Positions 1-64,000 of a stretch of 64,000 bases of DNA are shown piece after piece. Origin of the DNA: Isoetes taiwanensis (Eukaryota; Streptophyta; Lycopodiopsida; Isoetales; Isoetaceae); the NCBI GenBank assembly GCA_021234155.1, contig JAJEKV010000059.1, positions 3,355,167 through 3,419,166 of the forward strand, written 5' to 3'. The position numbers were made by a program, and so were the translations under genes. Numbering within the stretch: the first letter of the stretch is position 1; each line of letters opens with the position of its first letter. The notes beneath the pieces are model-generated. The model did not search any database and was not told where the DNA came from. It saw only the letters and a program-made list of their open reading frames with translations.

Positions 1-890
1 ATGCCAATCCATTAGGTTGAACTTGGAATCTTTCATATTCTTAGAGATTTAATGGGAAATAGAAGTCAAGTTGATTATATCTCAATAAGATTTATTCAAG
101 ACATTTAAGTTTTAGAATGTAATAATATCTCAATGGATTTTAAAAAAGAGGTTGAGTACCGGATAGAACCAGACACCAGTTTTCTTTGACTCTATTCCAA
201 CTTCACACAAATCCCCTTGACATTGGTGGTGGTTGCAATTCTAGATATTTGGGCAAGACCTTCATACTTGAAGTTAATACTATCTTAACTTTTGGAAAAT
301 CTGAGCTGACACCACTAAGTCTAACGTTCACGTAATTTTGAATTCGCACAAGATTGAGTAAAGAGAAATGTTTCGGGAGGCCTTGGCCGCCCCAAAAGTT
401 TCTTGTACAATATAATATACAAGGCCAGCCCAGAGTTTAATAGTTCAGTTAATTCATGCCTACCTCTTACTTTCAATAGATTAGATCTTGCTTGATTATC
501 AAATTACCTAGATTCATACAAGAAACAACGTTGTTCACATCCTTTATTCCATGAAAATGATATCATTATCATTTTTTTTTTTTTATTATAGTTCCTCTAG
601 TAGTTGTATAAAATTGCATATTTTTAATTTTTGTATTTTTTGTTTTTGGATTGGCATGTATAGACAATTTAAGTAGGACATTATTATTATTATTAGCGTT
701 ATCTTTATTTTCATCTATATTAGATCTTTGCAATTTTAGGCATTCATGCCCCTTCTATTGTTTGGGTCCCATGGCCAATCGGTTTCCGTGCACATTAAAC
801 ATTGCATCCATCCATCCATCTTCAATACCAAATTCACGTTCATAAAGCCAAAGTTGCTATAAAAACTATAAACAATATGTTCTTGATGTC
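1..890. other. Non-coding AT-rich flank
   Basis: I see no supportable gene here; open frames are short and lack recognisable motifs. The stretch contains a poly-T run near 570-585. It also holds an imperfect GC hairpin near 375-393 (GGGAGGCC, spacer TT, GGCCGCCC), preceded by AGAGAAATGTT and followed by TTTCTTGTA. The same flanking words surround a stronger hairpin at 62349-62372, so this may be a copy of one dispersed short element. Confidence 0.5.
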
Positions 891-899
891 TATGTAGTT

Positions 900-1060
900 A
901 CTGGGAACGCCGTTCCGAAAGCATTCCCGTTCCGGAAGGCGTTCCCTAGGGTTCCACATTCTCGGAATGCCAAGTTCCAGTTTCGGACGGTTTGTTACCG
1001 GGAACATCGTTCCGAACGCCGTTCCCATCTTTGTGAACCACGTTCCTGGTAAGTTTCCAA
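900..1060. repeat. Cluster of GGAAC/GTTCC palindromic words
   Basis: About ten copies of GTTCC or GGAAC occur here, several arranged as back-to-back palindromes such as GGGAACGCCGTTCC. Spacing is irregular, so this is not a simple microsatellite. Similar words recur at 1856-1940 and 41750-41865. Such clusters are often seen near the ends of DNA transposons, but no element boundary can be drawn here. Confidence 0.55.
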
Positions 1061-1855
1061 GAAAGAAGTAAGAAAATCAATGGTTTATAGTTCATTTTTT
1101 CTCCTTCTTTGCTTCTTTTTTTTGGTAGGAAGGAATGGTACAACTGGGAATGGCTCTTTGTTCAGTCTTTTTCATAAAAACACAAAGTGCTTTGCAATGG
1201 ACTACTCAGATGTTTTATGATTGTCTCTCTCGTGTTTGTTGTTTAATTTACGTTCCTCCTCTGTTGTATCTCTCGGTTTGCGATCTCATTTATAAATCTA
1301 ACCATTTTGCATTTTGATGATGGGAATTTTGATTTGTTTTCCTAGCTCAGTCAGAGGGAGCCATGTGTTCTTGAAGAATGACCTGGAGACTCTAGGTGGC
1401 AAAGGAGGAGTAAGTCTAAAGCATTAAGGGGCGTTAAAGAGTTGAGAAAACTTGTTGCAGAACTGTAGAATTTATTTTTTGATGGAGATTTTTAGTGCTG
1501 CATTGTAACGGATTAAATGGCACTATTGATTTTGAGAAACGTTATCTCTAAGGAAAGGGAAATATTCCAACAAGTATTTTTTTTAGTTTGTCAAAAGGCC
1601 TCAGTGCCTAATCTTAACTCCCCTATCTTGGTTATTTTAGACTTCTATTGTGCCAGAATTATAGACGTACTACTGTATTCTAAGTCTTGAATATAATGTT
1701 ATATAAAAAATTAAGCATCTACGGAGTGGTTTAATATGTTTCCATCTTCAAAGCGGTCTCTATGAATCATTTCTAAATTCTAAGTATTCCACAATGATCA
1801 TTATGCAAAGTGAATGCCAAAACTGTCTTTAGATTTTAAAAATTCGAATGTTGGC
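1061..1855. other. No gene seen
   Basis: AT-rich unique sequence with frequent stops in all frames. I found no domain, RNA gene or repeat structure that I can support. Confidence 0.4.
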
Positions 1856-1940
1856 CGTTCTCGTTCCTATTTGTTCTCGTTCCCGTTCCACATTTTAGGT
1901 CCACGTTCCCGTTCCCGTTCCCGTTCCCTTCCCCTTCCGG
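1856..1940 (+). repeat. CGTTCC hexamer microsatellite
   Basis: A run of CGTTCC-type hexamers, several perfect and in tandem near 1905-1930, decaying to CTTCC units on the right. The short open frame across it is a product of the repeat. Confidence 0.75.
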
Positions 1941-2019
1941 GTGACTATGCTATAAGTAGCTTATATTTCATATTTGTTGGGCGACTTTATACATGCAAAG
2001 AATTATTGCATCACAATAA

Positions 2020-2600
2020 GTAGGCAACTTGTAGTCTTAGTTTTCAACAATTAAGCTAGGTGGTGGTTATTGTTGTCTTTGATTAACACACTAAAGGTTT
2101 ATAAAAAATATGTGACGAAGAATAGGTCCAACGTTATTTGTTATTGGGCATTCGAGAAGAAGCAGCAAGAAAAGAGCATAGAAGGTTGTCCAAATGCCCA
2201 TCAGATATGTCAAAGCAAGGATCAGTATAAGGTGCAATAGTTTTGACAAACTCGCAATGTTTGTTGTCATCTCGTCTATACCACCATGGCATGAACATAT
2301 ACATGCAGTAGATGGAAAAACACATATTACTATTATCCATGGTTCTTGAACAAAATGAACAAGCTTCAGATCATGCCATTATTCATTCGGGGGGTTTTAA
2401 CAAACCATTCCTAGTTTTAATAAACTGGTAGAAATCACTATCATATACAAGGCTTGTATTAAAATCATCTCATAAACTATAACTAGTTTTAGCAAACCAT
2501 CATTCATTGGCAACTAGCATCAAAAACCATGTTGTAAGCCACTATTAGTTTCGACAAACTGCTATACCATGTGGTTTTCTTTTATCAAATGAATTGTCGT
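2020..2600. other. AT-rich spacer with degenerate short repeats
   Basis: No gene. Between about 2395 and 2570 a degenerate word resembling AGTTTTAACAAACC recurs several times at irregular spacing, for example near 2396, 2414, 2483 and 2549. It may be a remnant of a transposon arm belonging to the protein relic that starts at 2602. Confidence 0.35.
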
Positions 2601-2601
2601 A

Positions 2602-5058
2602 TTATAAACCACATCTTTCATGGTTTTCAGATGATCTGATATTGATTTTATATGGCAGTTCACTTTTGGGGGCCTTGTGCTTGATGTCCTCAAAGGGATC
2701 CCACTCAGGAAGATCAAACCACTTCGGCTTTGAGGCCTTACTTCCCACAAACCACTTGGGACCCAAGTGAGCATTCTTAGACGTGCTTGCACCTTGAGAA
2801 CCCTCCCATCTTGACTCTGGCAAGAACCCGTCTCTTAGCTCCCTCCCACATGGCTGTTCAGTTTCTAAGCATGTTACAACTTTCTCCCAGTACTTGATTA
2901 GGGAGTCCATTTGATTTTTCTTAAGAGTGGAGGTGTGCTTTCCATTTCGAACATCATCCCAGTGCGTTATGTAATCCTTGATGCCCTTCACCAGTTGGCT
3001 AGAGTCTTTGACTGTCTTGAAGGGAGGTAGTGGTTTTGGCTGCCCTTTAGGAATGAGAACTTCACCAAAGCACCCCTTTGCCACAACTCGATACCTTGTA
3101 CGGGCATCCACAACTTGTCACCTGGTCTCCACTTATATTGCATGATTGGTATTCCATCCCTAACCCAAAACTTGAATTGAAGTGGCTTTGTGTGTCTGTC
3201 AACCGGTCCTTGCCATCTAGCAAGTATCCTTCTACAAATGATTTCCAATCACGCAACCTCATCCATCAAGAAAGCCATTGGGTTGGGGTCAATGCAGCTC
3301 TCAAACACATCCATTAGTTAGGGAGAGTGGTCACGTTTTCTCTCTTGAGCTTGGTGGAGAAAGTTCAAAGAATCCATCAATATCATCATCGTATGCCCAA
3401 CCATCATGAATCCCACTTTCACAACTTTGAATACTCCCACTTTAACATCAAGTATGACATTGCCCCAAACATCCATCTATTCTTGTTTTCTTTCCAACGG
3501 TTGTCCAAGCTGAAACACATAGCTCCTCGGTGTGATTTCTCTAGTAAGGGAAATCATCCCAAGTCCTCCTTGATTCACTAGACACCTTGGATGTGAGCTT
3601 TTTTATCGCCTTTGGTAACAAAGCGGTTGATCATCCATCAAAGCCTCAAAATGGGTTTGAAGGGGAATACCTCCTCCCTTCTATCGATCCTTTCTCTAGT
3701 GTTCTCAAGCACTTGAAAATAGAGCTCACATGGAAGTTTGGATCATCTCTCCATAGATCAAGCACAAAATGACCATATGTTCGGTTCCATGACCATGTGT
3801 TAATACACCCGCCAGACTTACTTTCATCTGAAAAGCGTTTTGACAACGCTTGGGTAAAGGATCTAGCTTTGGCAAGAAAGTCTTGTGTTGGTCCATCTTA
3901 TCATGAATTATACACAAAAATTTGTCCGGCTGCATCTCAGAAAATGTTCTCCACTGCCAATACAAGCTGTCTACATGATATTTGGTCCCTTTGGTGATCA
4001 CCAAATTGCTCCCCTAATTGCCATTCTTTCTTTCTCTATTGCAGTTGATGCAAGTGTATCCTTGAGTTGAATGCAAGTGTTGCACTTTGAGAATGGCATG
4101 TGTTGTAGGACACTCACGTCCGAGAAGTGAGTGCTCCATAACTTGCTGAAATGTGATTGAGAAAGAGGCCTACCTCCAGTAGTTTCTAGGATGGAGTTGA
4201 CCTCCTTAAGGCACTCCTTTTGGATATAGTGTTGTGGCAACACTCTTTGCACCACTCGCACACCGTGCTCGTTCACCTTCGACTTGTGGGGCATAGATTG
4301 AGACATGTATCTCACAAAGCTCTCGAAGACTGCAATGGCCTTTAGAGTATTTGCTCTAGGTTTCAAAGTGAGTGCATTACCATGTTGGAACAAAGTGTGC
4401 CCTTTTCTAACCTGCTCCAAAAGTATCACGTAAAAGCGAAGACTTGCTCACCCCAAGAATCCATCTCAATGCTCTCATACATACCTTCATTCCCCTCAAT
4501 TGATATAGCAGCCGTCCCTTTGTTTTTTCATCATTTTGGAATTCCTACACAAGGAGTAAATGAAATTAATCCTATCTTTTTTGAAGTTTTGTCCAATGTA
4601 TTGGGACCTTATCCGCACGAGGTCATCCACATTGTAATGCCTTTGTGCAATCTAGGTTGCAACACTCTTGTCCCCTAATTGCCTCGGGTTTTCTTTGGTT
4701 GGTGCCATACTTTCCATCCTTTCTAAATATTTGTCACTTCTAGGCCTCTTGGGCACCTTTTGGTGCCTTTTATGAAAGACATAGCGTCTCTTCCTTGTGA
4801 TCAAAGGATGCTCATCGACCACCAAATCTTCCACATGGCCTTGGGTGGGCCTTGGGGTGTGTAGTTGATAGGGCATTCTAGAGTATCACCATTCTTGTGT
4901 GTAATAAATCTAATTGGCCATCTCAATCGAGCTTGGGACTCCAAAGAGCCCGAGCACACAATGCAATCACTAGAGCTTCCACGGGACATGATAGTATCAA
5001 CTTCGATAAGAAGCTTCACAATGCCAACTCCAAGATGTTCATCTCGACCTCTCATCAT
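2602..5058 (-). pseudogene. Decayed transposon protein with HDKMDQ-KT-LP and LDN-KENKN motifs
   Basis: Read on the minus strand from about 5058 down to 2602, short frames in different phases line up as one protein. The middle part has a Cys pair (FSKCNTC, near 4090), then HDKMDQHKTFLP (about 3875-3910), then an LAGVLTHGHG stretch (about 3800). Further on is LDN followed by KENKN (about 3490-3515), and a basic or aromatic C-terminal domain at 3248-2602. I associate the combination of an acidic MDQ-KT-LP motif, a histidine-rich segment and LDN-KENKN with an uncharacterised transposon-encoded protein family found in plants and animals; the two Asp positions could be part of a DDE-type nuclease. 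At least four frame changes are needed, so it is dead. The family link is from memory of motifs, not a search. Confidence 0.55.
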
Positions 5059-5239
5059 TCACACTATCAAATGGATCAACTGCAGGTTATTATGCCCTCT
5101 GCAAATACCGTGCAGTTTGCAAGGGTGCAACAAAAGGCAACCCATCCTCCTCCATTGGAGCCTAGGGCAATGGCCTCCTTTGGACTTCCTGGCTCCATTT
5201 TACTCATCTCACATGCTCCTGAATGAAAAAGCTCACATT

Positions 5240-5480
5240 AAAACCATATAGCCCCAAACACCACAAATATGACCATATGAACCATATAAAACCATACAAA
5301 CATATTAAATATAACCATATTAAATCATACAACCATATTAACTAAAATCATATAACCATATTAAAGCATACAACCACACTCATTCTAAACCATATGTGAA
5401 CATTGTAACCATATATACCATTGATACTATTCAACCATTGAAACCTTATTAAATACATAAGATAACATATATAAACATAT
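5240..5480. repeat. AT-rich ACCATAT low-complexity repeat
   Basis: Degenerate repetition of ACCATAT, AACCATA and ATATTAA words, about every 10-20 bp, marks the boundary between the pseudogene on the left and GC-rich sequence on the right. It has no coding potential. Confidence 0.7.
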
Positions 5481-5489
5481 AACCAACCC

Positions 5490-6460
5490 TTTCATATCTT
5501 GGCATGGCCGCGGGCCTCTTGAGGCTGAAAACCGTGGCCACGTCAACTAATCCGCGACCGCCGCGTCATGGAGGGCATGGCCCACGCGATGAAGTATATT
5601 ATTGCACTTTTTACGAGGGTTCGAGGTGCAGCCCAGTGCTTGCACCCTCTTCCTCTCCCCCCGACCATTCTTCCTCCCCTGTTTTCTCTGATCACTCTTC
5701 GAGCTCCCTGTTTCCTTAGGCGCCCGCTTTACCGATCAGGCGATCGATCGAACCGAGCGATTCCAGCGCCATCTTATGACAGCAGCTTGGTCGACTGATC
5801 AGGACGCTTCAAGCCAAAGTTCTCGTTGGGTTCATTGTTCGAGCGGGCGTTTATCTTCCGAGAAGAAAGTGAGGCCCTTTTAGTCTTTGCTTTTTAGTTT
5901 TCTGTAAGTCTTTTAGTGCATTTTTTCTTATATTCTGTTGTTAGAGGCTCTTATTAATCCCTGATACAATTTACAGCCCGACAAATCCTTATTCACGCTT
6001 TGTCAGCGACTATACCCACATGGAATGAAGTCGGAAGCCTCCTCCTCATCCAGCAAATCTTCCAGGTATGTTTTTGTAATATCATACCCTTTTTTAATCT
6101 CATTTTTCTGTACTGTTCTCCACTTTTCTCTGTATTGTTCTCCACTTTTCTCTGTTTTCTCATTAATCTTAATAATCTTTGTATTGTTTTCTGTTTTTTG
6201 TTATCTTTTTCTTGCTTGTGGTTGAATTGAATACATTGTACATGGACAAGTGAGAATAGTGGTTATAGTAGCAAGCAACCGAGAGAGAAATCATCAGAGA
6301 CTGGTGTTAGGAAGTAAGATATTGCGAGCATTATTTGAGAAAATAACTAGGAATGTCTTTCTCCAGCAAAATTCGGAATAGGAATTGCTTCCGGAATCTC
6401 CATTTCTAACTCACGGCAAATCCCGCTGCGGGGAGACATGCGAGAAGGGGTGGCGAGTTG
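5490..6460. other. GC-rich then T-rich stretch without a clear gene
   Basis: 5490-5870 is GC-rich and pyrimidine-rich (TTCCTCC, CCCCTG). 5880-6230 is very T-rich, including repeated TCTCCACTTTTCTCTGT words near 6117-6155. The pattern could be a 5' leader and first intron of the gene region that follows, but I cannot identify an exon. Confidence 0.3.
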
Positions 6461-6469
6461 AGAATACTT

Positions 6470-7960
6470 CAGCTTGCCAGCGAGTCAAGGAAATGCGAGG
6501 CCTTCTTTCGATTTATTGAGTGAGAACTTCTCGACTTCGTTGGCCGAGAGAGGGAGTGTACACTGCGAATTTGTTGGCAGGTTGAGGATTCTCGACTTCT
6601 TGATCCGATTGCCTGGCTACCCAATGTCTTCATTCTTTAGAACCCTGGCTATGACCTTCTCCACTTCGTGAGTCGAGAATGTGATACCCCGCCAATGGCT
6701 CTTTGTGCGATCGTGAGGTGCCTCCACCCGACCCGAGCCACTCTCCCCGAACCATGCTCATCGAATATTGCGAAGAGGCTGGCTCGGAGTGGAGGCCTTG
6801 GCGACTAACCAGCTGAGTGGCGGCTCTTATACTTCGTGAGTCGAGAATGTATGTCTGCCAATGGCTCTTTTGTGCGGTCGCAGGTGCCTCCATGTATCGA
6901 GCCACTCTCCTTGAACCATGCTCATCGAATATTGCGAAGAGGACCGGCTCGGACCGGGTGGAGGCCTCGGCGACTAACCATCGAGGGCGGGGCAGCCGAC
7001 TTCGCGTGAGTCGAAATACCATGAGCTCTAGTGCACCGAGCTGGCAGGCAGTCTCAACCACTCTCCTTCTATCTTCCCGGACATTGCGAAGGGAAGTGGT
7101 TTTGTCTGCCGAGGCCAACTCTTGCAACCCAATTTCCTATTGTGGTGCGGTGGCCTCTACCCAATCAAAGACCGTCTCCTTCAACCATCTTCGCCGCCGA
7201 ATATTGCGAAGGGGATGGGCTCTGATTGGGTGGAGGTGCCGGCGACACAACCACGAAGTTCTTGGCTGCTTTCTCGACTCGTGAGTCGAGAAAACGCAGG
7301 CTCTAGTGCACTCTAGAGCTGGCCTGCAGACAGTCTTAAACACTCTCCTTCTATCTTCCTCGGACATTGCGAAGGGAAGTGTTTTCTTGTCTGCAGGCCA
7401 ACTCTTAGCAACCCAATTCTCGTATTGTGGTCGTATGCATGCATTCCACGAGCTTCTTTGTATGCATTCTCGGCTCGCATGAGTGGAATGCCTTTACTAA
7501 CTTAGGCACTCCATGTGTACTAACGGGAGTTCTGGATGGCAAGGCATTCTCGACTTGCGAGTGAAATGTAAACGAGAAGCCAAGCATTCGACTTCGCAAG
7601 TCGAGAATCCCTTAACCGACCAATTCTCACGTATGCGGTAGCGGTGGCCTCGACCCGGTCGAGTCACTCTCCTTGAACCATCTTCGTCGAATAGTGCGAA
7701 GGGGAGGGGCTGGGGCCCGGGGTGGGAGGCCTCTACAACTAACCCGCGGGGAAACATAGAGAGGAAGCCAAGGCTTGCATTCTCTACAAATCTTGCACTT
7801 TCTATTCTCTGTTTTTAGTCCCAAGTGCCTCTAGCACATGCGAGCCACTCTCCTTGAACCATCTTCCTCGAATATTGCGAAGAGGAGTGGTTCGGACAGT
7901 GGAGGCCCCTCCGACTAACTACAAGAGGATGCATTTGAACCCGCATCTCACGGGCCTTAG
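6470..7960. repeat. Complex satellite: hairpin unit plus TCGACTCGCGAGTCGA-type palindromes
   Basis: Two repeat words alternate. One is a roughly 65-bp unit beginning CCACTCTCCTT, passing through CGAATATTGCGAAG, and ending in AGGAGTGG or AAGTGG followed by GTGGAGGCC and CGACTAACC. Copies start near 6737, 6899, 7058, 7174, 7329, 7664 and 7849. Its ends can pair with each other, so each unit could fold. The second word is a degenerate form of the palindrome TCGACTCGCGAGTCGA, for example near 6656, 6834, 7274 and 7590. The open frames on both strands here are by-products of the repeats. Confidence 0.75.
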
Positions 7961-8720
7961 TCCTAGCCGATCTATGTACAACATGCCAAGTAAAGCAGTC
8001 CATGGAAAAACACACCTAAAACGGGAATTCTTTACCCCGATCAATGTTTCCTTGCCGAGCATCTCTCAACCTAGAGAGTAAATCATCTCGGCTGAGAAAT
8101 CTTTGGACAAGGAAACACTTGAATCCGTCGAGCTTATCGCCAGTTCCATTATTTAAACACATACGGCATGTTCTACAAGCGAAATAACATAGGCATCTAC
8201 GAAACTCACCTCTTCGCGGTAATTCCTTGGGCCATCGTATCCGCGGATCCCGCGGCCTCACCCGAGTCTTTGCTTCTTTCTGGCCGGTCTCTTCAAGAGT
8301 GTATTCAGCATCTATTACTTCGTATCGCTGCGATTCTGCGCGTATCCCCTTTCCATGGCGCCCTTGATGTAGAGTTCGGTTATGCAGTAGCTCCTCTCCG
8401 CTTCCTACCTTAGCCGTGCTCATCGATCAAATCAGCGCTTGCAATAGGGGCTACGGTCGGGGAAAAAACACACATATGCAAGGCGTTAGCGGCTTACTAC
8501 TGGCGTCGCGGCGCCATTCGGAAGTCGCTAACGGTCGATGATCCCCTCCGACCTCGAGTTCCCCAATGCCTTGGGGAAGATAAACTACGCTCCACTCACT
8601 TAGTCCCTTGATGTGATTCAATTTGAAATAGTGTTTAGGCGGGGCTAAAGCCGACCGTCTTTGCACCTTTAGCCCGCTTTTTTCATAAATGATTGCATGT
8701 CCTTAACTTCAAATTAAAGA
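7961..8720. other. Spacer, no clear gene
   Basis: GC-balanced sequence between the satellite and the first exon-like stretch. No motif is recognisable on either strand. It could contain promoter or upstream exons of the gene region that follows. Confidence 0.3.
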
Positions 8721-8844
8721 ACACGATTTCGATCTTTTTTACATGCAGTCCTAAAACTCACAACGCGGAGGAAACTTAATTTCTGAGAGTCGTCAGAAGA
8801 GGATGAGAGGGCATATAGAAATGACTCGCCCAAGAAGCTGGCCG

Positions 8845-11800
8845 AGGAGGGGATGCTTACGCCCCGGCGGCAAGAAGAAGAAGACAAACACCCCGGTGAG
8901 CTCACGAGGTTTTTCTTTTTGTCGAATACCTTAACCGATCCATCCTTTCTTCTTGCAAAAGCATTCACCTCGGACTCGGTGATCAGCGGCGAACTCCATT
9001 CTTCGTCATCGAGGGACCTGGAGACGAGCTTCTTGAAACAAATGGCCAGATTCTTGGTGGTATGTCGAGGTATCGACAAGTGGGAAGGAGAAAGATCTGT
9101 TTCTACACCAAAGGGACAAGAAGAGCTCCGGAGACAAGTACAAGAAAATCGGTGTTGTGCTCTCCGTCTCTGGTGGATTCGAAGCATTTAACACTACATG
9201 TCGAGGACTGCGGAAGAGTAAGTTCTATCGCACCAAAAAATTAGTGGTTTCAAATTATTCTCACTCTTCCATGAGCAAGGCTAAAGGGCATCAAAAAGGC
9301 CGGCGCCTTTAAATTGTCAGAACCTTGGGTGGAAGGATCTGGAAGGGATGAAGGAGGCCGGAACCCTAACATCCAGGGAGCTTGGTATGGAGATTTCCAG
9401 AGTCAGGGAAAAACTGTTCAATACGGGGAGCTTCACTTCTACTGTGCTGAAGACTCTACAACACTCTGCAGTGGGGAATGTTGTGGTTCATACACAAAAA
9501 AGTCCACCAAAAAACAAAGATGGGGATGATGACACCACACGGGAGGAGTCAGATGACGAAGGAGACGAAGATATGGTCGACTCCCCAAACCTCGATCCAG
9601 ATGATCAGATCAGGATTTCTCAGAGAGGGGCACGTAAAATGGGCGCCTAGCTTCGGTATTATCCGTTGGGAATATCACACAAGCCTTTGGACATTAGGCG
9701 GTGAAGGTTTGCGGGGGAGATGTCTTGTTCAACCACGTGGAATTTAATCCGGCACACATCTTTGGAGATTCGAACCCGATGGTGCGACATCCCTGTTGCG
9801 AGATCCAATGCCTGCGGATGTCATACCTTTTTAGCGGAATCGACAGTGAGTTGTTGTTTGGAAGTCCGAGGAAGATCACGAAGGGAAAAAGACGTCCGGT
9901 TACGGGTTGTAGACGGTCGAGATCCGGTTTTAGGGCGGCTCAAGTATTGCGAGACGGAGAAGGAGGTGCCGCAAAAGGATCAAGGATAGATATGCCAAGC
10001 GAGAGTGCAGAGTTCTTTCGGCGGAGACGTGAGAACCGGCGCCCATCATTAGCCACTGCCCGAACACAATAGCAGCGAGTGCCAGCTCACGTAAGGTAAA
10101 TAACTCTCGAATCTTTCCATTTTCACTTCGCGAGTCGAGAAAGCCCCTACCATCCTAACATTTGCCGATTATCATGGGGTTTCGACTCGCGAGGAAAGTT
10201 TTCGAGTAACACGAAAAATCAAAGGATGTGGAGCTTTTCGACTCGCGAGTCGAAAACCCTTAGTGGCGAAAAGAAAATTAGACATTGAATGGGACTTTCT
10301 CGACTCGCGAGTCGAGAAAGCCCTGCCATCCTAACATTTGCCGATTATCACTGGGGTTTCTCGACTCGCGAGTGAAGAAAAGCCAGGTATCTGAAAAATC
10401 AAAGGATGCGAGCTTTCTCGACTTCGAAGTCGAGAAAACCCGAAAGAAGTAAAAGAAAATTAGACATTCAAGGGACTTTCTCGACTTGCGAAGTGAGAAA
10501 ACCGGGCTACTATTTCTTGTTTATTCACGGGTGTTTGTAGATACTTTCATGCTCGACATTGGTACATTGTCCAATGCAGCCCTTATCCCGACCGGATCAT
10601 ACACGCTAGGCAACAGTGGAAAGCATTGGGTTGTCCTCAGCGTCCTAAAGGAAACAGGGCTCCCTCGGATAAGTGGAAGACCTTTGAGAAACTATGCAGA
10701 TATGTTCTGCTGGAGGGACAGGAAGATGACGAGGGAGAGGAAGAAGAGGAGAAGAAGAAGAGAACACCAAGGAAAGGCAGGGAGTCTCTCGGACCAATAT
10801 GACCTCATTCTTAGCTTAAGCGAGGCGGCCCGGGAGAAATGGGCGACATATGGGCTCAATGGACAAGAGGCAAGGCTGAAGGACAGCAATGGAGAATTTC
10901 CAAGCAGGCCCGACCCCAAGTTGTTTGACAAGCGGTTCATGAAGAGGATCACAGGGCCTCTGACGCGGACAAAACGCTTGACCTACAAGGCAAAATCTTG
11001 GAGGGAACAATCTGGCGAGGAAGACCGGGGAGTTCTAAATTGCGGGCGCTAAAGGATTATGCCCACAGTCCTAAAAGCGGCGGCGTGCGTTAGAAGAAGG
11101 CATCACGGAGTTACGCAGCGTTGCATCTAATGAATACCATGATTTTGATTATTACAAGGAAAAGGCTGCCCTTGATGAGGAAGACATGAAGGAATTGAAC
11201 CGTCTATGTCAACCCTACATCAACACCAAGCTGAAGCGTAGCGTCAAAACCCTTCCTTTTCCACGAGCGTGCTATGGCAATTCGAAAAGGAAGCTTGGAT
11301 TCGGGGGTGGTCCCATTTAAAGGCGACGATAGCTCCCCCATTTACGGTTACTTTGGGACACAAGGGATTTGGTGGTGCAGGCGGCACTGGACCGTGGCAC
11401 TATTTGCCATCAATATGATCGAAGACCCCACCCTTTTTTATGACAAAGCTGACATAGAGCGGTGGTACAAGGCGTGTGCGGACATGACCGACCTGGATAC
11501 TTTTGGTTTCCTTGTCTTTTGCATCTTGGGGCAATCAAACAAGCTGCTTTGTCTCCCAATGGGCAGTGATATTAACTTCACCAACAAGATCATGCACTCC
11601 ATATACGAACTTGATCATGAGTGCGGACTTGGCTTGCCGAAGGCACCAAGCTTTGCCAACATAGTTTTGGTTTTGATTTCAAGATCGTGATCGACCTGGA
11701 TAAGTGGTGGTCTAGCGAGCATCATTATCTCGACAAGTTCATGATCTCTCAAGAGCGAGATGGAACCACGGAAGGGGGCAGGTTTATGGAGGATGTTCCA

Positions 11801-12175
11801 TCGATGGACAAGGTCAGCAAGGATGGTGCGACCGGGTCCTATACATAGAATTCCTATCGGCCAAGAGTTATCAAGTACTTCATAACCAGCTTGGTCGAGG
11901 AAGATCAAATTGTATGCAGTGGTACATGAATGGCCTGTTCTCTCGGGGGGCTATCTTTGTTTGGAATGAAACCTATATCCGTGGTTGGAAATAAGGACAT
12001 GGTTGAAACCATTCAGGTCATACACGGATACGCTTCATGAGCATTTCAAGGGGAGGAAGACAAATGGAAGCAAAGAAAGGCGACGAGGACGAGGGAGACA
12101 AACCCGACGGAGGCGAGGATGTCGAAGGTTTGGACCGTAATGCCGCGAAAACATTATTGAAAACCTGAGATTGAG
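8845..12175 (+). pseudogene. Fragments of an unknown multi-exon gene upstream of the FCP1-like domain
   Basis: Coding-like stretches on plus are at 8853-9191 (starts LTPRRQEEED), 9348-9650 (acidic middle part, DDTTREESDDEGDEDM), 10486-11052 (basic run RERKKRRRRRE, then RPDPKLFDKRFMKR) and 11274-11690 (contains HWTVALFAINM). They share orientation and composition with the FCP1-like exon at 12315, and a good donor (GAG|GTGAGT) closes the last stretch at 12175. I do not recognise the protein. HWTVALF faintly resembles the His motif of Ulp1-type proteases, but I see no matching Cys motif. Frames break repeatedly, which may be decay, unrecognised introns or sequence error. Its place between palindrome arrays suggests transposon cargo. 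Confidence 0.4.
10120..10505. repeat. Cluster of TCGACTCGCGAGTCGA palindromes (possible intron)
   Basis: Seven copies of the palindrome, perfect or nearly so, in under 400 bp. The best is a perfect 26-bp palindrome at 10295-10320, centred on TCG|CGA. Copies sit in larger direct repeats: the word CCTAACATTTGCCGATTATCA follows the copies near 10130 and 10320, and AAAATCAAAGGATG follows those near 10190 and 10370. Coding-like sequence resumes right after it, so the cluster may lie in an intron. Confidence 0.75.
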
Positions 12176-12314
12176 GTGAGTTTACTTTTGCTCTATCGGT
12201 GTTTCTCGACTCGCGAGTCGAGAAAACTCGTTTCCTTTCAATACCTTTTCTTGTCATTCTCGACTCGCGAGTCGAGAAAACTCGTTTCCTTTCTGACAGA
12301 TGTCATCATTTCAG
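12176..12314 (+). other. Intron containing two perfect palindromes
   Basis: A 139-bp GT-AG intron (donor GTGAGT at 12176, acceptor TTTCAG ending at 12314) separates coding-like stretches. It holds two copies of the palindrome (12202-12225 and 12257-12278), each followed by AAAACTCGTTTCCTTTC, so the intron grew by duplication. Placement in an intron rather than an exon suggests that coding constraint once existed. Confidence 0.65.
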
Positions 12315-13150
12315 GGAATTCCAGCTCAACGAGTCCGGATCATTGTCAATGGATTCCAACGGTTCACGTCGCGAGGAGAATGAGAATGAAAATCCAGAGC
12401 AAGACACTGCTCACAGCCAGAAAGAAGAACACGAAAAGATAATGATCCCGCATTTGGATCCCGATGAACCGGAAATATGGTCAGAGCCAAACTCCAACTG
12501 GGATCCAGCTGGTCCCACCAAGCTTGTAATATTTGACGTCAATGGAGTATTAGCTGCAGTATACCACGACAAAGACGCGTCCCCAGATTAACACCTCGCA
12601 GATCGGTGAAAACAGAGCATAAAATAGTGTATCCGAGGCCTAGAGCTAAGGAAATTATTGACTGGTGCCTCGCACGGGATTCGAAGTGGGCATATGGTCT
12701 TGTATGGCAAAGAAAAATATTGTCAATGTTCTTGGTGTTCTCGGCATTTCAGTTTTGAAGTTCAAGTTCGTTTGGGGAAACGAAAGGGTCGAGCATGTGA
12801 AGGACCTCGATCCAGCCATCACAAAGGGGAAGCCTATAATGGTGAAAAGGGCCGGGGTTTATGAGCTATTCGGGACTATGGCAAACACAACACGCTGATC
12901 ATAGGCGACTCCGCCTACAAGTGCTATCATAACGCGCCAAAAAATACAATCATTGCTAAGCCATATCGACTGAAGAATATGAGGCGGATAGGTGGTTGTC
13001 CTTGGACTCGTCCCGTCTTGGCGGAATCCCTCTTCGCCATTCTTGTCGCCGATGTGCTTACGAACTATCCGAGCCTCACGGAACCCGATCCGAGAGCAAG
13101 CCGATCATGAAAGCTATGGGCGACAAATACTTTGGTGAACAAGAAGAGTG
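12315..13150 (+). pseudogene. FCP1-like (NIF/HAD) domain protein with DVNGVL motif, frameshifted
   Basis: The exon opens with an acidic linker, then KLVIFDVNGVLA at about 12520-12555. This is the HAD motif I position of FCP1/NIF-type phosphatases, but the second Asp of DxDx(T/V) is Asn. Downstream, in other frames, are PRPRAKEIIDWCLAR (about 12635-12675), KPIMVKRAGVYELFG (about 12830-12872) and LIIGDSAYK with NTIIAKPYR (12895-12975). These match in order the RPxxxxFL, KPL-K-VW-YG and LIDDSPYK-NP-PY segments of FCP1-like domains. The usual DD pair reads GD. Known FCP1 proteins remove phosphate from the RNA polymerase II tail; with both acidic motifs altered this one may bind rather than cleave. 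Two or more frame changes are needed, so the copy is broken or the sequence has indels. Confidence 0.75.
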
Positions 13151-14399
13151 ACCCCTCGGATAGTCAAATTGTGTGAATATTGTAATCGAACGTGAACACA
13201 TGTATTGACCATTTTGTAATGAATATACTTGTATATTGAGTTTTGATGCCTTTCGACTCACGAGCCGAGAAAGGCATGCTTCGTCGGTTGATGAAATGCT
13301 TGTACAATCTATTATGATAATGCTTGTACATTGGGTTTCTGGCCCTTTCTCGACTTTCTTGAGTCGAGAAAGGCATCTTGGTTTTTCGTTGAAGAAAGCA
13401 TTTGTATGCTTAGGTGTGTGATTGGATGCAACCATATTCTAATGAGTATGGTTGTACTTTGACTTTACCGGCCTTTCATTTCTGGTGAGAAAGACACTAC
13501 TTCCCACGCCATTGGATAATGGTTGTATGGAATGAATGTTCTCCGTTTGTAATTTGATTTCAACGTTCTTTTCTTCGTTTTGACTAATGACACCGTAATT
13601 GTTAATCATACTCTCCTTGCTTTAGGTGGTTCGTGCCACGATCATACGCATCCCGATCTCTTTAGCATCACAGACCGCTCAAGGCGGAAGTGCTCGCACG
13701 GATCATGCATCCGGTCTTACACTCTTGCCCGCCTTTGGGACAAGGTTGCTCGCAATGAGAGGTTGCTCGCTACACCCTAGGGATAAAGAACGGCGAAGAA
13801 CAAAGAGATAGTCCGAGGAAGCTCAAGGGATCTTGCAAGCATTGCATAACATCCACCGGAGGTTGGGGATGGAGCATATTCGATGAACATTTGGAGGCGA
13901 GTGGAGAAGGTCGGGGTGGACAGTCGTGCGGTAGCTCCAGAGGCACCTCCCGTGAGGCATTGCACACTCTTCAAGGTTGCCCCAAGGCTTACTGAGGCGG
14001 CATGAAGAAGAAGCCACAAGTTAATCCCCTAAGGTGGACCACCTACCAAGATGATGTAACGGAATGACCAGCAAGACCGCCATGGTCTCTGCGTCCGATG
14101 TAAAATACATTGTATCTGTTCAATTTATTAATAAAAATTCTTTTTCAACTAGATCTTTGGTTTCAATCTTTAATGAATTTCCTTTGTTTCAGTTGCATTG
14201 TTTTTGTTCTCGACTCGCGAACCTGGGAAAACTGGAGCAAAGCTCGGATTCAGAGTTTTATTCAAAAATTCGAATTTAGTATAGTTTTCGGGTCGGGGTG
14301 CTACTTTTTATGTAAATTAACCGGGTTCCGAAAAAAAATGGGAATGGAATGAGTCCCACTTTAATTAAATACGACTTTTTCATGTTTATGTCATAAAAA
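13151..14399. other. Spacer with three more palindrome copies
   Basis: No gene that I can support. Degenerate copies of the TCGACTCGCGAGTCGA palindrome lie at about 13252-13273, 13349-13372 and 14209-14222. They mark the right side of the palindrome-bearing region. The boundary with the tandem array begins at about 14400. I looked for terminal inverted repeats between about 6300-6450 and 14230-14400 and found none that convinced me. Confidence 0.45.
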
Positions 14400-17300
14400 A
14401 AGTCTTGGTTTATGTGGACAATGTATGAGTATGGCTAGACTAGTGGTTTATCTGGACACAAAGGAGTGGTTTATCTGGACACATAGTAGTGGTTTCTCTG
14501 GACACAGACTAGTGGTTTATCTGGACACAGACTAGTGGTTTATCTGGACAATGTATGAGTGTGACTTGGAATGACATACCATGGGTATAAATACACCAAG
14601 TATTTACACCCTCTATATTTACACACAATTCCATTGTCCACCCCAATGGTTTGTCTGGACACATACTAGTGGTTTATCTGGACACATAGTAGTGGTTTAT
14701 CTGGACACGGACTAGTGGTTTGTCTAGACACAAAGGAGTGGTTTGTCTGGACAATGTATGAGTGTGACTTGCAATGACATACCATGGGTATAAATACACC
14801 AAGTATTTACACCCTCTGTATTTACAAACAATTCCATTGTCCACCACAATGGTTTATCTGGACACATACTAGTGGTTTATCTGGACACAGACTAGTGGTT
14901 TATCTGGACATGACTAGTGGTTTATCTGGACACATAGTAGTGGTTTCTCTGGACACATAATAGTGGTTTCTCTGGACACATACTAGTGGTTTATCTGGAC
15001 ACAGACTAGTGGTTTATCTGGACACAGACTAGTGGTTTATCTGGACAATGTATGAGTGTGACTTGGAATGACATACCATGGGTATAAATACACCAAGTAT
15101 TTACACCCTCTGTATTTACACACAATTCCATTGTCCACCCCAATGGTTTGTCTGGACACATACTAGTGGTTTATCTGGACACAGACTAGTGGTTTCTCTG
15201 GACACAGACTAGTGGTTTATCTGGACAATGTATGAGTGTGACTTGCAATGACATACCATGGGTATAAATACACCAAGTATTTACACCCTCTATATTTACA
15301 CACAATTCCATTGTCCACCCCAATGGTTTGTCTGGACACATACTAGTGGTTTATCTGGACACATAGTAGTGGTTTATCTGGACACGGACTAGTGGTTTGT
15401 CTGGACACAAAGGAGTGGTTTGTCTGGACAATGTATGAGTGTGACTTGCAATGACATACCATGGGTATAAATACACCAAGTATTTACACCCTCTGTATTT
15501 ACAAACAATTCCATTGTCCACCACAATGGTTTATCTGGACACATAGTAGTGGTTTATCCGGACATGCACTAGTGGACTAGTGGTTTATCTGGACACATAC
15601 TAGTGGTTTATCTGGACACATACTAGTGGTTTATCTGGACACAGACTAGTGGTTTATCTGGACAATGTATGAGTGTGACTTGGAATGACATACCATGGGT
15701 ATAAATACACCAAGTATTTACACCCTCTTTATTTACACACAATTCCATTGTCCACCCCAATGGTTTGTCTGGACACATACTAGTGGTTTATCCGGACCGT
15801 GACTAGTGGTTTCTCCGGACCTGCACTCAGTGGTTTATCCGGACAATGTATGAGTGTGACTTGAATGACATACCATGGGTATAAATACACCAAGTATTTA
15901 CACCCTCTATATTTACACACAATTCCATTGTCCACCCCAATGGTTTGTCCGGACACATACTAGTGGTTTATCCGGACACATAGTAGTGGTTTATCGGACC
16001 GGACTAGTGGTTTGTCGGACACAAAGGAGTGGTTTATCCGGACAATGTATGAGTGTGACTTGGAATGAAATACCATGGGTATAAATACACCAAGTATTTA
16101 CACCCTCTCAGATTTACAAACAATTCCATTGTCCACCACAATGGTTTATCACGGACACATAGTAGTGGTTTATCGGACACGGACTAGTGGTTTATCCGGA
16201 CCATAGACTAGTGGTTTATCCGGACACATAGGAGTGGTTTATCCGGACACATAGTAGTGGTTTATCCGGACACATACTAGTGGTTTATCGGACACGCACT
16301 AGTGGTTTATCACGGACACGGACTAGTGGTTTATCCGGACATGCACTAGTGGTTTATCCGGACAATGTATGAGTGTGACTTGGAATGACATACCATGGGT
16401 ATAAATACACCAAGTATTTACACCCTCTGTATTTACACAATTCCATTGTCCACCCCAATGGTTTGTCTGGACACATACTAGTGGTTTATCCGGACACAGA
16501 CTAGTGGTTTCTCCGGACCTTTGACTAGTGGTTTATCCGGACAATGTATGAGTGTGACTTGGAATGACATACCATGGGTATAAATACACCAAGTATTTAC
16601 ACCCTCTGTATTTACACACAATTCCATTGTCCACCCCAATGGTTTGTCTGGACACATACTAGTGGTTTATCTGGACACATAGTAGTGGTTTATCTGGACA
16701 CAGACTAGTGGTTTGTCTAGACACAAAGGAGTGGTTTGTCTGGACAATGTATGAGTGTGACTTGGAATGACATACCATGGGTATAAATACACCAAGTATT
16801 TACACCCTCTATATTTACAAACAATTCCATTGTCCACCACAATGGTTTATCCGGACACATAGTAGTGGTTTATCCGGACACGACTAGTGGTTTATCCGAC
16901 ACGCACTAGTGGTTTATCCGGACACATAGGAGTGGTTTATCCGGACACATAGTAGTAGTTTATCCGGACACATACTAGTGGTTTATCCGGAGGGTACTAG
17001 TGGTTTGTCTGGACAATGTATGAGTGTGACTTGGAATGACATACCATGGGTATAAATACACCAAGTATTTACACCCTCTATATTTACACACAATTCCATT
17101 GTCCACCCCAATGGTTTGTCTGGACACATACTAGTGGTTTATCTGGACACAGACTAGTGGTTTCTCTGGACACAGACTAGTGGTTTGTCTGGACAATGTA
17201 TGAGTGTGACTTGGAATGACATACCATGGGTATAAATACACCAAGTATTTACACCCTCTGTATTTACAAACAATTCCATTGTCCACCACAATGGTTTATC

Positions 17301-20300
17301 TGGACACATAGTAGTGGTTTATCTGGACACAGACTAGTGGTTTATCCGGACCTGAGACTAGTGGTTTATCTGGACACATACTAGTGGTTTATCTGGACAC
17401 AGACTAGTGGTTTGTCTGGACAATGTATGAGTGTGACTTGGAATGACATACCATGGGTATAAATACACCAAGTATTTACACCCTCTATATTTACACACAA
17501 TTCCATTGTCCACCCCAATGGTTTGTCTGGACACATACTAGTGGTTTATCTGGACACAGACTAGTGGTTTCTCTGAACACAGACTAGTGGTTTGTCTGGA
17601 CAATGTATGAGTGTGACTTGGAATGACATACCATGGGTATAAATACACAAAGTATTTACACTCTCTGTATTTACAAACAATTCCATTGTCCACCACAATG
17701 GTTTATCTGGACACATAGTAGTGGTTTATCGGACCTGGACTAGTGGTTTATCCGGACACGACTAGTGGTTTAGTGGACACATTTGGTTTATCGGACATAT
17801 ACTACACGGACACATAGTAGTGGTTTATCCGGACACGGACTAGTGGTTTATCCGGACAATGTATGAGTGTGACTTGAATGACATACCATGGGTATAAATA
17901 CACCAAGTATTTACACCCTCTATATTTACACACAATTCCATTGTCCACCCCAATGGTTTTGTCCGGACACATACTAGTGGTTTATCCGGACCACAGGACT
18001 AGTGGTTTGACTAGTGGTTTGTCGGACAATGTATGAGTGTGACTTGGAATGACATACCATGGTTATAAATACACCAAGTATTTACACCCTCTGTATTTAC
18101 AAACAATTCCATTGTCCACCACAATGGTTTATCTGGACACATAGTAGTGGTTTATCTGGACACATAGTAGTGGTTTATCCGGACACGGACTAGTGGTTTA
18201 TCGGACACATACTAGTGGTTTATCCGGACCTGGACTAGTGGTTTATCCGGACAATGTATGAGTGTGACTTGGAATGACATACCATGGGTATAAATACACC
18301 AAGTATTTACACCCTCTATATTTACACACAATTCCATTGTCCACCCCAATGGTTTGTCTGGACACATACTAGTGGTTTATCTGGATACATAGTAGTGGTT
18401 TATCCGGACCACGACTAGTGGTTTGTCGGACACAAAGGAGTGGTTTGTCCGGACAATGTATGAGTGTGACTTGAATGACATACCATGGGTATAAATACAC
18501 CAAGTATTTACACCCTCTCAGATTTACAAACAATTCCATTGTCCACCACAATGGTTTATCCGGACACATAGTAGTGGTTTATCCGGACACATAGTAGTGG
18601 TTTATCCGGACATGCACTAGTGGTTTATCGGACAATGAGACTAGTGGTTTATCTGGACACATAGGAGTGGTTTATCTGGACACATTGTAGTGGTTTATCC
18701 GGACACATACTAGTGGTTTATCCGGACAATGAGACTAGTGGTTTGTCCGACAATGTATGAGTGTGACTTGGAATGACATACCATGGGTATAAATACACCA
18801 AGTATTTACACCTCTATATTTACACACAATTCCATTGTCCACCCCAATGGTTTGTCCGGACACATACTAGTGGTTTATCCGGACCTGAGACTAGTGGTTT
18901 CTCCGGACCATAGACTAGTGGTTTGTCGGACAATGTATGAGTGTGACTTGGAATGACATACCATGGGTATAAATACACCAAGTATTTACACCCCCTCAGT
19001 ATTTACAAACAATTCCATTGTCCACCACAATGGTTTATCGGACACATAGTAGTGGTTTATCCGGACACATGACTAGTGGTTTATCCGGACACATACTAGT
19101 GGTTTATCCGGACACATAGGAGTGGTTTATCCGGACACATAGTAGTGGTTTATCTTGACACATACTAGTGGTTTATCTAGACACAGACTAGTGGTTTGTC
19201 TGGACAATGTATGAGTGTGACTTGGAATGACATACCATGGGTATAAATACACCAAGTATTTACACCCTCTATATTTACACACAATTCCATTGTCCACCCC
19301 AATGGTTTGTCGGACACATACTAGTGGTTTATCACGGACACGGACTAGTGGTTTCTCCGGACCACAGACTAGTGGTTTGTCCGGACAATGTATGAGTGTG
19401 ACTTGGAATGACATACCATGGGTATAAATACACCAAGTATTTACACAGATTTACAAACAATTCCATTGTCCACCACACGATGGTTTATCGGGACACATAG
19501 TAGTGGTTTATCCGGACACATACTAGTGGTTTATCCGGACACGCACTAGTGGTTTATCTGGACACATACGAGTGGTTTATCCTCGGACACATTCTAGTGG
19601 TTTATCCGGACACATAGTAGTGGTTTATCCGGACATGGACTAGTGGTTTATCCGGACAATGTATGAGTGTGACTTGGAATGACATACCATGGGTATAAAT
19701 ACACCAAGTATTTACACCCTCTATATTTACACACAATTCCATTGTCCACCCCAATGGTTTGTCGGACACATACTAGTGGTTTATCCGGACCACGACTAGT
19801 GGTTTCTCCGGACACGCACTAGTGGTTTGGAAGGGCAATCTGGACAATGTATGAGTGTGACTTGGAATTATACCATGGGTATAAATACACCAAGTATTTA
19901 CACCCTCCGTATTTACAAACAATTCCATTGTCCACCACAATGGTTTATCCGGACACATAGTAGTGGTTTATCCGGACACATACTAGTGGTTTATCGGACC
20001 ATGCGGACTAGTGGTTTATCCGGACACGGACTAGTGGTTTATCGGACAATGTATGAGTGTGACTTGGAATGACATACCATGGGTATAAATACACCAAGTA
20101 TTTACACCCTCCAGTATTTACAAACAATTCCATTGTCCACCACAATGGTTTATCCGGACACATACTAGTGGTTTATCCGGACACATAGTAGTGGTTTATC
20201 CGGACACAAAGGAGTGGTTTGTCCGGACAATATATGAGTGTGGTTTGGAATGACATACCATGGGTATAAATACACTTGTCCGGACACAAAGGAGTGGTTT

Positions 20301-22760
20301 TTCGGACACAAAGCTAGTGGTTTGTTTGGACACATAGTAGTGGTTTATCCTGGACCCATTGGCATATCATCATTATACCCGCAAGTTAGGGTTTTCGTGA
20401 TTACTTGATGTGACGAATTGATACTCAGTTTGCGGCTAAATTTTTGGGCGCATCGAAGATTCATATCTAGTGTCGTGGGTCTTCGACACGCGTGGCACAA
20501 ACTTTACCCGCGTGCGTGGTTTGACCGGCATGCACAATCCAAGCTAGTGACCTTTTGGATCGTCTCTCACAGCCACATCCATGGTTTATGGAAAGAAAGC
20601 GCGAAAATGTGGAGGAAGCTTATGTGGAGAGCCCGGGGACATGTGGATCCAAGACTTATGAGGGAGAATGAGGCGGCCATACCAGGGGTTATAAAGACAC
20701 CAAGTATTTACACCCTCTATATTTACACACAATTCCATTGTCCACCCCAATGGTTTGTCCGGACACATACTAGTGGTTTATCACGGACACATAGTAGTGG
20801 TTTATGCGGACACTGGACTAGTGGTTTGTCCGACACAAAGGAGTGGTTTGTCGGACAATGTATGAGTGTGACTTGGAATGACATACCATGGGTATAAATA
20901 CACCAAGTATTTACACCCTCTGTATTTACAAACAATTCCATTGTCCACCACAATGGTTTATCTGGACACATAGTAGTGGTTTATCTGGACACAGACTAGT
21001 GGTTTATCTGGACACAGACTAGTGGTTTATCTGGACACAGACTAGTGGTTTATCTGGACACATAGGAGTGGTTTATCTGGACACATTGTAGTGGTTTATC
21101 TGGACACATACTAGTGGTTTATCTGGACACAGACTAGTGGTTTGTCTGGACAATGTATGAGTGTGACTTGGAATGACATACCATGGGTATAAATACACCA
21201 AGTATTTACACCCTCTATATTTACACACAATTCCATTGTCCACCCCAATGGTTTGTCTGGACACATACTAGTGGTTTATCTGGACACAGACTAGTGGTTT
21301 CTCTGGACACAGACTAGTGGTTTGTCTGGACAATGTATGAGTGTGACTTGGAATGACATACCATGGGTATAAATACACCAAGTATTTACACCCTCTGTAT
21401 TTACAAACAATTCCATTGTCCACCACAATGGTTTATCTGGACACATAGTAGTGGTTTATCTGGACACAGACTAGTGGTTTATCTGGACACATACTAGTGG
21501 TTTATCTGGACACATAGGAGTGGTTTATCTGGACACATAGTAGTGGTTTATCTAAACACATACTAGTGGTTTATCTGGACACAGTCTAGTGGTTTGTCTG
21601 GACAATGTATGAGTGTGACTTGGAATGACATACCATGGGTATAAATACACCAAGTATTTACACCCTCTATATTTACACACAATTCCATTGTCCACCCCAA
21701 TGGTTTGTCTGGACACATACTAGTGGTTTATCTGGACACAGACTAGTGGTTTCTCTGGACACAGACTAGTGGTTTGTCTGGACAATGTATGAGTGTGACT
21801 TGGAATGACATACCATGGGTATAAATACACCAAGTATTTACACCCTCTGTATTTACAAACAATTCCATTGTCCACCACAATAGTTTATCTGGACACATAG
21901 TAGTGGTTTATCTGGACACAGACTAGTGGTTTATCTGGACACGCACTAGTGGTTTATCCGACACATCACGCAGTGGTTTATCTGGACACATACTAGTGGT
22001 TTATCTGGACACATAGTAGTGGTTTATCTGGACACAGACTAGTGGTTTATCTGGACAATGTATGAGTGTGACTTGGAATGACATACCATGGGTATAAATA
22101 CACCAAGTATTTACACCCTCTATATTTACACACAATTCCATTGTCCACCCCAATGGTTTGTCTGAACACATACTAGTGGTTTATCTGGACACAGACTAGT
22201 GGTTTCTCTGGTCACAGACTAGTGGTTTGTCTGGACAATGTATGAGTGTGACTTGGAATGACATACCATGGGTATAAATACACCAAGTATTTACAGTATT
22301 TACAAACAATTCCATTGTCCACCACAATGGTTTATCCGGACACATAGTAGTGGTTTATCCGGACCACAGACTAGTGGTTTATCCGGACCTGTTTATACGG
22401 ACTAGTGGTTTATTTGGACCAGTGGCACTAGTGGTTTGTCTGGACAATGTATGAGTGTGACTTGGAATGACATACCATGGGTATAAATACACCAAGTATT
22501 TACACCCTCTGTATTTACAAACAATTCCATTGTCCACCACAATGGTTTATCTGGACACATACTAGTGGTTTATCTGGACACATAGTAGTGGTTTATCTGG
22601 ACACAAAGGAGTGGTTTGTCTGGACAATGTATGAGTGTGACTTGGAATGACATACCATGGGTATAAATACACTTGTCTGGACACAAAGGAGTGGTTTTTC
22701 TGGACACAGGCTAGTGGTTTGTTTGGACACATAGTAGTGGTTTATCTGGACCCATTGGCA
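14400..22760 (+). repeat. 8.4-kb higher-order tandem array: 23-bp monomers plus TATA-bearing leader
   Basis: Each higher-order unit (about 180-300 bp) has a leader followed by two to eight 23-bp monomers. The monomer contains TAGTGGTTTATCTGGACACA. The leader runs from GGACAATG to CATTGTCC, an 8-bp inverted repeat about 77 bp apart, and contains CCATGGGTATAAATACACC and the hairpin AAATAC-ACCAA-GTATTT. I count about 36 leaders by eye. Two leader types alternate along most of the array: one with TATATTTACACACAATTCC and GTCCACCCCAATGG, the other with TGTATTTACAAACAATTCC and GTCCACCACAATGG. So the true period is often a dimer of about 400-450 bp. It ends directly upstream of the Ulp1 gene, and the same words occur inverted at 36940-38985. 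Confidence 0.95.
20280..20690 (+). pseudogene. Duplicated 5' part of the Ulp1-element gene, embedded in the array
   Basis: This segment is a diverged copy of about 22670-23159 plus a few bases from 34432 onward. Shared landmarks in order are CCCATTGGCATATCATCATT, TTCGACACG, GTGGCACAAACTTTACCCGCG, GAAAGAAAGCG, AAAATGTGGAGGAAGCTTATG and GAGGCGGCCAT. It lacks the gypsy element found at the matching point of the other copy. Right after GGCCAT it passes into an array leader (ACCAGGGGTTATAAAG), so the copy was truncated by recombination, perhaps at the short shared CAT/ACC. The array then continues to the second, longer copy. Confidence 0.8.
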
Positions 22761-22941
22761 TATCATCATTATACCCGTACTGTTAGGTTTATCGTGATTA
22801 CTTGATGTGTGCGAATTGACTACCTCTGTAGCGCCTGACAGCTAAATTTAAATTGGGCGTACGAAGATTCACGATCTGAGTGTAACCTGTGGGTTTTCGA
22901 CACGTGGCACAAACTTTACCCGCGTACCAGAACAGACCGGC

Positions 22942-23159
22942 ATGCTCGAATCCAAGCTCCGGACTCTCACCTTCCCCGATCACACCTCCGCCGCCGATGC
23001 GTCTCTCACGGCCATGCCGGAAGTGCGGCACTATCTGAGTGCGATGGCGCCGTCTCGGCGAGGCCGTGGAAAGAAAGCGAGAAAATGTGGAGGAAGCTTA
23101 TGGAGAGCCGGGGACATGCCTCTGGGATCAAGCTCCGGCGAGGAATACAGGCCCACTTA
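22942..23159 (+). pseudogene. 5' coding segment of the Ulp1-element gene, cut by the gypsy insertion
   Basis: The open frame runs from the Met at 22942 through TAMPEVRHYL, SRRGRGKKARKCGG and SSGEEYRPT to the insertion point. The true start could be earlier. The last codons (ACT, TA-) lie in the 5-bp duplication ACTTA, and the same duplication at 34427-34431 continues in the same phase into TYEEITEAA. The reading frame therefore passes across the empty site, which supports one gene before the insertion. The segment is basic and has no domain I recognise. It starts within 200 bp of the last array repeat. Confidence 0.65.
23155..23159. repeat. Target-site duplication ACTTA (left), gypsy element
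   Basis: ACTTA directly precedes the LTR start TGTGGCG and is repeated exactly after the other LTR at 34427-34431. Five base pairs is the usual size for Ty3/gypsy integrases. Confidence 0.93.
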
Positions 23160-24797
23160 TGTGGCGCTCCTCGCTAGACATCACGCCCGGCCGTACACTT
23201 TCGGCGAGAAATCCCCGTCCGCTCAACAACGCGCGAGGGCCCTCCGGTCTATCCGCACTATGGAACTCGTAGTGCGGAAAGGGGACACGAAAGGTGTCTT
23301 CCTGGCGCCCCTTCCCTATGGGCTCCTATCACAGTGGAAGCATAAACACGTCAGAACTAGCAATAACAATACAACATACTACCTCGAAGGGTAGTCCATC
23401 ACATATCCACATGAGCAAAGAAGATAATCATAAACCATAAAACATGAGAGCTTCTACCCATGGCTCTGACTCATAAGGAGGTAGACTGGTGGATAGGTCT
23501 CAAGATAGAAGCGCACCGAGTCATAACAATGGCGAGGGCTGGCATAAGACAATGGCTAGGGTTGACCACTCCATCCGCCCCTCCTGTGCATACTTTGCAG
23601 ATGGGCTAAATCAGGCTCTGGCATGACTCTAGCCTTCCGGATACGCAATCCCATGGCATCACCCATCGGGACTACTCCAGGTTGCATCTCCCTGGTCCGA
23701 TGAGGCAGGAAGGGTTGCATCTCCCCTTCCCAGGGTCTAGAGGTTCCGTGGGCGGCTAGAGAATCGTGGCGACACACGATTCGTATCCGACTTAACCCCC
23801 CAAAACGAGAGCCAAGCCAACACTTGCAGCTCTCGAGAGGCAGGGCGACACCATTGCCCGGGAGGTGTGGGACCCATGCTCGGCCCACACGGTGACCGAC
23901 CATAAGCCCTAGCCCTTTGTGGGATCCCGAAGCCCCCACTCGGCAGGGATCCTCCCTCCACATTCCCTCTAGCCCCGTTATGTGGTGCTGAGTCATATCA
24001 TAGCCTCGATAGCCTGGTGGGCTCCTATGCACAGGCCGCATCTAATAGGAACCAAGGGATCTACTCTAGGAGCATACTACATATGGCCCTAGGTCTCTAC
24101 CCCCCTTCCCAATACAAGAGGAGCAAACATGATCAACCAACATCACATAATCATCATATCCTAAGAATGATCATAAGAAGAACATCTTAACCTAATCATA
24201 CAATCTAACTAATAGTTAGGGTTCATTGATTAGGGTTCAAGATGTTGAATACGGGTTCTAGGATGGCTCTACTCTAGATACAAGATACTAGCATATCGGA
24301 ATGCTAATTCGGATAAGCTATCACAACTACTATCCTACATACCGCCTCGAAGCTCTCCCTCAGATCCGTGCCTCCATGGTCTTGACTCACGAGATCTTTC
24401 GCTCCTACTCCAAGAACAAGTCTACCTGGCTGGGGCCAAGCCGCACCAGCCTATGCCACAACAAACGATGTTCGAAACGGGGTTTCGAACGAGTAGGTGA
24501 GTCTCTGGGTGCTAGGGCTGGAAAGAGGCCTAGGGTTAGGGTTTCAGCCTATATAAGTTAGGTCCACCTAGGATGCCACGTGGCACCAATCGGGTGAATC
24601 CTGTGTGGCGGGTGCCCCCAATAGGTTAAGGCCACGTGGATAATGGTCTAACCTATGGTTGGCTAAGTTATGAGAATAACTTGGCCATGCCCCCTAATGC
24701 CACAATCTATGGTATACAAGGCTATGAAGATAGACTTGTATAGTGATTGGATCGAGGAATATCGTATTTATGGCGATATATTCCCTGGACCGTCACA
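23160..24797 (-). repeat. 3' LTR of the gypsy element
   Basis: 1638 bp. It matches 32796-34426 along its whole length; stretches such as 24061-24290 look identical by eye. Most differences are short and sit at CAG/CTG-containing words, for example ATATCGGA here against ATATCTGGA in the other LTR. Confidence 0.95.
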
Positions 24798-24811
24798 TTC
24801 TCCCCCCCTTA
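24798..24811 (-). other. Polypurine tract of the gypsy element
   Basis: On minus the bases just inside the 3' LTR read TAAGGGGGGGAGAA, directly followed by the LTR start TGTGACGG. This is a typical plus-strand primer site. Confidence 0.9.
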
Positions 24812-25689
24812 GGACAATGCTGTCCTCAGCATTGCGCTAAGGTGACGAACCTACCTTATGCCTGCAAAACAACAACATGTCATAACCTTTAGTTTAGTTT
24901 AGCAATCAAGTTTTATTAGTTAAAAGGTCAAAATTTAGGCTATATTTGTACTTATACAAAATTATATAGCCTTAACACCGTTATTTCTTATAATAATTCA
25001 AAATACTATTATAAGAGTTATTAGGGTTCATAATCTAAATTATGGCTCCCCTATCTTCTCGCTTGGCGCTCCTCGTTGAAGTCCTCCTTCTACTTGCACG
25101 CAAAAGGAGCACATTACGTTAGTTTAGTTAATAATTTGTGGTTTTAGGGGACCACCCCTTACCTCCTTGAGCCAGAACTCCATGGCTCAAGGTTGTCCTA
25201 CTACCTTGCCCAAGATCATGGCCCTTTCGGATTTGAGCTTAGGGATCATTTAAGATGCTCCCATCATTGCCCATGATCGAGTGCTACCTTGTACACGCAT
25301 CCCCGGATCAGTACACCCGGTGCATCATGCCCCGAGGGTTTCAGCTAGGGAACGTCTCACGATCCCATCATCGCCAAGATGATCACTTTAACCTTCACCA
25401 TGACCCTCCTACGCCCGGTGTGCGCATTACCCGATCGTGGCATAGAGATCATCCGATCGATGTCCCATCATCGCCCACCATGCCTCATTCCTCACTCACA
25501 TGACCCTAATGGTCATGCGCACCTCTTTGATGCGCGTGTGGCCTAGAGAATGCCCTAAAGGCGTATCCCATCATCGCCCACACGATCCAAGGTTACGGCA
25601 CATGCACCCTACTAACTAGAATGCATGCATGGGGCTTAAGGCTAACTAACAACATACTAGCTAACCACCTGGCAAGTCGGGGTCGACCA

Positions 25690-26840
25690 AGTCGGAGACG
25701 ACTCACCCATCAAACTCCTTCATAAACTCTGGGTATTGCTTCTCCAAATCCTGCTTCAATACCCATGTCGCGTCTTCCACGGGCAAGTGCTTCCACTTGA
25801 CCAAATTTGGAGGAATTGAGACCACCTAGTCCTCTTGAATGACTTATCAAGAAGGAATTCAGGCACTATTTCAACTTGATCCTCCGTCATTTCCAACAAA
25901 GTTGGAGTATCCAAAACCTCCTCGGGGTTAGGATCGTGCCTTTTCAATAAACTCACATGGAAGACCTTAAGGTGGGCCAAGGGATCCAACTTGTAGGCTT
26001 GAGAGCCCACTCTTCTCCAAGATGCGTGAGCGGACCAGCCCACCTCGGGTGAGCTTCTTACAATTGCCGATCGCGAAGCTTCCCTTGCCTAACCTTTACT
26101 TGGGCCAACTTTATCGCCACAACAAAACAACTCTCGAGGAGTTTTATCTCTATCGCTAGACTCTTGGATGTGCCCATGCTGATTGAAGATATCCTCACAC
26201 TTCTACCAAAAGCTACCGCGATATATCTTTGTTGTTGTTGAAACTTCCACCTTGGGCACTAAATTATGCCACATAACTAGGGTCAAGCATTGATAAGCGT
26301 AATCGATCATGGGGAGACATCTTCGATGACTCTTGCTTCATATTATTGTACATAATTGACCAGGTGGATGTACTCGGCCCATTTGGATTACTTGTTCCAA
26401 TCATAGTTTCTCAATGTGCTCTCCAAATTTGTGTTGGTGCGGTCCCTTTGCCGATTTGACTGCAAATGATGAGCAAAACTCATCAACAAGTTGGTGCAGC
26501 TTCGTGTTGAAGAAGTCTTGCTAAACGTCGCTAAAGAACTTGGATCTCTATTGGTGATGATCGACATTGCCTTCCATGCAGCCTAAAAAGAACTCTTATT
26601 TAGACCACTGCGGCTAGGTCCAAGGCGGTGTCTATGGTGTGGCATGGCAAGTATGTGCCCTTTTGATAAACTATATACCACAACCATCAAGGCTTCAAAG
26701 CTTCTTGTTGTCCTTGGAAGGCCAACTATAAAACCCATGTTGAAGACTTCCCACTTGGCGTCTGGCACCGCCCAAGGTTCCAAAACTCCTAAAATTCGAA
26801 GTTGTTCCGCCCTTGTCTGCTGATGCCACTGACATTCTTG
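25690..26840 (-). pseudogene. Gypsy integrase remnant
   Basis: Two pieces are readable. At 26783-26583 is an integrase-core segment (KWEVFNMGFIVGLPRTTRSFEALMVVV), the familiar W-x-M-DF-VGLP-T stretch with its Asp changed to Gly. At 26043-25756 is the C-terminal domain with YKLDPLAHLKVFHVSLLKR followed by the DPNPEEVLD linker typical of plant gypsy polyproteins. Stops and frame changes separate them. The product would have inserted cDNA into chromosomes; this copy cannot. Confidence 0.8.
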
Positions 26841-27069
26841 GATATATCGACTATCGCTTCTTCATGTCCGCCAGAAGTAGCTACTTCTAATCTTGAAGTA
26901 GACCTTTATAAATTTTGCATAGCGGAAATAGGGCTATTATCGTGTCTGGAAAATTTTTCTTACTCCTTATGCTTTGAGTATAGTTGTTCTTTGATATTAA
27001 AGATTACCTTCCTTTTTAAAATATTTGAAGGTTTCTCTCTCTTAATCCGTTCTTGCACTCTTGTAAGGA

Positions 27070-27425
27070 CTAGCCCATCATGTGCTTGAACTCCATGTTG
27101 GGAAAGATGGCTTCTTCTATCTTCTTGCCGATTTCGCTGCGAAGTGGAGATGGCATTGCAAGTTGCTGCTTCAAAAGCTTGCCAATGAGTGGCGGCGTCT
27201 TAACATCTCCACGGCTGCATGCTCTTCCATTGATTTGTTTGTAGATCATGATGTCGTCGAAGAGAATTGATGAAGAAATCATCCAAGGAATCTTGAAGAT
27301 GTCGATCCTCAAATGCATACGAGTTGGTGGAGCATTCCATAGACTCAAGAGCATCATTGTGTGGAAGTGATAGTGCCCATACCAAGTTTTGAAGGAGTCT
27401 TATAATTATCTTCCCCTTCATCCTT
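27070..27425 (-). pseudogene. Gypsy reverse transcriptase remnant
   Basis: In minus frames between 27421 and 27070 there is a decayed PFGL-NAPxTF-like segment (LSLWNAPPTRM) followed shortly by FDDIMIY, which corresponds to the catalytic FFDDILIY core of Ty3/gypsy reverse transcriptase. Frames change between the pieces and no long reading frame survives. Confidence 0.75.
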
Positions 27426-29009
27426 ATTTTTTGATTGCCCGAGCTTAAGTCGATTTTGTAGAAGAAGAATCACCTTCTTGGGGCTAATCCATTATGTCGT
27501 TGCTTGTTGAGCTGCCCATGGTTGATATACACCTTTAAACTTCCATCTTGGCGAAAGGATCCCCACTCCTACAACCGCTTCTTGAGCTCGCTAGCTTCCG
27601 GAAGTGCTGATTCTATAAAGAGCCTTGGCGATCGGCTCGGCCTCCGGTGCAAGAGTGATTTCAGACTCTATGCCTCTATAGAGCAAAAGCTCTCAAATTT
27701 CACGGAGATATATCATGGGACTTCTTGATTAACTTAGAAATTGCCCAAGGGCGTTTGTTTCAAGTAGCATCTTCCTTCTTACTATTGCGGATTAGGAATT
27801 CGACAACTTGTAGCTGTGTATGACCTCATTCCTCATGATGCACTTAAGTAATTGCTTTTTGACACATACGTTTAACGATTGGAATTACTTAACTTAAATT
27901 ATAAGGTACTTGCCCTTTAGTCTTTGGGATAAGTATCTCTTGCTTATAATAATCAATTATTGCTTTAGCCGACTTTAATATTGCATGCTTATTGTGAGGT
28001 CATAATTGCTAATGTACATAAGTTGGTGCCGATGCTCTACTTTGCTTCGCTCTAGGTTGATGTCGAACTTGACTCTTGTTCGTTGGTCTTTGCTAATTAC
28101 TTGGCCTTGGCTTAATTCATTGGCCTAGATTTAGACTTAAGAGTCTTGCTCTTAAAGATGTCCGATCATCTAGGAGGTGCAAAATTACAAGTTAAAGAAC
28201 TACTTACATAAATCCTATGGCCACAAGTTAGTCGGCATGACATTACTTTTGGGCACACATAGAAAACTATATGATTAGATAATTATTCTTGTTTTAGATC
28301 TAATCTATACTCTAGGATCTACCCTTTCTTAATTATTGCCCTCTTGAAATAGCCCCACCTTTGAGTTGATGCCATCTAAGAAGTTGGCGGACTTATTAGA
28401 TTGCTTCCCTTCATTTGGTCGGATTATTCCTTATCTTTTTGGAAGTACTTCGTCATATACATGGTCGACGGTTATCCTATTATTGAATCCTTCTTAGCGA
28501 GGTGATCAAACTCACGAAGAGGTTCCAATATGTTGGATATCACCGACAATGTATACAATTATTGTACTCCATACCTTTCTTCCCAATCCTTGAAGCTTGC
28601 TCAATTCTTGGGTCCCTCTTTCTAAAAAGAAAAGACAAAATCTACTCGAAATTTCGGTCCCAATCCCATCATGGATGCTATCACCCATAATTCTAAGAGA
28701 CTCAACTATCGATAGGTCCTCTAGCTTGCTCAAAGCTGGTGTAGTCGTTAGTATTTTGGAGTAGCAAGGCGATGATCCATAATTTGTTGAAAGAATCTAG
28801 TATCCTTGGAGTTGTTGCATGATCATTCAAGTGCCCCTTTCTTTTGTCGAACATATTTCGACTCGATCGTCCTTAATGTTGATGTTGACTATCTTTATTA
28901 ACGTTATCCCTCTTAGTGGACTTGCTGATGTAGTGGCGCGACCTAAGGTTGGTGTTGCATCCCAAAGGCTTGAAGGTCATGTTCACCATTGCGTAGAATC
29001 TTTTCGTGT

Positions 29010-29545
29010 TTAACTCATGCCTCGAAGGTTATTAGATTCGAGGATGATTCTTCTAACTCTTGAATTGATATTGTTGTGTTGAGCTTGTTGATTTGATTCT
29101 TCATTTTGGCGACATGCCTTTGTTATAAGACCGATGACAATGTTGAGTACTTTACCACTTCTAAGCTGTGCAACTTCTCTTCTTTGAGAGGAGTTTGTGT
29201 GCATCTATCCGCAAGGACTAATCTTGGTGATCAATTAATAATTACGGTATTTGGTCCCTCATGATGCCTCTTTTTGATGGTGTTTGACCTCCATCTCTGG
29301 GCGAGAAGATTGTCGTGATCTTGAGATAATTTGTCAAGGTTGATCAACTGCTCACAAGTATCGGGGCTGATGAGGAAGAAGTTTGTTGCGCCATTTTGCC
29401 ATATTCCTATTCTGAGAAGCCCACCTTTGCTGGTTTGTAGTACCTCCTTAGTCAAGCATGTTTGCTTGAAGTCCAAATCTGATACTACTATGGCACGGGT
29501 ACCTATGATAATTTCCCTTCCGAGGAGGTTTGTCGATCTCATTCT
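29010..29545 (-). pseudogene. Gypsy gag-pol junction remnant
   Basis: Minus frames at 29542-29231 (GREIIIGTRAIVVSDLDFKQ) and 29204-29010 (AQLRSGKVLNIV) lie between the gag-like and reverse transcriptase parts. LRSGKV- is a word I know from plant gypsy gag-pol junctions ahead of the protease. No intact protease motif is visible. Confidence 0.45.
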
Positions 29546-30892
29546 TTAGGGCTCTTGATATCATAAGTCGATGAAGTCTACTTGTTGGTGGCGTGGCTGT
29601 GACATTAGTCATCGATGTGGGGTCATTCCTCGAGGCAATATGGCACTTGGAGTATCCTTGACTAGGAGATACCCTTCCCCTAATGTGAGCAATTTTGTAA
29701 GTGCCATGATGCCCATTATTATTTGCATAGCCCTCTTGGCGGTCTTGTGTCTAATCTTGATGTCGTAATCGTCCTTCCTTTGGCCTCCTCTTTATTATTT
29801 GTGTTCGGGCTTCCACGTACACCATCTTAGCCTTTGATTTGCTGAAGCTTCCTCCATAAGGTTGCCCTCTGCTTCGATTCGTTGATGTTGTCGAGTGGCT
29901 CCTTTGTCGAGGCTCGAGGATGCAGAAGGTTCTCTCGACTGCTTTTTACTGCCCTAAGCACAAGGTAACTAATACTACCACAAGAACAATTTCTTATATC
30001 TACTAACTCTACAAACCCTATTTTTATGCCTTTATCCACTCTCCCTCAATTGCCCCACTTGGCACTTTACTAGGCACTGAGAAAGGTACTTATATACTGT
30101 TATGGGGTGGTAGAAGGAGACTCATTCACTGGGTGTACTTGGTGTGCTAGATTGAATTACTTAAATAGAATTACTTCCTAGACAATTATCTATGATACAA
30201 GGGCATGGCTGAAAACACTTGATGATAGTGCACCTATGACGTGTGTTGGTGTATCATACCAACGTGTGACAGCAATTCCTAAGGCCTTGGCAACTAGCTG
30301 GGTTTCTAAGAAAAGGTTTAATTATACTACCTATATGTAGACAAGAAGACACTTAGCAAGACAAGAGCGACAACTAAGCTGTGATGATTGCAGATGTCGC
30401 CTCTATCTAGCTTAAGGATCTTGGTTCTAACTCTTGGTCATATTGGCAAATGATGTCGGTGTAATAGGGAGTTCTAGTCAAAATGGCATGGAGATCAAAG
30501 AGATGATCAAAGACATGGAAGTCTTGCTCGGCAGGGAAATCACGGATGTGATTGGCCTCACTGTACCATCTAACAAAGCTTGATGGTGCCATTGAGCAGA
30601 GATAGCAATGAAAAATGGCTGCTGGGATTAAGCAAAGGGCTAGAAATCGCCAAAGGAGCTGAGAGCAATTCTGATGGGGAGAAAATGACAAATGAGGGCC
30701 CTTTTTATAGACTAGGGGTACCTCGGGTTCCATTCACAAAGGTTCTTGATGGGGCAGACTTCGAATCTATGGCCATGGTTGTCTAAATGAGCTATCATGA
30801 AGTGCAAATCTAAGCAAAACAAAGCAAGAAACGCTACATGGCAGTTTGTTGGATGAAAATTGGTCAATTTGGGCAAAAATGGGCGAAATCGG

Positions 30893-31092
30893 GTCGCGTC
30901 GCCCAAATGAGGCTTGCGTTCGCGACGCAGAGGCCTTTCGCGCGATGCAACCCGAGTTGACTTTGACTTTGACTATTAATTTTTTTTTTTTTTTTTTTTT
31001 TTTCCAAACCGGTCGGCGGCGCATAAATGAGGCCCTGCGTTCGCGACCAGAGGCCTTCCTTGCGATGCAACCCGAAAGTTGACTTTGACTCC
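30893..31092. repeat. Roughly 80-bp direct duplication around a 25-T run
   Basis: Two similar segments (30895-30978 and about 31010-31092) share AAATGAGGC, TGCGTTCGCGAC, AGAGGCCTT, GCGATGCAACCCGA and TTGACTTTGACT, and flank a poly-T tract of about 25 bases. It is internal to the gypsy element. Poly-T length is likely uncertain. Confidence 0.75.
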
Positions 31093-31525
31093 ATATATAT
31101 ACATACAACCATTACTTCTAGGAACATATATATATAATATATACAAGTTCAAAATCTTATTCAAAGGTTCCTAAATTTCATCTTTTCTAATCCCTCAGCT
31201 AGGTTCATGCTCTTGAGCATAATGGTCATCCTCTTGGCATGAATGGTGCAGATCTTGACCTCCTCGGCTTTGGCCGCTTCCTGGCGAGATCCCGCCATCG
31301 TTGATGTGGTTCAGTAGTCGTGGCCCATCTTGAACTCCTCAATAGACCTTTGATGTAGGCACTCGAAAGAGAGTTTCTGGATCATCAGACTGGTACACTT
31401 GTTGGCAATGTCGAATATTACGAGCAGCTCATCGTCTTTGGGGATTTGGCCCATGGCGGACCTTCTTGAGGGGAATCGAAGTCGAGGTGGTGGAGGCTAG
31501 CTTTTTCGACCCGGTGGCTACCTTG

Positions 31526-32090
31526 TTAGATCCATTGGCGGAGATAATTCTTGCATGCTGCCTTCTTCTTCTCGTACTCCACATCTTGCTTGAGCTTTAA
31601 GTAGCTTCTCGCTGATGTTGCCCTCCTTGGACTGCATTGGATATGGTTGCCGGCGTGGCTCGCGTCATTCGTTCTTGACCTCCTCCTCCTCTTCTTCTTT
31701 AGCCTCTTGCTCCTCCTCTTGTTGTTGTGGTCCTTCTTCCTCGGGCTCATCCTCCTCCAGTTCGTCTAGTTGTGGTTCTCTCCTTGCTTTGCGTCTCTTC
31801 CTCCCTTTTCTTCCGCATTGATTGCTCGCTCCCCTTGCTACTGTTCCTGTGGCTGGGGTTGCTCCTGCTGCTTGTTGCTCAGGTACTCTTCTTGGTGTTG
31901 GTGTTGCTCCTGCTATCGAGGTTGCTCTTGCTACTTGTTCCTTACCCTCTTCTTCCTGTTCTTTGGGGTTGCTCATTCTTAGGGTTGCTCTCTCACGGGT
32001 GGAGCGATTCGTCAGAAGAGCTTGGTGGCCAAGTTCGTCGTCGGCACGGGTCGCGGGGGCCTCACGAATTTGCTTGTCGCCGCCCACCGT
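31526..32090 (-). pseudogene. Gypsy gag-like region, low complexity
   Basis: On minus, downstream of the primer site, a 140-residue frame (32087-31665) is Ala/Thr-rich then extremely Glu-rich. An adjoining frame (31750-31526) is Lys/Arg-rich (KRLKKKRRRRSR) and ends in a stretch containing YLKLKQDVEYEKKKAACKN. Position in the element implies gag; no zinc knuckle is visible. The leucine-rich open frames on the opposite strand are shadows. Confidence 0.5.
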
Positions 32091-32782
32091 GAGTGCTTCA
32101 ACGTTCCGTGCAAGCTGGAGTCTCCAACCTTCCTAGCTACTTGTTTGGTCCTCCTAACAACTTAGCTTCCCTGATGGTGGCCTCTTCGAGCGATCTTGCT
32201 TCTATCTTCGCGGCTCCTTTGGGTCGATCTCGTAAATCTGTTCGTTCGGTGGACACTTTTATGGCAGCTTCGGAGGTTAGCTTCTAATTCGCCCTACAAG
32301 GGTAAAGGAAAGGTTCAAGCTACTATTTGGGAACTTCTAAGGAGTAGAGGCGCTTTTATAGGTTTATTAGCTACTTTTTCTTAAGAGTAAATTTATTATA
32401 ACTATGGGTTAATAATTAAGGTACTTCCCCTAATCACTTAACTATTTTTCAAAATTTCCTAATTCCTTTTTGGGCCAAGTAGTGGTCATTTCACGCCATT
32501 TTCTTTCAAGCTTTCTTTTGAGTGATTTCTCGCTCAATTTTTCGCTTGAAAGGTGCGGTTCATGAACAACTTGAGCTCAATTTTACTAGAAGGTTTCTTT
32601 TGACTATATTATTTCTACCACTTAGACTATACTTGATCTAATTATGACCCTGCTAATGGGGAAAAAATTCTCCCATATTTCGCGGTTCAAGACTGGAATT
32701 CTCATTCCATTCCATAGCTAGGCAGTTAGTCTACCTATTAGGGGATATGGTCAGTGCTAGCTCTTGGTCAACCAAGAACATT

Positions 32783-32794
32783 GCTCTGATACCA
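32783..32794 (-). other. tRNA-Met primer binding site of the gypsy element
   Basis: Minus strand TGGTATCAGAGC, complementary to the 3' end of plant initiator tRNA-Met, begins two bases inside the 5' LTR end. It fixes the element's orientation. Confidence 0.95.
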
Positions 32795-32795
32795 T

Positions 32796-34426
32796 TGTGA
32801 CGCTCCCTGCTAGACATACGGCGCCCGGCCGTACACTCGGCAGGAAATCCCCCGTCCGGCTCAACAACCGCACAGGCCCTCCGTCTATCCCGCACTATGG
32901 AACTCCGGTAGTGCGGAAAGGGATTTCTGAAAGGTGTCTTGCGCGCCCTTCCCCTATGGGCTCCTATCACAGCGGAAGCATAAACAACGTCAGAACTAGC
33001 AATAACAATACAACATACTACCTCGAAGGGTAGTCCATCACATATCCACATGAGCAAAGAAGATAATCATAAACTATAAAACATGAGAGCTCCTACCCAT
33101 GGCTCGACTCATAAGGAGGTAGACCGATTTGGATAGGTCTCAAGATAGAAGCGGAACCGAGTCATAACAATGGCGAGGGGCTGGCATAAGACAATGGCTA
33201 GGGTTGACCACTCCATCCCCCCCTGTGCATACTTTGCGGATGGGCTAAATCAGGCTCGGCATGACTCTAGCCTTAGGGATACGCAATCCCATGGCATCAC
33301 CCATCGGGACTACTCAGTTGCATCTCCCGGTCCGATGAGGCGGGGAAGGGTTGCATCTCCCCTTCCGGGGTCTAGAGGTTCAGGTGGGCGGCTAGAGAAT
33401 CGTGGCGACACGATTCAGTATCGACTTAACCCCCAAAGCGAGCCAAGCCAACACTTGCAGCTCGAGGCGGCGACACCATTGCCCCGAGGGAGGTGTGGGA
33501 CCCATGCCGCCCCCTGCGAAGTGACCGACCATAAGCCTAGCCCAGCGTGGGATCCCCGAAGCCCCCACCGGCGGGGATCCTCCCTCCACATTCCCTCTAG
33601 CCCGTTATGTGGTCTTGGAGTCATATCATAGCCTCGATAGCTGGTGGGCTCCTATGCACAGGCCGCATCTAATAGGAACCAAGGGATCTACTCTAGGAGC
33701 ATACTACATATGGCCCTAGGTCTCTACCCCCCTTCCCAATACAAGAGGAGCAAACATGATCAACCAACATCACATAATCATCATATCCTAAGAATGATCA
33801 TAAGAAGAACATCTTAACCTAATCATACAATCTAACTAATAGTTAGGGTTCATTGATTAGGGTTCAAGATGTTGAATACGGGTTCTAGGATGGCTCTACT
33901 CTAGATACAAGATACTAGCATATCTGGAATGCTAATTCCAGATAAGCTATCACAACTACTATCCTACATACCTGCATACGAAGCTCTCCCTCCAGATCCG
34001 ATTGTGCCTCCATGGTCTTCGACTCACGAGATGCTGCTCCTACTCCAAGAACAAGTCTACCTACCGGGGCTGCGCACCAGCCTATGCCACAACAAGCGAT
34101 GTTGAAGCGGGGTTTGAACGCAGTAGGTGAGTCTCCGGGTGCTAGGGCTGGAAAGAGGCCTAGGGTTAGGGGTTTCAGCCTATATAAGTTAGGTCCACCT
34201 AGGATGCCCCGCGGCACCAATCGGGTGAATCGCGGTGGCGGGTGCCCCAATAGGTTAAGGCCACGTGGATAATGGTCTAACCTATGGTTGGCTAAGTTAT
34301 GAGAATAACTTGGCCATGCCCCCTAATGCCACAATCTATGGTATACAAGGCTATGAAGATAGACTTGTATAGTGACGGATCCAGGAATATACGTATTTAT
34401 GGCGTATATTCCCCTGGACCGTCACA
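32796..34426 (-). repeat. 5' LTR of the gypsy element
   Basis: 1631 bp, matching 23160-24797. It carries TGTGACG at its left end and CGTCACA at its right, next to the ACTTA duplication. Any promoter of the element would lie here, directing transcription leftward and thus antisense to the Ulp1 gene. Confidence 0.95.
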
Positions 34427-34431
34427 ACTTA
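34427..34431. repeat. Target-site duplication ACTTA (right), gypsy element
   Basis: Exact copy of 23155-23159. The codons ACT TAC continue the interrupted gene in phase. Confidence 0.93.
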
Positions 34432-35029
34432 CGAGGAGATCACGGAGGCGGCCATCAAAACAGTTATGCGGGCGTTGCCTGAAGAGCCACCTATCACGAT
34501 TCTGCACCCTCTAAGTCTCCGAGACATCAAGAAATCGGTGAGGCAAGAAAGAGACGACCCGAGTACGGGTGTGCCCCTACCGTCAAAGGTCATGGCTGCC
34601 TTCTCGGATGACGATTCCGAAATAGATGAGAGGCATTACTTGATGGGATACTATTACAGTTTGAAGAAGACCAAGCATTGTTGTTTGGTACCCGGGTGTG
34701 TTTGGGAGACAGTTAAGAGGAAGCGAATGGAGAAGCATTTGAAGGATGAACACGGTCCGGGCAAAGGGTTGAGCTGGCTCCTGAGGGAGAAGAAGGCGTG
34801 AAAAGGTGAAACGTAAGAGGCGTAGAAGGTAGGGACATGTATCAGTACCGATAATGATATGCCCGAACCCTCAATACAAATATAAGGTAAATTTGAGGAG
34901 GTACTTGAAAAGGTGCAGGGCCAACGCCGAGGTAATCGCCAAGGCTCATGTACAGAACTCGGGGATTGTAGATGAAGATGAAGCAGAAGCGGCTGTGGCG
35001 GATTACGCTTAACGAAAGTATGTTGCCCG
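34432..35029 (+). CDS. C2H2-type zinc finger segment of the Ulp1-element gene
   Basis: The frame resumes at the insertion site and stays open to 34801. It contains PEEPPITILHPLSLRDI, an acidic stretch (SDDDSEID), then CCLVPGCVWETVKRKRMEKH with a second His five residues later, a C-x4-C-x12-H-x4-H finger. After the stop at 34799 a second frame at 34889-35010 continues as a basic then acidic segment (ANAEVIAKAHVQNSG, DEDEAEAAVADYA), so a frameshift or a missed short intron is likely. A DNA- or protein-binding role upstream of the protease domain is inferred. The order C2H2 then Ulp1 suggests it is part of the same product. Confidence 0.6.
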
Positions 35030-35035
35030 CCGTTT

Positions 35036-36681
35036 TTGTCGAAAGTGGGGAGGCGAAGAAAGAAATCAAACCGCACGCATAAACGGAATATTGAGGCTGG
35101 GTATGGATTGGAGGGCACACCGGAAGAATTGTGGTTGGAGAGTGTAGACTCCGTGAAGGCGGATCTGAACCGGGACATCCTGAAGTGTGCACGACATGGT
35201 ACTGAGGCCCAGAAATCAGATGTGGAGCACCAGGAAGCAGATGCGGAGACACCTAGATCGAAGCTTGCAAGTCTGACGTCCACGCTGTCGTTGGCTTCTG
35301 ATGGCGCACCCGTGAAGGTGAAGGTGTCTGCAGTGCGGGATGATCTGGGCATCTCACCCATGCCGGACTTCTCTGCCATGCCAGAGTTTGGGCCGCAGGA
35401 TAAGACAAAAATTTTGAGCATATCTCCTTCGAAAACCAGAACTATGCTATCCCTACCTTTAGATTATTTCCTGCCTATTGAGTTCCTTCAGAAAATCGAG
35501 GATCTATACAATATCAATTGGTCTACCAGAAAGGGAAAAAGAGGTGCGGCCAAAAGTGCTAAAAATATGGTTCTCTCTTACAATTGCCAGTGGCCTGTGC
35601 ATGTAAAAAGCAGGTTGTGGGCTTGGGGTTCTGTGAAGATGGGCGAATTCGTTGTCGAGCGAGAGCAGGCAATTTGCTTCGAGCTTAACGGGACAGATGA
35701 TCCTGAAAGGATGCGGGAGTCTTGGATCAATGAGGAGTCTGTGGGCTGTTATCTCCAGTAAGTTCATGGCCGCTATGGATTTTGTGTGCTGCGTGGCTGA
35801 TGGTTGCTTCCATTTCAGAGTTTTATCACACGCCATACCGGTGGAGAAGAGGAGCGAGCACCAGTGGATTCATCCCGCCCTCCTAGGTCTGTTTCTGGAG
35901 AAGGCAGAACACCTGTGGCCGAAATTCCTCCCACCCTCGCCTCGAATTAAGGGTCCGGTGAAGAAAAAGGGTATGGTCAGGGATCCCATGGAGGAAATCC
36001 TCTTTTACTGGATGCCTGTATGCCACGGGTGAGAACTTTCATTCCCTGTTGTGTTCATGGTTTATTTCTCCAGTGACCTGAAATCGGATTGCCTTGCAGA
36101 TCGCATTGGAGTCTCTACATATTCTGTTACCACCATGGCATCTGCCAGGCACTTGGAGCGCCCACTCCCTCTCTGCTACATTTCGATTGCGTGCGAGGCT
36201 ACCATAACACTGCTGAGACGGCCGCCAGAGGGTAAGCTCGGACATCTGTCTTTTTCCACAGTCTCCCTTAGTAGTGACAGTTTTCCTCTCTCCCATTCTG
36301 GCAGATTACTCAAAAAAATCCATCAATCATGGAACGGGAACATTCCTGAGTGGTACGGCTGTCCAGTTATGATGTTAGAATGTCCACAACAGGACAACGG
36401 CTCAGATTGTGGTATTTACACCATATTGTATGCGAAGTGGTTCATTCACGATTTCATTTTGAAGAGCGCAGATGAGGCATACCCCCAGGTAAAAACCTGC
36501 ATTCCTATTACTGTCTTCTCCATCACCTTCGAAATCGGTGGTTTTCATTTCCGGGTTATTTCTTGTGTTGCAGATTAATAGGAAATGGTTCAATCGAGTG
36601 GCGGTCGCAAATTGCAGGAAAAGCTTCTGCTTCATGCTAGGGAAGCTGCACCAAGGCCTTGTGACAAGGGACAGTACATGA
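35036..36681 (+). CDS. Ulp1-like (C48) cysteine protease, five exons
   Basis: Exons 35036-35757, 35819-36028, 36100-36231, 36305-36488 and 36574-36681 are joined by four GT-AG introns of only 61-85 bp, and splicing keeps one frame to the stop at 36679. The catalytic domain is complete: HGSHWSLYIF gives the His (36104-36106), LLHFDC the Asp (36185-36187) and QQDNGSDCGIY the Cys (36408-36410) with the Gln of the oxyanion hole just before. Ulp1 proteases mature and remove SUMO-type modifiers; transposon-borne copies are established in plant MULEs, but their job there is unknown. The N-terminal part is basic (SKVGRRRKKSNRTHKR) and of no known fold. The start at 35036 is only the first Met of this frame; the gene probably began left of the gypsy insertion. 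Confidence 0.85.
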
Positions 36682-36768
36682 TCTTGGATTATGCTGAACA
36701 TGGATATGAAACTGCCTGCACAGTTTATTTTGCACTAATATATAATTAGCACAGTCTTCTCTACTGAC

Positions 36769-36850
36769 ATATGATTGGCACAGCCTTTTTGGTGAATTGT
36801 GTATGATTAGCACAGCCTTTTTGGTGAATTGTGTATGATAGGCACAGCTT
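36769..36850 (+). repeat. About 40-bp tandem repeat after the Ulp1 gene
   Basis: The unit ATGATTGGCACAGCCTTTTT followed by GGTGAATTGTGT occurs twice and starts a third time (ATGATAGGCACAGC). It lies 90-170 bp past the stop codon, probably in the 3' untranslated region. Confidence 0.8.
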
Positions 36851-37004
36851 ATTCTTATTTTTCGAACCTTCTAATCAGTAGATGTATTGGATTTATTATG
36901 CATGGTGGATGCTTAAAATCTAGATTTGTGTACTGGTCCCAACGACAAGTGTCCAGAAATACCATGTCCACAAAAACTTCCACCTAATAAATTCATAAGA
37001 CTAG

Positions 37005-37330
37005 TATTTATACGGTCCGTATAACATGTGCTGCTACGAACACAATATCACATGGCTCCTCTTCGTATGAAATTTGTGTAGATAGCTGAAGGACTTGGTG
37101 TCCAGATAAACCCTGCCATCATTAACTTCTACCGCACACAATGGTGAGAATAGTATTTATACGATATGTATAACATGTTAGGCGAAGGACATCTGTCCAG
37201 ATAAACCATTGCCAGAAATACTTGCACCAATTGCATTGAAAAGAGTAGTTTTTATACGGTCCGTATAACATGTGCTTCCATGATTAAGTTATACCAAGGT
37301 TGTCATACGGTCCGTGTGAAATAACATATG
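37005..37330. repeat. TATACGGTCCGTATA palindromes, four copies
   Basis: The word TTATACGGTCCGTATAACAT occurs at about 37009-37028 and 37253-37272, with degenerate versions near 37157 and 37303. It is a 7-bp perfect palindrome around a central T and is followed by CATGTG or CATGTT. Copies are about 100-145 bp apart and alternate with decayed array monomers. Confidence 0.8.
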
Positions 37331-38000
37331 CCAACATTCGCCCAAGATTAAATTATGCCAACAGAGTGCCAAAAACTGTACAATTGCCAAGAACAATACA
37401 AAGTGCCAAAAACTGTACAATTGTACACACTGCACTAGTAGCCAACAGAACTGTGATATCGTTCACCTGTTTGATGAACTCCAGAATCCATCTACCAGAT
37501 TGGACAGGAATTCCTCTTCGATCATCTCGGCATCTGATTTCACTTCGCATTTGTAACAGTGGAAGTCACGGAAAACATGATACCTGAACAGCTTGAACAT
37601 AAGCTTCTGGTCTGCAAATACAACATTCCTCCTAGCGGTTAGCACGTTACTACTCAAAGCCCTGCGGTGGCAGGCCGGTGTCGTGTCCCTCACGTCCAGA
37701 GTATATCTCCACCTGTCTACATCCAAACCAACGTGATACTACCTATACCATTACCTAAACCTATACCAATAGGGTATACATTCGAACGGAGTGTAAATAC
37801 TCAAAGTATAGATACTCAAGGTATAAATATTTGGGTGTAAATACTGTGCGTATAAATACCAGATAGCCTATTCATAACATATGTCCACATAAACCAATGG
37901 GGTAGACATGACACCAATAAAAGAAACATGGAACTTTTTTTATAACAGAAAACATGATAGCTTTTCACAACAAAAACTTCTCTAAAGAAAGCTATCTTCG

Positions 38001-38411
38001 TCACCCTATGGTGGTATGCCTGGGAAATGCATACCCAATGTAACCTGCCGAGTCTTCTGACTCATCGTCGGAGGACACGTCACTAACAACGTGAACAATC
38101 TTCAGCCTCTTTGGTTCAGGCTCTATGTTGGTGCTGGTTTGAATAATGGAAGGTCTTTGGTCTTTGGTCCGGTCTTGGTCTTTGGTGATGATCTTTGGTG
38201 CTACGGGCCGGTGGTGTCTTCTTTGGTCTTTGGTCTTGGGTGTGGCTTCACCTCCTTTCCCTTGCATCTCTTTCCCTTTATCCTTACCCTTACTGCTGCT
38301 GAGGCCGACGATCTGCGCCTCGAAGCAGCAGGCCTACCTCCTGCACAAGCGGCCAAGTCCCTCAACATCCGAAGGATTCGACACCTGCCTCGGGTTATCG
38401 CCATCAGATGA
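38001..38411 (-). CDS. Small basic/acidic ORF, doubtful
   Basis: Two overlapping minus frames (38404-38201 and 38267-38001) encode an Arg/Ala-rich start (AACAGGRPAASRRRSSA), a Lys-rich stretch with repeated TKDQ/TKDQR, and an acidic tail (DVSSDDESEDSAGY). No known domain. It lies inside the inverted arm; it could be the last exon of a transposon gene or chance. I would not rely on it. Confidence 0.25.
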
Positions 38412-39187
38412 GCCGGATCTTACTAACCCTTGCCTCCTGACAATAGATCGATCGGGATACTGATCTCTTTTTAACCCATCAATTTCGTATGCAATCTACA
38501 CGCATAGTCCACGTTTAACGCGTGTTCAACCCAACCCTATTCTTATCGTGTCCAGATAAACCACTACTTCGTGTCCAGAAAAACCACTTCATTGTGTCCA
38601 GATAACTATCGACATGTGTCCAAATAAACCATAGGGGTTCACATAAGAATTGGAAATAAAGACTGAAGGTATAAATACTTGGTGTATTTATACCCATGGT
38701 ATGAGATTGGAAACCCTATTCATGCATTGTCCAGATAAACCACTATTTCGTGTCCAGAGAAACCACTTCTTTGTGTCCTGATAAACCATCAACATTTGTC
38801 CAGATAAACCATCAACATGTGTCCAGACAAACCATAGGGGTAGACATAAGAATTGGAAATAAACACTCAAGGTAGAACCATAAAAGCGTACAGATAAACC
38901 ATAGGGGAAAACATGATAATTGGGTTTATCGTCGTATAAATACTTGGTGTATTTATACCCATGGTATGTGATAAATAAAAAACCCTAAACCATCCATCAC
39001 TCTAGAAGATGGTGATGGCATTCACGTGCAAAGACTGTCTCACCAGGAACCCTCTTCTTTTGCTTGCGACCCTCTATGAATGGTGTTGGCCTTGCAATAG
39101 TGTTGCCATTGAAGTCACAAACCGTTGCCATGGTAGGAGCTGGGCCAATCGCAATGGTGCTTAGCAGCAAACGTTGTAGTTGTCCGC

Positions 39188-41610
39188 CTAGCTCCCTAAG
39201 CAAGAAATCGGCCTCCTTTGCAATGGTGGGATTGCTGGAAATAGTGTCCCTGATATGTACAAGGCTGGCCTAGCTTGAGTTGATGGAACCTTCTCCTTGT
39301 CAACATCCCTACCATAATCCTCGGAATTCTGTTCATTCCCATCGGGAGCATCAAAGTAACCGTCTTCCTCAATGTAAGCTTCGGCCATGGTTCTCAAGTT
39401 AGCCAAACCACCACCTTGTGACCCAAAGAGGGTTCCACAAACCCTTAAGATATCCTCCTCCTTGTAGTTGGACATCATACGAAGAACCTTCACTTGGTGT
39501 TTACACATGTTACCTTTGACACCCCAAGGACAGTCACAGCATGACCAATTCTCATTGGCAACCACCACCAAGTAAGGGACTGATTCTGTGTTCTCGTCCC
39601 ATGCATCCATGTTCTGGCTCCATACCTCAGCCGTGCCTGCCTTGTAATCCAGCCATCTAACTGCCGTGCCACGTGCACCAATAATAGCTGTCTCAACAAT
39701 ATGTTCTTGTTTGCGGTTAAGTTTGAAGCCCTGTTCCTTCTTAAACTGGTCATATGACATATGTGTTTCTAACTGATGCACCAACATGTACAGCAGCCAA
39801 TCAAGCCGCCTCCCTCTCAATGCATGCTTGGAAAGCCCAAGCCTTCTCTTCATGTGGAAATGATAGGACTCTGCCCCAGCATTAGTTTCTTGGTTTGCAT
39901 GAGGATAAACTCTAGTGGCTGTAATCCAGAAGGAGATGTTTTTGGTCCAAACCTTGTCCATGTAGGACACAACCTTCTTGTATCTCTTATATTTTTGCTT
40001 GAACTCTTCAAGGAGTCTCAAGCCTTCTACACGACAAGATTCCAAGTATGCCTCCCGAAGTCTACCATCACCCTCGACGTGAGTCCCATACATAATGTGA
40101 CCCAACTCCTTGAACATTTCAGCCCTCACTTTCTTGTCCTTAACTCGCTTCACTAACATCTTCAACCAATTCCTCCTAACGTGCCACAGCACCAACTGGA
40201 TTGCTGAATTGGGCCATACTTCCTGCAAAGCCTTAATCTCAGCCTTCGCATCATCCACAATGAAGCATGAGGGTGTCCAAGATGGATCCAACTTGTGAAT
40301 GTGTTCTTTCATAGCTGTGAGCCATGGCCGAATTTCTTCTGTTTCCTGACTAGAAGTCATAACCCATGCAATTGGAACACCATTCCCATGACTGTCAAAA
40401 ATTAGCAAGGTATATAAACTATAGCAATGGTCATTGGTCTTGAAGGTTGAATCCATAGCAACAGCATTGCCTTTACCATGTTCCAACAGAATCTTCATTT
40501 GGAATGGAGTGATAATACCTAAAGTGAATGGTCTGCCTTCTTGATACAAGAATACACACTCTTGGTGTAGAGAAACCCACAACCTAATGCTCTCTGGAAC
40601 ATTTGGATGTAGCAGCCAGGTGTCTAGCAAGTTTGCAAGAGATATTGTACACATCATCCATGTCAAGAATCTGATCACGGTTTTTCAGTTCAGAGGGGTT
40701 CATTCTCCTCTGCATGGCCCATTCCTCCTCGTGCTTTGTCATTACCTGTTGGAAAGTGTGGCTCTGATGCAGCAAATTCCTTGCCCAAAGCTTCTTCTTC
40801 TTAGATAGCCAGGGGGCCACATTGAACCTGGTTTTCTCGCAATTTGGGTCGTTCCGTCCATGGCATGCTTGCCCTTGCGAGTCGATATGCTTCATCTCAT
40901 AAAAAGTTATCTTTGTCCACTCTGGCCTCAAGTATAATTGCTTCAATTGGAAGTGGCACATGCACCGGCGCTGATCTTTGGCTCCCCTCAACCTCTGGAT
41001 TGAGATGGATCCAATCTCTTAGCTTCAGCCACCAAAGCCTTCCGTGTTTTGTCGAGCACCTTTCGGGTATTTCCCCGGAGGTCCATTGGACCATTGGCAC
41101 ACCAGTAGCTGCAAAACCATAGCCCCAATTCCCCCACCCCCAGTTCCGTCCACAGTTTATGTCAATCTCAAAATGCAAAGCAAAAACTGAACAAATAAAT
41201 GGGCATTAAAAAAAGTAAATAAACCGGATAACACTGACATGGTGGTGCTGAGGTGCGCATTTTCATCCACCTTCCTCTTGGATCCCCGGTTTTACGTGGT
41301 TTGAAGACCTCTTGTAGAAGTTCGTGTTTGTGCCATCACAGTTCTCCTCTCCGATTATGAAATCAGCTGCCCTGTGGCTGGGAATGTAGCAAGTATGGAC
41401 ACATTGGGTCTGCTGCCCGCTGTCGGTCACTGCTTCATCATCGACTGGCGCCACGTTTGGAATGGGCTTCAACAGCTTCTCAATTGTCCATTTCAGATCG
41501 GCTTTAGAGAAGGGACCGGGCGGAGGATCCTGCAGGTCCACGAGCTTGAGCCTCAAACAAACATCTGGCCGGTGATTCAAGCAACTTCTGGCGTGACATT
41601 CAAGCTTCAA
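39188..41610 (-). CDS. Mutator-like (MULE) transposase with SWIM zinc finger
   Basis: The main frame (40678-39188, 496 residues) holds the DDE core: VAMDSTFKTN (first Asp, near 40451), FIVDDAKAEIK (second, near 40250) and TNAGAESYHFHMKRR (Glu, near 39870). A SWIM finger CCDCPWGVKGNMCKH follows near 39535. An upstream frame (40991-40584) has a Cys/His-rich FAR1/GCM1-like stretch (RRCMCHFQLKQLYLRPEW, then CHGRNDPNC). Further upstream are 41178-40897 (WWLKLRDWIHLNPEVEG) and a likely first exon from 41610. Frame changes at about 40600-40680 and 40980 separate pieces that otherwise read on; the first lies at a CCTGG site. The product would cut and move the element. It faces the Ulp1 gene tail to tail, like mudrA and mudrB in MuDR. 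Confidence 0.92.
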
Positions 41611-41734
41611 AACAAACGATACCTACCCTCTTTTGCACCGGGTCGACACAATGCTCCTCCATCATCGAAGCGCTTCACCAATCCCTCCGTTCACCAATCC
41701 CTCCGAGCCAGAGTTGAGCTTTGGCGGGCGAGTC

Positions 41735-42060
41735 CGAATTGGGGACGGAACAGGGAATTCTGCGGGAACGCTTTTCCGGGGGCGGGGAACGGGGAAACGG
41801 GCCGTCTCTCGGGACGGAACAGGGCATTTAATGCTTGTCAGGCCGTGGTACTCTGGTCTTGTGTCAGTGGGAGCAGTAATGATTAACGGTCTTGGCTGTC
41901 CGGATAAACCACCGGGATGGGGTCATGGATACCGAGCGGATGGCCATCGCGGGCGCATGGATGGGCGGATGGCTATGGGATGGGGGGCGATGGGATGTCC
42001 GGAAAAACCACCGGAAATATGTCCGGAAAAACCGTATCCCGTTGTAGATATACGGGCGCC
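41735..42060. repeat. Candidate right end of the MULE: GGAAC words and inverted array monomers
   Basis: GGGGACGGAACAGGGAATT (41740) is repeated as GGGACGGAACAGGGCATTTA (41812), with several GGGAACG words between. Then come inverted monomer-like words GTCCGGATAAACC (41898), GTCCGGAAAAACC (41997) and GTCCGGAAAAACC (42021). The transposase start lies just left of this, so it is the expected place for a terminal region. No target duplication was found. Confidence 0.55.
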
Positions 42061-42461
42061 CCTATTCATACTATCGTCTTATTGTTTACGTCGGTTTTCG
42101 CCAGCCAGTTTTTTCTTTTCCTTCTCCCAACGATTATCTTTGTTTTCTGATTACACAATACAGACAAGAACTAACTAATAGGAAGGCAAAAGATGGGGAT
42201 GCATGCAGAAGCAAATTCTCGCTGAAGCAATCCGGTTGAAAGCATCAAAACCCCAAGAACCCACATGATTTCTTGGCCCAACAAATAGATGCAGTTGACT
42301 GGTTGGGCATATGTTCTTAAATAGATGTCTTAAAATAAAATATTTCCTGCTCTGCTACTCTGTTCAATATGACTTATATTCACACTGAATAAGACATGTC
42401 CTATTCATTATTCCTTCTGCCCTTCTTCGGATCTTTGACATTCAGTTGTAAGAATATGTGG
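42061..42461. other. No gene seen
   Basis: Unique AT-rich sequence between the putative MULE end and the copia insertion. It ends in GTGGAAACC, whose AAACC is duplicated at the far side of the copia element. Confidence 0.45.
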
Positions 42462-42466
42462 AAACC

Positions 42467-42712
42467 TGAAAATAAACAAGCATACAGACGTTTTCATATA
42501 AAGATGGCAGCACTTCTATTATTGAACAAAAATGAATACAATAAAGATGGCAGCACTTCTATTATTGAACAAAAACGAATACAATGATATATGTATCAGA
42601 TGCACGACTCTTCTTCTAAAAGACATGACGCTTGGCCAAACGTAACCCTAATCTGCTTAACATTCTAATCTATAATGGCAGCCTGATGAATGGCTGCGAT
42701 TCATTCTTCACA
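42467..42712 (-). repeat. 3' LTR of the copia element with an internal 43-bp duplication
   Basis: 246 bp against 203 bp for the other LTR. The extra 43 bp is a tandem copy of the stretch starting AAAGATGGCAGCACTTCTAT and ending GAATACAAT (about 42501-42586); the two copies differ by one base. Because LTRs are identical at insertion, the duplication arose afterwards. Confidence 0.97.
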
Positions 42713-42725
42713 CTCCCCCACAGCC
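42713..42725 (-). other. Polypurine tract of the copia element
   Basis: On minus GGCTGTGGGGGAG sits directly before the LTR start TGTGAAG. It overlaps the end of the RNase H reading frame. Confidence 0.9.
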
Positions 42726-43758
42726 TCAGCAGGCTGCAGGTCTTCATTCTTCATGATCTTCAGCATATCTCTGTCATATTGAAACTTCTCTCGAACCAGC
42801 GCCTTTGTCAAGATATCAGCTTTCATTTCTTTAGTAGAACAGTGTTCCAAGGTAATTACTTCATTTTGAACTTGTTCTCGTATGAAATGAAACCTTGTTT
42901 CAATATGACGAGTTCTTGCATGAAACTTAACTGAGTTTGCCAATGCAATAGCACTCCTGTTGTCACATAATAAGAGTGTTGGTTCAGTTTGTCTCATACT
43001 CAGTCCTTTTAGTAGAATTCTCAGCCACATTACTTCTTGGGCAGCCGATGTGGCTGCTATATACTCCGCCTCTGTGCTAGATAAGGCAGTGATTGGCTGC
43101 CTCTTACTCTTCCAAGAAATTAAACAGTTTCCAAGAAAGAATACATAGCCAGAGGTTGACTTTCTGCTATCACATTCTCCAGCCCAGTCTGCATCAGTGT
43201 ATCCCATCAAATAAAACATATCAAGGCTGGAACTTCGCTCATATACTAATGCATAATCATAAGTGCCTTTCAGGTATCTCATAATTCTCTTCACTGCTAG
43301 CCAATGTTGGTTGCCCAGATTTTCCAGAAATTGGCTCACTGCTCCAACAGCAAAAGAGATGTCTGGTCTTGTGCACACTGTCAAATATACCAGGCTCCCG
43401 ACTGCATGGCGATACGGCACTTGTTGCATTAGCATTCTTTCTTCATTAGTTTGTGGGGACATATCCTTTGAAAGCTTTAGGCCTGTCTCCATAGGGATTG
43501 ATACTGCATTACAGTCTTCCATACTAAATCGAGAAAGCACATCTCGGACGTACTGTGTCTGCAGCATCTTGATCCAACCAGCACCTCTATCTCTTAGAAT
43601 CTGAATCCCTAAACAATAGTGTATCTCCCCCATATCCGCCATTTCGAACTCAATAGAGAGTTGTTGCTTTACTTATCCAAGAAAATGGAGATCATTGGAC
43701 ACCAAGATACAATCATCAACGTACAAGGCAGCATAGACAAACTTCTCCCCCATGGCAA

Positions 43759-43762
43759 GATA
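43759..43762. repeat. Target-site duplication GATA (left), 9.4-kb DNA transposon
   Basis: GATA precedes the left terminal repeat and recurs at 53174-53177. Removing one copy and the insert restores the copia reading frame across the site, so the 4-bp duplication is firmly set. Confidence 0.95.
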
Positions 43763-43785
43763 GGGTAAAAGAAAGCTAGGGTGTC
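43763..43785 (+). repeat. Left terminal inverted repeat (23 bp)
   Basis: GGGTAAAAGAAAGCTAGGG plus TGTC; perfect inverse of 53151-53173. Confidence 0.95.
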
Positions 43786-44094
43786 TAAAAAAAATGCCCT
43801 TACATTATGTATAATGTAGGGCATGTAGGCACCCGTTTTTGTTATTTTTTTGAATTTTAGTTAGTTGGGATATGAAATGATTAGGAGTAGCCACGTCAGC
43901 AATTCAAAATTATGAGTGGCAGTGGCAACCAGAACGGACCTTCATTGCAATTTTTCGGAGGGAGATTGCGAAGTGTTTCCTGTTTAGGAAAAAAATTTGC
44001 CCGCCGTTCCAATTTTTTGTGTTTGTGAGTGATCAACGAAGTAATTCGAGTGTAACTATTCTTCTTCCTCGAAATCCTTGCCCAAATCCAAGCA

Positions 44095-45064
44095 ATGGAC
44101 GCCTTTGCCTCCCGAAAGTCACCCAGATTAAACAAAAATTTGAAAATAGCCGATTCTAGCAAGAAAGCCGAAAAACAAGAGGAAGGTTCAAACTTCGAGG
44201 AACCAGGGCCAAAAAGAAGACTTATTTGTGAAGAACCCTGTTGTGGAAGCAAAGCATGTAAGATGTGTCAATGCGGATGAAATTTTTCCAGATTTACAAC
44301 GGATAATGGACGAAAGCAAAGGGGGGCCCAAAGACATACGGGGGTTCAAAGAATCTAGCGTGAAGCCGAGTGGGTGAGAACTTCTACAAACATTATGAAA
44401 TTGTTTTTGGTAAGCGGGGAGGTCACAAATCGCCATGTACCGAAAGTACTTTGCTCGTGCATTTGCCCTTCAATTGACAGGTAAAAAAGTAGATTGGGAT
44501 ACTTTTAAAGTTCGCCAAAGATTTGGCAAAGGGAGGGGCAAAAGAATCTGCATTCTGAGAAGAAATTGGGACCTCTAAATCCACATCCAAGGTTCCTAAA
44601 TTTCAGCAAGGATTTTACCCTAAGGAAGAGCTTGAATTTGCGTAAACTCATTTAAAGCCCGGTGTCATGGAGAGTTAATTAGCAAAGACATCCAAGGTTG
44701 AAGAACCGAAAATCCAGCGGGGCATTTAATTACGTGACAATATAAATAAGATTTCAGGAAGAAAGGATGCACATGAAGAGGACCTAGCACGGATACAAGA
44801 AGACATCAATAGTGTTCTCGCCTTTAAAAGCGAAAAAAAGAGAGACATCAAGACATCGGCAAAGCAGGAGGTTGACCTTTGATGAGGGATAGAAACAGAA
44901 GGAAGAAATCTTTGAAGAGAATTCAGGAGCCATTGGAGAAAGCCATTCGGGAGAAGGAGTTATGTGAAAAGAGGATTGCAGAACTTGAGGAGGCCCACAA
45001 AGTTCGGTTTGAGTGCTGCAGACGGCTTGATGATATGCATAAGTACATGATGCATTCGCAATGA
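44095..45064 (+). pseudogene. N-terminal part of the Ulp1-like cargo gene: basic start and coiled coil
   Basis: The frame opens at MDAFASRKSPRLNK, a basic SPRLNK-type start, then CCGSKACKMCQC with clustered Cys. Broken frames continue to about 44880. At 44879-45064 is a strongly charged heptad-like helix (RIQEPLEKAIREKELCEK, RIAELEEAHKVRFECC), very probably a coiled coil. Whether all of this is one gene with the protease downstream is inferred from shared strand and spacing. Several stops or frame changes intervene. Confidence 0.45.
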
Positions 45065-45117
45065 TTCTCCTTCAGCCCAAAACAAGCTTAGTGATCTCTC
45101 CAGCTGAAGAAAAATTC

Positions 45118-45260
45118 ATATCGTGCATGGATGTGTGTTTTGCAAGAATGGCTTTGCTAATAATGAACCTATCCTAGTTGCTCCATGCGAGCATTCATTT
45201 CATATCTTCATTTCTCATATTCTATTTCTATTTGGACTATCACGCCCAAGAGCATGCAAA
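45118..45260 (+). pseudogene. RING-like zinc-binding remnant
   Basis: The frame reads HGCVFCKNGFANNEPILVAP followed by CEHSFHIF, giving C-x2-C, a 15-residue gap, then C-x-H-x2-H. That is the order of the first part of a RING-H2 finger; the last Cys pair is not visible in frame. If real, a ubiquitin/SUMO-ligase-like finger would sit in the same transposon as a SUMO-type protease. It could also be chance. Confidence 0.35.
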
Positions 45261-46639
45261 TGGGACGATAACATTTCAAAGACCTTGGGGTGTGTACTTT
45301 GGAGGTAAGCAAGATTTCATGATTTATGTTCAATTTGTTGCACCTGGGATTACCGCAATGTAGAATCCATTTACATGTAGAATCTATTTACATGTAGATT
45401 CTTTGCACTTAAGGTTTTGCTACTGACATGTAGGAGTGTATCTTGGTTATTTTATACTTATAGTTCCTTGGCTTGCATGTCATACATATATGTGTTTCTT
45501 ACATACATGTTGTACATTCACGGTTGTAGGGTCCTAAATGTAGAACTTAAATACATAAAATTAGGAGTTGTGTAATCGAGTTTTGTGGCGAGAACATTTA
45601 GAGGTATTTTATGTCTTGTGTGATGTGTACATGTGCATACATTGGAGCACATTCATGTACATTACATGTACATTCCATCCGGATAAATAGTTGTTTACAT
45701 ATGTATGTACTCAAAGTACTTCAATGTAGATCGAGTTCTAGTAATATGTACTGCTATTGATATGTGCTGTAACAGATTTAGAGACCGATTATTTTGAGAC
45801 CGATATCCGGATGTTATGTGATTTATTTTTGAGCTTCAAAGTGCCAAAAAAACTATTGAAAGCGAGAAATTACACCACGGATCAGGTGCGCTTTGTTTTC
45901 AAATTCTATTTGCATTGTGTCGAGGAAGCAATTTCTTATTCTTGGTTCGGTTTTCCACAGTTTTGGAGGTTCCAAAGAAAATTGAGGTGCAAGATGTAGC
46001 CGAGGGAAAGAAAGCGTTGATTGAAGGAAAAAGCAAAATCACTATTCTAGCGGTGATCTGAGTTGAGGAGGCGGCACTTCAGTCCGCATGGTGACATTCA
46101 GTTATGGCGGGAACTCGAGAGATTGAGGGAGCGGGGCTAAGGCCACATCTTCAAAAGTAAAAAGGCCAGCAGAAGATGTGACTCAAAGAAGAACTCCACG
46201 CCTAAAAAAGCCACGGAAGAAGATAATTGAAGCAAAGAGAAACGGGTAAGAAAGCATTTTATTTCAGTGTACAGCAGCTGAGAAATCCATGACATCCTAT
46301 GTTTACAGGTCATAATGAAGAGGAATATTCCGAGCATCAAGATGTAGAGCCCTATACTTTTAAATTTGTGTCAAAACTTGCTTCGACATAGCAAAGGACG
46401 TTGAAATTCGACAATGAGAAATGAAGAAGAGGTTGCGGCGAGGATTCGGACCTAATAAGAATCGAGTGAGGAAACCAAAAAGTAGGGAAGGAAATGGATA
46501 TCGACTCGAGAAAACAAAGACGTCACAGAAAGGAAGAATGATCTCTACAGGTAACTTGATCTACATTTCTTACATTTTTTTCTACATCTAGTATCCAAGT
46601 TAAAAACTTTAAAATAATATGGATAGTAGTAGACGAATG

Positions 46640-47763
46640 TAGATGATTTGTGTAAATGTCTTGGTCATTGAACCCAAACTGCGATTACGAATCACAGCCA
46701 TACGATGCCTTCTTTGAACCGAATGATGAAGCTCAAGAAGGCAAGGATTTTCCAGGATCTTTGCACGAAATGGAGTGTTATTTATTTGAACAAGATGTCT
46801 TTGGACATGGATGTGGGGAAATTTTCCAACGGCATGTGGATATGTATGCCAGTCTTGGACTTTGAACTTGTTCATTTGTATGTGTAAGTCAAGTTAGTAA
46901 TTGTATCCTTTTCAACTTGTTATAGGTACTGCAGCTCTGTGTTCCAGATGATAAGAAGGCCGACGTCTGGTTCTTCCCACCGGACAGCTTCATGGAATTT
47001 GCGGCATGGGCCAAGGCAAGCGAAAAAGATAAATCTATGGCGACCTCGGCGTGGAAGAGATATTGTAAAGGTAGCTCTTCTGAGGGATAAATTAGCTGAA
47101 GTCTTGAGATGGATCATGATTCCAATGCTATGTAGAGTTCTTGAACATCACACTTTGGCCATCTTCAACATGGCACTTACTAAGAGTAAGAACACCATCA
47201 ATATTCGGATCTTCAATTCTGCCGAGGACATTGGCGTTAACATGCTTGCACTTAAGAGGTATTTTGTATTTCACATCTCCTTTTATTAATATTGAGTAGA
47301 TTGGATACCATGTTAGCAGCTTCTTTCATTCATTTGCTACAAAATAGATCTGGTCTTTTGCAGGCTCCATATCCTCACTATGGCACGGTTGTGTCGAAAG
47401 TGTCCCACTTTTTTGAAGCATGGACAAAATCCTTCACCAGTTGTGAAGATTCATAAGTGTCCACAGCAGAAAGATGGGGATTCATGTGGCCTCTATGTTG
47501 CAGCTTATATACGAAGTTTGTAGACACATCGTGTGTGGTAAAACTACCAATGTGAGTGTCTCACTTCTTTTGTCTTACAAACAAATGGTTTTAATACTTA
47601 TTATGTAAGTATTGTTGTCACATTTGCATTATTCAAACGGTTCTTGACAAAGTATGCATCTGATCGTCGTGATGTTCTCACCCGAGCACTACTTCAGGAG
47701 TTGGACCACATTCAAATCGCACCCGAACCTATTAGACCACCTGGTACTAATAAATGTGGCTGA
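46640..47763 (+). pseudogene. Ulp1-like (C48) protease domain, frameshifted, Asp replaced by Asn
   Basis: 46656-46865 encodes an acidic segment. After an acceptor-like TTATAG, 46926 onward reads DDKKADVWFFPPDSFMEF, then a frame change near 47067. The catalytic region reads IMIPMLCRVLEHHTLAIFNM (His near 47150), RIFNSAED where the catalytic Asp is expected (here Asn), and after an intron-like gap CPQQKDGDSCGLYV with the Cys at 47485-47487. A C-terminal piece (SDRRDVLTRALLQELDHIQI) ends near 47763. Catalytic Asn is tolerated in some cysteine proteases, so this need not mean loss. At least two frame breaks suggest decay or missed introns. Confidence 0.7.
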
Positions 47764-47900
47764 GAAACAGCCTCTCCCTATTGTCAATGCTAAACACTAT
47801 TTGATTATAAAATACACATTTTTTCATTGAATTTGAATACAATCTCTTTTTATTCAACTCCACCATACTTTATTGATAAATTGCATGTTCTTTCATATCA

Positions 47901-48590
47901 GGTGTACAGAAAAGGTTGATAGTGTTTGATATCAATAATGTTTTGGCAAAACAAATACATAGGACTTTGGTATCAGATGATCAGCTAGTTGGAAATTATG
48001 ACATAATAGGCAAGAAAGTGTTGTTTTTAAGGCCCCACCTAGGCAATTCACGGAATTTGTATTTGAACACTTTGAAGTAGGAATATGGTCATCAATAGCT
48101 CCATGGAACCTATCAAGAGTAGTGGATAAAATCTTCACAATGGCCGCAGATAAGGGACTTAAGGTTCACCTTTGATGGAAACCCTTTGTTTGGAGCTGCC
48201 TTTCCGGATTGCAGCAAGTGAAGATAAACCTTTGTATCCGAAGCCAATTGAGTTTATATCTGAAGTATCCGGGCCAGGAATAACAGCAACACACTAATAG
48301 TAGACGACTCCGAGTACAAGATGCTCTTCAATCCCAACGAAAATTGCATATGCCCACCTTCATGGCAGGAAAGTGATGTTGAAGACACAGGTCTCTTGAC
48401 ATACGAAACCATGGCTAGAGGGTTTGTTGATAGCACGGCACCTGCAAAGCGGTATGTGAAGCGTAATCCTTTACTTAATCCATCCGATGTACTAACAACA
48501 ATTTGTTTGGAGGCAAGCGCTTCGAGAGGGCTCTCTGAGGGACGAGAGATGGCATGTCCAGGCTATGGACAAGCTGCAAGAAAGTAACAT
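47901..48590 (+). pseudogene. FCP1-like (NIF/HAD) domain with DINNVL motif
   Basis: It begins after an acceptor (CATATCAG) about 140 bp downstream of the protease end. RLIVFDINNVLA (47916-47951) is HAD motif I with Asn for the second Asp. Then come LFLRPHL and, one frame over, EFVFEHFEVGIWSSIAPWNL followed by SRVVDKIF (48048-48135), a textbook FCP1 core. IVDDSEYKMLFNPNENCICP (48297-48356) keeps the DD pair that is damaged in the 12.3-13.1-kb copy. The frame then runs to 48587 with VDSTAPAKRYVKRNPLL. Its close position behind the Ulp1 domain suggests one fused product or adjacent genes. Two frame changes are present. Confidence 0.78.
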
Positions 48591-48835
48591 ATTAAAAAGC
48601 AGCAGAATAGTATGTACTGGCTTCACATCGGCTGTGACCAGATTTTGAATGTAAATTAATGTTAATATAAAACATGAACAACAGACTTGTATATATTGGC
48701 ATCATATATGATATGACCAGGTTGTATATCTTGTGATATGTAATACAAGAGTTTTTGTCTCCATACATGTTCCACTTTCTGCTTTGTTTCATGAATCAAA
48801 AGAAAAGCTATTGATATCCATTATAACAGAACAAG

Positions 48836-49394
48836 TTCACAGACTAGTTTAACTTCTTCATGCAACAATTGATGAACATTATGTACTTTGATATACATTG
48901 TGCTTGGAAGCGAGAGAAGATATTGTGTGATACTGAAATTTAAGTATCAAAATGCACTTTAGATTAAAAATAAGTAAATAAGAAAAACTTGCAAGCAATC
49001 GACTAGTTTTCTCAACATAACACAGACTAGTTTAACTTCTTCATGCAACAATTGATAAACATTTTGTACTTTTTGATATACATTGTGCTTGGAAACAGAA
49101 GATATTGTGTGATCTTTGAAATTTAAGTATCAAAATGCACATCAGATTAAAAAATAATTAAATAATAATAAACTTGCATCAATCGACTAGTTTTCTCAAC
49201 ATAACACAGACTAGTTTAACTTCTTCATGCAACAATTGATAAACATTTTGTACTTTACGATATACATTTTTGCTTGGTCACGAAGAAGATATTACGTGAT
49301 CTTCAAATTGAAGTATCAAAATGCACTTCGTGATTAAAAATAAGTAAATAACAAAAAACTTACTGAAAGAATCGACTAGTTTTCTCAACATAAC
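48836..49394 (+). repeat. About 185-bp tandem triplication
   Basis: Three consecutive copies start near 48836, 49020 and 49203. Each contains CAGACTAGTTTAACTTCTTC (first two bases differ in some copies), GCAACAATTGAT, AAATTTAAGTATCAAAATGC (or close) and ATCGACTAGTTTTCTCAACA. It lies between the plus-strand cargo and the minus-strand gene, thus in the intergenic 3' region. Confidence 0.9.
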
Positions 49395-49523
49395 AGAAGA
49401 TGATGGCAAATATGAAAGTTCCTTTGTACAGAACTTAGTCATGTGCACTCAACAATCTCAGGTAGGCTTGATATAAGCATGTCATGCACCTCTCGTGTGA
49501 TCATATATCCGTGACGTGCCCCT

Positions 49524-52500
49524 TCAACTTATGCTTGACCTGCTTTGATCGTGAACTTTGCTCCAATTACTGATTAAATTTGGTACCAATACTATTTTGT
49601 CATCCAGCAACTTGTACTTGTGCTTTGTGCCTTGTAGCAGTTGATAGTAATGACCAGCTATAACCCTGTCACCAGCCAGCATTCTATTTCCATAGTCGTC
49701 AATCACATCTTCCTGAAGAATATGCATCTCCTTCTTCGCATAGGAGGGCCGAAGTATGGAACATTTTCATGATTCCACAGGGCAGCAAAAGATGCAAATA
49801 TGTCTCCAATTTGGAGTACATCGGATAGTTCTTGCTCATCAATTTTGCATAAAACCAACTAGCTCTTCTTGTTCGTCGACTGGGCGAACTAGGCTCCGAT
49901 TTTGCGGCTTCCATGCACCACAATGCTCGAGATTCTCACATTTCTCCCATCTGAAATTCAAGCAACCATTGCAAAACATGCGGGGATCTATACATGACAA
50001 GTGTTGGGTCAGCTGGATTAATAGCAGATACACAATGTATAGCTAGAGTACCAGGCAATGTCTCACAATCTGAACGAGGGTCCCTGTTAATGTCTTCTGC
50101 CATCACCTCCCATATGACTCTGTCCATTTTGCACTTCTTTTGTCTCGGCAAAGTGCAAGCGAGTTGGCACCCAAAATCGAACACCATTCTCTTTCCTTTG
50201 CTCGTCACGCTAGGAACCTTTTCTCCAAAGCGACCGCCCATCATGTTCTCCTTTTCCATGGCACGAGCCAAAATAATTCCACTTGCATCCTAATTTTATA
50301 CCATTTATAATATTGGGCCACATTCAAATAAAAGGCTCGAGAACACTTAAACCGAAAGCAAAGACACCCATCAGACCACATGACATGGTATTTGATGTGG
50401 CCAAAACCTTTTGCATCATCCAAATATGGTGCTTCTTGAGTGCAGCTGAACAAAGAAAGCATCATGCTTCATAACATCGGAAACATACAAATGAACATTT
50501 TTTTTTTCAGCTCGCCATTGACTTTCATCATGGTTATATGCACCGGAATAGTTATCGGTCATTGTTCCAATGCTTTCGGACTGAACTTCCCCGAATGGTC
50601 GCAAAGTGTAGTTTCTCGCAAAGTCCATTCTTGACAAAAGCAGAATCATCCCTCAAATTTTTGCGATTTCCTGAATTGTTTGCTCGCCAACTTCTTTGAA
50701 AAGTTGTGAATAGTGAACTTTGTAAGGTGCTGAAACATCTTGTCAAGCAATGTACCTGGAGTCCCGCTTTCAGTAACAAGCTTCAACCTCCTTGAAGTGC
50801 CAGCTTTGGAAGGTTCGTTCACGTACTTGTAAACTTGCCATTCAATGTTCTCATTCTGCGACTCTTTCTCCTTAGGGCCAGATTTGAATATTTTTCGATT
50901 GCCACCGATTACGGCACTCTCCCTTCACACAGTCCAAACTATGCCACTCTTCGCCTTCCTTATCACAGACCGTAGCTCTCCACATAGCACCAACATTTTG
51001 AAATGTTTTAGAAGGAGCTTGGCAGACGCCATTGTTCTCATCTGCTGCACAAACACCACAAGAACATGTACAGTTGGCATGAAATTTGCTCCTCAGGACG
51101 CTAAAAGCTTTCCTGTATAGATCAGCTTGTTCATGCTTCACGCAGCAGCATGTGTTCCTCTCTTTCAACCTTCTCACACACGTAGGCTTAAGCAGCTCGA
51201 ACTTTCTGATGCTAATCTTCGCCGGGATGTTCATCTTTGAACATCTCATACAATTCACTCTGCAAGGAAAAAAAATGGCATGTATAAGTAAGATATAAAT
51301 TAGAACTACTTACGAATTCAAAGATGTTGCAGACATTGCATTAGTTCTATGGCACTCAGATCATGATTTGATATACATTCAACTACTATACCACACCATC
51401 ATACATACCCTGTACATGATATGTACAAATGTATAAATAATGTACGGGTAAAAGCATGTTAGGGTGTACCACTTTTGGAACCTGCAAAAGTACATACACT
51501 AGGTACTTTAGAACTGGGTACTTTCTCATTTTTATTTTCATTAAAACTAGTACAAATATCTAAAATAAAAGTCAAGGACGCATTAATATTCAAAGTTAAG
51601 ATAAAGATAATGCTACCGGAGACCAAAATATATATAAAAGTTCTAGAATGTACCTTTTATTGAGATATTACACAGGTACCCAGTACCCAGTCCTGGGTAC
51701 CTTTTTAGGTACTTTTTTGGTCACTAAATAATACTTTTTAAGGGACACCCTAACATGCTTTTACCCGTACTCCAAAGAGTTCCAGATGTACATAAAAAAA
51801 ACTCAATATGTAACCAGGTCACAGACAGTATCACTGTATTACAGATGTATGTATTTCATACTTTTCTTATGGAAGGAAGTACATTTAAATACTTTTATGT
51901 ATCACCCTATCTTTAAAGACTATCTTGAGATCAGAAAGGCTTAAAATGTACTATAATGTACTTGGGAACTACAAAAAGCAAGACTATAATAACACAGCCT
52001 GACTTTCAACACATTTTCTGCCTTATGCCACATTGGATGTAACTGGAAGTACATCCAAGTACTTTTCCTGTTAAACATAGCTCATTCAGTACCTCCAAGT
52101 GTAAAAATATAATTATTGTAGTTGGATGTACTACAATGTATATCAGATACATCCCTTACATGGAATGCAAATAGGATTACTAAACTTATCCAGGATGCAC
52201 ATAAGCTAGCTTCTATCAAGCTTGCAAGAAAGAGGATTAAAAGACTTAAAACTGACCTGGGGCATGTCCAAAAACTGGATTGGAAGTGTCCTTTTCTTCC
52301 TGACATCCCTGTACTTTGGAGAAGTTTTTGTGTGGGTTAACCAAAACTCATTTACCAACTGTTTGGTTGATTCCGGAAGCATGTCTGCCCTGGGTTGCCT
52401 TCCTGCCAGTGCCCACATATTAGCTTTTGATAATGACATCCTTTCTTCTAATTGCAGCTTTTGTGAGGTTTCTTGCTTGCACTTGAAGAATTCGGAGGCT

Positions 52501-52862
52501 ACTCCTTTTTGCCCTGAGTTTTCCATTCTCACCAACAATCATTGATAATGAGGGAATGCTTAGTCGCTAATTTATCATTGCTATTTGCTCTTTTCACTTC
52601 CCGGCAGACCTTCACGGATATTTTTAGCATAGTATCCTTCAGAATTGCTTATATTTGGATTTCCAATGGCAGGTTCAAAAAGAAGTGCAGCCTTTCATCC
52701 CCAGCAGTTTTCATCGCTAAAGCTCTCCTTTGCACGGGGCGTAAATCTTGAACGATCATATATAAATTTACAAATTTCATCAATCTTACGCTTCATTTTC
52801 TTTGTCACATTCCCGATATTGCAATCTTCTTGCGCCATTTTCGTTCCTTCGTTGTTCATCAT
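49524..52862 (-). pseudogene. Multi-exon transposase-like gene of the 9.4-kb element
   Basis: On minus, a likely start near 52862 (MMNNEGTKMAQEDCN) is followed by 52538-52206 (VNEFWLTHTKTSPKYRDVRKK, then FLDMPQVSFKSF), 51258-50872 (PAKISIRKFELLKPTCVRR, ERNTCCCVKHEQADLYRKAF, CSCGVC), 50649-50416 (RMDFARNYTLRPFGEVQSES and SDVMKHDAFFVQ), 50430-50250 (YHVMWSDGCLCFRFKC), and 50271-49936 (LARAMEKENMMGGRFGEKVP, close to an HGK-DG pattern). I know this motif order (SP-RDV-KKR, TCCC-H, MDFA-NY-EVQS, SDG-FK, HGK-DG) from an uncharacterised transposon protein family in plants and animals; the Asp of MDF and SDG could be catalytic. Exon joins are not resolved and a MITE interrupts the region at 51446. 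Terminal repeats on the element make a transposase role likely. Confidence 0.6.
51446..51766. mobile_element. 321-bp MITE related to the element that contains it
   Basis: Its ends are perfect 22-bp inverted repeats starting GGGTAAAAGCATGTTAGGG, with GTAC on both sides (51442-51445, 51767-51770). The terminal sequence matches the host element's GGGTAAAAGAAAGCTAGGG at 15 of 19 positions and continues with TGT in both. The 4-bp duplication size is also the same. The interior is AT-rich with a GTACCCAGTACCCAGT stretch near 51677 and has no gene. It is probably mobilised by a transposase of the same family. Confidence 0.9.
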
Positions 52863-53150
52863 GGTTTTGCGTGGTTTAGGGTTAGGCTGGAGGAATTCGC
52901 AAGAAGGAGGGAAATCCTCGAGTCTGGGCGAAGTTTTAGCCGAAAGTGGGAAATTCTCCTAACGTTCGGCGTTTCTTGGAGTGGTTTCTGGCCGGCGGAA
53001 TTGAAATCGCTTCATGATTGCGTTTTAATTGGCGTGGCAAGTAGTTCCGAAAAAAAAGATTTCATAATATAGCTATTATGTACATACTGAAAAAACGGTT
53101 ATGTATTTGAAATGTGATACATCTCTTACTCTACATTTGGCCAAATGTAA

Positions 53151-53173
53151 GACACCCTAGCTTTCTTTTACCC
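53151..53173 (-). repeat. Right terminal inverted repeat (23 bp)
   Basis: GACACCCTAGCTTTCTTTTA plus CCC, the exact reverse complement of 43763-43785. Confidence 0.95.
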
Positions 53174-53177
53174 GATA
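53174..53177. repeat. Target-site duplication GATA (right), 9.4-kb DNA transposon
   Basis: Matches 43759-43762; beyond it the copia reading frame continues. Confidence 0.95.
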
Positions 53178-53963
53178 ATAGACATTCCCATCAGCTTCAT
53201 TATTAATAAAACCCAAGGAGAGAAGAAACCGGTCTATGCGTTCAAACCATGCCCGTGGTGATTGGCGCAGTCCATATAAAGCCTTCAAAAGTCTGCACAC
53301 CAGATGCTCTTGTCCTTCTCTCACATAACCTTCAGGTTGGGATACATAAACTTCTTCCTCTAAGGTACCGTTGAGAAAAGCAGTCTTCACATCCATCTGG
53401 TGGACTTCCAAATCAAATTGAACGGCCAAGGCTAGTAAGGTTCGAATGGAGGATATCTTCACTACTGGTGAGAAGGTTTCTGTAAAATCTACTCCAGCGA
53501 TTTGAGAAAACCCCCTGGCCACAAACCTTGCTTTATATCTTTCAACTTCACCATTTGCATCACGCTTCAGCTTAAAAAGCCACTTCGTACTAACAACTTG
53601 CCTTCCAGCAGGTAAAGGGACCAGCTGCCAAGTGGAATTCTTCATTAAAGACTCGTATTCCACATCCATTGCTTGCTGCCATGCTGCTGCATCAGGTCTG
53701 GACAGGGCCTCTTGAACACTTCGAGGTTCATCAAACGAAGCTCCATCGACAATAAGAAGACCGCGGGCTCGTTTATGTGATGACATAGGACTCTCTTGAG
53801 CTTCTATGGCCTTCTTAGAGAGATAACTAGTGCGTCCAGATCTTGTCATACCTCGATTGGGTCTGTTATGAATGTGTACCCCCTGCCTGCGCCTAGTGAC
53901 ACTGTTATAGGGTCGGTGAGGTAACTCCACAGCAGTATTATGGTTATCTTCCTCATTTGTCAC
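53174..53963 (-). pseudogene. Copia reverse transcriptase N-terminus
   Basis: The frame reads from VTNEEDN through an integrase tail linker to QAMDVEYESLMKNSTWQLVP, STKWLFKLKRDANGEVERYK, ARFVARGFSQ, FSPVVKISSIRTLLALAV, VHQMDVKTAFLNGTLEEEVY and CRLLKALYGLRQSPRAWF. VHQMDVKTAFLNG carries the first catalytic Asp. It stops at the DNA transposon and continues at 43762 with the YVDD segment. Confidence 0.96.
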
Positions 53964-54463
53964 TGGATACTAGTAATAGGCTGTAATATGGGTGAAGTGT
54001 TGGGACCTGCAACATTGGAACCCTTATGAGTGGACCCAGCAGGGCCAAACCAGTCATCAATGGTGTCAAAATCGACCACATGAGACATTGGTTGATCACA
54101 TGCATTAGCCATGCTAGTTACTCCCCCATAATAGACACCCTCATTGAAGATAACGTCTCGGCTGATAATTAGTTGTCTTCCTTCTATACTATACAGCCGA
54201 TAAGCTTTTACTTCAGCAGAATATCCCACAAGAATACATCTTGTGCTCCTTGCATCCAGCTTCCTTCTTTTTTCTTCAGGGACTTGTGCATAACAAATAC
54301 AACCAAAAGTGCATATATGACTGATATTTGGCTTCCGCCCATGCCAAGCTTCATATGGAGTGACTGCAGCAATGGCCGAAGTGGGTAATCTATTGCATAA
54401 ATAGGCTGCAGTCACAACCGCTTCTCCCCAAAACATCTTAGGCATGCCAGCCATAATAAGCAT
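53960..54463 (-). pseudogene. Copia integrase C-terminal part
   Basis: Reads MPKMFWGEAVVTAAYLCNRL, TPYEAWHGRKPNISH, FGCICYAQVPEEKRRKLDAR and TRCILVGYSAEVKAYRLY, the usual end of a copia integrase. It is separated from the upstream frame by one in-frame TGA (a CGA-to-TGA change would explain it) and from the downstream frame by a frame change near 53962. Confidence 0.95.
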
Positions 54464-54466
54464 ACT

Positions 54467-56335
54467 TCATGCACTTTTCATAAGTGTGCGGTTCATGCGC
54501 TCCGCAACACCATTTTGTTGTGGTGTATAGGGCGCAGTGAACTGTTGTAAAATTCTAGCTTCAGCACAAAAGTCCACAAAGGCATTGGATCGGAACTCAC
54601 CACCATTATCACTTCTCAAAATGCTGATGTGGTGACCCAATTGATTTTCAGCCATGGCCTTATACTCTTTGAAGCATGAGAGGGTCTGGGATTTATGGGC
54701 CAGCAGCCAGATACAAACATATCGGGAAAAATCATCAATAAAGGTAAGAATATAATATTTATGCCCCAAGGATCTGGTTTGCATGGGTCCACAAAGGTCG
54801 GAATGTACAATTTCGAGCAATCTTTCAGCCCGAGTACTCATCCCGAGTGGAAATGGGTGTCTTCGATGCTTGCCTAGAACACAAGGTTCACAGAAGTCCA
54901 GCTTGCTGTTCTTCATAAAATCAATGCCATCAGCCACCTTGTCCTTCTGTAATCTATGAAGAACTTGCCCATGAGGATGACCTAATCGATTATGCCATAA
55001 TTGCATTTTTGGATCTTTGGCTCTCATAATTAGGGCTCGTTCAGGTAGATTAATATTAGCATCCAGCTTATACAACCCATCAATCCTCGTTCCAGTGGCA
55101 GCATGTGAACCATTCTCCTTATCAATAATGAAGCATTTATCTGAGGAAAAGGTGATTTGATAACCTGCATCTGCTATTTTTCCTACAGAAAATAAGGTTT
55201 GAGTGATGCCAGGAACATAAAATACTTCTTGTATGATCTTCCTCCCAGTTTGCAGCTGTATTTCAATAGAACCTCTCCCGCATATTTCATAGGCAGTACT
55301 ATCTCCAACATAGACATGCCGTTGTGTGGGAAGGAGCTCAAGAGTATGAAAGATTTCTTTGACTGGTGTCATATGCATGGTGGCCCCAGAATCCAGCCAA
55401 ATTATATCTCTTTCTCCCTCAAAAAGTAAATGTCTTACCATAAAAAATCTGCCTTCTCTTTTCTGAAATGTACTTCCAGAACTTCGTTTCTCCTTGTCAT
55501 CACTGATTGGCTTAGTATTGCAATCTCTAGCAATGTGACCAGCCCTCCCACATCTAAAGCAAATACGCTGCCTTCCACTATCAAGTTTCGTCGCTTCTCT
55601 TGATGTACCACCATCTTTCTTCCCCTGATTTCCCTGGTTAAACTTCACATGTTTTGCAACGACTTCCTTTCCTTTATTTTTAGGCCATTGGCCCTTCTTC
55701 TTTGAGGCAAAGAATGCAGCATCTTTAGAGGAGCCCCTTTCTAATTTTATTTTCCTCTCTTCTTCTATTAATGCTGCTACCATTTTCTCAAAGGATTGTG
55801 ATGGCAAATTTGACAGGGTAGTGGCAATGTTTCTAAATGTTTGTGCCACGCCGTTTAACAGAACAGCCTGTAAATCTTCTGCTGAGACTGCTGAGTTAAC
55901 GCGGGCTAATTGCACACTAATGCAGCGCATTCTACTGACAAATTCTGGCACACTTTCATCTGGTTCCATTTTTAAGCCAAAAAATTGTTGTTTGAGTGAG
56001 AGTTCGCATGTTTTGCCTTCTCCTTCAAAGGCTTTTTGGAGAGCTTCCCAATTGCTTCTTGCATCTCCTTTAATATTTAACAAATGGACGTATTCTTCTC
56101 CCAAAGCAAGTCCAATTGTTGTAACAGCCTTGCGATCTTTCATTTCCCATTCAACTATTTTAGCTTCGTCTTTTGGCTTTACTCCAGTCCCTTCTACTAC
56201 TCCCCATGACCCCTCTCTCATTAGAAGCAGTTGTAATTTAATGGACCAGGTGTGAAAATTATTGCCAGTGAACTTCTCTAAGAATTTGTCAAGGAATTTA
56301 TCCATCCCAGGATTGGTATTGCCACCAAGAGCCAT
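54467..56335 (-). CDS. Copia gag, protease and integrase core
   Basis: A 622-residue open frame from the Met at 56335. Gag has the NNFHTWSIKLQLLLMREGSW retrotransposon-capsid start and a zinc knuckle CFRCGRAGHIARDC (near 55519-55560). Protease has IWLDSGATMHMTP (near 55380). The integrase zinc module is LWHNRLGHPHG and CEPCVLGKHRRHPF; the core has DLCGPMQTRSLGHKYYILTF, IDDFSRYVCIWLL, SDNGGEF and PQQNGVAERMNRTLM, so all DDE residues are present. The frame itself is intact up to its TGA. Confidence 0.96.
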   Translation of the reverse strand: MALGGNTNPGMDKFLDKFLEKFTGNNFHTWSIKLQLLLMREGSWGVVEGTGVKPKDEAKIVEWEMKDRKAVTTIGLALGEEYVHLLNIKGDARSNWEALQKAFEGEGKTCELSLKQQFFGLKMEPDESVPEFVSRMRCISVQLARVNSAVSAEDLQAVLLNGVAQTFRNIATTLSNLPSQSFEKMVAALIEEERKIKLERGSSKDAAFFASKKKGQWPKNKGKEVVAKHVKFNQGNQGKKDGGTSREATKLDSGRQRICFRCGRAGHIARDCNTKPISDDKEKRSSGSTFQKREGRFFMVRHLLFEGERDIIWLDSGATMHMTPVKEIFHTLELLPTQRHVYVGDSTAYEICGRGSIEIQLQTGRKIIQEVFYVPGITQTLFSVGKIADAGYQITFSSDKCFIIDKENGSHAATGTRIDGLYKLDANINLPERALIMRAKDPKMQLWHNRLGHPHGQVLHRLQKDKVADGIDFMKNSKLDFCEPCVLGKHRRHPFPLGMSTRAERLLEIVHSDLCGPMQTRSLGHKYYILTFIDDFSRYVCIWLLAHKSQTLSCFKEYKAMAENQLGHHISILRSDNGGEFRSNAFVDFCAEARILQQFTAPYTPQQNGVAERMNRTLMKSA

Positions 56336-56631
56336 CGATTACTTCTCTCAAATAATATTAACTTCTCTCACAAGCAAGCAAGCAGCGAAAACTAAACAGA
56401 AATTATTCCAAGAAACAATGGGAAAATTTCTTACAGGTAGATTCGCCTTTGATTAATTCTCCTTCTCTGAAATAAGATTCGTTGGGTTCGAATTCGGCGT
56501 TGCATCAGCCTCTGATTAACTCTGGAAATTGCCCGCCTTATTCTTACTTCCCTGTTTTGCATGCATCGATTCATCCTCTTTGCCATCGAATGGATGAATG
56601 GGTCTTCGCTTCCTCCAGGATCAGAAACGAT

Positions 56632-56643
56632 GCTCTGATACCA
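56632..56643 (-). other. tRNA-Met primer binding site of the copia element
   Basis: Minus strand TGGTATCAGAGC, adjoining the 5' LTR end with no spacer. It matches initiator tRNA-Met, as in the gypsy element. Confidence 0.95.
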
Positions 56644-56846
56644 TGAAAATAAACAAGCATACAGACGTTTTCATATAAAGATGGCAGCACTTCTATTATT
56701 GAACAAAAACGAATACAATGATATATGTATCAGATGCACGACTCTTCTTCTAAAAGACATGACGCTTGGCCAAACGTAACCCTAATCTGCTTAACATTCT
56801 AATCTATAATGGCAGCCTGATGAATGGCTGCGATTCATTCTTCACA
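56644..56846 (-). repeat. 5' LTR of the copia element
   Basis: 203 bp, TG...CA ends on the minus strand (TGTGAAGAATG to TTATTTTCA). By eye identical to the 3' LTR apart from the latter's 43-bp duplication. Confidence 0.97.
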
Positions 56847-56851
56847 AAACC

Positions 56852-58235
56852 GTGGTCCGTGAAGCTGACTCAATATTTAGAGGATCTACTGTAACAAAAT
56901 TCTTGCAAACAAATACAAATCTATGATAAAATTGCTTGAAAGGACTGGCTGCAGCAAAATTTGTGATGCAACATAGCAAAATCGATGCGGCAACAAAAGT
57001 CACAATATACCAGAGTAAAATTGGTGATGCAAAGTCGATGATGCAAAATTGGTGATGGAAAATCGACCAGGCAAAAATGGGAATTGTGACAAGTTTGGTT
57101 CCATGGTTGTGATTTAAGATGGGTCCTCATCACTTCACTCTATCATGTACAATACAAACGACTGAAGGAGAGAAAATGGTTTTAAGACGAGCACTTACCA
57201 CCTTCAACTACTAATGAAGTGTTGAGCATACTGAAGTGCATTATATAGCACAACGTAAGGAAATTCCATTTGACATAGTTTATGATTGTCACTCCTATAT
57301 ATCTACATAATTTTCAATGAAATTAAATGTTCAAGGCATGTTCAAGGCCATATTCTTTATTAAGAATTGACTTCTAAGTGCGTTGCTTTAAAACTTTGGC
57401 AAAATGTAACAATCTAGTGAAATAAGAGAAAGTTGGAATGCTAAGGATAAGAAATGAAGAGGTGGCCTACCTTCACCGCAACCATTTTTTGTTCCTTTGA
57501 GCTCCTTTTCTGTCAATGAAGGCAAAACAAGGAAAAGATGTTTCCTTGATGGGAAGAGCCTTGGTGGTGACCATGAACTCAGCAAGCAGCAAAGCCTCTT
57601 ATGTGGGAAAGAGGATCTATCTTTTAGGCAATAGTTAGTTAAAAAATACCAGTTTTACCACGAACAAAAAATGCTAGAAAAGAAATTGAAACTTAGATTG
57701 TAGCCACCCCGAACTAGAGAAGGAAAGAATTGCGACTGGTAGCACAAATGACATGGTGCAGGCATGATACTAGAACAAAGACAAAACTTCCACCACAACC
57801 AAAATATTGAAAAGCAATGGAAGAAAGGACGCATTATAAAAAATAATATAAAAAATATCATGACAAAGCACCAATAAGAGCATTTGATGCCATAGAATGG
57901 AGGGCAAAAATACGCATTTGGGAATACACGACGTTCCCAACATGCACGACTTCCTTATTTTTCTCAACTGTATCTTTCTTTAGATCAAGATCTTACGGCG
58001 CCTTTAGTTTCCTGTAACGGACCTAGAATTTTGAGGTATGTTGTGGAATTATATTATTAAGGGGATGCAAGGGAATAATAAATCAAATACCATGCATGCA
58101 GAGTATATCTCGTATATGTAGAGATTATACGGTTGTTTGATGTGCTCAACTCTGGCTGGAGTGACCTTCATACACTTTCCAAGAAACCATTTTTGACAAA
58201 TATCACAATCTATTAAAAAACTCATCACTAGTATA
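56852..58235. other. Unique flank, no gene identified
   Basis: AT-rich sequence with short frames only. Near 56955-57080 a word resembling GCAAAATTGGTGATGCAA or CGATGATGCAAAATTGGTGA repeats four or five times at irregular spacing. No protein or RNA gene is supportable. Confidence 0.4.
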
Positions 58236-58260
58236 TGCATGGGCGCAAATCCCCCAGTAA

Positions 58261-58745
58261 GTGTCGCCATGCTCCTCTTCTTACGAGTGCAGAACAGCAA
58301 TGGCAGCCCTCTCTTTGTGGCGGCTTGCTACTTCCCACATGCTGAGAGCAACTTTTACCACACGCACTTGGATGTGGACAGGCAGGAGCCCTATGTCGAT
58401 CTATATGATGACATACAGCAGTACAGACAAGTGGGCAAGGTCATGTTGCTTGGAGACTTCAATGCGCCATCGAGGGGCCAGGCAGATCCCAAAATTCGCA
58501 CCTCTAGTTTCGAGGATGTGTTGCAAATGGACCCCGCAGAGATGATTTGGCCAAAGGGCGTCGGATGACGGCCAGGGTGACACGGTATGGGGCGGGTACG
58601 TTATTCTTCGGGCAAATATCTTTGATCCGGTCATTTGCAATGGGTCGGCATGCTGGTGGCGTCCCTCCACCGCTTCACTTGTAGACGGGAGAACTGAGGG
58701 GCGGCACCGTGTGGTGGATTACGTGCTAGCAGACGAGCAATGCCT
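58261..58745 (+). pseudogene. LINE endonuclease (EEP) C-terminal remnant
   Basis: The LGDFNAPS motif at 58448-58474 is the conserved GDFN of apurinic-type endonucleases, and DYVLADEQCL at about 58716 corresponds to the family's ID-V/D-H end region. In a working LINE this enzyme nicks the target DNA. It is broken by at least one frame change near 58565. Confidence 0.75.
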
Positions 58746-59489
58746 ACACTTGATCACTCGCTTGATTCCCGGACAGTGGGCCGGACGAGGAAGTAGACTC
58801 CCACCATCAGCCCTCGTTCTTGCAGATAGATTGGCGGGCCAACCGAGCACCCATTGCCCCAACACCCCATGTACCCGCGGTTTGCGGCCGGACTATGATC
58901 ATGCGGCGGTCTATGCGAGGATGCTTGAGCATGAGCTGCCGGGAGTGCCGCAACTCCCCACACTTCAACAAATAGAGGCGGCCCGGTGAACCCGGCTCCG
59001 AGGGTGGGGGGCCAGATGCTTTGGGAGAGGCCGCTCGGCGATCCACGCGGGGCTGCAATCACCTTCCCTCGCGAATCATCGGTTCGATGGCCTAATGTCG
59101 GAGCTGGAAACGATGGCTCGCCAAGTCTTTGGACCCCACCATTCAAGCAGTCCGCCCGTCAATACCGCTCCTTCCTCAAGACCAAGAAAGCCGGTACCTT
59201 GCGAGCACCAAAGAAGCAGATGTTTGGTCTTCTAGACCGCCACCCTAGGGCCTTCGGAGAAAGGTCTTGAGTAAGCTAAGCCCGCACCCACGGGAAATAT
59301 TACCCCGAACAATGGGTGAAATACTTGCGGCGGTTGGTATGACCCAATGGGAAGCCGGGCACCCATTACCTCATTCGCATGTGCAGGCCTAAACGGGTCA
59401 TTCTTGAAGGGGATGTCATAATGGGCCTGCAACGCCGCTAACGGGAAGGCGGCAGATTTGGATGGTATGCGTGCGAGCTTCTCAAGTGG

Positions 59490-60230
59490 GCGGGGCCCCC
59501 AATGGTGCCGGTTCTCCGGCACTCTTCAACGGTGCCCATATACAAAGCGGGGACTCCACAACCCGACCAACTATCGTACCATTATGGTCGGGTTCGTCTT
59601 TGCCAAGTTGCTTGCCGGGATTCTTGGCGGCGATTGACACTTTGGGCAGAGGATGGAGAAGTCGCGGGCTCTCACGAGCGGGCTTCCCCCGACATTCTAC
59701 TATTGACCATATCTTCACTCTGCGAACACTCATAGAGGATAGCCTGGAATCGGCCTTGAGAATCTGTCTTGTTGCTTTGTGGATTTCGCAAAGGCTTTTG
59801 ACACGGTGCCTCGGGATAAGTTGTGGGATAGATTGAGGCGACTAGGGACCCCGTCGACTTACTTGAGAATGCTATATACGACTATCGAGGAGGCTTGCTC
59901 GGGCCGTCTCACACCGTCGGGGGAGCCCGTTGTTAGTAGCATTGGGTGCGCCGGCCGCCCTCTATCCCCGACGCTCTTCGGCTTGTACATTGACCAGCTA
60001 GAAGAATGGCTAGGCCGAAAGCACTGGGGAGGCTTCGATTGATGCACCACATAATCCGCAACTCATATATGCCGATGATGTTGACCTGCCGCGATATACC
60101 CTGTGAGGACATGCAACGCCACCGGGACGCTTTGGACACTTTACGCCAATTCGACATGAGAGTTAACTTGGCCAAGACAAGGGTGCTGCTGGTCCCATCA
60201 TCCCAAGACCCACGTCTTCCCTCATTCACT
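59490..60230 (+). pseudogene. LINE reverse transcriptase remnant
   Basis: Pieces in shifting frames: PIYKAGTPQP near 59535, HSTIDHIFTLRTLIED (59697-59740), FVDFAKAFDTVPRDKLW (59776-59826), an SSIGCAGRPLSPTLFGLYID segment (59934-59993) and YADD (60068-60079). The order and words are those of a LINE reverse transcriptase. Frame changes lie between most motifs. Confidence 0.85.
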
Positions 60231-62348
60231 TACCAGGGGCGGGTAGTGGAGGTGGCTCGATCTTTTATAAGTATTTGGGCATTGAGTTTTCTACTACCAC
60301 ACTGCTTTGGGATGCATCCATCGTTACGGGTCACTTGCAGTTGGAAAGCCCCCAGTATGTAATGCAAAACAACAAATACAAGGCGAGTCAGATGCATGGG
60401 GTCACCGGGCACACTTGTTCGGGGCCTTGGTTGAACCGGTCCTCCTCTATGGGGCAGAAGTGTGGGGGCGGTTATATCCCTCACCACTTGGAACGATCTA
60501 GAGCAGTGCATGAAGGCCTTCTTGGCGGGCACCGGGAGTGAAATCCACGGTCCCATATCGGATCTTGCTCCAGAGAGGCTTCCTTCCATTCGGAGGGCGC
60601 TAGGCTGAACGTCACATTATTTACTTCCGAAGGTGGTGGCTATGGATGAAGCCGGCCGCCCAACCTTGCTTTGGCAATGGCGATGGGCCCTTGGCGACTC
60701 AAAGCTTCTTTGGAAAGACAAGCAAGCCCAGTGGTTCTCGCTATGGAATGTGCAGCACAATGATGTGGACCAAGTGCATACACCGAAGGAACGCTGGGCC
60801 TTGAAGCAAGATACTTGGATGCTTGCTTCATGGCCAAGCTTTGGGATGCGAGAGGCCCTGTCACATGTCAAGGTGGCAAATTATCGACGGCCAGGTTAAT
60901 CCCATGCTAACGAGGGCCCACACCACTACACGTGCACCCATCTACCCATGAAAAGCGCGGGGTGATTGCTTCCATTCGCGACAGTGCACACCACCTCCGC
61001 ATTGAGGCGGGGAGATGGATCGGGGGGCTGCGTGGGGCGAGTCTGTCACGCCGTCAGCGAGCCATTGAGGATGAAAGTCACGCCCTCCGGGCTGTCCGCA
61101 TCTGAGCATATCCGGGCTCGGTATGCTCGGTTAGTTGTGCCCCATCGGGCCTTGCATGAGCTACCGAGCACGGCCCTGTAGGCTTGTTGGGATCATACCT
61201 CCGGGAGGTAATGGATCTGTGGACTCGGTTATGCCCCCGTCCGACATTAACCTCATTTTGTACTTGTGATTATGTATATAAGCGTGCGCGGTATGTCGGC
61301 ATCCTTATTGCTACTAAGGTTTTTCCCCCGAAAACCCTTCGGGGCGGGGGTTTTTTAATCCTGGTAGTAATACGCCTGCTGCTCTCTCTTTGTACTTGGG
61401 TCCCATAGGCCAGTTGGTCTCCGTGGACGATAAAATCATATTCTATTCTATTCATCCTCTTCATCCTCCTCTGCTTCAGAAGGAGTAGCAGCTTGCCTTG
61501 CAGGCCGTTTGTTGTGATTTTCTGGCATCTTTTTTTTCTACTGAGATGAGTAACCAACGTCAAATTTCAGTGTGATGTACATATCCAAAACTTAAATTAG
61601 CCAGCAAAAGTGCTTATGGGCTTTGTTGTTGATTTGGCTTCAAAAAACACTGTTGTTGGCTCCTGTTCTATTATCTTTTGAAGTTGTTCTTCGTCCAGTA
61701 ACTATGTCAAATACAGTTGGCAACTCATTCATCATATTAAAAAGGCGTTCCATGTTCCCAAAAGACAAAAACCCAATAAACATTTAAGTAGAGTAAGTCA
61801 ACCAATCTCAGTCTGACGCACACGCACTGTATATTTCAGATACCTAGATGCAAAGATGGTACAGTCTGAGTAACCTTAACTAAAAAATAAATTAAACACG
61901 TCACAAGCTACCAAATCCTGAAATTAATTATGGATCCCTTCAAAAACTAAAGTGATTACAGCAGAAAAATAACTCTCAATTTTGTCAAATCAAGCACCAT
62001 AGTAGAAGGCAACTACAAACAACCAAGCATCACTGTGAACATAAAAGGCAACTACAAACTGCCAAGCATCATGTGAACTGCCACCAGGGATAGCCAATTC
62101 CTAATGCAGGTTCTGGAAGCTCTGGAGGAACCTCTTCTGCTGGTATGCTTACTTCCCAGTTTTTATGAAAAGAAGATAGGAGACAGAGAATAATGGGAAT
62201 CCACGTGGTCGGTTATAGCACCTGTCCATATTATTGGCATAAAATAGATGGCAAGAGTGCAGGTTCAACTCATGCAATAGTCCAGAATTGAGATCTATTC
62301 GACTTAGCACAAAACTTCTTTTGCAGCGGGTTGGAGAAGAGAAATGTT

Positions 62349-62372
62349 CGCGGCGGCCGCAAGGCCGCCGCG
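62349..62372. repeat. Perfect GC hairpin
   Basis: CGCGGCGGCC, loop GCAA, GGCCGCCGCG: a 10-bp perfect stem in otherwise AT-rich DNA. It is flanked by AGAGAAATGTT on the left and TTTCTTGTA on the right, as is the weaker hairpin near 375-393. Confidence 0.85.
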
Positions 62373-62451
62373 ATAAATTTCTTGTAAAGATTAAAACCTA
62401 TAGGTTATTTGCTAAGAAATATTGAAATTCTACCATGTCATACAAGTAATT

Positions 62452-62900
62452 AGATAAATACATTCACATAGTGGATATTGTAACGTGCAAAAACGCTCTA
62501 GATGGGACCGCTCTAAAACCAAAAAATCGATAGTAGCTCAAAATAGGAACCATAACATCGACATATACCTAGCTTTTTGTCGTGCTCAAGTATGGGAACT
62601 ATTCAGCTTATGTTAGAGGAGGAAAATAAGAAGAATGGCATTTTATCTATTTTATCTTATGTGAGATGATTACATACAAAAGGTAAACGAATGTGTTTAG
62701 ATAAATACATTCAGAAAAGTGGATACTGGAACGTCTATGGGAGCGCCGTGAAAACAAAATAATGACGGTAGCTCAAAAGAGGAACCCTAAGGCCCTTTTT
62801 CCACGACCTTACATTCTTAAATTTCTCAAAATTGGCATATACCTAGCTTTTTGCCTTCTGCAAGTATTGAAGTATTCAGGTTATGTTGGGGTGGAAAATA
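62452..62900 (+). repeat. Diverged tandem duplication (about 245 bp)
   Basis: Two copies starting near 62452 and 62697 share in order TAGATAAATACATTCA, GTGGATA, GGTAGCTCAAAA (or TAGTAGCTCAAAA), AGGAACC, CATATACCTAGCTTTTTG, CAAGTAT, TTATGTT and GGAAAATAAGA. Identity is moderate, so the duplication is old. Confidence 0.75.
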
Positions 62901-63263
62901 AGATAACTTATCTTTAATTCATTGCATATATGAGACGACATGCCATATACAAAGGTAAAAAAGTAAAAGAATAGAATAGAATAGCAGTGTTTAGTAAAAT
63001 TTTGCCATAATTTTCCACCAGCTATGGTGTCATTCGAAATGAGAAATCCGAGTAACAAATTCCATAACGTCTAAACAAATGGGCAACAGGTAACAGACCA
63101 ACAGAAGAGGAGAGCAGATAAAAAGAGAAATAAATAAAGAACCAGGAATCGGGCAGGGAGAAGATCTAAAAGGAAAGAGCGTGAAGAAAATGAGAGGTAC
63201 ATGCAATCCCTATCAAAAGGCACCGAAAAGGGGCATCTGTAAAAGGCAAAAGAAGCCGGCCAG

Positions 63264-64000
63264 TCAGCACTGGCGAGGGGCGAAACCGACCTGAGAGTTA
63301 TGGGCATCGACAGAGACTCGGATACTCTGCTGCTGGATATTTCCAATGATAGACAAATCCATGGAACTGGAAGCAAACGCAAAGCAATAGGTCCCCAAAT
63401 TATCCACCCCAACCAAGTAGTTGGAAGGAGGCAGCACCACATCTGCATTGCCTTGGAAGTGCAATGCCACAGTAGGCACATCCACACTCTTCACCTGGGA
63501 CAGATTGAAGCAAGTATCAAACAATGAGAACCTCGGCGCCGCCTGTAGACCCTGCGATCCCGCCCGGAACGCTCCCCTGATCAATCCATACGCCAATGCC
63601 GGTAGCCGAGTGACCGCGGTGCCGGAATCGACTATCACTCCTCCATTGCCACTTGCTCCTAGCTTGAATGTGGAGGATGGAATTGGGAGTACACTACCCC
63701 CTACACTTATCCCAACAAGTCCAACATAGTAGAATGTTGCCAACCTTGAATTAGGGTTCTTATACAAGGGTGTTAAAACCGAACCCTTTGGAACTGCAGT
63801 ATTTCCAAATAGTAAACTGCTAGAAGCCTTTTCTGCATTGTCTCTTTGGACTAGACAATAGGAAAATTTCTGTGCATAATTTGCTCCTATTTGTGTAGCA
63901 AAAGATAATGCACCCCCTCCTAGTCCTAGCAATCCATCAGAGCCTACAAAAAGGCCTTCGTTATCATACCCACATCCAAATGCAACGTTTTGCACTGAAG
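63264..64000 (-). CDS. Plant pepsin-like aspartic protease (A1 family, ASPG/nucellin-like), C-terminal part
   Basis: The gene runs off the right edge; about 243 C-terminal residues are visible, ending GFAPRQC at the TGA (63264-63266). VQNVAFGCGYDNEGLFVGSD and LLGLGGGALSFATQ are the strongly conserved words following the first catalytic half in ASPG1-type proteases. VIVDSGTAVTRLP holds the second catalytic Asp (codon 63627-63629). FDTCFNLSQ, VPTVALHF and LSIIGNIQQQ follow, with Cys positions as in the family. These enzymes are secreted or vacuolar proteases; ASPG1 of Arabidopsis acts in guard cells. The frame is intact and intron-free here, unlike the surrounding relics, so it is probably a working host gene. 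The first catalytic Asp, signal peptide and start lie outside. Confidence 0.95.
   Translation of the reverse strand, partial: SVQNVAFGCGYDNEGLFVGSDGLLGLGGGALSFATQIGANYAQKFSYCLVQRDNAEKASSSLLFGNTAVPKGSVLTPLYKNPNSRLATFYYVGLVGISVGGSVLPIPSSTFKLGASGNGGVIVDSGTAVTRLPALAYGLIRGAFRAGSQGLQAAPRFSLFDTCFNLSQVKSVDVPTVALHFQGNADVVLPPSNYLVGVDNLGTYCFAFASSSMDLSIIGNIQQQSIRVSVDAHNSQVGFAPRQC

Follow-up and report, generated by a model that had tools for sequence, protein, structure and literature searches.

Architecture of the element and its insertion site

The window analysed here is a stretch of 64,000 nucleotides from Isoetes taiwanensis, and positions 43763-53173 within it are confirmed as a real transposable element. 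It is a dead copy within a large, abundant family of cut-and-paste DNA transposons (family A), and contains two genes that converge upon one another. Starting at the left end, one copy of the target-site duplication GATA (43759-43762) precedes a perfect 24-bp terminal inverted repeat (43763-43786, plus strand) and a sub-terminal palindrome (43797-43823). The second gene (ORF2) is read rightwards from 44095 to 48592, and after three tandem repeat units of ~183 bp (48838-49395) the transposase gene occupies the minus strand (49439-52862). The right end comprises a further palindrome, TACATTTGGCCAAATGTA (53132-53149), the inverted repeat on the minus strand (53150-53173), and the second GATA (53174-53177). 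The tandem repeat region gives the same cross-matches in other family-A copies.

The inverted repeat has the sequence GGGTAAAAGAAAGCTAGGGTGTCT, with exact matches genome-wide, and the termini of family A are GGGTAAAAG, with GGG at the ends. The sequence-only reading had the repeats as perfect, which they are, but gave them 23 bp, one less than their length. It had also placed GATA on both sides and a palindrome just inside each end; all are present, and the palindromes are unchanged in 11 of 11 copies. The left terminal 100 bases fold better than their shuffles (z -3.3), while for the right end folding is no better than that of shuffles (z -0.5). Excision that leaves a single GATA restores a copia reverse-transcriptase frame of 129 codons across the junction, as had been proposed, and the same frame continues past one stop. 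If both GATA copies are kept in the joined flanks the frame shifts at the junction, with a stop ~44 bases beyond.

A search of the genome with the 24-bp terminus, one of the checks suggested earlier, gave 298 exact matches (158 + 140). Chance is excluded as the origin of the ends, because the reversed-pattern control gave no match genome-wide. Among the matches listed, 15 of 27 end pairs are spaced by 8.7-9.5 kb, and one is only 5.4 kb long (1/27). Target duplications of 4 bp flank 25 of 30 independent family-A copies (8/10, with the duplicate L006/L007 counted once, plus 17/20 from a second sample), and differ in sequence from copy to copy. The description of the element as autonomous-looking does not apply to the window copy, where both genes carry stops and frameshifts. 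Homopolymer sequencing error was rejected as the source of the many small indels, since indels of one base show no clustering in homopolymer runs.

The minus-strand gene

The minus-strand gene is broken. With its limits and splice sites placed by eye, it comprises exon 1 (52862-52257), an intron (52256-51260) and exon 2 (51259-49439). The catalytic core (50230-50650, minus strand) contains three D motifs. The first aspartate lies within MDFARNY (~50624), the second within WSDGC (~50371) and the third within an HGK-HDG motif (~50240-50262) that is frame shifted. The MDFA and SDG motifs of the multi-exon MDFA-NY/SDG/HGK-DG protein recognised earlier are thus present in the window copy, and the protein has the character of a DD-type transposase encoded by several exons. 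D226, D310 and D351 (numbered as in copy L014) are invariant in an alignment of eight core sequences; D351 is probably the third acid, passing over E353, which is invariant too.

Modelling indicates that the gene encodes a DDD-type transposase. The predicted core adopts an RNase H fold similar to those of retroviral integrases and Mos1, superimposing on the SIV intasome with Z = 10.1 (2.8 A over 131 residues) and on Mos1 with Z = 8.7 (3.4 A over 157). Argonaute-type RNase H proteins score nearly as well as the integrases against this core (Z up to 9.3). Confidence in the model is confined to the core (mean pLDDT 46.9 overall), and the C-terminal domain modelled alone gave no confident structure (mean pLDDT 43.4). 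A plain Foldseek search of the PDB with the predicted transposase returned nothing at E <= 0.001; the single match at that threshold in a viral library, a phage terminase, was rejected (rmsd 21).

Neither the protein nor its relatives match any transposase model in Pfam or NCBIfam, and the profile searches turned up none of the strong HMM matches to described superfamilies that the sequence-only reading held would count against it. Pfam matches to Pro-kumamolisin, UvsX, coiled-coil families and others fell below the cut-off and were discounted as weak, and a sequence search of the PDB gave no transposase, returning weak unrelated matches only. Divergent relatives are numerous, and in several of them purifying selection acts on long open frames. 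Elsewhere, pattern matches in viral contigs and in prokaryotic genomes (one per species) yielded no confirmed relative, three phage matches at E 8 were rejected, and none was found in plasmids. This is an abundant transposase group without a name in current Pfam and NCBIfam.

The second gene and its association with the transposase

The region 44095-48592 (plus strand) is treated as one putative second gene, though the number of genes may exceed one; its limits were set by eye and from better copies, and it is broken. A conserved N-terminal domain (44243-44509) was located by tblastn with the corresponding domain of family B (E 3e-8 and 1e-6). It is followed by an open frame whose sequence character suggests a possible coiled coil (44876-45061), tblastn of the window with the coiled coil of family B having returned nothing, and by a possible RING-like Cys/His motif (45126-45250) seen by eye, for which Pfam gave no match. 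The Ulp1 (peptidase C48) domain lies at 47130-47520. Its Pfam C48 match over 47422-47514 is borderline (E 3.4e-4; score 20.9 bits, cut-off 20.7); His and Asn are seen by eye near 47140-47220 and Cys near 47490, and the catalytic residues are seen in other copies. The final section (47880-48592) is an FCP1/NIF-like domain with the motif FDINNVLA, mapped by tblastn with the better copy L011 (E 5e-66). In L011 this domain matches PF03031 at E 1.1e-16 and TIGR02251 at E 9e-10, the latter yet under its curated cut-off. The earlier assignment of Ulp1 and FCP1-like cargo is borne out by these matches.

The genome's canonical FCP1/SCP (NIF) phosphatases share PF03031 with the transposon-type domain but differ at the catalytic motif. 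The transposon type has DxN in 22 of 22 readable copies, and so lacks the second catalytic Asp, whereas seven of eight higher-scoring NIF genes sampled in the genome have DxD. The eighth is itself of the transposon type, and is included among the 22. The contrast offers a clean, testable idea, that the domain is retained by selection despite loss of a residue required for catalysis.

Across divergent families the second gene combines the N-terminal domain, coiled coil and Ulp1 and/or FCP1/NIF domain, and is convergent with the transposase. Co-location was counted for the best-scored places among the matches listed, where 0.3-0.4 pairs would be expected by chance for each combination. Within that set the transposase lies on the strand opposite to Ulp1 in 23/23 pairs, to the N-terminal domain in 12/12 and to NIF in 7/7; the N-terminal domain and Ulp1 share a strand in all 54 of their pairs, and NIF forms no pair with either. 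Ulp1 and NIF were seen together in families A and E only, and two family-B elements retain Ulp1 with no NIF domain found inside.

The Ulp1/NIF gene might be an element in its own right, inserted again and again next to transposases. NIF and Ulp1 matches do outnumber those checked for a partner, and at L109, out of six NIF loci sampled, the 6.5 kb examined contain no transposase match; a convergent transposase adjoins the other five. Against this, a single inverted-repeat pair encloses both genes in family A, as it does in a family-B element flanked by AGTG on each side, which makes separate insertion highly improbable.

The selection data bear upon another explanation, that Ulp1 and NIF are functionless pieces captured from the host. 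For 15 NIF pairs with dS of 0.7-1.2, dN/dS is 0.22-0.39, and single pairs give 0.27 for Ulp1 and 0.21 for the N-terminal domain. The closest 13 NIF pairs (0.33-0.85) reveal weak constraint, as capture would lead one to expect, and Ulp1 is carried by other transposons, including plant Mutator elements (PMC2836005). Large deletions of ORF2 in two of the 11 family-A copies studied (L003 and L006) point the same way, and with the single 5.4-kb end pair they partly answer to the suggestion that copies lacking the cargo would mark it as a chance capture. These look like later deletions, however. Strand, order and spacing are conserved among the matches listed and at five of the six sampled NIF loci, and capture of functionless fragments is very unlikely. 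Chance capture does not explain the cargo, which in many families belongs to the system as a conserved component; the extra domains look like working equipment because they have been kept by selection beside the transposase.

Superfamily placement and proposed function

The element is best filed as Sola-like, after a superfamily that was reportedly first described by Bao et al. in 2009. The name rests on the DDD core and the 4-bp duplication, since Sola was compared by description. Both features are found here, the first as three invariant aspartates in eight aligned sequences with an RNase H fold in the model, the second in 25/30 family-A copies and 17/20 examined copies of a nested MITE (below). 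A review gives Sola these two properties, reports it from the moss Physcomitrella, and puts most elements at 2-9 kb with inverted repeats of 11-1124 bp (PMC10741241), so that size and repeats are also alike. The claim of an undescribed system is accordingly uncertain, the combination of DDD core and 4-bp duplication being that of the review's Sola.

The available text of that review makes no mention of a Ulp1/NIF second gene in Sola (PMC10741241), whereas one is present here. This would suit a separate DD-type lineage outside every named superfamily, distinguished by its termini and its helper gene, as would the lack of a transposase match in Pfam, NCBIfam or PDB sequences and of relatives in viral contigs, prokaryotic genomes, phages or plasmids. 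Pfam probably has no Sola model, so a missing Pfam match says nothing about Sola. The order DFAEN/SDG/HGK-DG is probably shared by animal proteins, which would place the element in a known group; a literature search with an animal motif found nothing. A separate lineage is on balance unlikely, while retaining a real share of the probability.

Pfam has profiles for KDZ, hAT, MULE, CACTA, PIF/Harbinger, piggyBac, P, Tc1/mariner and Merlin, and none of them was matched. No Academ, Chapaev, Kolobok or Zator transposase appeared among the Pfam matches either. Comparison with KDZ (Zisupton) and Ginger had been suggested; 14 of 14 transposase sequences gave no match at E <= 5 to KDZ, nor to rve, the latter arguing against Ginger. 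Ginger elements combine a Gypsy-integrase-like transposase with Ulp1 and 4-bp duplications; Ginger1 has both of these (PMC2836005), and the predicted core here is integrase-like. However, the source describes TGTNR ends and, for Ginger1, CCGG/CCGT targets and Ulp1 at the transposase C-terminus (PMC2836005), while the present termini are GGGTAAAAG, the duplications vary, the transposase gave no Gypsy-integrase (rve) match and Ulp1 resides in a separate convergent gene. A Ginger origin is accordingly most improbable. Mutator elements share a Ulp1 domain on a plant DNA transposon (PMC2836005), but have inverted repeats that may exceed 300 bp and 7-12-bp duplications (PMC10741241), and the MULE profile did not match.

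A Sola-like cut-and-paste transposon with a helper second gene, represented in the window by a dead copy, is the favoured reading, with a probability of roughly 60%. The minus-strand protein would bind the 24-bp ends, pair and cut them, and join them to the target at positions staggered by 4 bp; the ends are observed and the fold predicted, and the chemistry is proposed by us. The convergent gene would produce a helper protein, whose Ulp1 section most likely acts in SUMO removal, with host proteins or the transposase as substrates. For its FCP1/NIF section the most likely role is to bind a phosphorylated partner, for example the RNA polymerase II tail, and leave the phosphate in place, and such binding might aid expression or chromatin access. 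Searches of titles and abstracts found no transposase with a NIF/FCP1 partner, no Sola with Ulp1, and nothing on Isoetes with Sola, although absence from print is not thereby proven.

More tentatively, the elements might represent a deep lineage of plant DNA transposons that has been very successful, either outside the named superfamilies or as a new major branch of Sola, and that retains a partner protein with a deSUMOylase and an FCP1/SCP domain disabled for catalysis. Transposition could then be linked to transcription, if the inactive phosphatase anchors the machinery of the transposon to chromatin or to RNA polymerase II in its phosphorylated form. The interest lies in two host-pathway domains, for SUMO removal and phosphatase-fold binding, tied to transposition in several divergent families of a seed-free vascular plant.

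The MITE, which did not feature in the earlier reading, is located in what resembles the transposase intron. It is 321 bp in length (51446-51766), has related ends GGGTAAAAGCATGTTAGGGTGT, and is flanked by the target duplication GTAC (51442-51445 and 51767-51770). Its copies are ~99% identical at all 40 places scored in the genome.

Ends, insertion site and copies of the element

The transposon occupies 43763–53173 of the window. It is bounded by perfect inverted repeats of 24 bp with GATA on either flank; the sequence-only reading had recognized the perfect repeats and the GATA duplication, giving the repeat length as 23 bp. When the flanks are joined with a single GATA a copia reverse-transcriptase frame 129 codons long runs across the junction, as that reading had held, and the frame shifts there if both copies of GATA are kept. 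The palindromes it had placed just inside both ends have the same sequence in 11/11 copies of the element's own family (family A). Compared with shuffled sequence, the left end folds better and the right end does not.

The genome searched comprises 1,658,258,908 bases in 1,110 contigs; the Isoetes taiwanensis genome paper reports 204 scaffolds and 909 contigs totalling 1658.30 Mb, from Nanopore reads with Illumina polishing (PMC8566536). The search with the termini that had been suggested found the exact 24-mer 298 times, compared with 0 for a reversed-pattern control. The first 100 of these places include 27 convergent pairs of neighbours no more than 35 kb apart, spaced by 9,030–9,135 bp in 11 and by 8.7–9.5 kb in 15. 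Outside the latter range, one pair spans 5.4 kb and eleven exceed 9.5 kb, probably because of nested insertions or because ends of two different elements were paired. The proposed 4-bp duplication recurs: it is exact in 9 of the 11 copies first studied (8/10 if the duplicates L006 and L007 are taken as one) and in 17 of another 20 fetched from the 27 pairs, with no obvious sequence preference. L006 and L007 are located ∼28 kb apart on contig C1044, and since their flanks are identical they probably arose when a larger segment was duplicated.

Family A is a family of old copies. Each of the 11 differs from the majority consensus by 240–449 substitutions and many small indels, and two (L003 and L006) have large deletions in the second gene, ORF2. 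In the window copy both the transposase gene (minus strand, 49439–52862) and ORF2 (plus strand, 44095–48592) are broken, so that its description as autonomous-looking does not stand. Window-like copies have 1.6 small indels per 100 bp vs 2.7% substitutions, and this excess, seen in the window element and L001–L010 and smaller in the first 300 bp and last 1.2 kb, may be residual assembly error. Single-base indels showed no concentration in homopolymers. Five other pairs have fewer gaps per mismatch (18:68, 51:226, 17:210, 18:226 and 11:59), and 20/20 copies of a nested MITE are gap-free.

This MITE (321 bp, 51446–51766) lies inside an apparent transposase intron, with splice sites placed by eye. 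It has a GTAC duplication and ends related to those of the element, although by eye nearer to those of families C and E, divergent relatives in the same genome. It is young and high-copy: all 40 places scored (the best 40 of 2,074 first-look candidates) are ∼99% identical to the nested copy, and 4-bp target duplications are exact in 17/20 other copies.

The transposase and its classification

Searching the genome at the protein level gave roughly 9,730 first-look candidates, of which the best were scored, with at least 137 matches listed; in divergent relatives the exons stay open for as many as 629 codons. Alignment of 14 transposases with 54–98% identity to the reference L014 reveals many invariant residues, including D226 and D310, and in an eight-sequence core alignment D226, D310, D351 and E353 are all invariant. 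The gene is under constraint: 10 pairs give dN/dS of 0.07–0.17 and the closest pair 0.35 (34/45 pairs being saturated), values biased downward by the selection of open frames. The dS of 0.03 between L013 and L014, together with the near-identical MITEs, suggests that relatives were recently active.

Transposase profiles in Pfam and NCBIfam gave no match to these sequences. The AlphaFold model is confident for approximately residues 210–400 alone, where the order of elements is that of an RNase H fold. In structural alignment the top-ranked proteins are retroviral integrases (SIV intasome, Z 10.1, 2.8 Å over 131 residues), and Metnase (Z 8.8) and Mos1 (Z 8.7) are also returned. The model thus supports the fold class and not a nearest family, because Argonaute-type RNase H proteins follow closely, with Z of up to 9.3, and a plain Foldseek search of the PDB returned nothing at E ≤ 0.001. 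Such a domain would be expected to carry out the transposase chemistry.

Of the superfamilies named earlier for comparison, Ginger does not fit, since its termini differ and its integrase profile gave no match; the profiles of KDZ and of the common plant superfamilies likewise gave no match. Sola, as a review describes it, has a DDD transposase, 4-bp duplications and a size of mostly 2–9 kb, and is known from Physcomitrella (PMC10741241). The element fits these described features in its DDD core, duplication and size; on the strength of these we call it Sola-like, without assigning it to the superfamily.

A convergent second gene

ORF2 lies on the opposite strand to the transposase gene, in convergent orientation. 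It encodes a conserved N-terminal domain (N-domain) together with a coiled coil and a Ulp1 domain of the C48 type; some families add an FCP1/NIF domain, which in the better-preserved family-A copy L011 matches PF03031 at E 1.1e-16. This agrees with the cargo first proposed. Three ∼183-bp tandem units lie between the two genes (48838–49395), and are present in other copies.

The layout is recurrent. Pairs within 15 kb were sought among the best-scored places listed (128 transposase, 150 N-domain, 144 Ulp1 and 148 NIF), where chance predicts 0.3–0.4 pairs per comparison. Transposase and Ulp1 form 23 pairs, all on opposite strands and 16 spaced by 2.9–5.6 kb; transposase and N-domain form 12, all opposite, nine at 6.0–7.4 kb; transposase and NIF form seven, all opposite, six in convergent order. 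The 54 N-domain–Ulp1 pairs all share a strand, with the N-domain upstream in 53 and a spacing of 2.2–3.2 kb in 39. NIF places gave 0 pairs with N-domain or Ulp1 places in this set: the queries were drawn from different families, and the two family-B elements yielded no NIF domain. Ulp1 and NIF were seen together in two families, A and E, with the family-C element covered except for its left half. In L017 a further NIF-like domain (about 1103–1510, minus strand) sits immediately beyond a family-B element's left end. At the family-E locus L016, where no left terminal repeat was found, the N-domain (2318–2527, minus strand) is inverted beside Ulp1, suggesting local rearrangement.

Searching with the Pfam NIF model brought up 3,263 first-look candidates, and the best 150 were scored. 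The best-scoring look like host genes, several of which neighbour one another on contig C1018. Many of those with lower scores appear to be carried by transposons: when six of those listed were fetched with flanks and compared with 10 transposase queries, five had transposase relatives on the opposite strand 0.2–3 kb downstream (in pieces of 24–68% identity, all 10 queries matching); the 6.5 kb fetched for the sixth (L109) contained none.

Catalytic residues and selection in ORF2

The NIF catalytic motif is DxN in 15/15 readable sequences of a first set (19 examined, four without a readable motif) and in L105–L110 and L118, giving 22/22; search patterns accepted D or N, and the genome query yielding L091–L104 started past the motif. 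These were assigned to the transposon type by similarity; an adjoining transposase was seen in 8/22 (L011, L012, L028, L105–L108 and L110) and was sought but not found beside L109. Of eight higher-scoring NIF genes sampled, seven, inferred to be host genes, have DxD and the eighth is L118. The window copy reads FDINNVLA. The second Asp of FCP1/SCP enzymes is the general acid/base, and because it is replaced in DxN the transposon domain is, judged from its sequence, probably a binder and not a phosphatase; ORF2 might then provide phospho-binding. In Ulp1 an Asn occupies the expected Asp position in 5/5 copies examined (the pattern required Asn, each at the corresponding place), preceded by His in all five, with the Cys motif readable in three; ORF2 may also act in deSUMOylation.

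ORF2 too is under constraint. For NIF, dN/dS is 0.22–0.39 in 15 pairs with dS 0.7–1.2, 0.33–0.85 in 13 closer pairs and 0.27 in one distant pair, with 7/36 saturated. Single pairs give 0.21 for the N-domain and 0.27 for Ulp1, the latter over a stretch without the Cys exon.
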